A stretch of DNA of 59,083 bases from Deltaproteobacteria bacterium (lineage in GTDB: Bacteria; Desulfobacterota; Deferrisomatia; Deferrisomatales; BM512). Numbering within the stretch: position 1 is the stretch's first letter; each line of letters begins with the position of its first letter. Below, in pieces: positions 1-59,083 of this stretch. Under the pieces are notes generated by a model that was not told the origin of the DNA, did no database searches, and saw only the letters and a list, made by a program, of their open reading frames with translations. A program made the position numbers and the translations under genes. The stretch covers positions 1-59,083 of the forward strand of contig PKTU01000128.1 in NCBI GenBank assembly GCA_002869005.1, given 5' to 3'.

Positions 1-309
1 CGCCTAAGCCAGCCCGAAGTGGAGGACAACTCCTACAAAGGCGTCAAGGTGCGCGTTCTGGATGGAAAAGGAAACCCCCTCGCTAACCACTACGTCCTCG
101 CCTACACCTCTTCGGCCCGCTCCGGCCCACCTGCCGCGACTGGGGGGCCGACCGATGCTAGCGGGGAAGCGTTCATCAATATTCCACCCAAGGGCTCTTA
201 TCTAAGGGCAAGAAGCTCGCTGGGAGGGCCTTTGGCTGAGGGTGAAGCTTTTGCAGACGCTGTGAGGGAAGAGGGGCAAGATACCATCATTTTCGAGGTT
301 CAAAAGTGA
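1..309 (+). CDS. Carboxypeptidase-regulatory-like domain protein, C-terminal part
   Basis: The reading frame is open to the left edge of the window, so only the C-terminal part of a longer protein is seen. It reads as one beta-sandwich domain of the carboxypeptidase-regulatory-like type, with a GNPLANHYVLAY strand region, a TDASGEAFINIP segment and a closing FEV strand. It closely resembles the third domain of the next protein (both have a YV-AY core and a PxxGExF segment), so the two are probably paralogous. A GTG at 19 could serve as a start, but the upstream frame is also open. Its stop overlaps the GTG start of the next gene. The function is unknown; such domains are usually extracytoplasmic structural or binding modules. 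Confidence 0.7.
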   Translation, partial: RLSQPEVEDNSYKGVKVRVLDGKGNPLANHYVLAYTSSARSGPPAATGGPTDASGEAFINIPPKGSYLRARSSLGGPLAEGEAFADAVREEGQDTIIFEVQK

Positions 310-1343
310 GACGCTTACTTCTTATCACCCTGTCATTTGCGTTTATCGCAGGTTGCGCCGCCCCGCAGGGAATAATAAAGGGCCGGGTCATGTCGGGCGA
401 AAAACCGGTGGCGGGCGCCGCAGTGGCCGCGAAGGCCACCGATGGAGAGACCTTTACCGCCATCTCCGGCGCCGATGGCATTTACTCCTTCCCCCCTCTC
501 CCCTCTGGCGAGTTTGAGGTGAGCGCAAGTAGCGCCGGAGGCGAGCAGTTCGTTACGGTTTGGGGAGCGACCCATCTCTTTCTCCCCCCCGGCGGGGAGG
601 AGTGGGTATGGCTAAAGCTCGCGCCCCGCGAGGGGGTAATCTATACGCCCTACGAGCCTTCCACCCCAGGCTTTGGCGCGATCTCAGGGATTGCCCTCTT
701 TGAGGGCGAACCGATAAGCGGGGCAACCGCAAATATATATCTTGACGAGAGAGAGTCGCTAAAGGGACCGGGCTTTCGCCATTCCTTTCCCACCGGCGCT
801 GACGGGCGCTTTTATATCGATGACATTCCCGACGGAGAATACTTCCTTGCGGTGAGAAAAAGAGAGGGGAGGAGCATTGGGCCGATAGCCGCAGGCGACC
901 TCTTCGGCGTCGCTTCAGCCAACCCTATCACCGTAAAACCCGAGTCCGACTCCTCCATTACCGTTCACCTCGCCGAAAAGGAAAAGACCCGCGCGCCCCA
1001 TGCCCTTGACCTCAGCCGCAGCGGCACCGCTATCCGGGGCCGCGTCGTGGACGCTGGCGGCGCGCCTTTGGCGGGGCTTTACGTCTTCGCTTACAGGTCG
1101 CGCATAATCGGCCACCAGATGCCGGATTTCATCACGGAGCCCACGGGAGCTGACGGGGAATTCGTCCTGCCTTTGGGCGAAGGTGGCCTTTTCTACCTTG
1201 GCGCGCGTCAAAAACTTGGGTACTCGCCAACGCCCGGCGAACTCTTCGGCCTTTACGATGGCGCAGCCGACCACGGCATAAAGGTTCAGAAGGGCGAGGT
1301 TCTTGAGGGCGTAAAGATAATTGCGGAGGAAGTTCTACCCTGA
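306..1343 (+). CDS. Lipoprotein with three carboxypeptidase-regulatory-like domains
   Basis: The 345-residue protein begins with a lipoprotein signal peptide (hydrophobic stretch, then FIAGC, Cys about residue 17), so it should be lipid-anchored outside the cytoplasm. Three beta-sandwich repeats follow, at roughly residues 22-105, 125-235 and 240-345. Each has a G-x-(V/I)-x-G opening, an 'A-D-G-x-F/Y' turn and a 'G-E-Y/F' strand. The GTG start overlaps the previous stop as GTGA, and the stop overlaps the next start as TGATG. No catalytic residues are recognisable; the role is probably structural or in ligand binding. The context (beta-helix lipoprotein, Tat protein, polyferredoxin) suggests part of an envelope redox assembly, which is inference. 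Confidence 0.75.
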   Translation: MRRLLLITLSFAFIAGCAAPQGIIKGRVMSGEKPVAGAAVAAKATDGETFTAISGADGIYSFPPLPSGEFEVSASSAGGEQFVTVWGATHLFLPPGGEEWVWLKLAPREGVIYTPYEPSTPGFGAISGIALFEGEPISGATANIYLDERESLKGPGFRHSFPTGADGRFYIDDIPDGEYFLAVRKREGRSIGPIAAGDLFGVASANPITVKPESDSSITVHLAEKEKTRAPHALDLSRSGTAIRGRVVDAGGAPLAGLYVFAYRSRIIGHQMPDFITEPTGADGEFVLPLGEGGLFYLGARQKLGYSPTPGELFGLYDGAADHGIKVQKGEVLEGVKIIAEEVLP

Positions 1344-2245
1344 TGCTACGCCTACTTTCAGCGCTACTAATATTTACGCTCGTGGGCTGCTCCTCATCTG
1401 AGCTGAAGGGCGATCTGCATGACATGCCCTCGGAGCTGATCTCAGGGGATGTAACCTGGGAGGGGCGCGTGGAGGTCGATAGGATTATTATAGTGGGGCG
1501 AAGGGGTGCCCTCAGGATAGCACCCGGCACCAAAGTGCTCTTCAAGAGAGTGGACTGGGACGGAGATGGAATCGGCGATGCGGAGATCACAGTAGAGGGC
1601 GAATTAATAGCCGAGGGCACAGCTCAAGAGCCTATACTGTTGGCCTCAGCGGAGGCGGAGCCCACCCCCGGCGACTGGAAATATCTCCATATAAACTTCG
1701 CTAAAGGCGCCAGCCTCTCAAACGTACGTGTGAGCAATGCTTTCAGCGGTATTCAGGTACATTATTCGAAAGCCTCGATAAAAAATTGCGATTTCCGCCA
1801 CAACATTGACGGTGTACGCTTTTCAACGGCGGACCTTACCGTTGAGGGAAGCATAAGCATGCAAAACCGGCATGGAATTCGCTTTGAAGAGCGAGGGCAC
1901 CCTGCTCTTATCTCGGGAAACCGCGTGACACATAACGAGGTTGGTATTTTTGCCGTTACGGAGTGCGGGGGAGCTTCCATCTTTAAAGGGAATGATTTTT
2001 CCGCCAACGACACGCCGGTGAAGATGGGTTGGGAGCAGCGAAGCGACATAGCCCTCGGCGGCAACTGGTGGGGCGCGCCGACAGGTGAGGTAAAAGAGCG
2101 GATCCTGGATGGTGAGATGGATAGCACACTTGGCAAAGCGTTAATAACCCCAACCCTTGAGATAATGCCGATGATACCGACCCCATTCGCCATTCCTCAT
2201 GAAGACGCTGATTGGAAAAGGGCCACCGATAGGGACATAAGATGA
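1343..2245 (+). CDS. Right-handed beta-helix lipoprotein
   Basis: This 300-residue protein has a lipoprotein signal (LLIFTLVGC, Cys about residue 16) and then a parallel beta-helix of the NosD/PbH1 type, seen as repeated short strands ending in N or G (for example ISGNRVTHNEVGIFAV). It opens with a 'G-D-V-T-W-E-G' strand and 'L-R-I-A-P-G-T-K-V' and closes with a GGNWWG motif. The same opening and closing signatures occur in the protein at 15312-16781, so the two are paralogues. NosD-like proteins act in the periplasm in metallo-enzyme maturation, whereas other beta-helices bind polysaccharide; the sequence does not decide. It is coupled to neighbours by a 1-nt overlap upstream and an ATGA overlap downstream. 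Confidence 0.75.
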   Translation: MLRLLSALLIFTLVGCSSSELKGDLHDMPSELISGDVTWEGRVEVDRIIIVGRRGALRIAPGTKVLFKRVDWDGDGIGDAEITVEGELIAEGTAQEPILLASAEAEPTPGDWKYLHINFAKGASLSNVRVSNAFSGIQVHYSKASIKNCDFRHNIDGVRFSTADLTVEGSISMQNRHGIRFEERGHPALISGNRVTHNEVGIFAVTECGGASIFKGNDFSANDTPVKMGWEQRSDIALGGNWWGAPTGEVKERILDGEMDSTLGKALITPTLEIMPMIPTPFAIPHEDADWKRATDRDIR

Positions 2246-3150
2246 AGAGACGCGATTTTTTAAAGAAACTCGCCAAAGCCGGCTTTGTGGTCTCCGCCAC
2301 AGGCGCTTTGCCTCTTTTGGACCTCTCTAAGGCTGAAGCGGAAACTACTCCCTATCCTTTGGCGGTTGCGGCTGAGGGAAGTCCGGCAGAGCTTACGCGC
2401 GAAGCGCTTCGAAAGCTGGGCGGCATGGGGGCCTTTGTCAAAGATGGCGACTCTGTTGTGGTAAAGCCCAACATAGGTTGGGATAGAACTCCTGAAGAGG
2501 GGGCGAACACCCACCCTGAGGTTGTGCGCGAACTTGTCATGATGGCCCTTGATGCGGGGGCCGCCGAGGTCCGCGTCTTCGACCGCACCTGCAACGATCC
2601 GAGGCGCTGCTATAAACGCAGCGGCATAGAGGACGCGATTGATTCCATCGACGATTCGAGGGCAAAGATAACCCATGTGGACGAGCTGCGCTATGAGGTA
2701 GTCGAGATAAGGGATGGCATATCGCTGACCAAATGGCCCCTCTACCGGCCTGCGCTTGAGGCGGACGTACTGATAAATGCCCCGGTCGTCAAACACCACG
2801 GCATGAGCGAGATCACCATAGGCATGAAAAACCTCATGGGCGTCATGGGAGGCAACCGGGGAAGGCTTCATCGAGATCTGACCGATGGCCTCGTGGACCT
2901 TAGCCTTGCGGTAAAATCGCACCTTACAGTGGTGGACGCCACCCGCGTACTCCTCGCCGGCGGACCGCAGGGGGGAGGCACCGGCAATGTCAAGAAGGTA
3001 GGCAAAGTGGGCGCCTCCCGCGACGTGGTTACCGCAGACGCATGGGGAGCTACAATGTTCGGGGTAGACCCCTTTTCAATTCCACACATTAAGCGCGCGC
3101 ATGAGCGTGGCCTCGGCATCGCCGACCTTTCGAAGGTTAAAATACTTTGA
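2242..3150 (+). CDS. Tat-exported DUF362 domain protein
   Basis: The 302-residue protein starts with a twin-arginine signal (KRRDFLKKL followed by a hydrophobic segment and an A-x-A-like site near residue 33), so it is probably exported folded. The rest is a DUF362 domain: KPNIGWDRTPEEGANTHPE, a VFDRTC segment, and the strongly conserved VKHHGMSEITIGMKNLMGVM followed by NRGRLHRD. DUF362 proteins often sit with ferredoxin-type domains, but no Fe-S cysteine motif is visible here. That role is probably supplied by the polyferredoxin directly downstream, whose TTG start overlaps this stop. The biochemical function of the family is not established; an export-dependent redox or cofactor role is inferred. 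Confidence 0.85.
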   Translation: MKRRDFLKKLAKAGFVVSATGALPLLDLSKAEAETTPYPLAVAAEGSPAELTREALRKLGGMGAFVKDGDSVVVKPNIGWDRTPEEGANTHPEVVRELVMMALDAGAAEVRVFDRTCNDPRRCYKRSGIEDAIDSIDDSRAKITHVDELRYEVVEIRDGISLTKWPLYRPALEADVLINAPVVKHHGMSEITIGMKNLMGVMGGNRGRLHRDLTDGLVDLSLAVKSHLTVVDATRVLLAGGPQGGGTGNVKKVGKVGASRDVVTADAWGATMFGVDPFSIPHIKRAHERGLGIADLSKVKIL

Positions 3151-4688
3151 GGACGCGTTTAAATAGCAGAAAGGCCGTGCAGTATCTTACTTTGGCGGGT
3201 TTTTTAGCCCTCTATGCGAGGACTGCGTATCACGGGCAGGATGAAATCACCTGGCCCGTGCACCTCGTCTTCAAGTTGGACCCGCTGGCGCTCTTAAACA
3301 CCATAATAGCGGGAGGATCTCCCTCGGCTGCCCTCCTCTTGGGCGGGCTCGCGATGGCCGCTGCCACGCTGCTGCTTGGTCGTTTTTTTTGCGGCTGGCT
3401 CTGCCCGATGGGTACCAGCCTCGATATCTTCGGCAATCTCTTAAGAAGAGGGGTAAAAAAACGGCGAGGCTATCGCAGCATTAAACCCCCAAGGTATAGC
3501 CAGACAGTTATCTTCGCCGCGCTCCTCGCTGCAACCGCGGCGGGCCTGCCCCTGCTGGCCTTTCTGGACCCGCTTTCGATTTTTCTGCGCTCATTGACGG
3601 TATCGGTATTTCCCGCCTTTGACTCCTTAACAAAATCGATTCTCGGAGCCGGGATGAACGCCTCCGTGCCGCTCTCCGAAACAGTTTTCGAGTTTATGAG
3701 TGAGCACGTACTGCTACTTAAAACGCCGCTTTTCCTTTTAGCCGGGGCGACGGCGGCGATCTTTATAGCGATAATACTTCTTGAGCTGATATCGCCAAGA
3801 TTCTGGTGCGCGTACCTCTGCCCGCTAGGAGGGCTTCTGGGTATAATATCAAAGCTCTCCCCCTTTGAGCGGGCTCGGCTTAAAGGCTGCAAGGAGTGCA
3901 GGGGCTGCGCGGCCCGCTGCCCCACCGGTGCGGCGGAGGTCACCCCTGCCGACAAGGCGCTCTGCATTCAATGCATGGAGTGCGGCGAGCTATGCGACAA
4001 GGGGGTCAACGGGATGAGCGCACGGCTGGCGCCTCTCTCTCTCTCTCTTCCCGAACAACGTGTTAGACGTGGTCTATTGGCCTCGCTTGTCATCGGTGGA
4101 GGCGCAGCGCTATTCACCGGCACGAGCGCAACGGCAAATAGACGCGGCACCCGCTTTTTGAGGCCCCCCGGGGGGGTTGACGAGGAGCGCTTCAACAAGC
4201 TCTGCATAAGGTGCGGAGCGTGCATGCGCGTTTGCCCGAGAAACGGCATCCACCCAACCTTTGGCGAAGCTGGCCTGGGGGGGCTCTGGTCGCCTAGGCT
4301 TGTTCCACGGCTGGGTTACTGTGAATACCATTGCCGCCTCTGCGGTCAGGTATGTCCGACCGGGGCCATAGAGTACCTGCGAGAGGGGGAAAAGGAGGCA
4401 TGGGTTATCGGCAATGCGGTGCTGGATAAAAATCGATGCCTGCCTTTAAGGGACGGTACACCCTGTATTGTCTGTGAGGAGCACTGCCCCATCTCTCCCA
4501 AGGCCATAGAGTTTGACGTAAGGGAGGTTACCCGAAAAGAGGGGGATGTCGTTACGGTTAAGCAGCCGCGGGTTGTAGCAGAAAGGTGCAACGGTTGCGG
4601 TATTTGTGAGAACAAATGTCCCCTGGAGGGTGAGGCCGCCATCAGGGTTGAGCGGGCGCAGCCAGAGATATCATCCCCATACGGTTAA
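3147..4688 (+). CDS. Membrane polyferredoxin, NapH-like 4Fe-4S protein
   Basis: This 513-residue protein has about five membrane segments (near residues 12-30, 45-78, 118-145, 185-215 and 300-320). It carries the CGWLCP and CAYLCP motifs typical of NapH/NosR/CcoG-type proteins and several 4Fe-4S motifs: CKECRGCAARCP, CIQCMECGELC, CIRCGACMRVCP, CEYHCRLCGQVCP, CIVCEEHCP and CNGCGICENKCP. It is longer and more cysteine-rich than classic NapH (about 290 residues), so it may move electrons from the quinone pool or cytoplasm across the membrane to the exported partners encoded upstream. The TTG start lies in a TTGA overlap with the DUF362 stop. It converges on cobQ with a 4-bp stop-stop overlap (TTAA). 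Confidence 0.85.
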   Translation: MRTRLNSRKAVQYLTLAGFLALYARTAYHGQDEITWPVHLVFKLDPLALLNTIIAGGSPSAALLLGGLAMAAATLLLGRFFCGWLCPMGTSLDIFGNLLRRGVKKRRGYRSIKPPRYSQTVIFAALLAATAAGLPLLAFLDPLSIFLRSLTVSVFPAFDSLTKSILGAGMNASVPLSETVFEFMSEHVLLLKTPLFLLAGATAAIFIAIILLELISPRFWCAYLCPLGGLLGIISKLSPFERARLKGCKECRGCAARCPTGAAEVTPADKALCIQCMECGELCDKGVNGMSARLAPLSLSLPEQRVRRGLLASLVIGGGAALFTGTSATANRRGTRFLRPPGGVDEERFNKLCIRCGACMRVCPRNGIHPTFGEAGLGGLWSPRLVPRLGYCEYHCRLCGQVCPTGAIEYLREGEKEAWVIGNAVLDKNRCLPLRDGTPCIVCEEHCPISPKAIEFDVREVTRKEGDVVTVKQPRVVAERCNGCGICENKCPLEGEAAIRVERAQPEISSPYG

Positions 4689-6186
4689 GCCCCCGCATCT
4701 ATTATCCCTTTGATTGCCTCCATATCAAGGACCTCGCGCAGGTATGCGGCCAGCTTCTCATACCCCTCCTCCTTCTTCGCCTTGAAGGAGACCGCGCTCA
4801 CCTCCTCACCACGGTGAAGCGCCAGTAGAGAGGAGCGGAAATCGTCGTTGTCAAAGATACCGTGCAGATAGGTGCCAAACACCCTGCCATCGGAAGAAAC
4901 AGCGCCATCCTTATGCCACTCGCCGCTGCCCTTTCTCCTGAGCTCCAATAGCGGGGTGACTCCTTCGCCAAGGGTCGTTCGACCCATGTGTATCTCGTAC
5001 CCCTCCAGAATGCCTCTGTCGCCATACCACTCAATCGCGCCGCCACGGACGACGGCCTCCGATTGTGAGGTGACCTTTCGCTCTCCATCACCGTTACGGC
5101 ATCTATGAGGCCCAGCCCCTCAGCCTGGGGAACGTTTCCCTCTACTCCGTCGGGGTCGAGGAGTTTCTTGCCGAGCATCTGGTAACCACCGCAGATGCCT
5201 ACAACCGTTGCCCCCCTCCGGTGATTCTCCAATACCTCCGCCGCCAGCCCGGCATCGCGAAGGGTCAGCATATCGTCGATGGTGTTTTTGGAGCCGGGGA
5301 TTATAACTATATCCGCCTTGCCAAGGGTCTCACCCGGTCTGACGAAATCTAGACGAACACCCGGCTCGGATAGGAATGGGTCGAAGTCGGTAAAATTGGA
5401 CATACGCTTGGCTACTACGACAGCTACGCGCACGCTTGATGCTCCGCCAACGCTTCTAATCGCATCAAGGTGGAGTCCATCCTCCTCCTGAATGAATATA
5501 TCATGCAGCCACCCCACCGTTCCTAGGAAGGGCTTGGCCGTACGCGCTGTTATCTCGCGGTATGCGGGGTCCAAAAGAGTGGGGTCTCCACGGAATTTAT
5601 TGATGATAAAACCCTTTATAAGGGCGGCCTCCTCCCGCGCGATTAGCTCCAGAGTTCCAACAAGAGAGGCGAACACTCCACCCTTGTTGATGTCACCGAC
5701 GAGGATAACCGGCACCTTCGCTTCCAGCGCAAACCCCATATTAGCAACGTCGCCCTCACGCAGATTTATCTCGGCTGGGCTTCCCGCCCCCTCAACAAGA
5801 ATAACATCGTAGCGCTCGTTCAACTTCTGCCAACTATCGAACACGGTATCTCGCGCAATCTTTTTGAAGGCATGGTACTCCGTTGCCTTCATATTGGAGT
5901 GAACCTTGCCCTGCAAAATGACCTGCGCGCCTATGTCGGTTGTGGGTTTCAAAAGGACCGGATTCATATCCACATGGGGGGCTATTCTCGCGGCTTCTGC
6001 CTGGACAACCTGCGCCCGCCCCATCTCACAACCCTCTGCGGTTATAAATGAATTGAGGGCCATGTTTTGCGGCTTAAAGGGCGCGACCCTTACGCCATCC
6101 TGATTTAATATCCTGCAAAGACCGGCTACAATGATGGACTTACCCACATCAGAACCAGTACCCTGTATCATCACACTTTTAGCCAT
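4685..6186 (-). pseudogene. cobQ: Cobyric acid synthase CobQ/CbiP, frameshifted
   Basis: This is glutamine-dependent adenosylcobyrinate a,c-diamide amidotransferase. The N-terminal part (start ATG at 6186) has MIQGTGSDVGKS, KPQNMALNS, the EGAGSPAEINL stretch and the glutaminase nucleophile in GICGGYQMLG. After 'AVTVMESE' the frame shifts: the next frame continues VTSQSEAVVRGGAIEWYGD, GYEIHMGRT and the glutaminase His in GTYLHGIFDN. One base appears to be missing, most simply in the T run at 5076-5078 of the + strand (GAAAGG where GAAAAGG would restore the frame). Both halves are otherwise well conserved, so this is either a very recent mutation or a homopolymer error. The frame is open upstream to 6243, but conservation begins at MAKSVMIQGTG. 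Confidence 0.9.
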
Positions 6187-6220
6187 ATATATGTAATAAC
6201 TCCGGAAGTTAGTGAACCTG

Positions 6221-7588
6221 TCAGGAGACTCCGAGCTTCTCAAGGCGGTATCTGAATGAGCGGAAGGATAGGCCCAGCAGCTTTGCCGCCTCAGTTTTAT
6301 TGCCCCCCGACTTTTTAAGCGCTTGGCGGATAAAGGAAATCTCTTTGCCTGTCAGATATACCTCTAAATCAATTCCCTCGTCGGGAAGCGACTCGTCCTT
6401 TAGCCCCATCCCTTCACGCTTTTCGGAAAGGTAAGGGGGGAAACTCTTTGCGGTCAGGTATTCCTCTGTTTCAAGGGCAACCGCCCTTTCGACCAGATTT
6501 TCAAGCTCTCGCACGTTACCTGGGAAGTAGTACCCCTCAAGCAGGGTAAAAACCTCGGGCTCTATGCCTGCCAGATTTCGCCCAAATGCTTTTCTATATT
6601 TTTCAAAAAAATGCTGCGCAAGGAGCGGGATATCGTTTTTCCGCTCTTTGAGCGAAGGCAGCTTTACCGTAACTACGTTTAAGCGGTAGTAAAGGTCTTC
6701 ACGAAATGTCCCCGCGGAAACCTCCTCTGCAAGGTCCCTGTTGGTTGCGGAGACTATGCGCACGTCCACCTCTACCTCTTTGTTTCCACCTACACGCTTT
6801 ATCTTGCCCGATTGCAGCACCCTGAGCAGTTTTGGCTGCAAAAGCAGGGGCAACTCGCCAATTTCATCGAGAAACAGTGTGCCTCCCGCCGCCTCTTCAA
6901 ACAACCCTGGCTTGTCTGAAGTCGCGCCGGTGAAGCTGCCCTTGATGTGCCCGAACAGCTCGCTTTCGAGGAGGCCCTCCGGTATAGCGGAGCAGTTGAG
7001 GACTACGAAGTTACCCTTTCGCCCCGAAAGGTCATGTATGCGCTTTGCAACAAGCTCCTTACCCGTCCCGCTGTCGCCAAGGATTAGGACGGTAACTCCC
7101 GTCGGGGCTATTCTCTCCGCGAGCTGCAACATATCCAGCGCACTTTGCGAACGGGCTATAAAATCACCCTTGCCTACGACCTCGGCAATTTTTCGCCGAA
7201 GCTCGCGATTCTCTCGGGTAAGCGCCCCTCGCTCTAGCGCTTTTCTGATAGTTATGCGAATCTGCTCTACCTGAAACGGCTTGGTGATGTAATCGTAAGC
7301 GCCTAATTTCATCGCCTCAACCGCAGTCTCCGGTGTTGCGAATGCTGTAATGACAATCACTTGCGTATCGGGGTGCTTGTTTTTTACCCTCTCGACGATC
7401 TCCATGCCGTTGCCGTCAGGCAAATTCAAGTCAGTTATCAACACGTCATAAATATCTGAATCTATTCGTTCAAAAGCGGCAGCTACGTTGCCGCAGGTGG
7501 TCACCTCGTAACCCTCCCCCTCCAGGAGGATTCCAAGGAACTCGCACATTGACTCTTCGTCATCTACTACAAGTATTCGTTCAATCAT
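6221..7588 (-). CDS. pilR: Sigma-54-dependent response regulator, PilR type
   Basis: An NtrC-family activator of 455 residues. It has a receiver domain (residues 1-120; acidic pair DD at 9-10, phospho-acceptor D53, K in YITKPF), an AAA+ domain (about 140-380; Walker A GDSGTGKE, Walker B GGTLFLDEIGE, arginine-finger region) and a Fis-type helix-turn-helix at the end (NKTEAAKLLGLSFRSFRYRL). The sigma-54-contacting loop reads GSFTGA rather than the canonical GAFTGA. It overlaps pilS by 8 bp, so the two are a coupled two-component pair, by analogy controlling pilin and motility genes. The usual downstream pilA is absent; cobQ follows instead. Confidence 0.92.
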   Translation of the reverse strand: MIERILVVDDEESMCEFLGILLEGEGYEVTTCGNVAAAFERIDSDIYDVLITDLNLPDGNGMEIVERVKNKHPDTQVIVITAFATPETAVEAMKLGAYDYITKPFQVEQIRITIRKALERGALTRENRELRRKIAEVVGKGDFIARSQSALDMLQLAERIAPTGVTVLILGDSGTGKELVAKRIHDLSGRKGNFVVLNCSAIPEGLLESELFGHIKGSFTGATSDKPGLFEEAAGGTLFLDEIGELPLLLQPKLLRVLQSGKIKRVGGNKEVEVDVRIVSATNRDLAEEVSAGTFREDLYYRLNVVTVKLPSLKERKNDIPLLAQHFFEKYRKAFGRNLAGIEPEVFTLLEGYYFPGNVRELENLVERAVALETEEYLTAKSFPPYLSEKREGMGLKDESLPDEGIDLEVYLTGKEISFIRQALKKSGGNKTEAAKLLGLSFRSFRYRLEKLGVS

Positions 7589-9185
7589 CCCTGTTCTCCA
7601 GGGTCACGCGAAAAAGCGCCCCGCCACCGGGGGCGTCCTCAAAGATTACACCACCCCCGTGATTTTGAGCAATCCTATGGACTAGCGCAAGGCCCAGGCC
7701 GGAGCCGGAGGAGGAACCGCTGACAAATGGCTCAAAAAGTTTATTCTTAAGTTCCTCGGCAACTCCGGGGCCATTGTCTGAAACTGTAAATTCGAAAGTC
7801 GACGCTATAAAGGACCCATCAACTACGACTTCCACCCCCCCAGGTGATGCCGCCAATGAGTTTTTAAAAAGGTTCAGGAGTACCTGTTCCATTTTTTCAC
7901 GGTCGGCCCTTATTATCGTACCTTTCGGGAGTTTGTTAAGGAGGGTTAGCACTCCCCGCCCCTCGCCCTGACCTAAAAATAACGATATCTCGTCTACCAG
8001 AAGTGAGAAGTCGAAGAGAGTCCTCGTGACGCTGCCTGGCCGCGCATAGAGCAAAAAACCTGTCACAAGGTTGTTTAACCTTTCAGTCTCCCTCTTAACT
8101 ATGTTCAAGAGCTTTAGCTCTTTTTCACTATCCGGGCTGAGTGTTCCGCTAATTAATTCAACGGAGCCCGAGAGGCTTGCCAAAGGATTTCGAACCTCAT
8201 GCGCAAGCCCCGCCGCGAGCCTGCCAATCGCGGCAAGCCTGTCTGCCTGCTTAAGCCTGTCGGAGAGCTTGCGTAGCTCCGTTAGGTCCTGGAAGTTGAC
8301 TATTTTGCCTGAAGCTTCTCCATCCTCATTCATAAGCGGCACTACGTTGTACCCGAATGTTACGGAGCCCGTTTCAGCTTCAGCCTCTCCCCTTCCCTCC
8401 AGATCCAGGTTGAAAAGGCCCATTATCGAGGGGGCATCATCTGATTTTACTGACGCGGTTGATAGGAGCTTCCTGCCGTTATCATTTATGAAAGTTATAT
8501 TTCCGGAAAGGTCAAAGGTAATAAGGCCGCTTGCGAGTGATTTTACGATACCCGTCTGGAGCCTCTCAAGGTCCACAATCTCCCCACGCGCTTCGCTAAG
8601 CGCGGTAGTTGTACGCCTAAGTTCCTCCGCGAGGTAACCAGCCAACATAGCGGTGCTGTAAAATGCCGCTACGTTGAGAGCTATCTTGAAAGGCAGCGAT
8701 ATCCCCGAGATGGTCCCCACCTCGAATGGCGATATCGGATTCATATACCCGTAAAACTGCAAGAGCACTACCGACAAATAAGCAAAGCTCGCCCAGGTAG
8801 CCGTAACAAAAGCGCCCTTCCTGAAGAAGAGCATTGCGGCGCCTATTATCGTAAAGAGGTAGATGAGTATTAGCGGAGAAAAATATCCACCAGTCAGGAA
8901 TATAAGCACTGTCGCGCATAATACGTCCCATACGGGCTGAGCCTTTAAAAGCCCTTCACCTGCCTTCTTCTTAAGGACAAGGGTCGACGTAATAAGCGTA
9001 ACGCCAAAAGAGAGGATGGTTATTATTATGAAGCCGAGGATGGAGGGGTGCAACGCACCCCCCCCGATATCGCTGCCAAGTGAAGCGGCAACCGGTATCA
9101 GCGCTATAAGGATTGCGGCCCGCCCTAGAAGATAACCACCTATCCTCTCTGCATTATTACCGCCGCGGTTAGCGCTTAGGGCCAT
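7581..9185 (-). CDS. pilS: Sensor histidine kinase, PilS type
   Basis: The N-terminal 200 residues hold about six hydrophobic membrane segments, as in PilS. A PAS-like region follows (about 215-320; GLITFDLSGNITFIN), then HisKA with phospho-acceptor in GLAHEVRNPLASL and a complete ATPase domain (N box NLFKNSLAAS, G1 DNGPG, G2 GSGLGLALV). The start is uncertain between TTG at 9188 and ATG at 9185; ATG is preferred, and no strong ribosome site is seen for either. The gene begins immediately after the pilC stop and overlaps pilR by 8 bp, so pilB-T-C-S-R is probably one transcript. Confidence 0.9.
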   Translation of the reverse strand: MALSANRGGNNAERIGGYLLGRAAILIALIPVAASLGSDIGGGALHPSILGFIIITILSFGVTLITSTLVLKKKAGEGLLKAQPVWDVLCATVLIFLTGGYFSPLILIYLFTIIGAAMLFFRKGAFVTATWASFAYLSVVLLQFYGYMNPISPFEVGTISGISLPFKIALNVAAFYSTAMLAGYLAEELRRTTTALSEARGEIVDLERLQTGIVKSLASGLITFDLSGNITFINDNGRKLLSTASVKSDDAPSIMGLFNLDLEGRGEAEAETGSVTFGYNVVPLMNEDGEASGKIVNFQDLTELRKLSDRLKQADRLAAIGRLAAGLAHEVRNPLASLSGSVELISGTLSPDSEKELKLLNIVKRETERLNNLVTGFLLYARPGSVTRTLFDFSLLVDEISLFLGQGEGRGVLTLLNKLPKGTIIRADREKMEQVLLNLFKNSLAASPGGVEVVVDGSFIASTFEFTVSDNGPGVAEELKNKLFEPFVSGSSSGSGLGLALVHRIAQNHGGGVIFEDAPGGGALFRVTLENRDD

Positions 9186-9188
9186 CAA

Positions 9189-10400
9189 TTAACCGGCTAC
9201 TGCACCCGCCATCGTGAAGACAGGTAGATACATGGCGATTATGAGGCCGCCGATAGTGCCACCCAGGAAAACCATTAGAAGAGGCTCAATCGCCGAAGTC
9301 AAAGCTGCCACGGCCTCGTCAACCTCGGTGTCGTAAAAATCAGCGATTTTGGATAACATCTGGTCGAGCGCGCCGGTTGCTTCACCAACGGAGATCATCT
9401 GCACCACCATTGGAGGAAAGACCTTTGTCTCCTCAAGGGGTTCTGCAATAGTTCGGCCCTCTGAGATGGATTCCCTGGTCATCATGATCGCCCTCTCGAC
9501 GACTACGTTGCCAGCCGTTTTAGCGACGACGTCAAGACCTTCAAGGATTGGAACGCCTGAGGAAATTAGGGTCCCAAGGGTGCGGGTGAATTTTGCCACC
9601 GAGACTTTACGTATGAGGGGCCCGACAATGGGCATCCTTATAAAAGCCCGGTCAAAAGCGGCACGGCCTTTTTCAGTTCTGTATACCCGTTTTATGATCA
9701 TAATAAAGGCTACCAATACGACCAGTATAAGCAGGAAGTAACTCTGAACGAACTCGCTCAAATTTATTACGAACTGTGTCGGGGCGGGGAGTGCCTTGCC
9801 TCCTGATGCAAACAATTTCTGGAATACCGGTATGACCCATATCAGGATGACCGCCCCGACGATAATGGCGACCCCGAGAACAGATGCCGGATAGACCATT
9901 GCGCCTTTGACCTTCTTTTTAAGGTTCATGGCCTTTTCAATGTAAGCCGCCAGCCTGTTCATAATGGTGTCGAGGATACCGCCAACTTCGCCTGCCGCCA
10001 CCAGATTCACATATAGCCTATCGAATACCATAGGGTGTTTACCCAAGGCTTCGGCAAATGTAGACCCGGACTCTACATCCTCCTTGACCTTTACCAGCAC
10101 CTTTTTGAAAGTAAGGTTGGGCTGCTGAGTTGAGAGGATATCAAGGCATTGCACCAGGGGCAGGCCCGCGTCGATCATCGTCGCGAACTGCTTCGTGAAG
10201 ATGACGAGGTCTGCGGACTTTATCTTCTGCTTAAGACCTGGAATGCTTATCTCGATATCGCCAAGAGACTTTGAGATCTTATTTATCTTGATCCCCTGAG
10301 CACCCAGGCTGGCCCTCGCTACATTTTCATTTACGGCCTCTAAAACACCGGATTGGACAGTGCCTTGCTTATTTCTGCCTTCCCATTTGAATTTAGGCAT
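9189..10400 (-). CDS. pilC: Type IV pilus inner-membrane platform protein PilC
   Basis: The 403-residue protein is the usual size for PilC/GspF. It has an N-terminal cytoplasmic segment (PKFKWEGRNKQGTVQSG) and two GspF repeats, each followed by membrane segments (VLGVAIIVGAVILIWVIP near 175 and LLILVVLVAFIMII near 225), with a final membrane helix in LLMVFLGGTIGGLIIAMYLP. PilC anchors the PilB and PilT motors at the inner membrane. It lies 38 bp downstream of pilT and abuts pilS. No anomalies were seen. Confidence 0.95.
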   Translation of the reverse strand: MPKFKWEGRNKQGTVQSGVLEAVNENVARASLGAQGIKINKISKSLGDIEISIPGLKQKIKSADLVIFTKQFATMIDAGLPLVQCLDILSTQQPNLTFKKVLVKVKEDVESGSTFAEALGKHPMVFDRLYVNLVAAGEVGGILDTIMNRLAAYIEKAMNLKKKVKGAMVYPASVLGVAIIVGAVILIWVIPVFQKLFASGGKALPAPTQFVINLSEFVQSYFLLILVVLVAFIMIIKRVYRTEKGRAAFDRAFIRMPIVGPLIRKVSVAKFTRTLGTLISSGVPILEGLDVVAKTAGNVVVERAIMMTRESISEGRTIAEPLEETKVFPPMVVQMISVGEATGALDQMLSKIADFYDTEVDEAVAALTSAIEPLLMVFLGGTIGGLIIAMYLPVFTMAGAVAG

Positions 10401-10438
10401 CTGATTCTCCTGCGTCTTCCTTGTGGCTCAAGTTCATA

Positions 10439-11560
10439 TCAATTTCTGTTGCCAATGCCGACGATGCGCTGCTGAATAACATCGGGGGTGCCGGTGTTGA
10501 ACATCTGCCGAAGCTCCTCGGGGTCCTGGCTCCTTAGCATAGCCAGTTCCAGGTCGATCTCTTTCCTGCTGACCAGATGATAGAGGTGCTGATTCATAGT
10601 CTGCATTTTGAACTTATCCTGCCCCATCTGCATCTGCGAATATATCTGGTGAACCTTGTCCTCACGGATGAGGTTCCTTACCGCCGAGTTGGGCACCATG
10701 ACCTCACAAGCCAAAACCCGCCCCTTACCGCTGGCGCGCGGCAGGAGGATCTGACTTAAAATACCCTCAAGGACGAATGAAAGCTGCGCCCGGATCTGCG
10801 CCTGCTGGTGCGCAGGAAAGACATCGACTATTCGGTTGATAGTCTGGACAGCGCCATTCGTGTGGAGGGTAGCCAAGCAAAGGTGGCCGGTCTCGGCGAC
10901 CGTCAGCGCGGCCTCAATGGTCTCAAGGTCACGCATCTCGCCAATGAGGACAATGTCAGGGTCCTGACGTAGGATGTAGCGCAGCGCGGTGTGGAAGCTC
11001 TCCGTGTCTGCGCGAACCTCACGCTGATTAATCAGGCACTTCTTATGGGGGTGAAGATACTCTATCGGGTCCTCAATGGTTATTATGTGTTCATGTCTCG
11101 TGGAGTTTATCTTGTCTATCATTGAGGCCAGGGTTGTGGATTTACCCGAACCGGTAGGCCCGGTCACCAGGATAAGCCCCCTGGGGCGCTTCGAAATATC
11201 ATCAACGACCGCAGGTAGTCCAAGTTCGTCGAATGTGAGAATTTTAAAAGGAATTGTCCTGAAAGCACCCGCAACAGCGCCGCGTTGGACGAAGATGTTG
11301 GCACGAAAGCGTGAGAGATTTTTGACGCCGAAGCTGAGGTCAAGCTCGCTCTCCTCCTCGAAACGATGCTTTTGAGCATCGGTGAGCACCGAGTAGCAGA
11401 GTACCTTTGTCTCCGGCGGCGTAAGCGGGGCCATCCCTTCAAGGGGCACCAAAATGCCATCGATACGTACCTGGGGCGGTGTACCGGCGGTGATGTGGAG
11501 GTCTGAAGCCCCCTTATCGACCATCGTTTTCAGTAGCTGGTGCAGGTTCGCCACTTTCAC
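10439..11560 (-). CDS. pilT: Type IV pilus retraction ATPase PilT
   Basis: A hexameric ATPase of 373 residues that powers pilus retraction. Visible are the N-terminal MVDKGASDLHITAG segment, Walker A GPTGSGKSTTLA, the Asp box in the EHIITIEDPIEY region, Walker B (IVLIGEMRDLETIEAA), the His box TGHLCLATLHTN and the PilT-specific motif AVRNLIRE (usually AIRNLIRE) needed for retraction. It sits 25 bp downstream of pilB and upstream of pilC, the arrangement seen in Geobacter-like pilus operons. Confidence 0.95.
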   Translation of the reverse strand: MKVANLHQLLKTMVDKGASDLHITAGTPPQVRIDGILVPLEGMAPLTPPETKVLCYSVLTDAQKHRFEEESELDLSFGVKNLSRFRANIFVQRGAVAGAFRTIPFKILTFDELGLPAVVDDISKRPRGLILVTGPTGSGKSTTLASMIDKINSTRHEHIITIEDPIEYLHPHKKCLINQREVRADTESFHTALRYILRQDPDIVLIGEMRDLETIEAALTVAETGHLCLATLHTNGAVQTINRIVDVFPAHQQAQIRAQLSFVLEGILSQILLPRASGKGRVLACEVMVPNSAVRNLIREDKVHQIYSQMQMGQDKFKMQTMNQHLYHLVSRKEIDLELAMLRSQDPEELRQMFNTGTPDVIQQRIVGIGNRN

Positions 11561-11585
11561 ACTCCTTTATGCGCTTAGCCGCTAA

Positions 11586-13280
11586 TCAATCAGGCGCGGT
11601 GGTACGCACAATCTCCTCGATCGTCGTAACGCCCTCTTCGATCTTGTTTATACCGCTCATTCTTAGCGAATTCATGCCGCCGCGGATTGCAGCTTCCTTG
11701 ATCTCCATTGCGGAGCCGCCATTTAAGATGAGCTCTCTGACCTCATCGTTAATCGGCATAACTTCGTAAAGCGCGACACGGCCCTTGTACCCCGTACCGT
11801 TGCAAGTGCCGCACCCCTCACCCTTGTAACACTTCATTTCGGCTGCGCGCTCGGGGTCCACGCCAATATCCACCAGCGCCTGCAACGGCACATCCACCTG
11901 CACCCTGCACTCGCCACAAATGCGGCGCGCCAAACGCTGAGCCAGGACCAGATTTGTTGCTGAAGCCACAAGAAAGGGTTCTACGCCCATGTTGAGGAGC
12001 CGGTTAATCGTCGAGGGAGCGTCGTTCGTATGGAGGGTGGAGAGCACCAGGTGACCGGTGAGCGCCGCCTTGATGCCGATCTCGGCCGTCTCGAAGTCAC
12101 GAATCTCGCCAACCATGATTATATCCGGATCCTGACGTAGAAAACTTCTCAGCGCGGCGGCAAAATTGAGGCCTATCTCATCGTGCATCTGGACCTGATT
12201 TATTCCCATCAGGTTGAACTCAACCGGATCCTCTGCTGTTGAAATATTGGTCTCAAGGGTGTTCAGCTCCGAGAGGGCGGAATAAAGCGTTGTGGTCTTG
12301 CCCGACCCGGTGGGCCCAGTGACAAGCACCATGCCGTAGGGCTTATAGATTGCGTCCTTGAAATCCTTAAGGGCGCCCTCCTCAAAGCCCAGCTTGGTCA
12401 TATCCAGCTGGAGGTTCGATTTGTCGAGGAGGCGCAGAACTATCTTCTCCCCGAAGAGGGTCGGGAGCACCGATACGCGGTAGTCCATATCCTGATCGCG
12501 CCCCAACTTCAGCTTGATGCGGCCATCCTGCGGCAATCTGCGCTCTGCTATATCAAGCTGGCTCATTATCTTGATACGGCTTGTAATGGCGTTCTTGAGC
12601 CTCATTGGCGGGCGCATCTCTTCATAGAGGACGCCGTCCACCCTGTACCTAACTCTGAAGTTCTTCTCGTAAGGCTCAATGTGTATATCACTTGCGCCCT
12701 TTTTAATCGCGCTGGTCAGTATCAGATTGACGAGCTTTACGACCGGAGCGTCATCCACCGCCTTCTCAAGGTCTCTGACGTCGAAGTCTTCCACATCCTC
12801 GACCACCTCGAAGTCCTCAACCTCGAAGTCGCTCATTACGTCCATCAATGTTGCGGACTGGTCGTAATATTTATCTATAGCGCCCTTAATGGCATGGGGA
12901 GAGGCAAGAACCACCTCGACGTTATAGCCTGTCAGAAATTTGATGTCGTCAATCGCGAACATATCGGAGGGGTCTTCCACCGCCACGATGAGGGTGGAAC
13001 CAACCCGATTTATGGGAATAAGGTGGTATTTTTGGACCAGCTCTTCAGAGACGAGGCGTATTACATCGGAATCTATATCGTAGCTTTGGAGGTCAACCGG
13101 GGGAATGCCATACTGTTTGCTTAGTATTTTGACAAAATCGTCCTCTTTGACGAAGTTCAATTTCAAAAGCGCCTCGCCGAAGCGGCTTGTGCCCCTGTCA
13201 ACCTCTTCGCGGACCTTTTTTAACTGTTCCTGCGTGATTATGTTATCTCTAACGAGAAATTCGCCAAGTTTTTTAGACAT
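11586..13280 (-). CDS. pilB: Type IV pilus assembly ATPase PilB
   Basis: The extension motor of 564 residues. It has an N-terminal MshE/GspE-N domain (residues 1-150), a short acidic linker (FEVEDFEVVEDVEDFDVRD), then the ATPase core with Walker A GPTGSGKTTTLYS, the Asp box, Walker B IIMVGEIRDFETAEIG, TGHLVLSTLHTND and the zinc-binding cysteines CGEC and CGTC. The ATG start at 13280 has AAGGGTG just upstream, directly after the U-tract of a terminator-like hairpin (13292-13315). Transcripts reaching pilB from aroE must read through that hairpin. Confidence 0.95.
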   Translation of the reverse strand: MSKKLGEFLVRDNIITQEQLKKVREEVDRGTSRFGEALLKLNFVKEDDFVKILSKQYGIPPVDLQSYDIDSDVIRLVSEELVQKYHLIPINRVGSTLIVAVEDPSDMFAIDDIKFLTGYNVEVVLASPHAIKGAIDKYYDQSATLMDVMSDFEVEDFEVVEDVEDFDVRDLEKAVDDAPVVKLVNLILTSAIKKGASDIHIEPYEKNFRVRYRVDGVLYEEMRPPMRLKNAITSRIKIMSQLDIAERRLPQDGRIKLKLGRDQDMDYRVSVLPTLFGEKIVLRLLDKSNLQLDMTKLGFEEGALKDFKDAIYKPYGMVLVTGPTGSGKTTTLYSALSELNTLETNISTAEDPVEFNLMGINQVQMHDEIGLNFAAALRSFLRQDPDIIMVGEIRDFETAEIGIKAALTGHLVLSTLHTNDAPSTINRLLNMGVEPFLVASATNLVLAQRLARRICGECRVQVDVPLQALVDIGVDPERAAEMKCYKGEGCGTCNGTGYKGRVALYEVMPINDEVRELILNGGSAMEIKEAAIRGGMNSLRMSGINKIEEGVTTIEEIVRTTAPD

Positions 13281-13291
13281 TTCGCACCCTT

Positions 13292-13315
13292 AAAAACTGC
13301 TCGCCAAACGAGCAG
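13292..13315 (-). terminator. Terminator-like hairpin abutting the pilB ribosome binding site
   Basis: On the minus strand a perfect 7-bp stem (CTGCTCG/CGAGCAG, 13315-13309 and 13303-13297) with a 5-base loop is followed at once by TTTTT (13296-13292). This has the form of an intrinsic terminator for ribF-aroE. The pilB ribosome site begins one base after the T run, and only 11 bp separate hairpin and start codon, so no separate pilB promoter fits downstream. Either it is leaky or it acts as an attenuator. Confidence 0.6.
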
Positions 13316-13325
13316 ACTAGATCTG

Positions 13326-14183
13326 CTATTCCCCCTCGGTGAGCGCCTGCTCCATAATTTTTACAGGAGGTTCAACTCCCGTCCAGAGCCAAAGCGCCGC
13401 AGCTCCCTGCAATAATAACATGGAGAGCCCGGAAGCCACCTTTAAACCTGCCCCAAGCGCCTCTTTTTCAAGCGAACTGCCCCCGGGCAGATAAGCCATA
13501 TCGTAGAGGAGGACACCCTCATCGAGGTCCCCCAGCGCCCAAGGCCACCTCCCTTCCGGGGATAAACCCAGAGGCGTTGCACTGGCAATCAGGTCACCCG
13601 CCTTAGCCTTTGCCGGGACCTCATCAAGGGGAATCATGGTTAGGGAACTCTTGCCCACTGTTGGGGACAGCTCCGAAACCAACCCCTCAAGACGAACCGG
13701 ATTTCTCCCGGTAACGTATATTTCCTTAACGCCTAGTGAAGCGTAACCAAGCACGGCGGCTCTGGCAGCGCCGCCGCCGCCAAAAACAATACCTCTCGCC
13801 GAAGGGTCGAAGTCCAGCTCCCGCACTATTGCGCCGGAGAAACCCTCGACATCGGTATTGTGCGCGCGCCAGCCCCCCTCAGCGCGAACGAGCGTGTTTG
13901 CAGCCCCAGTCGCAGATGCTGTCACGTCAGCCTCCACGGACAAGGCCAAAGCTGCAACCTTGTGAGGCACCGTGACGTTTAGCCCCTTTACGCCCAAGGC
14001 ATATGCGCCTTTCAAGGCATCTTCCAGTGCGTCCCGACCTACATCAAACGCCAAGTAGCAGGCGTCAATACCAAGCGCCTTCAGCGCGCTGGTCTGCATA
14101 AGAGGAGATAGGCTATGCCCAACCGGCGAACCGATGACTCCATAAAGTCCGGTCGCAGCCGATATTTCAACCAAACCGCCCAT
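13326..14183 (-). CDS. aroE: Shikimate dehydrogenase
   Basis: Reduces 3-dehydroshikimate to shikimate with NADPH in aromatic amino-acid synthesis. The 285-residue protein has the substrate-binding GSPVGHSLSPLMQ, the catalytic Lys in NVTVPHK and Asp in NTDVEGF, and the NADP-binding loop GGGGAARAA followed by the NR-type segment TGRNPVRLE. The start codon overlaps the ribF stop by one base (TAATG), so the two are translationally coupled. pilB follows after the hairpin. Confidence 0.95.
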   Translation of the reverse strand: MGGLVEISAATGLYGVIGSPVGHSLSPLMQTSALKALGIDACYLAFDVGRDALEDALKGAYALGVKGLNVTVPHKVAALALSVEADVTASATGAANTLVRAEGGWRAHNTDVEGFSGAIVRELDFDPSARGIVFGGGGAARAAVLGYASLGVKEIYVTGRNPVRLEGLVSELSPTVGKSSLTMIPLDEVPAKAKAGDLIASATPLGLSPEGRWPWALGDLDEGVLLYDMAYLPGGSSLEKEALGAGLKVASGLSMLLLQGAAALWLWTGVEPPVKIMEQALTEGE

Positions 14184-15118
14184 TATCTCTCCGGGTTTGA
14201 GGAGAGGTCATGCCTGACCCGCTCAACATCTCTGGCTATTTGCTTTGCGAGCGCATCCGGAGAGTTGAACGCTACCTCTCCCCTAACGGGCGAGTTGAAA
14301 GTTAACTTTAATTCATCGCCATAAATATCGGCATCGAAATCGAGCAAAAAAGCCTCCACAGAGAGCTCAACGCCATCGAATGTGGGGTTAGATCCTATGT
14401 TGACCGCTGCCATGTACCTCCCACCAGAGATCTCAGCCCAGGCCGAGTATACGCCGTTGGGCGGTAGGCACTCTTGCCTTGGCAAAATATTAGCAGTGGG
14501 AAAACCGAGGTCCTTGCCCACTGCGCGTCCGTGAACCACCGGGCCGCTTACTACATAGGGTCTTCCCAACAGCTCTTCAGCGCGTTTGAAATCACACCTC
14601 TCGACAGCAGCCCTGACAGCAGTCGAGCTCACACGCTCTCCATCCAGCATGAAGGGCTCAAGGGCGTGTACTGTGTAGCCTTTACGACTCCCCACTTCCG
14701 CCAAAAGCTCTATATTCCCGGAGCGCCCCCTGCCAAAAGCGAAGTCCGGCCCTATCCAGACCTCTTTTGCTCCCAAGTCGCCACCGATGACATTATCGGC
14801 GAACGCCTCGGGTTCCATCTCGGCATAATAGCGGTCAAATCGCACCCGCACGAGAAAGTCAACATCCTCTTGGGCGATAAGATGCACTTTGCCTTCGAAA
14901 TCAAGTAGCATTTTGGGGCAAAAAGAAGGGTTGAGAACTCTCAGGGGATGAGGGTCAAAGGTGTATACGACCGAGGGTCCCCCTGTCTTTTTAGCCCTTT
15001 CACATATATGCCGGAGCAACGCCTTGTGCCCGAGGTGGACTCCGTCGAAGTTTCCCATGGTAACGACAGAACCGGAAAATAGGCCTGGGCGTAAATCCGT
15101 ATCATTCAATACCTGCAT
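14183..15118 (-). CDS. ribF: Bifunctional riboflavin kinase / FAD synthetase
   Basis: Makes FMN and then FAD from riboflavin. The N-terminal FAD synthetase domain shows VTMGNFDGVHLGHKALL and the FDPHP motif; the C-terminal riboflavin kinase domain shows GRAVGKDLGFPTANI and NIGSNPTF. The start at 15118 (MQVLNDTDL) fits the family. An upstream in-frame ATG at 15175 has no ribosome site and lies at or before the predicted transcription start, so it is rejected. The GGGGAGG upstream of 15118 is spaced rather far (about 14 bases). Confidence 0.93.
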   Translation of the reverse strand: MQVLNDTDLRPGLFSGSVVTMGNFDGVHLGHKALLRHICERAKKTGGPSVVYTFDPHPLRVLNPSFCPKMLLDFEGKVHLIAQEDVDFLVRVRFDRYYAEMEPEAFADNVIGGDLGAKEVWIGPDFAFGRGRSGNIELLAEVGSRKGYTVHALEPFMLDGERVSSTAVRAAVERCDFKRAEELLGRPYVVSGPVVHGRAVGKDLGFPTANILPRQECLPPNGVYSAWAEISGGRYMAAVNIGSNPTFDGVELSVEAFLLDFDADIYGDELKLTFNSPVRGEVAFNSPDALAKQIARDVERVRHDLSSNPER

Positions 15119-15175
15119 AATCGTATAATCGCCCTCCCCGGGCGACGTTGAAATGGCGCAACAAAACAGCTTCAA

Positions 15176-15202
15176 AGTATAGGAAAATCAACACTTTGTC
15201 AA
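15176..15202 (-). promoter_or_regulatory. ribF: Candidate sigma-70-type promoter for ribF
   Basis: On the minus strand TTGACA (15202-15197) is followed after 15 bases by TATACT (15181-15176). The -35 is perfect and the -10 is one base off, but the spacing is short; a 17-base spacing would give the poorer TACTTT. Initiation would fall near 15169, supporting the 15118 start for ribF. The rest of 15203-15311 shows only short GC-rich repeats and no clear terminator. Confidence 0.4.
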
Positions 15203-15311
15203 TATTTACAACCACTACCGGGCCTTTGATCTCCCGGTGTCCGGCAAGGTGTTTCCCGTCATCTTAAGTAGCCGGTAAGCAGCGCTGCGCTTTGAGGGTG
15301 CCGCAAAAATT

Positions 15312-16781
15312 TTATGGAATTTTAGGGGGCTCCTTCCTTGAGAACCCCTTCTCCAGCAGCCTTCCGACTACTCGCTCCTCCCATTTGGAGGCTCCCTTCT
15401 CAAAGGGGCCAGCCCCCTCTGGAGGTTCCGTGAGCCAAGGCGCATACACGACCTTATCCAGCTTGAACTCACCCTCCCAGCCCGGATAACTCTTTAGCGG
15501 TTCGTCGTAGCCATCCTCAATCTCAGGGACCTGACCCTCCGGGCCAAGCTCTTCTAACTTGGCGGTAACCTCCTCGCCCCACCAATTGCCGCCTGCCGCT
15601 ACAGAGACCTCTTCCGGCGTATCGTCATCGTACTCCTGCGGCACCTGACGCCCCTTGTTTACGAGGTTCTCATTCCTTGCCTGCCTTGAACGCCGCTGCT
15701 TTGAGGAGGCGCTGCTCTCCCAATCGGAGCTCATCATGTCCCCTAACTTTATTACAACGGCATTGCCGCCAAGGTCATTTCCTTTTATTTGGGCGTAGGA
15801 TGATGCTTCAAGAAATATCGCCACTTTATTCCCGCTAATTTTATTGCCGACCACCTCCGGCTCGCAAAGCTGGTTGCAGTTAAGCGCCGTGTCGTTATTC
15901 TCAAGATTATTGTGGGCTATTCTGGGGCTTGAAGACTGGAAACACTCTATCCCGACCTTAGAGCCTCTAATGACGTTCGATTCGATAACGGGGGAGGAAA
16001 ACTGAGTGCAGAGTATAGCTTTTTCAGCACTGGATATATTGTTGTGCCCAACAACCATCTCACCGGTCGCTTGGGAAATACCGATGCCTATAAGCCCTCC
16101 TTTAATTACATTGTCAAATACCGGGGCAGTATCACCTACAAGGAATATTCCACGCTTTGTACCCTCAATCAGATTGCCCTGTATGAGCGGGAAGGCGTTT
16201 TGCCCTTTGTATATCCCCACCTCGCCGCAATCTTTGAATATATTTCCTTGAACCAGCGGCGACGCCCCCAGGGTTGCTTCAATCCCGCTTTTCTCCATAT
16301 CCTCTATGATATTTCCTGAAAATACCGAGACCCCCTTCATCATGAAGCGCAAACCCGTGACGCCCCCCTTTAAGGTGGAGTCTATTATCTCGCCGTTTAA
16401 TCCGGTGAGGATAAAATCTTCATAGTCCGAGACCGACACCCTTTCCAGCTTTAAGAGGGCCTTTTCACCGCTTACTTTTATGCCCTTCCATCGCGAGACT
16501 CCCCGCGACGCCAAAAAAGAGATGGGCGCGCCATCTTCACCTTTTGCAATCAGGCCTCCAAGAATTTCCAGCTTCCCATCCGTGCCGAAGAAGACCTTGC
16601 TTCCGGGCGCTATTTTAAGGCTGGCACCCTCCTCGACAGTGACCAACCCCTCGACATGCAGCTCCCCCTCCCATGAGGAGTCATCTGAAATTTTGCCTGC
16701 CGGTATGTTGGTTACCGCCAAAGATGGTGAAGAGAAGAATGTGGAGATAAAGATAAATATTATGAGGGCAGCTTTTTTCAA
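15312..16781 (-). CDS. Secreted right-handed beta-helix protein
   Basis: This 489-residue protein has a Sec signal peptide (MKKAALIIFIFISTFFSSPSLA) without a lipobox Cys. Roughly eight rungs of 22-23 residues follow between residues 145 and 345 (repeat form 'P-x-I-x-x-N-x-I-x-x-x-x-x-G-I'). A charged low-complexity insert (SSASSKQRRSRQARN) precedes GGNWWG, and the C-terminal tail is rich in Pro, Glu and Trp. The opening (SSWEGELHVEG, LKIAPGSKVFF) and the GGNWWG end match the lipoprotein at 1343-2245. The family is periplasmic or outer-surface; the ligand is unknown. It follows ispH by 10 bp, so it is probably cotranscribed. Confidence 0.85.
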   Translation of the reverse strand: MKKAALIIFIFISTFFSSPSLAVTNIPAGKISDDSSWEGELHVEGLVTVEEGASLKIAPGSKVFFGTDGKLEILGGLIAKGEDGAPISFLASRGVSRWKGIKVSGEKALLKLERVSVSDYEDFILTGLNGEIIDSTLKGGVTGLRFMMKGVSVFSGNIIEDMEKSGIEATLGASPLVQGNIFKDCGEVGIYKGQNAFPLIQGNLIEGTKRGIFLVGDTAPVFDNVIKGGLIGIGISQATGEMVVGHNNISSAEKAILCTQFSSPVIESNVIRGSKVGIECFQSSSPRIAHNNLENNDTALNCNQLCEPEVVGNKISGNKVAIFLEASSYAQIKGNDLGGNAVVIKLGDMMSSDWESSASSKQRRSRQARNENLVNKGRQVPQEYDDDTPEEVSVAAGGNWWGEEVTAKLEELGPEGQVPEIEDGYDEPLKSYPGWEGEFKLDKVVYAPWLTEPPEGAGPFEKGASKWEERVVGRLLEKGFSRKEPPKIP

Positions 16782-16790
16782 CTTTAATTC

Positions 16791-17624
16791 CTAAATTTTT
16801 TCAAGCACATCGACTACTTCATGAATAAGCCAGAGGCGCGTCGACGCTCCTGCGGTAACGCCGACGGATGAGAGCGCTCCAAGCTCTTTTATCGGAAGCT
16901 CTTCAGGTTTCTCCACATGCCAGGCTTTTACACCCTCCTCAACGGCTATCTCGTAAAGTCTTCGGGTGTTGGCCGAGTTTTTGCCGCCGATTACTACCAC
17001 CCCCTCGACCTCGCCAGCCAAGCGCCGGACCTCCTCCTGACGCCTGTGGGTCGCCTTGCAGATAGTCGAAAGGGCTTCGCCCTTTAAAAAACGCTCCGCA
17101 AAGCGCTCGCTTATAGCATCATAGTTCTCCTCGTCCTGAGTAGTCTGTGCAACGAGGATCACTTTTTCCATATCCGGCAACTTGTCGATATCTTCAGGGG
17201 CATTAATAAGATAGGCGTCACCGCTTGCATAACCTAGGAGGCCGACAACCTCCGGATGCCCTTCGTCTCCTGCTATGACGACCGCGTACCCCGCTGAGCT
17301 GAACTCCTTTATGCGGTCGTGTATCTTTGAAACCTTGGGGCACGTCGCATCAACAACGAGGGTTGCCTCTCGCTCCAGCCTCTCAAGGGTTTCCGGAGTG
17401 ACGCCGTGTGCGCGAATCACTACCGGGCCCGCCGGAATCCTCTCGCTGTCGCCGAGGGAAATGACTCCCTCCCGCTCCAACCGCTCAAGCTCCTGTGGGT
17501 TGTGTATAAGCGGGCCGCAGGTATATACCGGCTTACCCTCATCCGCGACGGTTTTAAGCGCTATATCAACCGCCATCCTTACGCCCATACAAAATCCCGC
17601 TGCATTCGCGAGGACAATCTTCAT
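16791..17624 (-). CDS. ispH: 4-hydroxy-3-methylbut-2-enyl diphosphate reductase
   Basis: Last step of the MEP isoprenoid pathway, producing IPP and DMAPP with a 4Fe-4S enzyme. The 277-residue protein has the three cluster cysteines (C12 in AGFCMGVRMA, Cys in DATCPK and Cys in STICKATHRRQ), the substrate-binding RAHGVTPE and the TTQDEENY loop. The late conserved GAST motif reads GASTRLW where GASTP is usual. AGGAG lies 5 bases before the ATG. A terminator from the Rrf2 gene lies upstream, so ispH probably has its own promoter in 17625-17676. Confidence 0.95.
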   Translation of the reverse strand: MKIVLANAAGFCMGVRMAVDIALKTVADEGKPVYTCGPLIHNPQELERLEREGVISLGDSERIPAGPVVIRAHGVTPETLERLEREATLVVDATCPKVSKIHDRIKEFSSAGYAVVIAGDEGHPEVVGLLGYASGDAYLINAPEDIDKLPDMEKVILVAQTTQDEENYDAISERFAERFLKGEALSTICKATHRRQEEVRRLAGEVEGVVVIGGKNSANTRRLYEIAVEEGVKAWHVEKPEELPIKELGALSSVGVTAGASTRLWLIHEVVDVLEKI

Positions 17625-17676
17625 TCAAACTCCTATTTAAACAGCAGACCTCTATGTATGTGAATTTTACCATGAC

Positions 17677-17708
17677 AAAACCGCCAGTGGCGTAAAAACC
17701 ACTGGCGG
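17677..17708 (-). terminator. Intrinsic terminator after the Rrf2 gene
   Basis: A perfect 10-bp inverted repeat, CCGCCAGTGG and CCACTGGCGG (17681-17690 and 17699-17708), with an 8-base loop. On the minus strand it is followed by TTTT (17680-17677). It lies 47 bp beyond the Rrf2 stop and upstream of ispH, separating the two transcription units. Confidence 0.85.
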
Positions 17709-17755
17709 TCAGGTGACGCCATCAAATACCGGATAATCTATGCCCTAACTGCTCG

Positions 17756-18187
17756 TTAACCTCTCATGGAAGACAGCTTTGCGTTCTTCTCGTCCACCAG
17801 CTCCGCCAGTGATTTTTCCGAGAAAGCCTCCTCCATCGATATCTTTACCTGATTCCAAATCACATGAATTGGACAAAAGGAGCTACGCTCGCATTCATCT
17901 TCCTGGGCAATGCAAACGTTTAGCACCAAAGACTCGTCAACCGCGCGCATAACATCCAGCACGGTTATCTTGGAAGGGTCTCGGGCCAAGGCGAAACCAC
18001 CGGAAACGCCCCTTTTGGAAAGAACTAAACCGCTCTTGATCAACGGTTGCAGTATTTTCGTTAAAAAAGCAGGGGTAATCTTCTCCGTTTCGCAGATTTC
18101 ACGCTTCGAGATTACCGGCGCGGGATACTTCTCGGCAAGGTGAAGCATTGCCCTGATAGAATATTCAGTGGCTCTTGTTATAATCAC
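17756..18187 (-). CDS. Rrf2-family transcriptional regulator with Fe-S cysteines
   Basis: A 143-residue winged-helix regulator of the IscR/NsrR/RsrR type. It has the N-terminal TEYSIRAMLHLA helix, a recognition helix region (TPAFLTKILQPLIKSGLV) and the wing SKRGVSGGFALARDP. A cysteine trio NVC-x6-C-x5-C near residue 92 probably binds an Fe-S cluster, as in IscR, although the first gap is six rather than five. The GTG start at 18187 has GGAGAG 7 bases upstream. It follows a universal stress protein gene by 21 bp. No isc or suf genes are in view, so the sensed signal (iron, NO or redox) is open. Confidence 0.9.
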   Translation of the reverse strand: MIITRATEYSIRAMLHLAEKYPAPVISKREICETEKITPAFLTKILQPLIKSGLVLSKRGVSGGFALARDPSKITVLDVMRAVDESLVLNVCIAQEDECERSSFCPIHVIWNQVKISMEEAFSEKSLAELVDEKNAKLSSMRG

Positions 18188-18208
18188 TTATGAACTCTCC
18201 GCATTTAA

Positions 18209-18682
18209 TCAACTTTTCCCCTCAATAATTTTCAATTCCGGAGCGGTCGGCCTGACTATGAGCACAGAGCACGATGCCGTCCTCACGACCTTTTCCGCTA
18301 CACTCCCCAGTAAAAACCTTGAAAACCCCCTACGCCCATGAGTGGTCATAACTATAAGGTCGACGCCTTCACTCTCTACCGTCGCGTCGATCTCCTCAAT
18401 AGGCAGGCCCTCTTTAACCACAACCGCAGTATTAAGGCCTTTGTCTCTTAAATTATCCGCCTCCTCATCCAGGAATTGATATAGTTTTTTCTTCAACTCC
18501 ACGTTGGCCTCAACGTTAACGGCAAACTCTGTATACCCTTCAAAGGCTGCGGGAGGTATCTCCACAACGCCCAGTAGAATGATGCTGGCATGGTCGGCTT
18601 TTGCTACCTTGATAGCGCCTTCAACCGCCCTTTTCGAAAAAGACGAACCGTCCAGAGGTACCAATATCTTCTTGTAAGCCAT
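18209..18682 (-). CDS. Universal stress protein, UspA family
   Basis: The 157-residue single UspA domain has the N-terminal KILVPLDGSSFSKRAV and the ATP-binding signature MTTHGRRGFSRFLLGSVAEKVVR with SCSVLIV after it, so nucleotide binding is likely. AGGAG precedes the ATG. It lies 9 bp downstream of the radical SAM gene and 21 bp upstream of the Rrf2 gene, suggesting a shared stress-linked transcript. Confidence 0.93.
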   Translation of the reverse strand: MAYKKILVPLDGSSFSKRAVEGAIKVAKADHASIILLGVVEIPPAAFEGYTEFAVNVEANVELKKKLYQFLDEEADNLRDKGLNTAVVVKEGLPIEEIDATVESEGVDLIVMTTHGRRGFSRFLLGSVAEKVVRTASCSVLIVRPTAPELKIIEGKS

Positions 18683-18691
18683 AACGCTCTC

Positions 18692-19711
18692 CTAGAATAT
18701 ACCTGCAATTTCAGCATCACAGTTGGCGCAGGTCGAATTATTACTTATTTTGTTAGAAAACACAAAAAAACCTTTCCTGCCAATGACAACATCACCACAC
18801 TGGGGGCACTTCGTAGACTCCCCGCCCTGCCCGGGCCGGTTGCCGGCGTAGACATATTTAAGCCCTGCGTCATGCCCCAACCCCATTGCCCGCTCCAACG
18901 TCTCGAAGGGGGTCGGGTTGACATCAAGAAGTTTGTATGTAGGGAAGAAGGCGCTTATATGCCAGGGAATTTCTCTACTGACCGAGGCTATGAAGTCGGC
19001 AATGTCTGAAAGTTCACTGTCGGAGTCGTTATACCCGGGTATGACTAAGGTAGTGACCTCAAGCCAAACGCCACGCTCGTGAAGCTGTCTGATATTTGCC
19101 AGGACCGGGGCAAGCCGCCCGCCACAAACTTCCCTGTAGAAGTTGTCGCTGAACCCTTTCAGATCTACATTTGCGGCATCAAGACGCGGAGCGGCGAGTT
19201 CAAGGGCGCGTTCACTCATAAAACCGTTGGTTACAAAGACGTTTTTGAGCCCCGCACCCTGAGCCAGCGTCATCACATCGAGCGCATACTCAAGAAAGAC
19301 TGTGGGCTCCGTGTAAGTGTAGCTGATGGATTTTGCACCGGAGGCAATAGCGTTTCTTACAGCGTCTTCCGGGGAGAGGTATTCGCCGGGAGGTAGATTG
19401 TTTTTACCCAACTGGCTTATAGAATAATTCTGGCAATGGTCGCAGCGAAGGTTGCACCCCGCGGTTGCTATTGAATAGGTTTTAGAGGCGGGAAGAAAGT
19501 GAAATAGCGGTTTCTTCTCAACCGGATCAACCGAGCTCGCGATGACCCGCCCATATACAATGGTTTTAAGTGTACCCTCTACGTTTTCGCGCACCCCGCA
19601 CAAGCCGCGGCCGCCCCTGGCGATTTTACAATTTTGCGCGCACAGGCCACACCGTACAAGGGCCTCTACCGCCCCCTCCCACAAGATGGCGTCCCTAACG
19701 CATCTATCCAT
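18692..19711 (-). CDS. amrS: AmmeMemoRadiSam-type radical SAM protein
   Basis: A 339-residue radical SAM enzyme with the cluster motif CNLRCDHCQN (near residue 85), preceded by a Cys-rich N-terminal segment (CGLCAQNCKIARGGRGLCGVREN) and followed by a C-terminal CPQCG...C..C zinc-ribbon-like part. Length, FHFLPASKTYSIATAGCN and TYTEPTVFLEYALD match the AmmeMemoRadiSam system enzyme. The usual Memo- and AMMECR1-domain partners are not adjacent. GGGAGG lies 6 bases before the ATG. The substrate is not established here. Confidence 0.88.
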   Translation of the reverse strand: MDRCVRDAILWEGAVEALVRCGLCAQNCKIARGGRGLCGVRENVEGTLKTIVYGRVIASSVDPVEKKPLFHFLPASKTYSIATAGCNLRCDHCQNYSISQLGKNNLPPGEYLSPEDAVRNAIASGAKSISYTYTEPTVFLEYALDVMTLAQGAGLKNVFVTNGFMSERALELAAPRLDAANVDLKGFSDNFYREVCGGRLAPVLANIRQLHERGVWLEVTTLVIPGYNDSDSELSDIADFIASVSREIPWHISAFFPTYKLLDVNPTPFETLERAMGLGHDAGLKYVYAGNRPGQGGESTKCPQCGDVVIGRKGFFVFSNKISNNSTCANCDAEIAGIF

Positions 19712-19780
19712 TCAGCGCCTCCCATATAGGTAAAAAGATAGCGCCGGGTAGCGGCTAGTCAAGGGGCAACGGCAACGGCC

Positions 19781-20392
19781 TCAGTCAAAGAGATTCTTTC
19801 GCATTACTGGTTTGGCCTTCTTGCGTATCTTGATAAGCACCTCGTCCAGAGGTCGTTTTGGAACATGATGAACATCATCTCCATCGCGCCAATACCTGAT
19901 TGAGCCGTCCGCAGACTCCAGCTTGACGACCTCTGCTGGTTTTCCAAGCGCAAGGACAAGCCTTATCTCATATTTATCCGGGAAGTTAAGGAGCTCATGT
20001 AGCTCCTTATGCTTAATCGCCCCGATCATACAGCCCCCGAAGCCCTTTTCAGTGGCGCCAAGGAGCATGGTCTGGGCCACGATCCCGTCATCGCACCACC
20101 AGCTTTTTGTTATGGAGGTATCGGCGCAGATGACTATATACCCTGTCGGGCGCTCACCCTCGGCGGGGCCGGGCCAGTCCCTGAGGTAACTTGCCCACGC
20201 AAGCGTCTCGAAAATCTTTCCATTCAGCTCAGCCTCATCGGAGATAAAATACTTCATAGGCTGCTGGTTGGCTGCGCTGGGGCATATTCTTGCGAGCTTC
20301 ACAAGGTCCACCATATCCATTTTGGATATCGGCACGCTCTCGTCGAACCGCCTGAAACTTCTTGAACTTTCAACCAACTTAAAAAGGTCCAT
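19781..20392 (-). CDS. Nitroreductase-family flavoprotein
   Basis: About 203 residues with the N-terminal SSRSFRRFDES (FMN phosphate contact), CPSAANQQPMKYF, the central GFGGCMIGAI and the late LALGKPAE motif of FMN-dependent nitroreductases. The start at 20392 (MDLFKLV) is preferred over the upstream ATG at 20407, because GGAGGAG sits 3-5 bases before it. It lies 11 bp after xth. The physiological substrate cannot be inferred; the family reduces nitro compounds, quinones or flavins. Confidence 0.88.
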   Translation of the reverse strand: MDLFKLVESSRSFRRFDESVPISKMDMVDLVKLARICPSAANQQPMKYFISDEAELNGKIFETLAWASYLRDWPGPAEGERPTGYIVICADTSITKSWWCDDGIVAQTMLLGATEKGFGGCMIGAIKHKELHELLNFPDKYEIRLVLALGKPAEVVKLESADGSIRYWRDGDDVHHVPKRPLDEVLIKIRKKAKPVMRKNLFD

Positions 20393-20403
20393 GCTCTCCT
20401 CCA

Positions 20404-21186
20404 TCAAACATCAAAATCAGCCCACACGACGGTGTGGTCCGAGGGGCGCTTCCAGCGGCGGGGGCTCTCATCGATATCGCTGGCGACGCAAAGGTCAGCA
20501 AGCGGGCGCGTCGCCCACAGGTAATCTATCCTCATACCCTCCCCCTTCCAATACATGCCGCCCCTGTAATCCCACCATGAGTAGCGCCCTTGCTCTTTAT
20601 TGTGGAGTCGAAAACAATCGGCCAAGCCAAAGTCGAGCACCTCACCCAACGCTCCCCGTTCTTTGGATGAAACAAGTATCGACTCGCCCCGTTCTTCGGG
20701 GTTGTAGAGGTCGATGTCATTGATGGCGACGTTAAAGTCTCCGCATAGGCATAATTTCCCCTCCGGCTCAAACGTCGCATCAAGGTAATTTCTGAGCTCC
20801 CGGAAGAACTCCAGCTTGTAGGGAAATTTATCTGACTCAAGAGATTCACCGTTTGGCAGGTAGGCGCTAACAACCCGCACCCCTCCAACCGTCGCGGCTA
20901 CTATGCGGCGCTGCTCGTTTAGGGGGTGGTCCGGCGCAAGGTGCGAAAGCCCTATGCTCACCTCTTCAGGCTCCTCTTTTGAGAGGATGGCAACGCCGTT
21001 GTAGGTGCGCTGCCCCGCGACTGCCGCATGATACCCCGCCTCTTTGAATAGCTCGTATGGGAACTCCTCTTCGGGGGCTTTGAGCTCCTGTAGGCAGAGC
21101 ACGTCGGCGCCAGAGCGCTCAAGCCATTTTAGAACCTGCTCGCTTCGTACCCTTATCGAGTTTACATTCCAGGTTGAAATCTTCAT
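20404..21186 (-). CDS. xth: Exodeoxyribonuclease III
   Basis: An AP endonuclease/3'-5' exonuclease of base-excision repair, about 260 residues from the ATG at 21186 (MKISTWNVNSIRVR), which has GGGGGGAG just upstream. Catalytic motifs are present: N in WNVNS, E in CLQELK, GDFNVA, and the terminal RIDYLWAT and SDHTVVWADF (Asp-His pair). The frame is open further upstream, but no conservation is seen there. It is divergent from prmA with 62 bp between starts. Confidence 0.95.
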   Translation of the reverse strand: MKISTWNVNSIRVRSEQVLKWLERSGADVLCLQELKAPEEEFPYELFKEAGYHAAVAGQRTYNGVAILSKEEPEEVSIGLSHLAPDHPLNEQRRIVAATVGGVRVVSAYLPNGESLESDKFPYKLEFFRELRNYLDATFEPEGKLCLCGDFNVAINDIDLYNPEERGESILVSSKERGALGEVLDFGLADCFRLHNKEQGRYSWWDYRGGMYWKGEGMRIDYLWATRPLADLCVASDIDESPRRWKRPSDHTVVWADFDV

Positions 21187-21235
21187 CGCTCCCCCCAAGG
21201 AGGATAATGCTGGTAATAAGGCTTGAAATCTTGGA

Positions 21236-21241
21236 TATAAT
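21236..21241 (+). promoter_or_regulatory. prmA: Candidate -10 element for prmA
   Basis: TATAAT matches the -10 consensus exactly and ends 7 bases before the prmA ATG at 21249. No convincing -35 lies 16-18 bases upstream. If used, the transcript would start at or next to the start codon and be leaderless, consistent with the absence of a ribosome site before 21249. Confidence 0.35.
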
Positions 21242-21248
21242 ATCACCC

Positions 21249-22097
21249 ATGAAAGCAAGATGCTCATACAAAGCCGTAGAGCTCCCGGCGAAGAGGGGCG
21301 AGGCCGCCGCCATACTCGCGAAATGGAAACAGGAAGGAGCGCTGGGCGGCGTCACAACCTGGGGCTCCGGCATCGCCCATAGAGACGGGCTCAGGCTCTA
21401 CTGGCTCGGCGATAAACTGCCGGAAGAATTGTCAGGTGCAGCTGAAACGCTCATTGAGGAGGATTGGACTCCGCACTGGCAAGGCGCGTTAAGCCGTGTG
21501 CGCGTCTCAGCGGGGGTAACTCTTACCCCGGCTTGGCTGGCCGAAGAGGGGATCTCCCAGGGGGTTGATATTATTCTGGACCCTGGGATGGCCTTCGGAG
21601 CAGGCGACCACCCGACCACCAGGATGTGCTCACGAACTTTGGAGCAGATCGCCCATGGAGGGTTTCCCGACGTCAGCGTCCTCGACGTGGGGGCCGGCAC
21701 CGGCGTACTCTCAATACTTGCAGCCAAGCTGGGCGCTAAGGCCGTTGACGCCCTCGATATAGACCCCTTCTGCCACGCAAGCTGTGAGAGGAACATCGCA
21801 CTTAACGGCGTGGAGGATAAGGTATCCCCTCGCCTTCTATCCCTTGACCTCCTGCATGGTGAATACGGCCTTGTAATAGCAAACATAGTGGCGGGTCAGC
21901 TTGCCCATCTTGCACCTGAGATAATCTCCCACCTCGCGCCCGGCGGCAAAGTCCTCCTCTCCGGCTTCAAAGAGGATAAAGCTTCAGAGGTGGCAGAGTA
22001 TTTCTATCCGCTTTCAGAGCGCGGGCGACTTATCGAAGAGGGCTGGTGCGCGCTCACCATGGAGAGAATGGAAAAGGTTAAGAAGGAAGATGTATGA
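21249..22097 (+). CDS. prmA: Ribosomal protein L11 methyltransferase
   Basis: SAM-dependent methylation of ribosomal protein L11. The C-terminal domain has the PrmA signature DPGMAFGAGDHPTTRMC, motif I VLDVGAGTGVLSILAAKLGA, the acidic DALDIDPF and the NPPY-like catalytic VIANIVAG. The N-terminal substrate-recognition domain is present. The start is taken at 21249 (MKARCSYKAV). An alternative ATG at 21208 follows AAGGAGG too closely and adds unconserved residues. Its stop overlaps the holC start as ATGA. Confidence 0.93.
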   Translation: MKARCSYKAVELPAKRGEAAAILAKWKQEGALGGVTTWGSGIAHRDGLRLYWLGDKLPEELSGAAETLIEEDWTPHWQGALSRVRVSAGVTLTPAWLAEEGISQGVDIILDPGMAFGAGDHPTTRMCSRTLEQIAHGGFPDVSVLDVGAGTGVLSILAAKLGAKAVDALDIDPFCHASCERNIALNGVEDKVSPRLLSLDLLHGEYGLVIANIVAGQLAHLAPEIISHLAPGGKVLLSGFKEDKASEVAEYFYPLSERGRLIEEGWCALTMERMEKVKKEDV

Positions 22098-22543
22098 GCA
22101 AAAATAACGTCCGCGCTGATTTTTTCGAGGTTGCTTCGACCAAGTGGGAACTTGCCCTTTGCAAGTACATTGAGGCGGCAGTCGAGAAGGGAGAGCGCCT
22201 CTACGTGTGGGCGGAGGCCAGCCAGCTCGCTGAATATCTCGACGACCTCCTCTGGACTTACAGTGAAAGCTCCTTCATACCCCATGCGCGCTTTGATGAT
22301 TGTGACATGCCTGAGCCGGTCGCCATCGGGACCGCCCCCGGAAACCCCAACGATGCAATGCGGCTTATAATCGCCGGTAGGGTTGACCCTGAGAAGCTTT
22401 TAGGCGGTCTTGAAGAATACCAATTCATCGTGGATTTCGTCGCGAAGCGCGACGAGGGGCTTACAATGCACGCAAGAGCGAGGTGGAGCGCGCTAACTTC
22501 GGCAGGGGTGTCGGTGGAGTTTCACGAGGAGGCAGGCGGCTGA
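22094..22543 (+). CDS. holC: DNA polymerase III chi subunit-like protein
   Basis: This 149-residue protein matches the HolC fold: an ADFFEV strand, the TKWELALCKYIEAAVEKGERLYVWA helix-strand, QLAEYLDDLLWTYSESSFIPH (the LDxxLW...FxPH signature) and a central PVAIGT strand. HolC links the clamp loader to SSB at the replication fork. The family diverges quickly, so the call rests mainly on the LDDLLW-SFIPH core. It is coupled to prmA by a 4-bp overlap. Confidence 0.82.
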   Translation: MSKNNVRADFFEVASTKWELALCKYIEAAVEKGERLYVWAEASQLAEYLDDLLWTYSESSFIPHARFDDCDMPEPVAIGTAPGNPNDAMRLIIAGRVDPEKLLGGLEEYQFIVDFVAKRDEGLTMHARARWSALTSAGVSVEFHEEAGG

Positions 22544-22547
22544 AGGC

Positions 22548-22802
22548 TTACCCGTTGAGGGTAAAACCGCTAGGGAGCACAGCACATTCATCCTCGGCGG
22601 CGGCCACCACATACTCATACCGGGAGTTGAGGAGGCCCTCTTCCTCCTCCCCCATATCCTCCCACTCATCTTCACCGGGTTCCAAATAGATGGGAACGAG
22701 TATCGCGGCTGCAACCGTGAGAACAAGGATCAGGAATGAGAGCGCCCACAGGTACCCCAACTTGTCGGATAGCTCCATTTCGGACCAGCGGCCTTTAAAC
22801 AA
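22548..22802 (-). CDS. Small single-pass membrane protein, unknown function
   Basis: An 84-residue protein with one hydrophobic helix (LGYLWALSFLILVLTVAAAILVPIY in two parts, about residues 16-40) followed by a very acidic stretch (EDEWEDMGEEEEG) and a hydrophobic tail. The TTG start at 22802 has GAGAGG 6 bases upstream; an internal ATG at 22778 has no ribosome site. It is the last gene of the dap-folK-aor-aldolase run and ends 4 bp from the holC stop. No family is recognised. Confidence 0.6.
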   Translation of the reverse strand: MFKGRWSEMELSDKLGYLWALSFLILVLTVAAAILVPIYLEPGEDEWEDMGEEEEGLLNSRYEYVVAAAEDECAVLPSGFTLNG

Positions 22803-22818
22803 CGTCTACCTCTCCCCG

Positions 22819-23415
22819 CTACCAGGTATCGTAGCGTTCTGCGGACTTCCTGTACTCCTTGAGGTCACCCCCCAAGGTGCGAACAAGGTACAATATACGA
22901 GCTGAAAATTCCAGTGAAGAGGTCACCATAAAAGCCTCTTCAAGCAGCTCTCCCACGGCAAACGCCCCATGGCCCCGGAGCATCGCCACCTTATGGTCCC
23001 TGAGCGCCGGGGGTATAACCTCCGCCACCTCCGAGGACCCAATCGTCTTGGCGGCCTCCACCACCGGAACCTTATGGAGGAGATACGACCCCTCTGAGTC
23101 AACGGGCACGATTGCATCCTGCGAGAGCGAGATGGCGGTCGCGTGCGGCGGATGCGTATGAACAATAGCAAGGGCGCTGGTCGCTTTGTAAATAGCCCTG
23201 TGTACTATCAGCTCGGAGGAGGCAAGCGTCACCATCGCGTCATCTGCGTCGAGCCCTGTCTCAATTAAATCATCCGGCTTAAGCCTGCCGACCATCGAGC
23301 CCCTGCGCGTGATCAGGATGCGATCCCCCATGCGAACGCTCATGTTACCGGCATGGGAGCTAACCAAACCCCCCAGATAGAGGTCGCGTCCTATATCGCG
23401 AAACTGCTCATACAT
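22819..23415 (-). CDS. Class II aldolase/adducin-family protein
   Basis: The 198-residue protein resembles L-fuculose-phosphate aldolase and related zinc aldolases. It has GLVSSHAGNMSVR (phosphate-binding region), the zinc ligands HTHPPH near residue 85 and the third His in RGHGAFAVG, with a Glu at the usual catalytic position before the metal site (SELIVHRAIY). The natural substrate is not predictable. It lies 6 bp downstream of the aldehyde ferredoxin oxidoreductase gene, so the aldolase could generate an aldehyde that the oxidoreductase consumes. That link is inference. Confidence 0.88.
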   Translation of the reverse strand: MYEQFRDIGRDLYLGGLVSSHAGNMSVRMGDRILITRRGSMVGRLKPDDLIETGLDADDAMVTLASSELIVHRAIYKATSALAIVHTHPPHATAISLSQDAIVPVDSEGSYLLHKVPVVEAAKTIGSSEVAEVIPPALRDHKVAMLRGHGAFAVGELLEEAFMVTSSLEFSARILYLVRTLGGDLKEYRKSAERYDTW

Positions 23416-23421
23416 CTCCGC

Positions 23422-25197
23422 TCACCCCCTTCCCAAACCGAGAAGATCCAACTTCGCTAAAGTCGGACGTCCCTCGGAGTCCCAACCCCTGAACCGGTAA
23501 TATTCATCAAGCATCTCGTTCAAGGAGACGACGCGCCCCTTTGAAGCTCCAGTCCGGTGGGGTTCTTCAAGGAGCCTCTTGGGCAGTGTATCATCCTCAC
23601 GGGTAAAGCCCCTCTCAATATTGGCAAGACGCTCAACATTATAGATGCGCTCCCCCGCCGACATAAGCCCCTGCCCGTCTATATCGCGCCCCGTAGCCGC
23701 CCTCAGAAGCCTTGCGTAGTAATCATCCTTGAGGGCAAAGGAGGTGAAGCGGCACATGCCCAGGCTATCCACCGCCGCGTTAAGGTTCTGTGAGACAATG
23801 ACAAGCCCCGCCTTACCGGAAGAGGAGAAGCGGTCCACCAGCTTGGGCGCGGCAAGTATCTCCGGCGCTATCATATACGCCCTGAGGTGACAGCCGCCGC
23901 GAGTCGAGGTCGCATAGGCAAGCCCCTGCCCCTGGCAACCCCTGGGGTCGTAAGCGGGCAGCTCCATCCCCTTGACGGTCATAGAAACCCCCGCCTGCCC
24001 CTTACGCTCGGAGAAAACGCGGCTGCCGTCGCCAAGCTCAGCGCCACGCCCCGCGCCCAGCGCCATCTCATCAACAAGGTTGAGCAGCCCCCCCAGCCCT
24101 CCTTCAAGCGGATCCCAATCCAATTTGCCCAGGTCGAAGAGCTCCTTCGCGGCGGCTATGGTAGAGCCTGTAGATATGGTGTCGATCCCCATATCGTTGG
24201 CGCGCGCATTTAGCCTGACCACCCCTTCGAGGTCGCTGAGCCCCAGCGCCGCCCCAAATGCCCATAGCGTCTCGAACTCAGGTCCCTCCACCTCGACTCC
24301 ATCCACCTTGACGGTGCGGCCGCAGGCTATTTGGCACCCATAGCAGCTGTGCCGGCCCGTTAGAATATTATCCTTTACGGCCTCGCCGCTAATCTTGCTT
24401 GCGCCCTCGAAGGAGGACTCCCTGAAGTTGCGGACCGGCAGGGCCTCCTTACAGTTCATAACGTTCATCAGAACCGCTGTCCCAAATTGGGGGAGACCTT
24501 TGGAGGTTATGGGATGAGCGGCGATGAGCTTCTTCGCCTCGCCCACGATAAAGGCGAAGCTGTCTTTATCCGCTATTGGTATCTGGGCATCGCCGTAAAA
24601 GGAGATGGCTTTCAGATTCTTCGAGCCAAATAGCGCGCCCACACCGCCGCGCCCGAAAAAACGGCCGTCATGGCACACGTTGGCTATTAGGGAGCCCCGC
24701 TCACCGGCTGGCCCTATCGAGAGCACTGAATGTTTTTCACCCTCGTCGGCAAGCAGTATGCGCCTCGTATCCTTGTTACCCAACCCGGCCAGATGGGACG
24801 CATCGACAAAGCGTACTCCCCCCTCATCCACGACAAGCGCCACAGGCGCTTCGGCGCGCCCCTCAATCCAAAGAGCTGCAAAGCCGGCGCGTTTTAGCAT
24901 TATTCCGGCGCGGCCGCCTGAATTTGACTCGAAGATTGTACCCGTGAGTGGTGATATGGAGGTAAGCGAGGTGCGAGATGAGCTTGGCGCGCCAGTCCCC
25001 GCCAACGCGCCGGGGGTAATTATCAAAGGGGTATCGGGAGATAGCGGATCTCCAAGGTGCTTTCCCTTGGAGTAGAGGAGGTGTGCGCCAAGGCCCCGCC
25101 CGCCTATGTAATCAGAGATACTTTGGGGTGATATCGTGACGATCCTGCTTTTTCGAGTACCGAGGTCTACATTCAGTAGGTTAAAGTCAGCGCCCAA
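23422..25197 (-). CDS. Aldehyde:ferredoxin oxidoreductase family tungstopterin enzyme
   Basis: A 591-residue member of the AOR family. The N-terminal domain has YIGGRGLGAHLLY and the pterin-binding SGGRAGIMLKRAG. The 4Fe-4S cysteines are CYGCQIAC near residue 288 and a late Cys in SLGMCRF. The central GPEFETLWAFGAALG and DTISTGSTIAAA motifs are typical. Such enzymes oxidise aldehydes to acids with ferredoxin under anoxic conditions using tungsten or molybdenum bis-pterin. The TTG start has AAGGAG 6-7 bases upstream, within the stop region of the small gene before it. Confidence 0.92.
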   Translation of the reverse strand: MGADFNLLNVDLGTRKSRIVTISPQSISDYIGGRGLGAHLLYSKGKHLGDPLSPDTPLIITPGALAGTGAPSSSRTSLTSISPLTGTIFESNSGGRAGIMLKRAGFAALWIEGRAEAPVALVVDEGGVRFVDASHLAGLGNKDTRRILLADEGEKHSVLSIGPAGERGSLIANVCHDGRFFGRGGVGALFGSKNLKAISFYGDAQIPIADKDSFAFIVGEAKKLIAAHPITSKGLPQFGTAVLMNVMNCKEALPVRNFRESSFEGASKISGEAVKDNILTGRHSCYGCQIACGRTVKVDGVEVEGPEFETLWAFGAALGLSDLEGVVRLNARANDMGIDTISTGSTIAAAKELFDLGKLDWDPLEGGLGGLLNLVDEMALGAGRGAELGDGSRVFSERKGQAGVSMTVKGMELPAYDPRGCQGQGLAYATSTRGGCHLRAYMIAPEILAAPKLVDRFSSSGKAGLVIVSQNLNAAVDSLGMCRFTSFALKDDYYARLLRAATGRDIDGQGLMSAGERIYNVERLANIERGFTREDDTLPKRLLEEPHRTGASKGRVVSLNEMLDEYYRFRGWDSEGRPTLAKLDLLGLGRG

Positions 25198-25200
25198 AGG

Positions 25201-25449
25201 CTACTCCTTGCGCCTCTTGGCCTTATACTCTTCGACACACTCTTTTGAGCAGAAATACTCCCCATCCGGGCCCTTTATCGCAGAGGAAATCGGAACGTAG
25301 GTCTCACAATTGGGGTCCTTCACCAACTCCTCGCTCCCGTCATTGCGTTCAACCCTGGCTTTTGGCTCTTTGGATGAGGAGCCCATCACCGACCTTACGA
25401 GCTTATATACAAAATAGATGAGGAGGATATTTATAATCCACTTGAGCAT
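25201..25449 (-). CDS. Small membrane-anchored YHS/TRASH-like protein
   Basis: An 82-residue protein with an N-terminal membrane helix (WIINILLIYFVYKLVRSVM) and a C-terminal metal-binding-like module: KDPNCETYVP, then EYFCSKECVEEY. The pattern DPxC...FCSxxC is that of YHS/TRASH domains, which bind metals or sit with metal-handling proteins. It is between folK (TAATG overlap) and the tungstoenzyme gene, so a role near metal supply is possible but unproven. Confidence 0.75.
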   Translation of the reverse strand: MLKWIINILLIYFVYKLVRSVMGSSSKEPKARVERNDGSEELVKDPNCETYVPISSAIKGPDGEYFCSKECVEEYKAKRRKE

Positions 25450-25979
25450 TACATCTTGCCTTTCTCAAGTTCCGAAATTGGTGAGAAGGAACCCTTATGC
25501 CGTTCAACCCCGCCCGGATCGTCAAGGTCGGCGAGTATTGCAGATATGCTCTTTTTTAATATCGGGTGAATTGAGTCTCCCGCCAACTCCTCAAGCGGGA
25601 CCAGCACGAAGCCGCGCTTGTGCATACGGGGATGGGGGATGACCAGATCCGCTTCTTCAACTATCTCGCCATCCCAAAGGATGACATCCAAATCCACCGT
25701 ACGAGGCCCGTCCACCACTTCGCGCACTCGCCCAAGGGAGCGTTCGATCTCCAGGAGCGCTGTTAACAGCTCTCGGGGAGAGAGGCCGGTCTCAACCTCA
25801 ATCGCGCCATTTAAAAAGACCGGCTGACCCGCAGGCCCCCCCACCGGAGCCGTCTCATAGAGGTGGCTCACACCGGTTACCTTCGTTGAGTATAGGCTGT
25901 CAACCGCCATTACGGCTCGGGCAAGGTTGTCCTTGACCTCACCAATGTTGCCGCCAATGGCGACGTAAACCCTCGGCAT
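25449..25979 (-). CDS. folK: 6-hydroxymethyl-7,8-dihydropterin pyrophosphokinase
   Basis: Transfers pyrophosphate from ATP to 6-hydroxymethyl-dihydropterin in folate synthesis. The 176-residue protein has the start VYVAIGGNIGE (usually GSN-G), the ETAPVGGPAGQPVFLNGAIEV region and the signature RTVDLDVILWDG with IPHPRMHKRGFVLVPL. It lies 7 bp after dapL and overlaps the next start by one base. Confidence 0.95.
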   Translation of the reverse strand: MPRVYVAIGGNIGEVKDNLARAVMAVDSLYSTKVTGVSHLYETAPVGGPAGQPVFLNGAIEVETGLSPRELLTALLEIERSLGRVREVVDGPRTVDLDVILWDGEIVEEADLVIPHPRMHKRGFVLVPLEELAGDSIHPILKKSISAILADLDDPGGVERHKGSFSPISELEKGKM

Positions 25980-25986
25980 TTTAAAG

Positions 25987-27156
25987 CTAGACCAGTTTGG
26001 CGCTTTTGATACGGGCTACAGCCTCCTGCAAGCGCTCCTCGGGGAGGCAAAGGGTCATCCGCACATAGCCCTCCCCGGTAGGTCCGAAGCCGTTGCCGGG
26101 GGTAGCCACTATGCCGACAGTCTCAAGCAACTCTTTGGCGAAGCCGGCAGAAGTGCGCCCCTCCGGCACAGGGAACCATACGTAGAGGGCAGCCTTTGGC
26201 GCCGTAGCTTTTAGACCGGCCTCCTGAAGGCCCTTCACCAGCACATCCCTACGACGCTGATAAACCTTTCGCAGATCCTCCTGTGGGGACTGATCACCCT
26301 CAAGCGCCTCGATACCGGCGACCTGAATCGCCTCGAATAAGCCGGAGTCCACATTGGTCTTTATCTTGCCGAGCCCCGCTATCACCTGAGCGTTGCCGAC
26401 GGCGAAGCCGACGCGCCAACCGGTCATATTGTAGGTCTTTGAGAGGCTGTGAAACTCTATTCCAACATCCTTGGCACCGTCGACCTCAAGGAAGGAGATC
26501 GGCTTATTGTCGCCGTAATATATCTCCGTATAAGCGGCGTCATGACAAACGATGATATTGTGCTTCTTGGCAAAGGCTACCACCCTCTCAAAGAAGGGCA
26601 CGTCCGCAAGGGCGCTGGTGGGGTTGTTGGGGTAATTGAGGAAGAGGAGCTTCGCTTTCTCGCAGACATCCTCGGGGATGGCGTCAAGGTCAGGGAGATA
26701 ACCGTTCTCCTCCAGGAGCGGCATGTAGTAGGAGCGGCCGCCGGCAAAGAGGGTGCCTATGTTGTAGACGGGGTAAGCCGGGTCGGGGACGAGGCTTATA
26801 TCCTCAGGGTCTATGAAGGCGAGGCTTATGTGCGCTATGCCCTCCTTTGAGCCGATGAGGGAGACTACCTCCGTGTTGGGATCAAGGGTGACATTGAAGC
26901 GACGCTTGTACCAATCCGCCACCGACTTGCGAAAGACCTTGAGCCCTTGATAGGAGGGGTAGCGGTGGTATGCGGGATTCTCAACAGTCTCCTGAAGCTT
27001 TTTGACGATATTGTCAAAGGTGGGCATATCAGGGTCGCCAATACCCAAATCTATAATGTCAACACCGCGCTCACGGGCTTCATTTTTGGCGCGGTCAATC
27101 TCCGCGAACAGTTAAGGAGGCAGATCCGCCACCCTCTTTGCTAAACTGATCTTCAT
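25987..27156 (-). pseudogene. dapL: LL-diaminopimelate aminotransferase, interrupted by an in-frame TAA
   Basis: The PLP enzyme converts tetrahydrodipicolinate directly to LL-diaminopimelate for lysine and peptidoglycan. The true start is ATG at 27156, with GAGGT 7 bases upstream and family-typical residues (SLAKRVADLPP). Codon 15 is TAA (27114-27112), and the frame then continues LFAEIDRAKNEARERGVDIIDLGIGDPD. Homologues read PPYLFAEID, so the stop replaces an expected Tyr. The rest is intact, including SLSKTYNMTGWRVGF with the PLP Lys. A TTG at 27048 could start a product lacking the N-terminal arm but has no special support. Sequencing error, recent mutation or suppression are all possible. 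Confidence 0.9.
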
Positions 27157-27178
27157 CTTCGTGACCTCTTGATATTCC

Positions 27179-27979
27179 TTATTTTAAATTTAACAAATCC
27201 ATCATTTCATAGACGCCGGGAGGCTGCGTGACTATCCACTCGGCCGCCTTTACCGCGCCCCTGGCGAAGGTCTCTCGCGAGCTGGCCTTGTGGGTAAGCT
27301 CCAACCTCTCTCCCAGAGTGCCGAAGATGACGGTGTGGTCGCCGACCACGTCACCCGCTCTTACGGCGTGCATTCCAATCTCTTTAGCTGTCCGCTCCCC
27401 CACGATACCCTCGCGGCCATTGACGCAATCTGAGGCGGCGTTAAGGCCGAGGGCGTTCGCGACCTCCTCGGCGAGACGTTTGGCTGAGCCGGAGGGGGCA
27501 TCCTTTTTAAAGCGGTGATGCGTCTCCACTATCTCCACGTCGTAATCTTCACCCAGGAGTCTGGCCGCTTCGTGGACCAGCTTAAAAAGTATGTTCATCC
27601 CCACGCTCATGTTGGGGGTGAAGAATATTCGGCAGTCGTTACGAGCCCGAATCGACTCTTTCTCCTCGGGGGTAAAGCCGGTTGAGCCGATTACTATAGC
27701 CTTTTTGGCCTTTGCAACAATTTCAATGTTGTTTAAAGAAACCTCGGCGGTGGTGAAGTCGACGAGCACGTCGCAACTCTCCATAGCCGCCGCCACATCG
27801 CAGGTTAGAGGAACATCCGCCTTGCCGTAACCGGCAACAAGCCCTAAGTCCTCACCAAGGGAGGGGTGTTCGGGGCGCTCAAGACCTGCGCCTACCAGCA
27901 TACCGTCCGCTTCATTCACAAGACGCGCTATTAGCCCGCCCATCCTTCCGGCAGCGCCGGTAACAGCTACTTTTACCAT
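27179..27979 (-). CDS. dapB: 4-hydroxy-tetrahydrodipicolinate reductase
   Basis: The NAD(P)H-dependent second step specific to the diaminopimelate route. The 266-residue protein has VAVTGAAGRMGGLIA (dinucleotide binding), GSTGFTPEE, the catalytic ETHHRFKKDAPSGSA and GEREGIVGERT-like active-site residues. It lies between dapA (10 bp upstream) and dapL (22 bp downstream), making a dapA-dapB-dapL run. Confidence 0.95.
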   Translation of the reverse strand: MVKVAVTGAAGRMGGLIARLVNEADGMLVGAGLERPEHPSLGEDLGLVAGYGKADVPLTCDVAAAMESCDVLVDFTTAEVSLNNIEIVAKAKKAIVIGSTGFTPEEKESIRARNDCRIFFTPNMSVGMNILFKLVHEAARLLGEDYDVEIVETHHRFKKDAPSGSAKRLAEEVANALGLNAASDCVNGREGIVGERTAKEIGMHAVRAGDVVGDHTVIFGTLGERLELTHKASSRETFARGAVKAAEWIVTQPPGVYEMMDLLNLK

Positions 27980-27989
27980 TACGCCTCCG

Positions 27990-28862
27990 CTAAATAAGCC
28001 CGTAACGCTTAAGCTCGCCTTTGAGCTCGCTCTCGCTGGCTTCAGTGAGGGGGCAAAGCGGCATCCTGACTGAGAACTCCAAGCGCCCCATCATCCCAAG
28101 GGCCATCTTGACAGGCACGGGGTTAACCTCAAGGAACATGGCTCTCGCCAGGGGCGCCAACTTGAAATGTAGCGCTTTTGCTTTAAGCATGTCGCCCGCA
28201 TTGGCCGATGCGCAAAGCGACTTCATATCCGCGGGAGCGACGTTCGAAACCACGGAGATGACCCCTTTGCCACCCACCGAGATGAGAGGCAGCACTGTTG
28301 CGTCGTCGCCTGAGATTACGTCAAAATCCTCTCCGCAAAGCTCAACGATCTGGGATACCTGCCCGAGATCTCCACTCGCCTCTTTGATTCCGACGACCTC
28401 CGGTATTTTGGCTAGCTCCGCCACTACGGAGGGGACAAGGTTAACCGCCGTGCGGCTCGGCACGTTGTAGACGACTATGGGCATGGAGGCTTCCGCAGCA
28501 ATTCGCTTGTAGTGCGCGTAAAGGCCCTCCAAGGTTGGCTTATTGTAGTAAGGAGTGATTATAAGCGCGCCATCCGCCCCGGCATTCTTAGCGTATTGGG
28601 TTAAATCAACGGCTTCTGCTGTATTGTTGGAGCCGGTCCCCGCTATAACGGGTACTCTTCCCTTGGCTTCATCGATCGCTATATCGATGACTCTGCGGTG
28701 CTCCTCATGGCTAAGGGTGGCGGATTCGCCTGTCGTGCCGCACGGGACGATCCCGTCAATGCCCTCTTCAATCTGCCAATTTATGTGCCTACGAAAGGAC
28801 TCCTCATCGATGGAGCCCCCTGAGAAGGGGGTCACCAGGGCTGTCATTGCTCCGCTGAACAT
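27990..28862 (-). CDS. dapA: 4-hydroxy-tetrahydrodipicolinate synthase
   Basis: Condenses pyruvate and aspartate semialdehyde. The 290-residue protein has the GTTGESATLSHEEH substrate loop, YNKPTLEGLY, the catalytic Tyr in VVYNVPSRT and the Schiff-base Lys in VGIKEASGDL. GGGAG lies 6 bases before the ATG. It is the first gene of a likely operon running down to 22548. Confidence 0.96.
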   Translation of the reverse strand: MFSGAMTALVTPFSGGSIDEESFRRHINWQIEEGIDGIVPCGTTGESATLSHEEHRRVIDIAIDEAKGRVPVIAGTGSNNTAEAVDLTQYAKNAGADGALIITPYYNKPTLEGLYAHYKRIAAEASMPIVVYNVPSRTAVNLVPSVVAELAKIPEVVGIKEASGDLGQVSQIVELCGEDFDVISGDDATVLPLISVGGKGVISVVSNVAPADMKSLCASANAGDMLKAKALHFKLAPLARAMFLEVNPVPVKMALGMMGRLEFSVRMPLCPLTEASESELKGELKRYGLI

Positions 28863-28932
28863 CGAATTCTCCCAGGTATATTTTCTGGACTGACGGGCCT
28901 TAAGGGCCTAATCTATCGCTAGTATTTTGTTA

Positions 28933-28949
28933 CCCGGCGGGATGCCGGG
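28933..28949. repeat. Short GC-rich inverted repeat
   Basis: CCCGGC and GCCGGG form a perfect 6-bp stem with a 5-base loop between the fmdB-like stop and the dapA start. Neither strand has a T run after it, so a classic intrinsic terminator is not supported. It could still weaken read-through into dapA. Confidence 0.35.
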
Positions 28950-28970
28950 CTCTATAGCCGAAGTCTAAAG

Positions 28971-29222
28971 CTAATCCGCGGAGGGGCAACCCGAACAAGC
29001 GGGTTTGGAGCCGCTTGCGGCACAGCTGGAGCCGCCGCTCTTGTTGCCGTAGTCACTCTGGTACCAGCCGGAGCCCTTGAGGGCGAAAGAGGACCTTGAA
29101 ATCAACTTCTCGACGGGGCCGGAGGCGCACTTGGGGCACTCCTCAACGGGACCGTCGGAAAATTTTCTCTGGAGTTCAAACTCAGCGCCGCAACTTTGGC
29201 ACCGGAATTCATATACAGGCAT
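28971..29222 (-). CDS. FmdB-family zinc-ribbon protein
   Basis: An 83-residue putative regulatory protein with the N-terminal MPVYEFRCQSCG and a second CPKC pair (C8, C11, C29, C32) forming a zinc ribbon, then SSFALKGSGWYQSDY and a Gly/Ser/Cys-rich tail ending with three more cysteines. The family is widespread and poorly characterised. It is divergent from the CDF transporter gene, with 76 bp between starts. Confidence 0.9.
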   Translation of the reverse strand: MPVYEFRCQSCGAEFELQRKFSDGPVEECPKCASGPVEKLISRSSFALKGSGWYQSDYGNKSGGSSCAASGSKPACSGCPSAD

Positions 29223-29298
29223 TTTAAAAAAACCTCCACGAAACAGTATCTTTTCTTCTCCGTTTAAAGGAACGTGGAACTATAACACCGGTCTCGGC

Positions 29299-30450
29299 AT
29301 GAAGCAACTCAATGAAAGTTCAAACAACTGGTGGGCAACGGGCGAGGGAGTGACCCTCGGAGGCGGCGCAATCAACGTCGTCCTCGGGTTCATAAAATTC
29401 TTCGCCGGGTCCGTCGGAGGCAGCCCGGCGCTCCTCGCGGACGCCCTACATTCATTTTCTGATTTGGCGACAGATATCGTCGTTCTGCTGGGCTATCGCA
29501 TAGGCAGGGCGCCTGTAGACGATAAGCACCCTTGGGGCCACGGCAAGATAGAGACCCTCGCTACCCTGGTCATGGGCGTTGTCATATCCGTCCTCGGCGT
29601 GGGCATGGCGATTGACGCTCTAATCAACTTGTCAGGCGAGCCCACCGCAGCCCCTCCCGGCATAATCGCCTTGGGAGCCGCGCTGCTTTCAATCGTCGGC
29701 AAAGAGGGCCTTTTCAGTTGGACAGCGTGGGTGGCGCGGGGCACCGATAGCCGATTGATATTATCAAACGCTTGGCACCACAGAACAGACTCGCTCTCCT
29801 CAATAGCCGCTCTACTTGGTGTATGGGCGGCGCGAAACGGATTCTGGTGGGGAGACCCGCTCGCGGTGCTCGTCGTATCTCTCTTCATAGTCAAGGTCGG
29901 CATCGACCTGCTCTTGCCGGCATACAGGGACCTTACAGACGCCTCGGTGGAGGATGAAACGATAATCACGATAGAGGAGAGCCTCGGCAGGATATCAGGG
30001 ATTAAAGGTTACCACGACATCCGCGCCCGCAGGGCTGGAGCGGAGCTCTTTATCGATATTGATATCGAAGTCGACGGCGGGTTAAACGTCATCCAGGGCC
30101 ACGATGTCGCCCGCGAAGTCAAGACCGCGCTGTTGACTGGAGTTAAGGGCACCCGGGACGTGATGGTCCACATTGAACCTATTGAAGCGAACGCCGAAGT
30201 TGAGCGGCGGGAGCTTATACAAAGACGCGCAACCGACCTTGCGCTGGAGACGGAGGGGGTCCTCGGCGTCCACGGCGTAAGGCTAATCCCTGAGGCCGCA
30301 GGATGCCTCATCAACATCGACATAGAGGTATCACCGGAGTTGATAATCAGAGAGGCCCACGAGATAGCACACAACCTTAAATATAAGTTAAAGGAGCTCG
30401 AAGGCGTCGGGGATGCCGTTATCCATGTGGACCTGCACGGAGAGGTCTAA
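29299..30450 (+). CDS. Cation diffusion facilitator transporter
   Basis: About 383 residues from the ATG at 29299. The membrane domain has the paired metal sites LLADALHSFSDLATD (HxxxD) and SNAWHHRTDSLSS (HxxxD), with GRAPVDDKHPWGHGKIE between helices. The cytoplasmic part has two ferredoxin-like dimerisation domains (about 215-290 and 300-383), one more than usual. It exports divalent cations such as Zn, Fe or Mn using the proton gradient; the metal is not predictable. The stop overlaps that of mqnA (CTAA). The ribosome site is weak. Confidence 0.9.
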   Translation: MKQLNESSNNWWATGEGVTLGGGAINVVLGFIKFFAGSVGGSPALLADALHSFSDLATDIVVLLGYRIGRAPVDDKHPWGHGKIETLATLVMGVVISVLGVGMAIDALINLSGEPTAAPPGIIALGAALLSIVGKEGLFSWTAWVARGTDSRLILSNAWHHRTDSLSSIAALLGVWAARNGFWWGDPLAVLVVSLFIVKVGIDLLLPAYRDLTDASVEDETIITIEESLGRISGIKGYHDIRARRAGAELFIDIDIEVDGGLNVIQGHDVAREVKTALLTGVKGTRDVMVHIEPIEANAEVERRELIQRRATDLALETEGVLGVHGVRLIPEAAGCLINIDIEVSPELIIREAHEIAHNLKYKLKELEGVGDAVIHVDLHGEV

Positions 30451-31268
30451 AGAGGCCCCTCAACGTCGAGCGGCAGAGGCATAACCCCCTCCCCTATCAA
30501 TCCCAGCCCCGCAGCCTCCCTCGCAAAACGTGCGAGCCCGGCGAGGTGCCAGGTGGTCAGGTCGTAGGAGATTGTCTTCCAATATTCCGCAAGGCCCTCG
30601 CTTCCGAGCCATTTAGATTCGGGTGAATCCAGCGCATAACGTTCATAAGACCGGTAGGCTCTTTGACGCGCCGCGATGAGGAGGTGGTAGAGCTCCCTAA
30701 AGCGGGCAGGGTCAGCCTCGAACCTGTCTCTTCGTGTAATCCAGAGGGCGAAGACAAAGGGCTGCCCAGTCTCCTCAAACCAAAGCTCCCCTAGGTCATA
30801 CACATACTCCCACCCTCCCTCAAGGCTGGCCTTTAGGGCTTGATCCCCAATCAAGAGAAGCGCGTCTGGGTCATCCACCAGCTCTTCGGTGTACTTAGGA
30901 GATATACCCTTGAAGCCCTCAAGGATTACCTTGAGCAGGATTACAGAAGTGGCGGAGGCGGGGGTTAGGGCAACCCTGCCTCCATCCAGTTCGCCTATTG
31001 GGCGATGGCTGAACAGGAGGACCGACGCGACCTCGCCGATAGCTGAAATGGAGAGGTCGGGGAGAAAACCGTAAAGCTCGGGGTGCTTGAGAAATTCAAC
31101 CGAGGATGACGGGGAGATATCTATGGCCCCTTTCCGAAGGAGGGTATTTAGCTCCGTGGGCACTCCGCCTACGAAGGTAGCCTCTCCTAGAGAATTCCCC
31201 TCCTCAAGCGCCCGAAAAATTGGTGTGCAGTTGGCGAAGCCGATACGGCCAACTTTTAGTCCGCTCAT
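30447..31268 (-). CDS. mqnA: Chorismate dehydratase, futalosine menaquinone pathway
   Basis: The 273-residue protein is a periplasmic-binding-fold enzyme making 3-enolpyruvyl-benzoate from chorismate. It shows VGRIGFANCTPIF, the GVPTELNTLLRKGAIDISPSSSVEF segment typical of MqnA, and LGELWFEETGQPFVFALW. The start at 31268 (MSGLKVG) has AAGGAG about 10 bases upstream. It implies menaquinone synthesis by the futalosine route. A UbiD-type decarboxylase gene, which could supply a late pathway step, lies divergently 139 bp away. Confidence 0.92.
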   Translation of the reverse strand: MSGLKVGRIGFANCTPIFRALEEGNSLGEATFVGGVPTELNTLLRKGAIDISPSSSVEFLKHPELYGFLPDLSISAIGEVASVLLFSHRPIGELDGGRVALTPASATSVILLKVILEGFKGISPKYTEELVDDPDALLLIGDQALKASLEGGWEYVYDLGELWFEETGQPFVFALWITRRDRFEADPARFRELYHLLIAARQRAYRSYERYALDSPESKWLGSEGLAEYWKTISYDLTTWHLAGLARFAREAAGLGLIGEGVMPLPLDVEGPL

Positions 31269-31407
31269 GCCGGTGATGCTCCTTGACAAGGGTTTGCCGC
31301 AACACGTAGCGCGCTGCTGGTTCTTTACCCTTCACTCTGGTAAATTACTGTCCTTAAAGAATTAACGATACGACCCGTCAGAGTCAGGGTCAAGCGAGGA
31401 AGATAAA

Positions 31408-33234
31408 GTGCCCCCTTTCAACTCCCTTCGTGAATTCGTCACCGCCCTTGATGCGGCGGGTGAACTGGTCAGAATTAAACGCGAAGTCTCTCCCGACCTT
31501 GAGATCGCAGCCATAGCGGACCAGGAGATGAAATCGCCCGGCGGCGGCAAGGCCCTCCTCTTCGAGAAGGTTGCCGGCTCCAAGATGCCGGTGCTCGTAA
31601 ACGCCTTCGGCTCAAAAAAGCGCCTCGTCATGGCGCTGGGTGGGCACCCCGACAGCCACGGCAAGCGTATCGAAGAGCTGATGAAGCTCTCTCCGCCCGC
31701 CTCTCCACGGGAGCTGCTTCACCTGTTGCCCACCCTCGGGGAGATACGCGCCGTCTTCCCCAAACGCAAAAAGTCTTCTTACCCGCCCTGCCAGGAGGTG
31801 ATCCTCACCGGCGAAGCGGTGGATTTGTCCAAAATACCCGTCCTTACCTGCTGGCCTGACGACGGAGGTCCATTCGTAACCCTCCCCTGCGTCTTCACTA
31901 AAGATCCCGAGACGGGAAGGCAAAACGTAGGAATGTACCGCCTGCAAATCTACGACAAGAAGACAACGGGGATGCATTGGCACATCCACAAGGATGGCTC
32001 CATAAGTCACGCCGAGCATAAACGGAGGGGCGAAAGAATGGAAGTCGCGGTGGCTATAGGCACAGACCCGACGATTACCTACGCAGCCACCGCCCCCCTA
32101 CCCCACGGTATAGACGAGGTTATGTTCGCCGGATTTCTCAGGGGTAAATCGGTAGAGCTGAGTAAGTGCGTGACGGTTGACCTCTGGGTCCCCTCGAGCG
32201 CAGAGATTATAATCGAGGGCTACGTCGAGCCGGGAGAGAGCCGCATAGAGGGGCCATTTGGCGACCATACGGGCTACTACTCCCCCGCCGACCCATATCC
32301 GGTATTCCATGTCACCGCGGTAACGCACAGGCGCGACCCCATCTACTTCTCTACTGTCGTGGGCATTCCCCCGATGGAGGATGAGTGGCTTGGTTGGGCG
32401 ACCGAGCGCATATTCCTCCCCCTGCTCAGGACGAACTGGCCCGAGGTTACCGAGATGCACCTGCCCGTCGAGGGGGTCTTCCACAACCTTTGCCTCGCGG
32501 CGATAAGGAAGATATACCCCGTTCAGGCACGGAGGCTAATGTCCGGCTTCTGGGGTGCGGGGCAGATGAGCTTTACAAAAATCATCTGCGTGTTCGACGA
32601 AGATGACCGGGTCACCGATCCTGTAGCTGCCGCCAAGACCGCGCTAAATAGGATACGGATACCGGAAGATCTGGTATTTACCGAGGGAGTCATGGATGCG
32701 CTCGACCACTCCTCCCCCCACCCTCTGTGGGGGGGCAAGCTCGGTATCGACGCAACTACAAAGATTGAAGGCGAGCCGCACCATGGAGAACCGCCGCCAG
32801 AAACTATCACTGCCCCTGACCAAGAGGAGGTATACTCTAAATTAAAGGGTTCGGTAGCCGGCCTAAAAAAATGCCTGATACCATTTATGGAAACCCGTCT
32901 AACCCTTGCGCTGTTGATACTTGAAAAAAGCGCTGCCGGGGCAGGCATATCAGCGGCAAAAGAAGCCATCCGGCTGGAGGGCGTTGATATCGCGGTTGCC
33001 GTTGAGGGTAGGGAGGATGAGTCTTTGCGCATACTTATCTGGCGAGCGCTCTCATCCATTGACCCCAAACGCGACATCACCATCATAGGGAACAAAGCGG
33101 CAGTGGATGCAACGAAGAAGCTCGGCGTTGAGGAGGGGCACTTCAGAGAGTGGCCTGAAGAGGTCTCACATCCCTCAGGGGTAGCCGAGCAGGCAAAAGA
33201 TATAGCCCGCGAGGCGGGACTTAAAAGAGGTTGA
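31408..33234 (+). CDS. UbiD-family decarboxylase, likely in menaquinone synthesis
   Basis: A 608-residue UbiD-type prenylated-FMN decarboxylase. It starts SLREFVTALDAAGELVRI and has the MHWHIHKDG and SHAEHKRRGERMEVAVAIG motifs and EGPFGDHTGYYSPADPYPVF, including the catalytic E-x-E/R region. Length and the neighbouring mqnA fit the menaquinone-pathway subgroup (MqnP-like context); other aromatic decarboxylases are possible. The GTG start has GAGGAAG upstream. cysE follows after one base. Confidence 0.88.
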   Translation: MPPFNSLREFVTALDAAGELVRIKREVSPDLEIAAIADQEMKSPGGGKALLFEKVAGSKMPVLVNAFGSKKRLVMALGGHPDSHGKRIEELMKLSPPASPRELLHLLPTLGEIRAVFPKRKKSSYPPCQEVILTGEAVDLSKIPVLTCWPDDGGPFVTLPCVFTKDPETGRQNVGMYRLQIYDKKTTGMHWHIHKDGSISHAEHKRRGERMEVAVAIGTDPTITYAATAPLPHGIDEVMFAGFLRGKSVELSKCVTVDLWVPSSAEIIIEGYVEPGESRIEGPFGDHTGYYSPADPYPVFHVTAVTHRRDPIYFSTVVGIPPMEDEWLGWATERIFLPLLRTNWPEVTEMHLPVEGVFHNLCLAAIRKIYPVQARRLMSGFWGAGQMSFTKIICVFDEDDRVTDPVAAAKTALNRIRIPEDLVFTEGVMDALDHSSPHPLWGGKLGIDATTKIEGEPHHGEPPPETITAPDQEEVYSKLKGSVAGLKKCLIPFMETRLTLALLILEKSAAGAGISAAKEAIRLEGVDIAVAVEGREDESLRILIWRALSSIDPKRDITIIGNKAAVDATKKLGVEEGHFREWPEEVSHPSGVAEQAKDIAREAGLKRG

Positions 33235-33235
33235 T

Positions 33236-34225
33236 ATGTCGGATTCAAAGTTAATAGGGGATAATCTTTTTACAACCGGAGAGGCGGGCGCGTGCATCGA
33301 ATCGATTGAGAGAACGCAAAGCTGCCGGGAAAAGCTCCCCGATATAGTGGACTCCATCCTCGAATCTTGCAAACGGGAGGAGGAGACGCTGACCCATGTC
33401 AACTCCGAGTTGCTGCCCTCAAAAGAGGAGGTCACGGGGCTGGTGAGGCTAATGATGGAGCTAGTCTTTCCCGGCTACTTCGGGGATAAGCAGGTGGACG
33501 CCTCGACGCTCCCCTACTATATAGGCGACAAAGCTTCCGAGCTCCTTGACCGGCTATCATTACAGTGCGAGCACGCCATACGTCATGAGTGTCGCCGCAC
33601 AAAACGCAGCTGCGTTCACTGCGTCGAAATGGGAAAAGATTTGGCAATTTCCTTCTTGCGGGAGATACCGGAGGTTCGCCGCCTCGCGGCGAGCGATGTC
33701 CGCGCGGCATATAAGGGCGACCCCGCGGCCAAGTCCTTCGACGAAGTGGTTTTTTGCTACCCCGGCCTTCTTGCCATCACTGTCTACCGCCTCGCCCACG
33801 TTCTCTACACCCTTGGCGCGCCCCTCCTGCCACGCATAATGACGGAGTACGCGCATGGCGAAACAGCGATCGACATCCACCCCGGCGCAAAGATAGACGA
33901 AGAGTTCTTCATCGACCATGGCTCCGGCGTAGTCATAGGAGAAACCTGCGAGATAGGTAAGGGGGTAACCCTTTACCAGGGGGTAACCCTGGGCGCGCTC
34001 AGCTTTGCGCGGGAGGAGGACGGCTCCATTGTACGCGGAACCAAACGCCACCCAACCATTGAGGATGGAGTCGTCATCTACTCCGGCGCAACGATCCTTG
34101 GCGGAAGCACGGTCATCGGCAAAAACTCTATAATAGGCGGTAACGTCTGGATGACTAAATCCCTGCCCGAGGGCACAACCGTTACCATATCAAGTCCGGA
34201 CCTAGTCTACAGGCAGCGGAGATAG
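33236..34225 (+). CDS. cysE: Serine O-acetyltransferase, long EpsC type
   Basis: First step of cysteine synthesis from serine and acetyl-CoA. The 329-residue protein has an N-terminal helical region (with CRRTKRSCVHC near residue 118) and then YRLAHVLY, EYAHGETAIDIHPGAKIDEEFFIDHGSG (catalytic His and Asp residues), VVIGETCEIG and a left-handed beta-helix of hexapeptide repeats. Such long forms are common in anaerobes. It follows ubiD closely and precedes the YidD-domain gene by 8 bp. Confidence 0.93.
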   Translation: MSDSKLIGDNLFTTGEAGACIESIERTQSCREKLPDIVDSILESCKREEETLTHVNSELLPSKEEVTGLVRLMMELVFPGYFGDKQVDASTLPYYIGDKASELLDRLSLQCEHAIRHECRRTKRSCVHCVEMGKDLAISFLREIPEVRRLAASDVRAAYKGDPAAKSFDEVVFCYPGLLAITVYRLAHVLYTLGAPLLPRIMTEYAHGETAIDIHPGAKIDEEFFIDHGSGVVIGETCEIGKGVTLYQGVTLGALSFAREEDGSIVRGTKRHPTIEDGVVIYSGATILGGSTVIGKNSIIGGNVWMTKSLPEGTTVTISSPDLVYRQRR

Positions 34226-34233
34226 TATCAACG

Positions 34234-34623
34234 ATGAAGAGGAGCGCGGCGTTTATATGCCTCATCTTCCTGTCGGCTGCCGCCCATGCCTGGTGGAACC
34301 CTCCGGGGTGGGAGCCATCCGCCGAGGAGGAGCCGCATTTCGCCGTTTCGCCGGGTGAGGTTATAACCGACTCCCTTCTCAACCTCTACCGCTCCACCCA
34401 GGGTAGCGTCGGCGGCTCAAGTTGCCCAAGCTACCCCAGTTGCTCGGCATACTCTTTGAGGGCGATAGACCTCTACGGCCCCCTTGTGGGCACTGTTCTG
34501 ACCGCTGCCCGCCTGGTTTCAGAGGGTGAAGAGGGTAATTTCGCCCCCGTCATCCACAAAGGCCGCCCCCTAGTCTACTCTCCCCCGGAGTGGGATATGG
34601 CCTACCTTAAGGGTGAGCGATGA
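34234..34623 (+). CDS. Secreted YidD-domain protein
   Basis: The 129-residue protein has a Sec signal peptide (KRSAAFICLIFLSAAAHA), then ITDSLLNLYRSTQGSVGG and the YidD signature CPSYPSCSAYSLRAIDLYGPLVG. Ordinary YidD proteins are about 70-90 residues, lack a signal peptide and sit with rnpA/yidC. This form instead appears exported and is coupled (ATGA overlap) to a TPR protein with membrane segments. The two conserved cysteines (C-x5-C) remain. The function is unknown; a role in envelope assembly is inferred. Confidence 0.75.
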   Translation: MKRSAAFICLIFLSAAAHAWWNPPGWEPSAEEEPHFAVSPGEVITDSLLNLYRSTQGSVGGSSCPSYPSCSAYSLRAIDLYGPLVGTVLTAARLVSEGEEGNFAPVIHKGRPLVYSPPEWDMAYLKGER

Positions 34624-35456
34624 GGCTCATATTCGCAGCGTTAATGGCGCTCTTTTTAACGGTACCCGCGATTGGAGCGCCTCCGCCGCCACAGGACGCA
34701 GCAGGGATCAACTCCTTTGGGGAAGCGCTTTTGGGCCTCGGTGAAAGCTACCGCGCCGCAACAGAGTTCATGCGGGTACTGCACCACTTTCCAGAAGACA
34801 GGGAAAACTCCCGGCGTGCCCTCACGGGGCTGGGCAGAGCTTACACCATGGCGGGGCGATGGGGAGAAGCCGCCGGAGTATATTCAAACATCTTTAAAAG
34901 CGACCCCTCCGAGGTCAACCGTCACCGTTTGGGGGCATCTCTATATCAGGCCGGCAGCTTTAGCCCGGCGGTATCAATACTCACCGGCGAAGAATCCGAC
35001 TCAATGCGTACCCTCGCCACCCTGGCATGGCTTAAAGAAGGTGACCTTTCGGAGCCCCCACCCGGCCTCGACGCCAACCTCATCCATGAATTTAAAAATC
35101 TACCCCAAAGATCGAAAACCACCGCAGGAGTCCTCTCCGCCCTGCTCCCCGGAGCGGGCCACTACTATGTCGACCGCCCCCTCGACGGCACCATCGCTTT
35201 TGTAATTAACGGCCTCTTCATCTGGGGCACCGTCAACGCCGCGCAAAACGGCCGCGATGAGCTGGCCTTAACGCTGGGAGCAATAGAACTTATATGGTAC
35301 TCCGGGACGATAACAGGCGCAGTGGCGGGGGCGGCGAAGTGGAACCATCGTGAAAAGGAGCGCTTCTTTTCACGACATGAGGCGGGGGCATTCCCAGCAT
35401 GGTCGCTTATACCGATACCCGGCGGCGGCGCGCTAGCATGGACTAGCCGCTGGTGA
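34620..35456 (+). CDS. TPR protein with C-terminal membrane segments
   Basis: A 278-residue protein with a signal peptide (RLIFAALMALFLTVPAIGA), three to four TPR-like helices (residues 35-150; LGRAYTMAGRWGEAAGVYSNIFKSDP) and a C-terminal membrane module starting LLPGAGHYYVDRPLDGTIAFVINGLF. The latter resembles the 'P-G-x-G-q-x-Y' short membrane motif seen in TM2 and DUF5683-like proteins. It is translationally coupled to the secreted YidD-domain gene, so the two probably act together. No enzymatic motif is seen. Confidence 0.75.
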   Translation: MRLIFAALMALFLTVPAIGAPPPPQDAAGINSFGEALLGLGESYRAATEFMRVLHHFPEDRENSRRALTGLGRAYTMAGRWGEAAGVYSNIFKSDPSEVNRHRLGASLYQAGSFSPAVSILTGEESDSMRTLATLAWLKEGDLSEPPPGLDANLIHEFKNLPQRSKTTAGVLSALLPGAGHYYVDRPLDGTIAFVINGLFIWGTVNAAQNGRDELALTLGAIELIWYSGTITGAVAGAAKWNHREKERFFSRHEAGAFPAWSLIPIPGGGALAWTSRW

Positions 35457-35466
35457 CCATAGCACA

Positions 35467-35495
35467 TTGACCTTGGGTTGGGGTGCCGCTAGAAT
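35467..35495 (+). promoter_or_regulatory. ssb: Candidate sigma-70-type promoter for ssb
   Basis: TTGACC (35467-35472) and TAGAAT (35490-35495) are separated by 17 bases, each one mismatch from consensus. Transcription would start near 35502, leaving a leader of about 33 bases with GGAG before the ATG at 35535. Confidence 0.65.
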
Positions 35496-35534
35496 GGGGA
35501 CCCGGTTTAACACTGATAATGATTGGAGTCGTTC

Positions 35535-36002
35535 ATGGCGAGAGGTGTCAACAAAGTTATTTTGATAGGAAATCTGGGCAAAGACCCCGAAGTGAGGTAC
35601 ACCCAGTCCGGCACCGCCGTGGCGAACTTCTCTCTTGCGACAACCGAGCGCCAGAAGCGCGGCGACGAGTGGGGTGACCATACCGAATGGCACAACATAG
35701 TCGTTTTCGGTAAGACTGCGGAAAACTGCCAGCAGTACCTCTCCAAGGGTTCGCAGATATTCATAGAGGGACGCATTCAGACCCGGAAGTGGCAGGATCG
35801 CGACGGCAACGACCGCTACACGACAGAGATCGTAGCCAACAACGTCCAATTCCTGAGCGGCGGCCGCCAGGGCGGCAGCGGCGGCGGTTACAGCGGTGGA
35901 GGCGGAGGCGGCTATGGAGGAGGCAACGACTCCTCCGGCGGAAACTTCCCGGAGCCCTCCGGCGGCGGGGGTTTCGACCCCAACGACGACATCCCCTTCT
36001 AG
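35535..36002 (+). CDS. ssb: Single-stranded DNA-binding protein
   Basis: A 155-residue SSB. The OB fold (residues 1-110) starts [22 protein letters not shown] and includes [15 protein letters not shown] and [15 protein letters not shown] Gly-rich linker ([18 protein letters not shown]) leads to the acidic tip DDIPF that recruits partner proteins. GGAG lies 6 bases before the ATG. It has its own promoter and ends at a bidirectional terminator. Confidence 0.97.
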
Positions 36003-36010
36003 CGCGAAAT

Positions 36011-36038
36011 AAAAAGGGCCTCTACAGAGGCCCTTTTT
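36011..36038. terminator. Bidirectional intrinsic terminator
   Basis: A 12-bp perfect stem (AAAAAGGGCCTC / GAGGCCCTTTTT) with a TACA loop lies between the convergent ssb and M20 peptidase genes. The T run at one end and the A run at the other let it work on both strands. Confidence 0.9.
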
Positions 36039-36063
36039 AAGTTATTCATGATCTGTAGCCGGC

Positions 36064-37434
36064 TCACGATTTAATCTTCGCTACCTCTGATAGAAAACGT
36101 GCCGAGAACTCAGCTCCATGCCTGAAATCTTCAAGGTGAAAGTGTTCGTCAGGGCCGTGTATCCTGTCTGAAACACGCCCGAAGGCCATCAACAGAACGG
36201 GAGTTTCCAGCGTTTCGGCAAGGGTGTGAACCACAGGTATCGAGGCGCCCTCCCTTATCAGATATGGCTCTACTCCATATGCGCCCCTTACCGCCTCGGC
36301 AGCGGCGTCCATCGCCCACCCCTTTGAGGGGAGAAGTACGGGGTAAGCGCTAGGCATCCTGGTAACGGAGAGCGTAACGCCTTCCGGCATTACCGCGCGG
36401 AGCTTCCCCTCAACCGCCTCCGCAATTTTATCGGGGTCCTGATCGGGCACCAGCCTGCAAGAGATCTTGGCCGAAGCCCTGGAGGGAATTATCGTCTTGG
36501 CACCTTCGCCCGTGTACCCCGACCACATCCCGTTGATATCGAGAGATGGCCTCCCCCAGAGACGCTCAAGGGGCGTAAAGCCCGCTTCGCCGGAGAGCGT
36601 CGATACGCCAATGCCACCGGCGACCGCGGCTTCGTCGTAGGGGAGCTTGGCCCACTCCTCCCTCTCCCAGCGGTCAAGAGGGCGTACATCGTCATAAAAA
36701 CGCGGAACCGCGATTGAACCTTTCTCGTCGAAGAGCTCGCCCAACATGGAGGCGAGAGCCTGCGCCGGGTTCTGAACAATGCCCCCCATGACCCCTGAAT
36801 GCAGGTCGCGGTCCGGGCCGGTGACGGTAACTTCCATGTACATTAGCCCACGGAGGCTATAAATGAGCGCCGGATGCCCCTCCCCATACATGGGGCCGTC
36901 GGAGACCACGATACAATCGCAGGCGAGAAGCTCGCCGCTCTCCCTGACAAACTTGTCAAAGTGCCCGCTTGAAGCCTCCTCCTCCCCCTCGATAAGGAAG
37001 GTCACGTTTACCGGCAGGGTGCCGGTTGCCCTGAGATGCGCGCGAGCCCCGGCGACATGGCAATAAAGCTGCCCTTTGTCGTCACTTGAACCGCGCCCGA
37101 AAATCTTACCCTCCTTCACGTAGGGGTCGAAGGGGTCGGCGGACCACCCGTCGGAACGTTCTGCGGGCTGGACGTCGTAATGCCCATAGATGAGCACTGT
37201 CGGCAGGTTCTCGGAGACCCTGTATTTGGCAACCACTGCGGGATGCCCACCAGTCTCATGGATGCTGACCTCAAAGCCGTCCCCTTCGAGGGTATCGGCT
37301 ATCCACCTCGCGCAACGCGCGGTCTCGCCGTTGAAGGCCGGGTCTGCGCTCACCGAGGGTATACGCAGAAAATCCAGCAGCTCCGCTAGTGCTTTTTCTT
37401 CGCCACCTCTAACTTCACCAACCACTTTGTCCAT
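36064..37434 (-). CDS. M20-family metallopeptidase / dipeptidase
   Basis: A 456-residue zinc peptidase. It has the metal-binding YGHYDVQPAE, GRGSSDDKGQLYCH, catalytic Glu in EGEEEASSG, the dimerisation lid domain (about 200-330) and a late His in RIHGPDEHFHLEDF. The family includes carnosinase-like dipeptidases and ArgE/DapE-type deacylases. With dap genes in the window a DapE role might be considered, but the length and GRGSSDDKG favour a general dipeptidase. It follows ybaK by 9 bp. Confidence 0.9.
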   Translation of the reverse strand: MDKVVGEVRGGEEKALAELLDFLRIPSVSADPAFNGETARCARWIADTLEGDGFEVSIHETGGHPAVVAKYRVSENLPTVLIYGHYDVQPAERSDGWSADPFDPYVKEGKIFGRGSSDDKGQLYCHVAGARAHLRATGTLPVNVTFLIEGEEEASSGHFDKFVRESGELLACDCIVVSDGPMYGEGHPALIYSLRGLMYMEVTVTGPDRDLHSGVMGGIVQNPAQALASMLGELFDEKGSIAVPRFYDDVRPLDRWEREEWAKLPYDEAAVAGGIGVSTLSGEAGFTPLERLWGRPSLDINGMWSGYTGEGAKTIIPSRASAKISCRLVPDQDPDKIAEAVEGKLRAVMPEGVTLSVTRMPSAYPVLLPSKGWAMDAAAEAVRGAYGVEPYLIREGASIPVVHTLAETLETPVLLMAFGRVSDRIHGPDEHFHLEDFRHGAEFSARFLSEVAKIKS

Positions 37435-37443
37435 TACTTATTC

Positions 37444-37908
37444 CTATGCGGCAATATCTGCGACGGTCGCGCCGAGAACGGACTTAACGTCGCCGGGGGA
37501 TAGTAGGAGCATAAGCCCTCTCCTCCCGCCATTTATTCCTATGGTCTCGAAGTTCATTATAGTCTCGTGGAGGTAGACCTCCATCCTCTTTTTGGTTCCG
37601 AAGGGGCTTATACCCCCCACGAGGTAGCCGGTCTGCTTCTGCGCCTCCTCGGGGGTGGACATGCGAGCCGATTTGGCGCCTGCCAAACGGGCGAGTTTTT
37701 TGAGAGAAAGCTCCTTGTCTCCGGGCATGACGCAGACAACGAAGCTTTTATCCTGTAGAGCCACTATGAGGGTTTTGAATGTCGCCTCAAGGGGCCGGTC
37801 CAACACCTCCGCTGCATACTCCGCGCCCTTGACGCGGCAGTCATATTCCATCACCTCAAAGGGGACCTTTCGTTGTTTGAGAAGGCGTTCTCCCTGTGTG
37901 ACGCTCAT
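37444..37908 (-). CDS. ybaK: YbaK/EbsC-type aminoacyl-tRNA deacylase
   Basis: A 154-residue YbaK-family protein, probably clearing Cys-tRNA(Pro). It has the start LLKQRKVPFEVMEYDC, FKTLIVALQDKSFVVCVMPGDKELSLKKLA with the conserved Lys residues, GYLVGGISPFG and a late HETIMNFETIGINGGRRGLML. It is between the UPF0210 gene and the peptidase gene in a tight minus-strand run. Confidence 0.9.
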   Translation of the reverse strand: MSVTQGERLLKQRKVPFEVMEYDCRVKGAEYAAEVLDRPLEATFKTLIVALQDKSFVVCVMPGDKELSLKKLARLAGAKSARMSTPEEAQKQTGYLVGGISPFGTKKRMEVYLHETIMNFETIGINGGRRGLMLLLSPGDVKSVLGATVADIAA

Positions 37909-37917
37909 CCGGCGCTC

Positions 37918-39285
37918 CTAATTTCTCAGCCCCTGTAGCGGCGCGGGAATACGCCCGCCTCGCCCGATGAAGTTCCTGGCACTAACCCTGTTGACCGGCA
38001 TTACGGGGGCCTCTCCAAGGAGCCCGCCAAAGCTTACGCGGTCACCCTCCTTCTTGCCGGGAGCGGGAATTATCCTAACCGCCGTCGTCTTGTTGTTGGC
38101 AACTCCGATCGCCATTTCATCGGCTATAATAGCGGCGATTGTCTCCTCCGGCACATCGCCGGGGACGGCGACCATGTCAAGGCCCACGGAGCAAACAGCG
38201 GTCATAGCTTCAAGCTTTTCGATACTTATAGCGCCTTCCTCGGCCGCGCGGATCATCGCCGCGTCTTCGGAGACGGGTATAAAAGCGCCTGATAGCCCTC
38301 CGACCGAGGAGGACGCAAAAGCCCCGCCCTTTTTCACAGCGTCGTTCAGCATCATAAGCGCCGCGGTTGAACCGGGGGCTCCCGCGCGGGCAAGGCCAAG
38401 CTCCTCAAGTATCTGCGCCACGGAATCACCCTCCGCAGGGGTGGGCGCAAGGGAGAGGTCCAGTATCCCGAACTCCACGCCGAGCCGTTTAGCCATCTCT
38501 TTGCCGACAAGCTCACCCGCGCGGGTAATCTTGAAGGCTGTCTTTTTAATTGTCTCGGCAACCTCTCCCATGTTCCCGCCGGGGCCCAGCTTTTCAAGCG
38601 CTCGAAGCACGGTGCCCGGCCCGGAGACACCGACAAGGATCGCCCGCTCCGGTTCGCCGGGGCCATAGAAGGCTCCCGCCATAAAGGGGTTATCCTCGAC
38701 CGCATTAGCGAAGACGACCAACTTCGCGCAACCTATGCCATCTGCTTTGGCTGTAAGCTTGGCGGTCTCAAGTATGACACGCCCCATTTTGCTGCACCCG
38801 TCTATATTGATACCGGTCCGCGTGGAGGCTAGTGATACGGAGGCGCATAGACGCTCGGTTGTCGACAGCACTTCGGGAATAGAGTCGAGAAGCGCTTCAT
38901 CAACCTTGGTCTCCCCTTTGTGAATTAGCGAGGAGAAGCCTCCCACAAAATTTACGCCAACCTCGCCCGCCGCCGCATCAATGACCTTGGCTACCTCGAC
39001 AAACGCCTCCCGCTCGGTGGAGGGCAGCACCAGAGAGAGCGGCGTTATGGAGAGGCGGGTGTTCACTATGGGCAGCCCGTAGATGCCCTCGATCTCTCTG
39101 GCCACCGGGCCAAGCCTATCTGCGGAGGTGAGCAGCTTCTCCCTGATTTTGGCGGCACATTTAGCGGGATCCGGGTTGGAGCAATCCCAAAGAGATACGC
39201 CAAGCGTAACCGTGCGGATATCCAGCTTCTGGCTGGCTATCATCCCTACGGTTTCTATAATCTCATCGCTCGTGAAGTTGGTCAT
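37918..39285 (-). CDS. UPF0210/DUF711 (PFL-like fold) family protein
   Basis: A 455-residue protein of the DUF711 family, related by fold to glycyl radical enzymes but without a recognisable Gly-radical motif. It begins [23 protein letters not shown], has [19 protein letters not shown]-like [20 protein letters not shown] and a terminal [23 protein letters not shown]. The biochemical role is unknown. It is paired with the upstream ACT-domain UPF0237 gene (4 bp gap), a pairing found in many bacteria. Confidence 0.9.
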
Positions 39286-39289
39286 CCGC

Positions 39290-39580
39290 TCAGACCCTGT
39301 GCATATACTGGAAGAGCTCTGCGTCGTGCAGGGCTACCTTAAGCCCCATACCGTCGAGGGCTCTTTCAAGTTTCTCCGTCATACCGGGGAGGTCAAGGGA
39401 AGAGGAGGTGATATCCGCCATGAGGGTCATCGCGAAGACGTCTCCGCTAAAGACCTTTTGGCTTATATCCTCTATATTTACAGCGTTTTCGGCCAAAACG
39501 GTAGCAACTTTGGCGACAATGCCCACCTGATCGCGCCCGATCACGGCGATAACGATCTTTCTCGACTTGTCAGTTTCCAT
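39290..39580 (-). CDS. ACT-domain protein, UPF0237 family
   Basis: A 96-residue single ACT domain ([35 protein letters not shown]) of the GcvR/UPF0237 type, likely binding an amino acid or other small ligand. It immediately precedes the UPF0210 gene, whose product it may regulate, and follows cobJ by 8 bp. Confidence 0.93.
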
Positions 39581-39588
39581 ATCAGTAC

Positions 39589-40326
39589 CTATTCGCCCAC
39601 CGGGTAACCGCGCGGAGTCACCATGCGTTCACCGATGAAACGTGTTTGGCTGTTGCCGACAATTACGATGCTCATCATGTCAACCTCTTCGGATGCGGCC
39701 CTGCCAAGGGTTGTCAGTGTTATCGATTGGCCCTCCCGCAGAGCATTGCGGACTATTCCGACAGGGGTCTCTCCATCCCTGTATTTCAATAGGATATCGC
39801 AAGCCCGGTTCAAGTGCTTGACCCTCTTTTTTGAGCGTGGGTTATAAATAGCGACTACGAAGTCACCCGCGCCCGCGCCCTCTAGGCGCCTCTCTATAAC
39901 CTCCCACGGCGTCAGGAGGTCGGAGAGCGAGACCACCGCGTAATCCGTCATAAGAGGTGCGCCGAGCAAAGATGCGGCGCCATTGGCGGCTGACACCCCG
40001 GGGACCACCTCCACTTCGACTTTACCGTCAGGGTCCATCTCGGCGAGAAGTTCAAGGATTAGCCCTGCCATGCCGTACACGCCCGGGTCGCCCGTAGAGA
40101 CAACCGCAACGTTTTTACCGGAAAAAGCATGCTCGACAGCGGCCCTGCAGCGGTCGATCTCCCGTGTCATGCCCGTTGACACGACCTCCTTGCCCTCGAC
40201 CAAGTCACCCAATAGCTCGATGTAAAAGGTATAACCGACGATTGTCTCTGCTTCACCAATTGAGGCAATAGCACGCCCGGTCATCTGTTCGCGCCCGCCG
40301 GGGCCGATGCCAATAACGAAAATCAT
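39589..40326 (-). CDS. cbiH: Precorrin-3B C17-methyltransferase
   Basis: A SAM-dependent tetrapyrrole methyltransferase of 245 residues (CobJ/CbiH). It has the VIGIGPGGREQMTGRA loop, the GDPGVYGMAGL SAM-contact motif, VEVVPGVSAANGAASLLGAPLMTDYAVVSLSDLLTPW and YNPRSKKR. It methylates C17 with ring contraction. It lies 3 bp downstream of cbiG in the corrin operon. Confidence 0.94.
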   Translation of the reverse strand: MIFVIGIGPGGREQMTGRAIASIGEAETIVGYTFYIELLGDLVEGKEVVSTGMTREIDRCRAAVEHAFSGKNVAVVSTGDPGVYGMAGLILELLAEMDPDGKVEVEVVPGVSAANGAASLLGAPLMTDYAVVSLSDLLTPWEVIERRLEGAGAGDFVVAIYNPRSKKRVKHLNRACDILLKYRDGETPVGIVRNALREGQSITLTTLGRAASEEVDMMSIVIVGNSQTRFIGERMVTPRGYPVGE

Positions 40327-40329
40327 CCT

Positions 40330-41394
40330 TTAACTCTCCGAAATATCAATTAGGGCGGCAGCCAATGTCCAGACTCCGCCGCTTCGCTTCTCCAAAATCA
40401 AATCACCGCCAGCCGCAGCCGCTAGCGCAGCGGCTTCGCACACCGAGGGAGTACCCACCGCCTCCTCAACCCTCGGCGAGGGGTTGGGGGTTTTGTAGCC
40501 GCCCAACTCTTCCGCGGTGAAGGTGGCGTACTCTACGCCAAGCTTTTCGGCTAATTTTATAATCGCCTCTTCATCACGTTTTGCATCCACGCTGGCTACA
40601 ACGCCAACTGCAAGCCGCGAGATGCCACCCTCCCTTAGCGCTGACAAAACGCCCTCTTCAACCCTCGCGGGGTCCGCATCTTTGCGGCAACCTACGCCTA
40701 TTGCAACAAGGGGAGGTCTTATGAGGAGGTCAACCTCCTGCTCAACTTCCCGATGGGAGAGGGCGACTACGACTTCCCCGGAGGAAAGTGCCTGTCTCAA
40801 ATCCGAGGTGGTGTAGGAAAGGTGCCTTCTCAGATCGCCAAAGAGCTCTTTTGGCAGCGCCGGATCGAGATAACCGACGACTCCATCGCCATTGGCCCAG
40901 GCGGAATTGACCTTTACCACCCCTTCCCTTGGCTCGAACTTGTACCCAAGCGAGAGCGCCCAGCTCTCGATGGCGGGTTTATTAAGAGCGTCGGTTGCAG
41001 TGGTTATCACGGGAATTGCGCCCACGGCATCATGGAGTTCACGGGCAAGGTCGTTGGCGCCGCCGACGTGGCCCGAGAGGAGAGGAACAGCGTAGAAACC
41101 CTCCGGGTCCATTACAACCACAGCAGGGTCGGAGTATTTGTCTTTTATAAGAGGGGCGATGGAACGTACTGCGATTCCCGCCGCCATTATGAGTATGAAA
41201 CCGCCTGCCAGGGGCCACAGTTTTTTGATGATCTCGGCTACCGGCTCTTCAAAGGGCTCCGCATCGACATCTGCGGCAAATTTTTCGGGCACCAGCGCAA
41301 CCCCTCCGAGACCTTTCGCTGCAAGCTCCGCCGTCTTCGCGCCTGTTCTGGTAAGGGCGATGACGTAAATCCCCCGGGGGCTACTCTTAGCCAT
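40330..41394 (-). CDS. cbiG: Cobalt-precorrin-5A hydrolase
   Basis: CbiG opens the delta-lactone and removes the C2 unit in oxygen-independent cobalamin synthesis. About 354 residues from the ATG at 41394. The N-terminal domain has GGFILIMAAGIAVRSIAPLIKDKYSDPAVVVMDPEG and PLLSGHVGGANDLAREL; the C-terminal domain has LVAIGVGCRKDADPARVEEGV and KTPNPSPRVEEAVGTPSVCEAAAL. The frame is open further upstream but overlaps cbiF. CbiG marks the anaerobic pathway. Confidence 0.94.
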   Translation of the reverse strand: MAKSSPRGIYVIALTRTGAKTAELAAKGLGGVALVPEKFAADVDAEPFEEPVAEIIKKLWPLAGGFILIMAAGIAVRSIAPLIKDKYSDPAVVVMDPEGFYAVPLLSGHVGGANDLARELHDAVGAIPVITTATDALNKPAIESWALSLGYKFEPREGVVKVNSAWANGDGVVGYLDPALPKELFGDLRRHLSYTTSDLRQALSSGEVVVALSHREVEQEVDLLIRPPLVAIGVGCRKDADPARVEEGVLSALREGGISRLAVGVVASVDAKRDEEAIIKLAEKLGVEYATFTAEELGGYKTPNPSPRVEEAVGTPSVCEAAALAAAAGGDLILEKRSGGVWTLAAALIDISES

Positions 41395-41398
41395 AAAG

Positions 41399-42175
41399 CT
41401 AGCCGCTCCCTTTACGATACCCGTGGCTGAAGGTTGCCGCGTATAGCTTGGATGGCTCGAAATCGCTGCCGAGAATCCTCGGCCCCAGGGGGTCACCTAT
41501 GATTACCATCGACTGTTTGATAAACCCCGCCTCTTTAACCTTCGCCGCGATATCCTCAAGAGTTCCTGCTACAGAGGCCTCGTCGGGCCATCCCGCCCTC
41601 GAAACCACCGCTGCGGGGGTCTTTGGTGAACGTCCGCCCTCAAGGCAGCGCTCGACCACTTCGCCAATCCGGTCTACCGATAGGAATACGCAGAGGGTCG
41701 CGCCCGACGCGGCAAGTTTCTCAAGTGATTCCCCCTCGGGCACCGGGGTGCGCCCCGAGAGCCGAGTGAAGATCACCGTCTGGCTCACGCCGGGCAAGGT
41801 CAGTTGTGTCTTGAGAGAAGCCGCCGAAGCAAAGGCGCTCGATACGCCCGGAATAACTCTGTAAGGAATTCCGGCTTCGTCGAGGGGTACCATCTGCTCC
41901 TGAATCGCGCCGTAAAGCGATGGGTCCCCGGTGTGGAGCCTCACCACTCGCTCTCCGCGCGAGGCGTGCTCGATGCAAACGCGCGTCGTCTCCTCAAGGT
42001 TCATCGAGGCGGTATTGTGAACGGGAATGCCCTCCGGGGCATACTCAAGTAGCGCGGGGTTCACAAGGCTCCCCGCGTAGAGAACGACATCGGCGGATTC
42101 AAGGGCGCGAAGTCCCGCTACTGTTATGAGGTCGGGTGCGCCTGGCCCCGCCCCAACGAAGATCACTTCTCCCAT
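41399..42175 (-). CDS. cbiF: Cobalt-precorrin-4 C11-methyltransferase
   Basis: A 258-residue CobM/CbiF methyltransferase with VIFVGAGPGAPDLITVAGLRAL, the ADVVLYAGSLVNP strand, RLHTGDPSLYGAIQEQ, PGVSSAFASAASL and a closing MVIIGDPLG. The ATG at 42175 overlaps the cbiET stop by one base (TGATG); a TTG codon immediately before it is an alternative. Confidence 0.95.
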   Translation of the reverse strand: MGEVIFVGAGPGAPDLITVAGLRALESADVVLYAGSLVNPALLEYAPEGIPVHNTASMNLEETTRVCIEHASRGERVVRLHTGDPSLYGAIQEQMVPLDEAGIPYRVIPGVSSAFASAASLKTQLTLPGVSQTVIFTRLSGRTPVPEGESLEKLAASGATLCVFLSVDRIGEVVERCLEGGRSPKTPAAVVSRAGWPDEASVAGTLEDIAAKVKEAGFIKQSMVIIGDPLGPRILGSDFEPSKLYAATFSHGYRKGSG

Positions 42176-43398
42176 CAACTCTTTTTGCCTTTCGGTCGCG
42201 TAATGCGAAAGAGGGTTACAGGATTCTCGGCTGCCCGCATCGAGCCTTCGCCGACCTTTTTAGAGCGGCTGAAGGAGAGGTCAACCCACTCAACCTCCAT
42301 CGCGTTTTCCCGGCACCATTTAAGCGCAGCGCAAAAGGTCTCGGCTAAAACTGTGGAGACAACGACCACACCGCCCTCGCGTAGCCTGGCAAAGGACTTA
42401 TCGAGGACATCGGAGAGGAATCCGCCGGAGCCCCCGATGAAAACCCTGTCGGGCGCGGGGAGGCCATCCAGCGCCGAGGGCGCCAATCCGTCAGCTATGT
42501 AAAGGCCCGCCGTCCTGAATTTTTTTCTATTTTCCCTGATATGCTCAAGGGCTTCATGGTCACGCTCAACGGCCCACACCTGTATCGCGGGGTTTATTAG
42601 GGCGGCTTCTATACCGACCGAACCTGAACCTGCGCCGACATCCCATAGCACCGCTTTACCTCTGGGAAGAGAAAGAAGCCCCATAGCCACAGCGCGTACC
42701 GAAGATTTCGTTATTCTCCCGCGCGGATAGGTAAAGAGCTCTTCAGGGATGCCTGGACCCAGAGGGCGCGGATCCTCTTTAGTATGCACAAGGAGGACGA
42801 CGTTCAAATCCGACCCGCTCCAGTCGGCAAAGTCATGGGTAAGACCGCGCTCAATCCTCTCTTCGGGCTGGCCCAGGTCAGAGCAGACTACCATCTCAAG
42901 GTCCTCCCAGCCCGTCTCGATGAGGAAGCGGGCAATACGGGATGGGGAGTTGATGGAGTCCGTGAACAGTCCGACCTTAGGAGCCCCGAGCACTCCGACC
43001 AGCTCCTGGAGGTCACGGCCGTGGAGGCTTGCTATACGCGCGTCGGACCAGCTAAGACCGGCTTTAGCGAAGGCGACCTGCATCGATGAGACGGCGGGGC
43101 GTATTACCACCTCACCTCTGTCGAACTTTGTAAGAAGGAGGGCGGCTATACCGAAAAAGGTAGGGTCTCCCGAGGCCAGAAAAACAACCTTCAACTTCTC
43201 GTTGTTGCTCACCCGCTCGGCGATCTCCGATATCTTCCCCTCCACGAGCTCCACCTTGGAGGCAAAGCTATCAACGAGAAAGCGGTGCCTGCCAGCTGTG
43301 ACAACCAGATCCGCGTTCTCAACTATCTTTCGGCTCTCGGTGTCGAGCTTGTCGCAGCCGGGCTGTATGCCAATCACCCAAATTCTGTATTTGCTCAT
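42175..43398 (-). CDS. cbiET: Precorrin-6Y C5,15-methyltransferase, CbiE-CbiT fusion
   Basis: A 407-residue two-domain protein. The CbiE part (1-200) has IWVIGIQPGCDKLDTESR and FLASGDPTFFGIAALLL. The CbiT part (210-407) has the decarboxylating methyltransferase motif AVLWDVGAGSGSVGIEAALI and RVFIGGSGGFLSDVLDKSF. It methylates C5 and C15 and decarboxylates the C12 acetate. It overlaps the cbiD end by 4 bp (ATGA). Confidence 0.95.
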   Translation of the reverse strand: MSKYRIWVIGIQPGCDKLDTESRKIVENADLVVTAGRHRFLVDSFASKVELVEGKISEIAERVSNNEKLKVVFLASGDPTFFGIAALLLTKFDRGEVVIRPAVSSMQVAFAKAGLSWSDARIASLHGRDLQELVGVLGAPKVGLFTDSINSPSRIARFLIETGWEDLEMVVCSDLGQPEERIERGLTHDFADWSGSDLNVVLLVHTKEDPRPLGPGIPEELFTYPRGRITKSSVRAVAMGLLSLPRGKAVLWDVGAGSGSVGIEAALINPAIQVWAVERDHEALEHIRENRKKFRTAGLYIADGLAPSALDGLPAPDRVFIGGSGGFLSDVLDKSFARLREGGVVVVSTVLAETFCAALKWCRENAMEVEWVDLSFSRSKKVGEGSMRAAENPVTLFRITRPKGKKS

Positions 43399-44528
43399 AT
43401 CTTGACACCTCTTTCAAATGAGCAGCGGGCAAGCTCCTCACCTTTGTAACCGAAGAGAACCGTCTCAACCGCGATCTTGCCCTCGACACGCGCTCGAGCT
43501 CGCTCCGCGACCCTCCGGGTAAGGAGCTCAAAAAGCCCTCGGTCGCCCGACTCGCGAAGATTCTCGTAAATCTGACGCGCCGTATTCGCCTCAAGCGCTT
43601 TAGCCGCGTCGGCGGACGCGAAGCCCGCCTCCTCCATCAACTCCTTTAAGACCGACAGGTCGAGGGAGGAGTCCTTTACGTGGGTGGCGTAATGCCCCCC
43701 TGCAACCTTACAAAACTTGGCGAATTGCCCAACGATTACCGCGTCGAGGTCCCGCTCTACCGTCTTGTCTAAAGAGTACCCTACGTGGTCGCCCATTAAT
43801 ACCGCGGCATTTTCCGCCAGCTCCGGCTACAGGCTATGCCCCGCCCTTTCACTGGTGCGGCCGAAGGCGAGGAGCATCCTCTTTGCCCCAGCGGCCTTTG
43901 CCACGTCAAGGCAGGAGTCTATCGTAGCTTCCCACGCTGCGGCGGACATCGGTATTACGATGCCGGTGGTTCCTAAAATAGAGAGGCCGCCTACGATTCC
44001 CAGCCGGTGATTCAGCGTTTTCTTGGCCCTCTCGGCGCCCTCCGGGGCGCTTATGACGACCCTCAATCCGGCAACCCCTCCAGCCTTGGAGAGACGCACC
44101 GCCTCCCTTACCGATTCCTCTATCATCTCCAGGGGCACAGGGTTTATCGCCGGGCTCCCAACCTCTGCGGCGAGCCCTTTTCGGGTCACCCTGCCGACTC
44201 CCTCGCCACCCTCTATCACCACGGGAAAGGAATCGTGAGCCGCCGGCTCACTTTTATTGAGAAGTGAAACCGTTGCACGAATCTCCATGCCGTTGGTTAC
44301 GTCGGGGTCGTCGCCGCCATCCTTTATGACCCCACAGGAGAATAGGCCTCCTTCGTAGAGCTTATCAACCAGCTTAAAGGTGCGACTTGTTGCATCCCCG
44401 CGCTTCCATGGGAGATTTAAGGAAACCTCGTCGACAGGGCTACCACAAAGCGCCAAAGTCGCTCCCTTGGCGGCGGCAGCTGCGCAAGCACCTGTGGAGT
44501 AGCCGTGGCGGAGTCTCTTCTTAGCCAT
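43395..44528 (-). pseudogene. cbiD: Cobalt-precorrin-5B C1-methyltransferase, interrupted by an in-frame TAG
   Basis: CbiD is specific to oxygen-independent cobalamin synthesis. From ATG at 44528 the N-terminal part shows LRHGYSTGACAAAAAKGA, VIKDGGDDPDVTNG and GTTGIVIPMSAAAW, reaching LLAFGRTSERAGHSL. Codon 234 is TAG (43829-43827). The same frame continues PELAENAAVLMGDHVGYSLD, GQFAKFCKVAGGHYATHV to a stop at 43395. No base is gained or lost, so one substitution separates this from an intact 377-residue gene. Homologues carry an aromatic residue before P-E/D-L, so TAG probably replaces Tyr or Phe. No ribosome site precedes the ATG at 43796, so a natural two-protein split is unlikely. Confidence 0.9.
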
Positions 44529-44539
44529 AGCTTAAAAGT

Positions 44540-45193
44540 CTACACCTCACCGGCGGCGGCCTTCATGAGCGCATTTACACATGCCGCAGCGACGTTGGAG
44601 CCGCCTTTGTTACCCTTAACGGATATCCATTCGACATCGCCACGCTCCATTAGGGCGTCCTTTGATTCAGCCGCGCCGACAAAGCCGACCACCACGCCTA
44701 CGATTAGGGCCGGCTTGGCCTTACCCTCATCCACCAGCTCCAACAGTCGAAATAGTGCAGTAGGCGCGTTGCCGAAGACAAATATGGCTCCGGGGTGAAG
44801 CAGCGCGGCCTTCTCCACGGCGGCGATTGAGCGGGTTATTTTGCGCTCGCGCGCCTCCTCAACAACGCCGGGGTCGCTTATGTAGCAGAAGGTCTCCGAG
44901 CCAAATTTGGCTGCCCGCACCTTGGAGACCCCTGAACGCGCCATCTCAACATCGGTCACAATGGGAGCGCCTACATTTAGCGCCGCGACCGCCGCATCAA
45001 AAGCTCCCTCGCTCCACTTTACCAGCGGTAGAAAGGAGGGGTCCCCCGTGGCGTGGATTACCCGCCCCACCAGAGCCTTCTCCCTTGGGGAGAGGTCGGA
45101 TAGGTCAGCCAGTGTATCGATTATCTCAAAGCTGCGTTTCTCTATCTCATCGGGGCGGATATCGTAGCCCCATCTTCCTTTAAGCTCACTCAA
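44540..45193 (-). CDS. cbiC: Precorrin-8X methylmutase
   Basis: Moves the C11 methyl to C12 to give cobyrinic acid. The 217-residue protein has IEKRSFEIID, VIHATGDPSF (the catalytic-His signature), GAPIVTDVEMARSGV and VGVVVGFVGAAESKDAL with GNKGGSNVAAACVNAL. It overlaps cbiX by 4 bp and precedes cbiD by 11 bp. Confidence 0.95.
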   Translation of the reverse strand: MSELKGRWGYDIRPDEIEKRSFEIIDTLADLSDLSPREKALVGRVIHATGDPSFLPLVKWSEGAFDAAVAALNVGAPIVTDVEMARSGVSKVRAAKFGSETFCYISDPGVVEEARERKITRSIAAVEKAALLHPGAIFVFGNAPTALFRLLELVDEGKAKPALIVGVVVGFVGAAESKDALMERGDVEWISVKGNKGGSNVAAACVNALMKAAAGEV

Positions 45194-45567
45194 CTTACGC
45201 TCTCCTTTATCCTCTCAAGCGCGATCTCGGCCAACTTGGGATGCGCTCCGATGTGCGAGCTCATTACGAGCTCAAAGTCAGGGTGTTTTTGGCGCGCTTT
45301 CTCCAGCTCCTCCGGTATATCTTCAAGCACGTGAGCACCTGGGAAGAGGAAAAAGGGCATGATGGCTACCTTGCGTGCGCCTCCTTCGTAAAGCTCCTCA
45401 AGGGCGGCTCCAAGGGAGGGTTCCGCCAGCTGTAAAAAAGCCGGTTTGACTTTAACTCCTCCCATAGCAACCGAAAGCATCGCGGCCACCTCGCCAAGGG
45501 GTAAATTGGCCGCGGCAACGCGGCTACCGTGGCCCAATAACAGGACCGCGTCCAGCGTACCTTCCAT
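45190..45567 (-). CDS. cbiX: Sirohydrochlorin cobaltochelatase, short CbiX type
   Basis: About 125 residues, the size of single-domain CbiX. It has the metal-binding His in AVLLLGHGSR, PAFLQLAEPSLGAAL and the second His in MPFFLFPGAHVLEDIPEEL. It inserts cobalt early in the anaerobic cobalamin route. The start at 45567 is chosen because GGGAGAG lies 6 bases upstream. The frame is open to an ATG at 45648 that would add a Cys/His-rich extension (CKHHCAHHF) but lacks a ribosome site. It is the first corrin gene, 117 bp after the histidine kinase gene. Confidence 0.9.
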   Translation of the reverse strand: MEGTLDAVLLLGHGSRVAAANLPLGEVAAMLSVAMGGVKVKPAFLQLAEPSLGAALEELYEGGARKVAIMPFFLFPGAHVLEDIPEELEKARQKHPDFELVMSSHIGAHPKLAEIALERIKESVS

Positions 45568-45684
45568 AATAGACTCTCCCGGAGAAAATATCAGGTTTTT
45601 CCATATGAAGTGATGAGCGCAGTGATGCTTGCACAAGGGGCCATTCATGTCAAGAAATGGGCGGATGTATTTGCCCTCGAACCT

Positions 45685-47067
45685 TCACCCCGCCAAGGGT
45701 ACCGTAAAGGTAAAAGTCGCGCCCTTACCCGGTGGCGACTCCACCCAGATATATCCGCCCAACCGCTCTACTATATCCCGGCAAATGGAGAGCCCGAGGC
45801 CCGTTCCTAGAGACTGGTGTTTTTGCGGGTCTCTAAGCTGCTTGAAGCGGTCGAATATCTCTCTTAGTTTTGACTGGTCTATCCCCGGCCCCTCGTCGGT
45901 AACGGAAATTACAGCAAAGCCCCCTCGCCTACGGGCCCTGATCAGCACCTGTGAACCAAAGGGTGAAAATTTCGACGCATTGCCGAGGAGGTTTGTCATA
46001 ACCTGCATTAAACGGTCGAAATCCGCGAGGGCAGGCGGCAGGCTGCGCTCCACATTTATGACAAGTTTTACATTGTTTTTATCAAATAGTGCGCGGGCGC
46101 TCTGCGTGGCCTTCTTTATTACCGCATCGAGAGGGACCGGCACCAACTCTACATCAAGTTTACCTGCTTCTATTTTGGAGTAATCGAGAAGGTCGTTGAT
46201 CATCCTTGTAAGGCGATCCGCCTCATCGTGAATGATCTCAGCGAATTTACGCCTTTTTTCCCGGTCATCGACATCGTAGCGCAAAAATATCTCGGAGAAA
46301 GATTTTATCGAGGTCAGCGGGGTCCTGAGCTCGTGGCTTACGTTTGAAAGAAATTCGCTTTTGACTCGGTCGAGCTCAAGGAGGCGAGTATTGGCTGCTT
46401 CGAGTTCGGCTGTGCGCTGACGCACCCTCTCCTCCATAACGACGCTGGCGTTGTGGACCTGGCTGTAGAGTCTGGCGTTGACCACGGATAGCGCCATCTG
46501 GTTTGCGAGCGCTTGTAAAAGTGAGATGAACTGCTCGCCAAACTTCTCCGGTCCGCGCGTTGAGTAAAACATCAATACGCCAATCGGTTTGCCCTCATGG
46601 ATCATAGGCACATGCACCATAGCCTTTACTGGCAGCGCCATCGAGAGCATCTCAAAATAGGGGGAGTGCGGCATCTTGGTCGTGTCGCGAACCACCACCG
46701 GCTTGGCGTCGAGGAAGGCTCTTCCGAACATCGTATAGCGGGTCGGCACCAGCTTTGTGGCCTCGGCATAATCGGTGTCAAGGCCAATAGCGGCCTTGAC
46801 CTCCAGCTGACCCCTTTCATTCAGCAGCCTCACGCCCATATGCTGAAAGCCGAAGTTCCTTCGCATCAGATCCAGTATAGCGTCAAGAACCTCTTTTAGG
46901 TCGAAGGAAGCCGACAACGTCGAGGAAGCTTCATGGAGGACCGAGAGGTCCCTGAGGCGTCTTTCAAGCTCTGTGCGTCCGGCCGCAAGTCTCCCCAGGA
47001 GCACCCCTGTAAAGAGCGCCCCCATCGCTAGCCCGATTAGCAGCGCGGCGAGGTATATGGAGGCCAT
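45685..47067 (-). CDS. Membrane GAF-domain sensor histidine kinase
   Basis: A 460-residue kinase with one N-terminal membrane helix (residues 4-27), a GAF domain (about 45-200), a coiled coil (205-240), HisKA with phospho-acceptor H245 in SNVSHELRTPLTSI and a complete ATPase domain (NLLGNASKFSP, DEGPGID, GTGLGLSIC). It lies 26 bp downstream of the pseudokinase-exonuclease gene and may supply the catalytic kinase for the adjacent receiver protein. The ligand is unknown. Confidence 0.92.
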   Translation of the reverse strand: MASIYLAALLIGLAMGALFTGVLLGRLAAGRTELERRLRDLSVLHEASSTLSASFDLKEVLDAILDLMRRNFGFQHMGVRLLNERGQLEVKAAIGLDTDYAEATKLVPTRYTMFGRAFLDAKPVVVRDTTKMPHSPYFEMLSMALPVKAMVHVPMIHEGKPIGVLMFYSTRGPEKFGEQFISLLQALANQMALSVVNARLYSQVHNASVVMEERVRQRTAELEAANTRLLELDRVKSEFLSNVSHELRTPLTSIKSFSEIFLRYDVDDREKRRKFAEIIHDEADRLTRMINDLLDYSKIEAGKLDVELVPVPLDAVIKKATQSARALFDKNNVKLVINVERSLPPALADFDRLMQVMTNLLGNASKFSPFGSQVLIRARRRGGFAVISVTDEGPGIDQSKLREIFDRFKQLRDPQKHQSLGTGLGLSICRDIVERLGGYIWVESPPGKGATFTFTVPLAG

Positions 47068-47093
47068 CGACTCTCCTCAGCGACCTTCTGTCG

Positions 47094-49226
47094 CTAATAG
47101 CGTGAATTCTGCCAGCGCAAGATCAACATCCTGTCGCAGAACGCCTTCGCCTCTGCAAGGGTCCTCACACCCCTCGCGGCAAGGAGTGGAATGAGCTTTA
47201 CAAGTATCTCCGCCGTGGCCCGGGCGTCGCCTAGCGAGGTATGCCGCCCCTCGATGGTTACGCCAAGCCTGTCGGAGATTGCGTCAAGGCTGTGCCCCTG
47301 CAAGTCTCCGTGGACGCCAAAGGAGAGAAAGAGGGTGTCGATGACGGGGTTGTCCATTGAGACGAGGTCGTTTTCCCTTGCCGCCAATTCAAGAAATTTC
47401 ATATCAAAGGCGGCATTATGCGCAACGATAACCGCATCCCCCACGTACTCCTTGAAATCCTCAAATGCCTCGGCCATTTTGGGGGCGCCGGCCACCATCT
47501 CATCCGTAACGCCATGAAACTTTACCGACTCCGGCGGAATCGGAATTCCCGGGTCAACGAGGGTGTGAAAAACCCCGGCGGAAAGCACTTTACCCCGCCT
47601 AACCCTTACCCCGCTAAGGGAGACGACTTTATCCCCCTTGGCCGGACTAAGCCCGGTGGTCTCCGTGTCAAAAACGACGAATTCAAGCTTCGCCAGATCT
47701 TGGGAGAGAAGGTCACCGGTTTCGAAACCGGGTCTGGCTTGAAAAAGGTCGAAATCATAGAACTCAGGCTGGTCGTCCACAATCCTTGCGCCGCCATCTG
47801 CTTCAGGCAGTTGTGACGCCTTCACCATTCCCAGGCGCACCTCAAAATCTTCCCCGTGGGAGCGGGTCCATATCTCGCCCCTGTTACGCCTCACCGCTTC
47901 ATATAGAGTTATCGGCTCCTCGCCCTCCACCTCAACGACAAGTGCATTCATCTCATCCGGCGAGATATCCTTAGCCCCCGCCAGGCTGAAAGTGGTAACT
48001 ACCATCTCTCCCTCGGCCTCAATTGACGCAACCACCGGGCTCCAGCCTGATGAATGAGAGGCAAGCCAACCAATAACAGTGGACATTGCCGCAACCCAAC
48101 CAAATGGTTCCGCCGCGACTGGGGGCAGATGCTCGGGGGCGTTGGCAAGCTCGGCATAAACCCCCTTGCTTGCCGCCAGGGCCTCGGCAACTATCGAGTG
48201 GGCATCGGCCGGTTGCCCGGGCCATAATGCGCTCGGCATGGAGTTGGCTACCTCTTCGCCTTCGCCCAGCATCTTCAGACAAGCATTCGCCTCTCCGTGT
48301 AATGCTGCGGCGAAAGCTTTTCGTTTCTCTTCCGGCAGATCTTTGCGGGTTTCCAAAATTTCCGCGAGCGATTGCATTGAAGATAGCGGTGAGCGCAACA
48401 TTGAGGGGAGCTTGCGCAAATGCATATCCACTCGTTTGTCCCTCTCGGCCTCTTCCGTAAGGTCCCGAAACGCGAGCAGGTAGCCGGCCAGCCCATAATT
48501 ATGCTCCGGCATCGCCGCCATTACACCTTTGAGAAGGCGCCCACCCACCAGGGGGAAGATCACCGGTTCGACCATATCCCGCCGCCCCTCTTCCCAGGCC
48601 AAGCGCAGCTGTTTCAGGTGGTATTCAACTCGCTTAGCCGGCAACACCTGCGTAAGTTTTCGCCCAAGCGCGGGGTTGCTGCCGGTGCATAGAGCCGCCC
48701 GGGCTCGTGGGTTCATCAAGAGGACTTCACCCTGCTCATTAAGGACGACAAGCCCCTCGACCATGGTTCTTAAAACCGAAGCAAGGCGGCTTTTCTCACC
48801 CTGAAGCGATACGGTGACTTCCCTGACCCTCTCTTCCAACTCGCTGTAAGCGCCTTCGAGAGCCTCCGCCATAGAGTTGAAATCCGCCGCTAGAGATTCA
48901 AGCTCGTCGCCGGTAGTAACGTCGATGCGGTGCGACAGGTTGATCCTTGACACTATCTCCGCGCCCCCCCTTATCTTGAGGAGCGGCGAGAGCAGCTTGT
49001 CTGCAAACCGCCACGCCATCGCTACGCACACGACGACAAGGATGCTGCCGAGGACGTAGACTCTCAACATAAAATGAGGAGTTGAACCGACAGATTCGGG
49101 AAGGGATGTAAGAAGAGCCAATACCGCTAGCGCGAAGGGGCAAACAGCCAGCAACACTATCGCCGAGACGAGGCGAACTCGAATTCTTTGAGTGAATGGT
49201 ATCTGGCGGTCTTGGGCAGGGGTCAT
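47094..49226 (-). CDS. Membrane pseudokinase fused to a DnaQ-type 3'-5' exonuclease
   Basis: A 710-residue protein with two membrane helices (about 19-40 and 53-73) and a loop of only about a dozen residues between them, HAMP (73-125), PAS-like (150-255), a dimerisation-helix remnant (258-320), an ATPase-like remnant (335-480) and a DEDDh exonuclease (513-695). Where kinases have SHELRTPL this protein has PSMLRSPL, so the phospho-acceptor His aligns with Ser275; the N and G boxes are not recognisable. The exonuclease keeps D520 and E522 (FDTETTG), D608 (HNAAFD), H662 and D667 (HTSLGD). The start overlaps the receiver gene by 4 bp. A signal-controlled nuclease on DNA or RNA is inferred. Confidence 0.88.
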   Translation of the reverse strand: MTPAQDRQIPFTQRIRVRLVSAIVLLAVCPFALAVLALLTSLPESVGSTPHFMLRVYVLGSILVVVCVAMAWRFADKLLSPLLKIRGGAEIVSRINLSHRIDVTTGDELESLAADFNSMAEALEGAYSELEERVREVTVSLQGEKSRLASVLRTMVEGLVVLNEQGEVLLMNPRARAALCTGSNPALGRKLTQVLPAKRVEYHLKQLRLAWEEGRRDMVEPVIFPLVGGRLLKGVMAAMPEHNYGLAGYLLAFRDLTEEAERDKRVDMHLRKLPSMLRSPLSSMQSLAEILETRKDLPEEKRKAFAAALHGEANACLKMLGEGEEVANSMPSALWPGQPADAHSIVAEALAASKGVYAELANAPEHLPPVAAEPFGWVAAMSTVIGWLASHSSGWSPVVASIEAEGEMVVTTFSLAGAKDISPDEMNALVVEVEGEEPITLYEAVRRNRGEIWTRSHGEDFEVRLGMVKASQLPEADGGARIVDDQPEFYDFDLFQARPGFETGDLLSQDLAKLEFVVFDTETTGLSPAKGDKVVSLSGVRVRRGKVLSAGVFHTLVDPGIPIPPESVKFHGVTDEMVAGAPKMAEAFEDFKEYVGDAVIVAHNAAFDMKFLELAARENDLVSMDNPVIDTLFLSFGVHGDLQGHSLDAISDRLGVTIEGRHTSLGDARATAEILVKLIPLLAARGVRTLAEAKAFCDRMLILRWQNSRY

Positions 49227-49588
49227 TTTTCCAATAAGGCGCGTATCTCCGCCACCAGCTCACCGGCATGGAAGGGTTTTGTTATGTAGGAATCCGCGCC
49301 CACCTCAAGGCCCTTTTTACGCTCAAGGGGTTGGCCCTTGGCCGTAAGCATTATCACCTTGGGAGGCGCTTCACGGGATTTTAGGATGCGACAGACCTCA
49401 TACCCGTCGCGCCTCGGCATTGCTACGTCCAGCAACACTATGGCCGGCGCAAAGATCTTTGCTCTCTCTAAAGCCTCCTCGCCATCTCCCGCAGTTTTAA
49501 CCTCAAACCCCTCCTCCTCAAGAATAAATTCCAGAGAGAGTAGAATATTTGGCTCATCGTCAACGACGAGGACCTTTTCCTTCGACAT
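49223..49588 (-). CDS. Single-domain response regulator
   Basis: A 121-residue receiver without output domain: acidic pair DD at 10-11, phospho-acceptor D54 in IVLLDVAMP, Thr in IMLTAKG and Lys in YITKPF. It is the first gene of the run receiver, pseudokinase-exonuclease, GAF kinase. GGAGG lies 6 bases before the ATG. It probably acts by protein contact, possibly on the fused exonuclease. Confidence 0.93.
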   Translation of the reverse strand: MSKEKVLVVDDEPNILLSLEFILEEEGFEVKTAGDGEEALERAKIFAPAIVLLDVAMPRRDGYEVCRILKSREAPPKVIMLTAKGQPLERKKGLEVGADSYITKPFHAGELVAEIRALLEK

Positions 49589-49618
49589 CCAAGACCTCCC
49601 GAATCGCCTTATAATTCC

Positions 49619-49666
49619 GGCCGAAAATAAAATAAATCAACTCTAAAACCTTATTTTATTTTGGCC
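49619..49666. repeat. AT-rich inverted repeat in a divergent promoter region
   Basis: Left arm GGCC-G-AAAATAAAATAA (49619-49635) and right arm TTATTTTATTTTGGCC (49651-49666) form a 16-bp stem with one bulged G and a 15-base loop. It lies 31 bp upstream of the receiver gene start, just beyond a possible minus-strand -10 (TATAAG, 49613-49608). It may be an operator or an upstream element for either divergent unit. Confidence 0.6.
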
Positions 49667-49717
49667 TACCAGTCAATCCGCTTTATCCGTTCTAGGGGTA
49701 TCGGCATTGCAATCACG

Positions 49718-49747
49718 TTGACATTTGCTGTTATTGACCGATAGGAT
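49718..49747 (+). promoter_or_regulatory. Candidate promoter for the TPR-like gene at 49754
   Basis: TTGACA (49718-49723) followed after 18 bases by TAGGAT (49742-49747, 4 of 6 consensus). The -10 ends 6 bases before the ATG at 49754, so the transcript would be nearly leaderless; no ribosome site is visible. Confidence 0.4.
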
Positions 49748-49753
49748 CGTTGT

Positions 49754-50338
49754 ATGCCCAACGACCCTAACAGACGCTTTAAAAGGTCGCCGAAGAGGCG
49801 CTACCTACCGCTTTGCATTGCGCTATCGATAGGCCTAGTAATAGGTTTATGGACTTCGCACCTCCAAAAGGTGCGCGCAAAGGAGCGCGGAGAAGAGATG
49901 TCCCAGACCGTGATCTCTTTGGTTGGGCAAGCAGCGAAGTTAAAAGAAGAAAAGGAAACCGCCGAAGCGAGAAATCTCCTAAAAGCGGCGCTCAAGATGA
50001 TGGAACCCTCCCCGGAACTCCATCAGTCTGAACCCTACCTGAACGTCCTGATAGGCCTTGCGGCCCTTGAGATCTCAGTTAACCCGCCGGATAAGGAGGG
50101 GGTGGCGCTGGCTATCCGTTATCTTGAGGATGCTTGGAAATATGCTTCCGGCGCCAAGGATAAACTCCGCGCTACCATAGCCAGGGAGAGGGCTTTTGCC
50201 GAGCTATTGAAGGGCAGCATGGATGATGCCGCCTTGTGGCTTAGCCGCGCAGCCGAACTAGACCCCGATGAGGAGGAGGCCGCAAAGCAGGTGGATGTCG
50301 TCGAGCGCTATAGGAGTTGGCGGGGCAGGGTCAAGTAG
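49754..50338 (+). CDS. Membrane-anchored TPR-like protein, unknown function
   Basis: A 194-residue protein with a basic N-terminus (NRRFKRSPKRR), one membrane helix (residues 17-33) and helical repeats resembling TPRs (LIGLAALEISVNP, LAIRYLEDAWKYASG, AFAELLKGSMDDAALWLSRAAELDPDEEEA). No family is recognised beyond the repeat. It overlaps the convergent pcnB gene by 8 bp. Confidence 0.7.
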   Translation: MPNDPNRRFKRSPKRRYLPLCIALSIGLVIGLWTSHLQKVRAKERGEEMSQTVISLVGQAAKLKEEKETAEARNLLKAALKMMEPSPELHQSEPYLNVLIGLAALEISVNPPDKEGVALAIRYLEDAWKYASGAKDKLRATIARERAFAELLKGSMDDAALWLSRAAELDPDEEEAAKQVDVVERYRSWRGRVK

Positions 50339-51602
50339 CGGGAGTGTTCTTTCTTGCAGGCCGGCGGCGGCGTCCGCTACGCCGTCTCGGTTTTTTCCTC
50401 TGCTCCGCGGGGGTCTCCCTATCTTGAAGATAGGAACGCCAGTAGTTAGCCGCTTCGCTCTGGCTGCTGTCGAAGTCAGCCCAAAGCGAATAAAATTCCC
50501 AAGCTTCGTTAAAATCCTTACGACGGGAGAACTTACCCTTCGCCCTGTAATGCCTGCCCTTCGCGAAACGGTAGCAGGAGAGAATTATCTCTTTGGCCTG
50601 ATGGCGAATATGCGCTGATATCTGGTACCTTGCGCAGAGCGGCGTCACCGTCTCGGAAATTGCCGGTGCTGCTTCGTCAAGTCTGGCGTCGCCGGTTAAA
50701 GGGTAGTTTTTAATTACAGTCGGCAGAGCAAGCGCCGCTATATATCTAAATTCCTGGGCTGGGCGTCCGCCTGACCCGGCGCCGTCCAGAGGTTTGAGGA
50801 GCGGGTAGATTCCTTCAAGCTCAACGATTTCGGGGTAGAGATGTTCAAGGAGACCAAGATGGGCGGCCTCTTTGAAGACATCCCCTACTATACCGAGGTG
50901 CTGCATCTGCCTGACCTCGTCCCTGAGCCTGGCCGGCGAAGCCTCGGAGATGCGGCGCGCGTTGGCTTTTATCCCGGATGCAGTTTTTCTCTCAATTTTG
51001 AACCCCAACCTAGCTGCGAATTCGATGGCCCGAAGCATGCGCACCGGGTCCTCGGAGAAGCGTTCATCCGGCGCGCCTATCAGCCGTATCTTTTTTTTCT
51101 CCAGATCGGATAGGCCACCGGTGTAATCGATGATTGAAAAATCATCAAAGTTATAAAGGAGCGCGTTTATCGTGAAGTCACGGCGCATGGCGTCGTCTTG
51201 AGGGGTGCCGAACACCGCCCCGGTCTTATCCCTGTCGTCGGGTGTGAGATGGCTGTCATCCTCCATCTTCTCCAGCCCTCTGAAGGTAGTCACCTCTACT
51301 ATCTTGTCTGGTAAGCCTTTTCGGCGAAAATACACATGTGCCAGCCTGAAGCGTCGACCAATAAGCCTACAGTTTCTAAAGAGCGCCTTGACCTCGCTGG
51401 GGCGCGCATCAGTGCCGATATCAAAATCTTTAGGTTCCCGGCCGAGGAGTATGTCACGCACTGCGCCGCCCACGATGTAGGCTAAAAAGCCTGAGCGGCG
51501 GAGTTTTCTTAATACCCAAAGGGCATCGTCATCCACAAGTGAGCGGCTGAGCGTGTGCTCCGGCCGTTTTAAAACTATGGGAAGTTTCTTTTTTTGCGTC
51601 AT
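50331..51602 (-). CDS. pcnB: Poly(A) polymerase / CCA-adding family nucleotidyltransferase
   Basis: A 423-residue class II nucleotidyltransferase. It has AYIVGGAVRDILLGREPKDFDIGTDA (catalytic Asp pair), RRFRLAHV, DDAMRRDFTINALLYN and EDPVRMLRAIEFAARLGF. The basic C-terminal tail (RKKPRRRSGRRRRPARK) and SLVDDDALWVLRKLR start match bacterial PcnB, which polyadenylates RNA for decay, more than CCA enzymes. A possible extended -10 (TGTTACAAT on the minus strand, 51661-51653) lies upstream. Confidence 0.88.
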   Translation of the reverse strand: MTQKKKLPIVLKRPEHTLSRSLVDDDALWVLRKLRRSGFLAYIVGGAVRDILLGREPKDFDIGTDARPSEVKALFRNCRLIGRRFRLAHVYFRRKGLPDKIVEVTTFRGLEKMEDDSHLTPDDRDKTGAVFGTPQDDAMRRDFTINALLYNFDDFSIIDYTGGLSDLEKKKIRLIGAPDERFSEDPVRMLRAIEFAARLGFKIERKTASGIKANARRISEASPARLRDEVRQMQHLGIVGDVFKEAAHLGLLEHLYPEIVELEGIYPLLKPLDGAGSGGRPAQEFRYIAALALPTVIKNYPLTGDARLDEAAPAISETVTPLCARYQISAHIRHQAKEIILSCYRFAKGRHYRAKGKFSRRKDFNEAWEFYSLWADFDSSQSEAANYWRSYLQDRETPAEQRKKPRRRSGRRRRPARKNTPAT

Positions 51603-51681
51603 GTTTCTTTCTATACTTCACGTGATAACCGAAGTGGCCTTTGCTGGCGCGCATTGTAACAAAAACCTCACTTCGGAGCGA

Positions 51682-51698
51682 GGACAGTTGCCCTGTCC
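51682..51698. repeat. Short perfect inverted repeat
   Basis: GGACAG and CTGTCC form a 6-bp stem with a 5-base loop in the divergent region between pcnB and the DsbC-like gene. Also present are CCGAAGTG (51629-51636) and CACTTCGG (51669-51676). No T run follows; the role is unknown. Confidence 0.35.
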
Positions 51699-51748
51699 AA
51701 CTATATAAACCGTGCAGGTAGTATAGACGTCAAAGCGTCGATTGGGCA

Positions 51749-51774
51749 TTTAGTGCCATTTCTTGTCCACTAAA
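51749..51774. repeat. Inverted repeat next to a -35 element
   Basis: TTTAGTG (51749-51755) and CACTAAA (51768-51774) form a perfect 7-bp dyad with a 12-base spacer, ending 2 bases before the candidate -35 at 51777. The position suits an activator or repressor site for the DsbC-like/TfpX-like operon. Confidence 0.45.
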
Positions 51775-51776
51775 CT

Positions 51777-51804
51777 TTGAAAACTGCGGCACAAGTTGTA
51801 AAAT
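51777..51804 (+). promoter_or_regulatory. Candidate sigma-70-type promoter for the DsbC-like operon
   Basis: TTGAAA (51777-51782) and TAAAAT (51799-51804) are separated by 16 bases, each one mismatch from consensus. Initiation near 51811 leaves about 28 bases of leader containing GGAGG. Confidence 0.6.
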
Positions 51805-51838
51805 ACGTTGTTACTCATCTATTAGCGGAGGGCTTGGT

Positions 51839-52633
51839 TTGAATTACAAGGCATTGAAAATACTACTTATCGGCGCAACTCTCACCCTGCTTGGCTCAGG
51901 AGCATTCGCCTTTGGCGGGTGCAGCGAGGGGGAATGCAAGGATTGCCACAGCCTCTCAATCGAGCAGGCGCAAGAAGCGATAGAGCCGCTAGGGGTCAAA
52001 TCAGAAGTTACAGACGTAAGATTTTCTCAGGTGCCGGGGCTATGGGAAGTTGCCGTGACCGACAAGAAGGGGGGGCAGATACCTGTGTATCTGGACTTCT
52101 CCCTCAGCCATCTCATTCAGGGCGACATAATTGAGATCGCGACCCGCCAGTCGCTGACGAGGATGCGTCACGCCGAATTAAACCATATCAACCCATCTGT
52201 AATTCCACTGGAAGATGCGGTTGTGCTTGGCGATCCCGAGGCAAAGCACAAAGTTATCGTTTTCGATGACACCGAGTGCCCATTTTGCAAGAAGATGCAG
52301 GGTGAGATGCATAAGGTCGTTGAGAAGAGAAAGGACATCGCCTTCTTTATAAAGATGCTACCCCTCAAGATTCATCCAAACGCCCGGGACAAGGCGACGG
52401 CGATAATCTGCGAAAAGTCAATTGAGCTGCTGGACAAGAGCCTCGCCGGTGAAGAGATCCCACCGCCGACATGTGAAACCGACGTCATCGAGAAGAATGC
52501 AGAGCTGGCTGCCGGGTTGGGCATTAAATCCACCCCAACCGTAATCCTGCCGGACGGTCGAATCTTTCCAGGGGCCAAGAGCGCAGAAGATATAATTTCG
52601 CTAGTGGACAACCCTTTTGAGGATGGCAAGTAA
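51839..52633 (+). CDS. DsbC-like thioredoxin-fold protein with an N-terminal CXXCH motif
   Basis: A 264-residue exported protein: signal peptide to about residue 25, then CSEGECKDCH with CKDCH matching a haem c attachment motif (C33, C36, H37), a dimerisation-like domain (40-120; GLWEVAVTDKKGGQIPVYLDF) and a thioredoxin domain with the active site CPFC (C147-C150) and the cis-Pro loop STPTVILP. DsbC-type proteins isomerise disulfides in the periplasm. The TTG start has GGAGG 7 bases upstream. It lies 20 bp before the TfpX/TfpZ-like gene, so pilin folding is a plausible role. Confidence 0.88.
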   Translation: MNYKALKILLIGATLTLLGSGAFAFGGCSEGECKDCHSLSIEQAQEAIEPLGVKSEVTDVRFSQVPGLWEVAVTDKKGGQIPVYLDFSLSHLIQGDIIEIATRQSLTRMRHAELNHINPSVIPLEDAVVLGDPEAKHKVIVFDDTECPFCKKMQGEMHKVVEKRKDIAFFIKMLPLKIHPNARDKATAIICEKSIELLDKSLAGEEIPPPTCETDVIEKNAELAAGLGIKSTPTVILPDGRIFPGAKSAEDIISLVDNPFEDGK

Positions 52634-52653
52634 GTAATATTCGGGATTGACTT

Positions 52654-53406
52654 ATGACCCGTAAAAAGGCTTTCGCGCTACACCTGGGATTCAGCGCCCT
52701 AGTACTCGCCGCGGTGGTATCTTTGTTCTCGCTTTGGTGGTTTCCCCCGCCCTACTTCTTCACGGAGGGCGGGTGGAGGCTGCTCAGATTGATCCTGTTT
52801 GTGGATTTGACCATAGGGCCGCTACTCACCCTCATCGTCTTCAACACCAGGAAACCACGCAAGGAGCTTAGACGAGACCTTTCCGTTGTCGTCCTTCTCC
52901 AGATCGCAGCCCTTTTAAGCGGCCTTTTCACCGTTTATCTTCAAAGGACATCGGCAGTTGTCTACGCGGACGGCTTCCTCTATACGATGGATCACCAAAG
53001 CGCGGCTGAGATACCCGGCCTGCTTGACATACACTCCGACAATAGAGGCCCCCTCTATGCCGTAATAGATCTGCCGGATGATTTTGACGAGCGTCAAAAG
53101 CTCAGGTTCAAGTCGCTACGCACTGGAGTACCCCTTTATAATCACTCTGAATTTCTGACCCCCCTCGATGACGGGGGGCGTAAAGAAATCGAACATTCCA
53201 TGCTCCCCCTTGAGGAACTTCTTGAGCTCTACGGCGGAGCAAAGGAACGCATTTTAAAGGAAATTTCATCTACAGGGCTCAAGGATGACGGTCTATACAT
53301 TCTCCCTGCTTACGGCCGCTATTCGACCTTTATCTTGCTGCTTGAGCGCGACAGCTTAAAAATTGCCGGGTACGTACCCGATCTAAAAAAGGGAAGTTCT
53401 CAGTAA
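52654..53406 (+). CDS. TfpX/TfpZ-type pilin accessory protein
   Basis: A 250-residue inner-membrane protein with three membrane helices (about 9-30, 42-63, 78-97) and the family pattern SLWWFPPPYFFTEGGWRLLRLILFVDLTIGPLLTLIVF (seen in two parts), then KELRRDLSVVVLLQIAALLSGLFTVYLQR and a periplasmic domain. TfpX/TfpZ proteins assist specific type IV pilins. Together with the upstream DsbC-like gene it forms a small envelope unit, distant from the pilB-R block. Confidence 0.82.
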   Translation: MTRKKAFALHLGFSALVLAAVVSLFSLWWFPPPYFFTEGGWRLLRLILFVDLTIGPLLTLIVFNTRKPRKELRRDLSVVVLLQIAALLSGLFTVYLQRTSAVVYADGFLYTMDHQSAAEIPGLLDIHSDNRGPLYAVIDLPDDFDERQKLRFKSLRTGVPLYNHSEFLTPLDDGGRKEIEHSMLPLEELLELYGGAKERILKEISSTGLKDDGLYILPAYGRYSTFILLLERDSLKIAGYVPDLKKGSSQ

Positions 53407-53458
53407 TCCCTACCCTTTGCCTACCTCCCTGTTATGATAATTAAAAGGAGGGATACCG

Positions 53459-54925
53459 ATGGCCCGATACCAGTACGACATTGGAATATTAGGAGGTGGC
53501 TCCGCCGGGCTTACCGTCGCGGCGGGCGGGGCGCGATTCGGAGCAAAGACAATCCTCATAGAGAAGAGCGGCAAGCTGGGCGGCGACTGCCTGCATTACG
53601 GCTGCGTCCCCTCAAAAACCCTCATAAGAAGCGCTCAGATCTGGGCGGACGCGCGCCGTTCGGCCGAGTTCGGCCTGCCGGAGGCAGTGCTTCCGCCGGT
53701 TGATATTGAGAAGGTGATGGAACGTGTCCGGGAAGTGATAGCGTCCATACAGCCGCATGACTCACCTGAAAGGTTCTGCTCATTAGGTGTTGAGACGCGC
53801 TTTGGAGACGCTTCATTCAATGACCCCCATACAGTCTCCCTGAATGGAGAGGAGATAAGCGCAAAGAACTGGGTGATAGCCACAGGTTCGCGCCCCGCAA
53901 TTCCTCCGGTTGAGGGCCTGGAAGAGGTGGACTTTCTCACTAACGAGACGATATTCGGCATAAAGAAGCTACCCGGTAAACTCCTGATCCTTGGCGGCGG
54001 CCCGATAGGGATTGAGTTCGCGCAGGCTTTTTCCAGCTTGGGCTCCGAGGTGACCATAGTTGAATTCATGGACACCATTATGCCGAGGGAGGACAAGCCG
54101 ATCTCAGATGCGCTGGCGGTGTTGCTGAGATCCGGCGGAGTCGAGCTCCTTACGGCGACGGCAGCTCAGACGGCTCGCCGCGAAGGGGAGAAGGTGGTCC
54201 TCTCAATCGCGCCAAGCAAGGGGGGCGAACCGAGGGAGATCTCGGGAGACGAGCTTTTGGTGGCAACGGGCAGGAGGCCAAATATAGAGGGGCTCTCCCT
54301 TGAGAAGGCCGGAGTGGCGTACACGCGTAAGGGCATAACAATCAACTCTAGAACGCGCACCAGCGCCAAACACATTTACGCCTGCGGCGACGTTACAGGG
54401 GAGATGAACTTCACCCATGTCGCCGGCTATCACGGCTCTACAGCGTTGACTAACATAGTCCTTCATCTGCCGAAGAAGCTCGATTATTCCAAAGTGCCAT
54501 GGTGCATCTACACGTCGCCGGAGGTAGCGGGGGTTGGTCTTAGTGAGCGTGAAGCCACTGAGAAGGGGATCAAGTACAGGCTATTGGAGGAGAAATTCTC
54601 CCAAAATGACCGGGCCCTTGCAGAGGGTGAGGAGAGCGGCTTCGTTAGGATTATAGCCTCTCCAAAGGGCCATGTGCTGGGGGCGAGAATTGTGGGGGCG
54701 AATGCAGGCGAGCTAATTCACGAGTGGGTTATCGCCATGAACGCGAAGCTAAAGCTCTCCACAATAGCCGGCACGGTACACACCTACCCAACACTGTCGG
54801 AGATATCCAAACGAGTTTCGGGGAGCTTCTATGAAGATGCCCTTTTCGGAAAGCGCACGAGGTGGCTTTTGCGCCTTCTCTTCAAATTCCAGGGGCGCGC
54901 TTGTTATCCCCCGGATAAAGGCTAA
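53459..54925 (+). CDS. FAD-dependent pyridine nucleotide-disulfide oxidoreductase
   Basis: A 488-residue class I flavoprotein disulfide reductase. It has GGGSAGLTVA (FAD), the redox disulfide GGDCLHYGCVPSK, the NAD(P) site LILGGGPIGIEFAQAFSSLG, CGDVTGEMNFTHVAGYHG and the dimer-interface HTYPTLSEISKR. It resembles dihydrolipoamide dehydrogenase and mercuric reductase-like proteins but lacks the N-terminal metal-binding domain and the C-terminal Cys pair of MerA. No lipoyl-complex genes are adjacent. AAAAGGAGGG precedes the ATG. The stop overlaps that of gnd (CTAA). Confidence 0.9.
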   Translation: MARYQYDIGILGGGSAGLTVAAGGARFGAKTILIEKSGKLGGDCLHYGCVPSKTLIRSAQIWADARRSAEFGLPEAVLPPVDIEKVMERVREVIASIQPHDSPERFCSLGVETRFGDASFNDPHTVSLNGEEISAKNWVIATGSRPAIPPVEGLEEVDFLTNETIFGIKKLPGKLLILGGGPIGIEFAQAFSSLGSEVTIVEFMDTIMPREDKPISDALAVLLRSGGVELLTATAAQTARREGEKVVLSIAPSKGGEPREISGDELLVATGRRPNIEGLSLEKAGVAYTRKGITINSRTRTSAKHIYACGDVTGEMNFTHVAGYHGSTALTNIVLHLPKKLDYSKVPWCIYTSPEVAGVGLSEREATEKGIKYRLLEEKFSQNDRALAEGEESGFVRIIASPKGHVLGARIVGANAGELIHEWVIAMNAKLKLSTIAGTVHTYPTLSEISKRVSGSFYEDALFGKRTRWLLRLLFKFQGRACYPPDKG

Positions 54926-55827
54926 CCCCGCTTTACCGGGTGACCTCCAAATGCTCCCCGCATCGCCGAGAGGAGCTTGTCGGCATAGCTGGAATCATCC
55001 TGCGATTTGAAACGGTTGAAGAGAGCTGTCGAGATGACCGGCAGCGAAACACCCTGTTCAACTCCCTCAAGCACTGTCCAGCGTCCCTCCCCCGAATCGG
55101 GCACGAAGGGCGCCAGCCCATCAAGGCGCGGATTGTCAACAAGCGTGCCCGCCACGAGGTCAAGCAGCCAGGAGCGCACCACGCTGCCGTGCCGCCAAAT
55201 TTCCGAAATCTGAGCGAGGTTCAGACCGAACTCCTCCTTTGACTCCATTAGCTCGAACCCCTCGGCGTAGGCCTGCATAATTCCGTACTCGATTCCGTTA
55301 TGAACCATCTTTACGAAATGGCCCGCGCCAGAGGGCCCCACCCGTCCCCAGCCGAGATTCGGTGAGGGCGCCAGGGTCTCGAATATGGGCCGGATGCTCT
55401 CTACAACCGCTTCGTCGCCCCCGACCATCATCGAATACCCTTCTTCGAGACCCCAGATGCCTCCGCTGGTGCCTACGTCCACAAGGTGAATGCCGCTTGA
55501 TTCAAGAGCCTCCGCGTGCTTCAACGTCTCTTTGTAGTGGGAGTTGCCGCCGTCGATAACTATATCCTTCGGCGATAAGAGGTCACCGAGGTGGAGGAGG
55601 GTCGTCTCCGTCGGCTCGCCGGACGGTAGCATAACCCATACAATTTTAGGCGACGGCAGTTTACTCAGAGCATCCTCAACTGAGTCGGCGCCTTCGGCGC
55701 CTTCACTTACAAGGGCCTTGACAGCTTCTCCGTCAAGGTCGAAGGCGACCACTTCGTGCCCCCCGCGAATAAGGCGCAATGACATGTTGCCGCCCATCTT
55801 CCCCATGCCGAATATTGCCAGCTTCAT
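54922..55827 (-). CDS. gnd: 6-phosphogluconate dehydrogenase, short decarboxylating type
   Basis: A 301-residue enzyme of the short GndA/YqeC class, oxidising 6-phosphogluconate to ribulose 5-phosphate. It has IFGMGKMGGNMSLRLI (cofactor loop), VIDGGNSHYKET, DVGTSGGIWGLEEGYSMMVGG and the catalytic FVKMVHNGIEYGIMQAYAEG. It overlaps pgi by 4 bp. Confidence 0.95.
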   Translation of the reverse strand: MKLAIFGMGKMGGNMSLRLIRGGHEVVAFDLDGEAVKALVSEGAEGADSVEDALSKLPSPKIVWVMLPSGEPTETTLLHLGDLLSPKDIVIDGGNSHYKETLKHAEALESSGIHLVDVGTSGGIWGLEEGYSMMVGGDEAVVESIRPIFETLAPSPNLGWGRVGPSGAGHFVKMVHNGIEYGIMQAYAEGFELMESKEEFGLNLAQISEIWRHGSVVRSWLLDLVAGTLVDNPRLDGLAPFVPDSGEGRWTVLEGVEQGVSLPVISTALFNRFKSQDDSSYADKLLSAMRGAFGGHPVKRG

Positions 55828-57488
55828 CTTTGCCTCCCGAGTAGGGAATTCAACCCGTCAAGGATATTGCCTCGAATGTGAACCCTAAGCACACTTCGCC
55901 CTGCACTTTTAAGCGCGGCGGCGTCACCCAGCGCCTGAGCATCCTTCAACACCCCAAAAGTCATCTCTTCACCTGGTATTGCCAGGTCTTCCACGTCATC
56001 GCCGGTAATCTGTAAGTATCGTCCTCCGGTTGCGCCGCCCTTGTGCAGTTGCCCCGTGGAGTGTAGAAAGCGTGGTCCCAAGCCCAGCGTGACCGCGCGC
56101 CCGCTCACCTTTACGGCCTCCATTTTAAGGGCATTTAGCGCTTTAAATACAGAGGGATCTCTTCCCAGGTAAGACTGGATTGAGACATACCCGCCCTCCT
56201 CGGAGGAGGCAAAAAAATTCAGGACCGCTTCCCTTGCGCTTCCACCAACAGAGTCTCCGTAAAGCGCTGTGGGCCCATCTGCAAGGTCAGGCTTTGGCAT
56301 TGAGAAGGAGCCACGCTTTTCATATTCTACCAGCGCTTCACGTGCTGATTCCTTAGCAGCCTCCACGTCGGGCTGATTGAATGGGTGTATCCCCATCCTC
56401 CACCCTGCTGCTGCGGTTGCAAACTCAAAGATGAAGAAGAGACCGCCAAGGTCATACCTGTCATCAAGCTCAATTTTAATGACGGGGTGCCCTGCCATTG
56501 AAAGTCTCTCAAGTTGCTCCCCAAATGAAGCTTCGCCGCAATGGCTCAAGGAGAGGAAAATTCTGTCGTCGCAATAATCTTCCGGGTCTCCGAGTCCCTC
56601 CTGTATGACCGGCAAGAGGCCCTTCCCCGCTTTACCGGTTGATTCTGCAATAAGCTGCTCCGCCCAATCGGAGAATGGCCCCAGGGCGCTTTCAGACAAA
56701 AGAGTAAGCTTGTCCCTGCCCATTCTGGCGCACTCTCCGAGGAAAACGCCAAGCGACGCGGCAAGGTTCACCGCCAAAGGGCCCCTTGCCCTCTCCGCCT
56801 CGGCTGCGGCGCTTTTCAGGAGTTTGAGATCATCGACACCGGTAAGCGCAGCCGGCACCAGCCCAACCAGCGAGAGCGCAGAGTAGCGCCCCCCGATTTC
56901 GGTGTCATTTAGGTACGCAGCCCTAAAGCCGAAATCTTCGGCATGTTTGGCGAGCGCAGTCCCTGCCGTGGTGATAACTACGAAATGAGACGGGGCGTCT
57001 ATTTCACCTACCCGTTCAACCGTAAGTTTGAAAAAGTGCTTCATAAGCGAGATTGGTTCAACGGTTGTGCCGGATTTAGAGGATACTATGAAGAGAGTTT
57101 TCTCTGGGTCTATGCGCTTTGTGACTTCAATTATGTCCGCCGGTACAGTCGTATCCAGCACCTCAAGCAATAAACCATTACAATCTTTAAAGATCTTTGC
57201 AAAGAGCTCCGGTGCAAGGCTTGAGCCACCCATGCCAAGCAGCAAGACCCGCTCATAACCGTCAGCCAACAGGGTCTTTTTTAAAGCCAGTATTCCCGGT
57301 ATCTCACCCAGCATCTCTTCATGGACGTTCAGCCAGCCAAGTCTATCTACAATCTCATCCGGCGCATCGCTCCAAAGGGTGTAATCACACTTCCACAGCC
57401 GCTCAACCAGCCCAACCCTGTTAGCTTCCTCCAGGGCGCTTCGGTATCCCTCTTTAACTTCGCCGGGATTTATGGAAAGATTAATCAC
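55824..57488 (-). CDS. pgi: Glucose-6-phosphate isomerase, Tal-Pgi fusion type
   Basis: Interconverts glucose 6-phosphate and fructose 6-phosphate. The 554-residue protein has LLLGMGGSSLAPELFA, FIVSSKSGTTVEPISLM, the GGRYSALSLVGLVPAAL region and a C-terminal HSTGQLHKGG with the catalytic His and Lys. It resembles the isomerase half of bifunctional transaldolase/isomerase proteins. The GTG start overlaps the tal stop by 8 bp in another frame. Confidence 0.93.
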   Translation of the reverse strand: MINLSINPGEVKEGYRSALEEANRVGLVERLWKCDYTLWSDAPDEIVDRLGWLNVHEEMLGEIPGILALKKTLLADGYERVLLLGMGGSSLAPELFAKIFKDCNGLLLEVLDTTVPADIIEVTKRIDPEKTLFIVSSKSGTTVEPISLMKHFFKLTVERVGEIDAPSHFVVITTAGTALAKHAEDFGFRAAYLNDTEIGGRYSALSLVGLVPAALTGVDDLKLLKSAAAEAERARGPLAVNLAASLGVFLGECARMGRDKLTLLSESALGPFSDWAEQLIAESTGKAGKGLLPVIQEGLGDPEDYCDDRIFLSLSHCGEASFGEQLERLSMAGHPVIKIELDDRYDLGGLFFIFEFATAAAGWRMGIHPFNQPDVEAAKESAREALVEYEKRGSFSMPKPDLADGPTALYGDSVGGSAREAVLNFFASSEEGGYVSIQSYLGRDPSVFKALNALKMEAVKVSGRAVTLGLGPRFLHSTGQLHKGGATGGRYLQITGDDVEDLAIPGEEMTFGVLKDAQALGDAAALKSAGRSVLRVHIRGNILDGLNSLLGRQR

Positions 57489-58578
57489 CTTTTATACCCT
57501 TCACCTTCTCCTCAATAGCCGCAAGCAGGTCGACGTAAGCCTTTTCAAAGGCTTTTACGCCTTCATAAAGCAAATTATCCGTAATTTCATCCAGGTTGAT
57601 CCCATGCGCCTTCAATCTCTCTATACGCTCAAGGGCTCCATCGAGGTCTTCTGTTATCCGCTTCTCAATTACTCCGTGGTCCAAAAAGCTGTCGAGGGTC
57701 GCGGGCGGCATTGTGTTGACTGTGTCGGGGCCAATGAGGGTGTCGACGTAAAGGGTGTCCGGGTAATCAGGGTTTTTGGTGCCTGTTGACGCCCAGAGCG
57801 GGCGCTGTACCCTGGCGCCTGCCGCTGCGAGTTCGAACCAGCGTATAGAGGAGAAGATCGAGCGAAAAGCCTTGTAGATGATTCGCGAGTTGTCGACGGC
57901 TATCTTGCCCGTAATTGAGCGTTCTCCCTTCTCCTCCAATGCTTTATCAACAGCGGTATCGATACGGCTCACAAAGACGGAAGCGACGGAGGCGACCCTC
58001 GCCGGATTTCCGCCGCCGCTTAGCAACCTCTCCAGCCCCTTTACATATGCTTCCGCGACCGCTTTATATTGATCGAGGCTGAATATTAGCGTTACGTTTA
58101 CATTTATCCCCTTGGCTATAAGCTCTTCTATGGCAGGAATACCCTGTGGTGTGGCGGGAACTTTTATCATTACGTTCTCTTTGCCGAGCAAGGAGAAGAG
58201 CCTTTCAGCCTCCATGACGGTTTTTTCAGTCTCCGCCGACAGGTGCGGGCTGACCTCAAGGCTGACGTAACCATCGGAGCCCCCTGTATTGTCGTAGACC
58301 GTCTTCAGGATATCTGCTGCGCGGCCTATATCCTCAAGAGCCAAAGCCTCATAGATGGCTTCCGCTTCGCTTACACCGCTATTGACCAACGCCTTTATCG
58401 CCTCATCATAATCATCCGACCCCGCTATGGCCTTTTCAAATATCGAGGGGTTGGACGTGACTCCCCTGACACCCATTCCCACCAACTCCTCAAGCTTTCC
58501 GGACTCGGTGAACGAACGCTTTATGTAATCGAACCAAACTGCCTGCCCAACAGCCGACAACTTCTCAAGAATTTGCAT
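57481..58578 (-). CDS. tal: Transaldolase
   Basis: A 365-residue transaldolase of the long bacterial type: VWFDYIKRSF, GVTSNPSIFEKAI, IKVPATPQGIPAIEEL with the Schiff-base Lys, NVNVTLIFSLDQY and RPLWASTGTKNPDY. It transfers dihydroxyacetone units in the non-oxidative pentose-phosphate pathway. It is first in the tal-pgi-gnd run and divergent from zwf with 149 bp between starts. Confidence 0.95.
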   Translation of the reverse strand: MQILEKLSAVGQAVWFDYIKRSFTESGKLEELVGMGVRGVTSNPSIFEKAIAGSDDYDEAIKALVNSGVSEAEAIYEALALEDIGRAADILKTVYDNTGGSDGYVSLEVSPHLSAETEKTVMEAERLFSLLGKENVMIKVPATPQGIPAIEELIAKGINVNVTLIFSLDQYKAVAEAYVKGLERLLSGGGNPARVASVASVFVSRIDTAVDKALEEKGERSITGKIAVDNSRIIYKAFRSIFSSIRWFELAAAGARVQRPLWASTGTKNPDYPDTLYVDTLIGPDTVNTMPPATLDSFLDHGVIEKRITEDLDGALERIERLKAHGINLDEITDNLLYEGVKAFEKAYVDLLAAIEEKVKGIKGD

Positions 58579-58678
58579 TGTTTAACACCCTTCTTTCATA
58601 TCGTGGTTTTACATACTCTATTTATATTAACAGATTAGGCAATCTTTGCTCAGTGCCGGAGACCACATAAAGATAATT

Positions 58679-58687
58679 TGGTACAAT
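58679..58687 (+). promoter_or_regulatory. zwf: Candidate extended -10 promoter for zwf
   Basis: TGGTACAAT has the extended -10 form (TG-N-TACAAT, one mismatch) about 40 bases before the zwf ATG. No good -35 is visible at the expected distance. Confidence 0.35.
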
Positions 58688-58727
58688 AAAAAGAAGCGAA
58701 ACTGAACGTATCCAAACAGGAGATCCA

Positions 58728-59083
58728 ATGGAGCTCTTCACCACCAGAGTTTCAATGCAAGAGCATCTGTGCATCGAGCAAAAGCCTGAGCCCGCTGCAA
58801 TAATAATATTCGGCGGATGGGGGGACCTCACCAAGCGAAAGCTCCTCCCCTCGCTCTTCAACCTCCACAAGAGAAACCTCTTACCGGAGAGCTTCTACAC
58901 TATTGGCGCCCTCTCCTACCTTGACAGCCCTCAAAACGACGATGAATACCGGTCAAAGGCAGTTGATATCCTGGGCGCGGGGCAAGCCGAAGCTGAGTTT
59001 TCAAATAAACTATACTATTTGCCGGGGGATTATGACGACCCCGCTACCTACAAAGCTTTGGCGGATAAACTTTCAAAGCTGGA
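58728..59083 (+). CDS. zwf: Glucose-6-phosphate dehydrogenase, N-terminal part
   Basis: The frame runs off the right edge after about 118 residues. The motif IIIFGGWGDLTKRKLLPSLFNLH corresponds (in two overlapping parts) to the NADP-binding 'F-G-A-S-G-D-L-T-K-R-K' of the enzyme; here Ala-Ser is replaced by Gly-Trp. AGGAG lies 5 bases before the ATG. Together with gnd, tal and pgi it supplies the pentose-phosphate pathway and NADPH. Confidence 0.88.
   Translation, partial: MELFTTRVSMQEHLCIEQKPEPAAIIIFGGWGDLTKRKLLPSLFNLHKRNLLPESFYTIGALSYLDSPQNDDEYRSKAVDILGAGQAEAEFSNKLYYLPGDYDDPATYKALADKLSKL

Follow-up and report, generated by a model that had tools for sequence, protein, structure and literature searches.

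The window (the whole 59,083-nucleotide stretch of DNA that was analysed) carries on its minus strand an ORF of 710 aa that starts with ATG, contains no internal stops and encodes a protein with the domain order TM-TM-HAMP-PAS-DHp-like-CA-like-DEDDh. It lies between a receiver gene and a histidine kinase gene on the same strand, and the features of the locus are as follows.

49223-49588, minus strand: single-domain receiver (CheY-like), 121 aa, upstream partner of the fusion (Pfam Response_reg, 105 bits); ATGA overlap with the fusion start
47094-49226, minus strand: predicted membrane pseudokinase-DEDDh exonuclease fusion, 710 aa (Pfam, homologue alignments, structure model)
49005-49172, minus strand: two TM helices separated by a short outside loop, residues ~19-40 and ~53-74 (hydropathy by eye; model helices 11-40 and 50-94)
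48855-49001, minus strand: HAMP, residues 76-124 (Pfam, 35.9 bits)
48447-48764, minus strand: PAS, residues 155-260 (Pfam PAS_4, 28.5 bits; model strands and helices 158-255)
48240-48413, minus strand: degenerate DHp helical hairpin, residues 272-329 (hhalign; Foldseek to HK853-RR468, DivL and RetS)
48402-48404, minus strand: Ser275 codon, at the phospho-acceptor site of the fusion DHp; Arg278 (+3) is kept
47817-48218, minus strand: degenerate CA (ATPase-like) domain, residues 337-470, without N, G1 and G2 boxes (HATPase_c 0/65; CA-type model fold, pLDDT ~90+)
47742-47765, minus strand: EFYDFDLF linker motif, residues 488-495, behind a flexible linker, 476-491 (homologue alignments; linker pLDDT < 50)
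47202-47678, minus strand: DEDDh exonuclease, residues 517-675 (Pfam RNase_T, 117 bits; PolC exonuclease, 1.6 A over 188 columns)
45685-47067, minus strand: TM-GAF-HisKA-HATPase kinase, 460 aa, downstream of the fusion (HisKA 80.8 bits, HATPase_c 107.7 bits)

A sequence-only reading of this DNA had described the layout of a sensor kinase (two membrane helices, HAMP, PAS, dimerisation helices and an ATPase-like fold), a description upheld by Pfam, hydropathy, the structure model and Foldseek; the residue numbers it gave for the fusion were all correct. The model, built with AlphaFold2 from an alignment of 65 homologues (mean pLDDT 86.9), comprises two long N-terminal membrane helices, a HAMP/coiled coil, the PAS domain, a hairpin (273-293 and 299-329) and a CA-type domain (337-470), with the disordered linker (476-491) joining this histidine-kinase fold to a PolC/DnaQ-like exonuclease. 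The EFYDFDLF motif was near-invariant in one homologue alignment, and F492 was invariant in another. In Foldseek searches the N-terminal part of the model matched WalK/VicK and the C-terminal part matched the PolC exonuclease (1.6 A), as well as DnaQ and DinG. Residues 258-486 alone matched HK853-RR468, YycG, DivL and RetS nearly full length (~230 residues), with whole-length TM-scores of just ~0.4-0.5 because the two subdomains of this region differ in orientation. Most relatives in the window's order also have a ~190-aa extracytoplasmic domain between the TM helices, which is missing from the window's fusion.

The kinase half has lost the residues of catalysis. HisKA scored 16.5 bits, below the Pfam cut-off of 26.9, and HATPase_c was unmatched. 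Using profile-profile alignment (hhalign), we compared region 258-486 of the 65 homologues with the DHp-CA regions of 34 neighbouring kinases; the two profiles aligned at 99.7% (E 3e-26), placing Ser275 opposite the phospho-acceptor His, whilst the invariant N, DxGxG and GxGxG residues of the kinase profile found no counterpart in the window's fusion. Across the 65 diverse homologues the phospho-acceptor column holds no His at all (E 37, D 6, K 5, S 4, R 4), and Pfam detected HATPase_c in 0/65 and HisKA, weakly, in 8/65. The partner kinases of fusion loci, for their part, keep every catalytic box (34 DHp-CA regions). Measured against a histidine kinase, the fusion thus has the DHp-CA fold, as found by Foldseek, and lacks the phospho-acceptor His and the ATP-binding N, G1, F and G2 boxes. 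The replacement of His by Ser275 and the loss of the ATP-binding boxes, both claimed from the letters alone, were therefore confirmed, and an intact HisKA His with ATPase boxes, named beforehand as the finding that would overturn them, did not appear in the profile alignment. On sequence grounds the fusion is a pseudokinase whose kinase half is dead.

The exonuclease half presents the opposite picture, as had been proposed for D520, E522, D608, H662 and D667: these residues and H603 are invariant in 65/65 homologues, so that none of them lacks the exonuclease catalytic residues, and the D-E-D-H-D set sits on an RNase H-like fold that superimposes on PolC and epsilon at 1.6-2.4 A. Relative to the sister species, dN/dS was 0.039 over the whole fusion, falling to 0.019 in the exonuclease and rising to 0.073 in the CA-like part, values that are rough given synonymous sites near saturation. 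Together, this invariance and a dN/dS of 0.04 agree with the proposal that kinase residues were lost whilst nuclease residues were kept under selection, and the exonuclease domain is apparently intact and predicted to be an active nuclease. Maximum-likelihood analysis grouped the fusion exonucleases together (support 95/98), apart from epsilon subunits and stand-alone exonucleases; as such, the architecture probably came together a single time and has been kept since. The fusion's DEDDh domain is the sole RNase_T match in its own genome, and the same is true of 8 further genomes among the order's 12; in these nine genomes the RNase_T search detected no separate epsilon subunit.

The expected translational coupling to a lone receiver was found in the ATGA overlap between 49223-49588 and the fusion start. 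The window's receiver carries D10, D11, D54, T82 and K104, and among the adjacent receivers of fusion loci D54 is present in 62/63 and K104 in 63/63. The downstream gene had been called an intact GAF kinase; its intactness stands (HisKA 80.8 bits, HATPase_c 107.7 bits), and its identity was corrected to that of a transporter-less SLC5-GAF-histidine kinase, as it is 58% identical, over 426 aa without gaps, to residues 625-1050 of a 1063-residue SLC5-GAF-HisKA-HATPase protein in genome G035, where that protein comes after the fusion. It is also 56% identical to the SLC5-GAF-HK of genome G007. The window's kinase lacks the N-terminal SLC5 domain that homologous kinases in most of the order do have, and no match to the transporter half was found in its own genome (92% complete). 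Judging from these alignments, the window's GAF kinase is probably the cytosolic half of an SLC5 transceptor kinase whose transporter was shed in this lineage.

In order to establish how widespread the architecture is, we scanned one genome per species (84,980 species) and confirmed at least 551 loci across several phyla, bearing out the suspicion that related fusions exist elsewhere. The fusion is present in 12/12 genomes of the window's order, and in the phylum beyond the order there was a full-length match in 1/47 genomes searched (G035, 47% identity). The 80 loci examined were the best 80 of at least 551, that is, the closest relatives and not a random sample; they came from Alpha-, Beta- and Gammaproteobacteria, Desulfobacterota, Magnetococcales and MAGs labelled Nitrospirota and Spirochaetia. 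The homologue of Paracoccus denitrificans PD1222 (WP_011751332.1) lies on plasmid 1, at the locus PDEN_RS25405-25415, and is annotated 'exonuclease domain-containing protein'. An origin as plasmid cargo was rejected, as plasmid matches were mostly partial and the fusion homologues there sit on large Paracoccus and Cupriavidus replicons. A chance or annotation artefact was likewise rejected, given the order-wide and multi-phylum conservation and a dN/dS of 0.04. Searches of the literature, in a collection poor in subscription papers, found no paper describing the architecture.

The gene neighbourhood recurs along with the fusion. A receiver lies directly upstream in 62 of the best 80 loci (of at least 551), mostly with the 4-base ATGA overlap, and in 12 relatives compared at locus level (11 of the order plus G035) the receiver is adjacent in 12/12 and the kinase in 11/12. 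The remaining 18 of the best 80 of at least 551 loci, a few of them at contig ends, have no recognisable receiver directly upstream, so some loci may have no need of one. In the same set (best 80 of at least 551), an SLC5-HisKA-HATPase kinase of CrbS/CbrA type, or a shortened form, is present at 50 loci, at 33 of them as kinase-receiver-fusion on a single strand; and a DUF294 nucleotidyltransferase occurs at 46, an SSF symporter at 29, DUF4212 at 19 and acetyl-CoA synthetase (Acs) at 16. As DUF294 has only ~0.6 matches per million bases in the order (~25 in 12 genomes), its occurrence in 46 of 80 stretches of 20 kb or less is far above chance, and the recurring SLC5 kinase, SSF symporter, DUF4212, DUF294 and Acs point towards monocarboxylate/carbon-source control. 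The DUF294 gene of the window's own genome is on another contig (G000:C106:9925-12095), divergent beside an SSF symporter, a pairing seen also in G001, G007 and G011. A member of the same family as the window (G003, locus L037) has the receiver and a fusion that keeps the extracytoplasmic domain, with a TPR/BTAD-type protein replacing the kinase.

In the window, the signalling cassette heads a cobalamin cluster, cbiX-cbiC-cbiD-cbiE/T (42175-49588, minus strand; gaps of 26 and 36 bases), and the same cassette-cobalamin order is found in four families of the order including the window's (L035, L036, L040, L042 and L043). Since the cassette runs on into cbi genes in four families, cobalamin-dependent metabolism is a possible local output. 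An in-frame TAG (43827-43829) breaks the cbiD gene (43395-44528, minus strand) into ORFs of 233 and 133 aa, where the sister species has an unbroken 377-aa frame; this represents either a recent nonsense mutation or a fault in the assembly. Rfam detected no known RNA element, such as a cobalamin riboswitch, in 30000-54000, and promoter and terminator scans scored no higher than shuffles. With the transporter half gone, DUF294 unlinked and the cassette heading a cobalamin cluster, the link to acetate or pyruvate is weaker in the window.

We also compared the fusion DHp with the DHp of the kinase at its own locus (39 pairs). Residues are retained at +3 (92%), +6 (64%), +10 (79%), +11 (82%) and +14 (85%), positions that share one helix face, whilst 0, +1, +4 and +7 are lost; Arg at +3 (Arg278) is found in 61/65 homologues. 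At +11, identity to the own-locus kinase is 82% vs 58% for shuffled pairs (0 of 2000 shuffles reached it), although few independent lineages are represented, and -1 likewise matches the own-locus kinase above shuffled values (0 of 2000 shuffles). In DivL, Arg553 (+3) and Gly561 (+11) belong to the interface modelled with DivK, and binding is weaker in the R553A mutant (PMC4211667). The pattern is suggestive of a putative receiver-docking face kept by the fusion DHp, the signal being inflated by the shared ancestry of the loci.

The conservation of receiver-fusion coupling over several phyla provides strong circumstantial support for the circuit proposed in the sequence-only reading, from kinase to receiver to exonuclease. 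A route from kinase through receiver and pseudokinase to exonuclease is the best-supported arrangement, to which we would give an even chance of being right. Under it, the GAF kinase, coupled elsewhere to an SLC5 transporter, would phosphorylate the stand-alone receiver, and the phosphorylated receiver would dock on the dead DHp/CA core of the pseudokinase, much as DivK~P does on DivL. Docking, along with input from PAS and HAMP/membrane, might then shift the coiled-coil core and thereby release or restrain the DEDDh 3'-5' exonuclease on its flexible linker. The output would most likely be turnover of RNA (or short nucleic acid) in response to carbon sources, acetate or pyruvate for example, and carbon-source-linked RNA or oligonucleotide turnover is the likeliest role. 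A comparable setting exists in Pseudomonas putida, where the operon of pp_0354 and pp_0353 (a CBS protein and an exonuclease) is bound by ErdR and is a target of MxtR/ErdR (CrbS/R) (PMC9927547). Deletion of pp_0353 impairs growth on pyruvate, a plasmid complements the defect, and the authors speculate on mRNA decay (PMC9927547). Since the fusion clade does not include the DUF294-linked exonucleases of Pseudomonas, pp_0353 supports the setting (a nuclease in carbon-source control), not identity, and the fusion was rejected as its equivalent.

Other readings share part of this evidence. The fusion could be an independent membrane sensor in which HAMP/PAS input runs the exonuclease directly, the kinase-receiver pair having another target and sharing only the operon. 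That HAMP and PAS are kept, that order-level relatives have an extra extracytoplasmic domain and that some loci have no adjacent receiver all fit this reading, which we nevertheless consider rather unlikely: receiver and fusion keep their overlap-coupled order in several phyla, the receiver brings no output domain, and the DHp/CA fold, superfluous to such a sensor, is retained and under purifying selection. We are more doubtful that the exonuclease trims or undoes the product of the DUF294 nucleotidyltransferase, the writer-eraser pair setting the activity of the transporter or kinase. DEDDh relatives (PolC, DnaQ, DinG, RNase T) work on nucleic acid ends, the window's DUF294 is unlinked, and deletion of P. 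putida pp_0354 does not produce the pyruvate defect of the exonuclease deletion (PMC9927547); to be set against this are the presence of DUF294 in 46/80 fusion loci (best 80 of at least 551), its position beside stand-alone Pseudomonas exonucleases, such that two exonuclease lineages share the partner, and the prediction that a DUF294-type protein of Pseudomonas fluorescens nucleotidylates protein (PMC5715377).

Repair or defence, the further roles put forward in the sequence-only reading, fared poorly. If the genome's only DnaQ-type domain served DNA polymerase III as a membrane-tethered replicative or repair proofreader, this would explain why nine of the order's 12 genomes, the window's own among them, have no other RNase_T match, and the PolC exonuclease is indeed the nearest solved relative. 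The two-component context speaks against it, the five other fusion-bearing genomes that were searched also have separate DnaQ-like genes, and DnaE of the window's own genome has an intact-looking PHP domain of HLHLH/DHG type, so that proofreading is probably supplied elsewhere; we therefore regard this role as very improbable. Slighter again is the chance of a phage defence or abortive-infection nuclease. The PADLOC DEDDh and PDC-S48 models do match the exonuclease domain, but only as a generic domain alongside weak partial matches, no specific PADLOC defence-system model was matched by the proteins, and, unlike defence islands, the gene occurs in 12/12 genomes of the order, where genes of signalling and metabolism recur beside it.

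Returning to the circuit from kinase through receiver and pseudokinase to exonuclease, a far broader proposal can be framed, one that we offer as speculation and think unlikely to hold in full: that receiver-reading membrane pseudokinases gating a DEDDh exonuclease are a widespread, unnamed two-component output, paired in many genomes with DUF294, with nucleotides added by one and removed by the other, such that nutrient-transport signalling would proceed via nucleic-acid or nucleotidyl turnover, not transcription. Two-component outputs are known mostly as transcriptional, cyclic-nucleotide or motility responses. If true, a direct nuclease output would be added to these systems, a second kind of receiver-reading pseudokinase would follow DivL, and a target would be supplied for the lone receivers beside SLC5 transceptor kinases. 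Hundreds of genomes carry the trio of kinase, lone receiver and pseudokinase-nuclease close to genes for carbon uptake, with no annotation beyond 'exonuclease domain-containing protein', and tractable hosts carrying the fusion include Paracoccus, Azospirillum, Colwellia and Denitromonas.

Amongst known systems, DivL/DivK of Caulobacter (PMC4211667) shares with the fusion a DHp-CA core without the phospho-acceptor His, a single-domain receiver partner, a PAS domain and the DHp Arg at +3, which DivL requires for DivK~P binding. The target of DivL, however, is the kinase CckA, and DivL carries no nuclease, whereas receiver binding by the fusion is a proposal from gene adjacency; on that proposal the fusion would behave like a DivL-type reader with a DEDDh output. 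The SLC5-STAC transceptor kinases CrbS/R, CbrA/B and RpuS/R (PMC5715377, PMC9100948) are of the same SLC5-HisKA-HATPase type as the partner kinases (50/80; best 80 of at least 551), and CrbS/R-type systems and fusion loci share SSF symporters, DUF4212, DUF294 and Acs as neighbours. CrbR, though, is a transcriptional activator, whilst the receiver of fusion loci has no output domain and lies next to the nuclease fusion, and the window's kinase is without the SLC5 half. P. putida pp_0353/pp_0354 (PMC9927547) has in common an RNase_T exonuclease, a CBS/DUF294-type protein and CrbS/R-type control, but Pseudomonas genes of this layout encode stand-alone exonucleases of ~253 aa with no membrane or kinase-like part, on a separate tree branch. 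The Pseudomonas loci found with this layout carry DUF294, and the exonuclease-DUF294 pairs at L151, L156, L158, L162 and others form a lineage of their own, so that DUF294-DEDDh pairing is seen in two exonuclease lineages. With PolC and the DnaQ epsilon subunit (PDB 2p1j, 9qpc, 1j53) the fusion shares the fold, the five catalytic residues and ~30% identity, at 1.6-2.4 A for most, yet its exonuclease stands outside a polymerase, behind a pseudokinase with an EFYDFDLF linker, in its own clade. Finally, WP_011751332.1 of P. denitrificans PD1222 is 31% identical over most of its length and has a receiver directly upstream, followed by an SLC5-type kinase and DUF294; it differs in being annotated by domain only.
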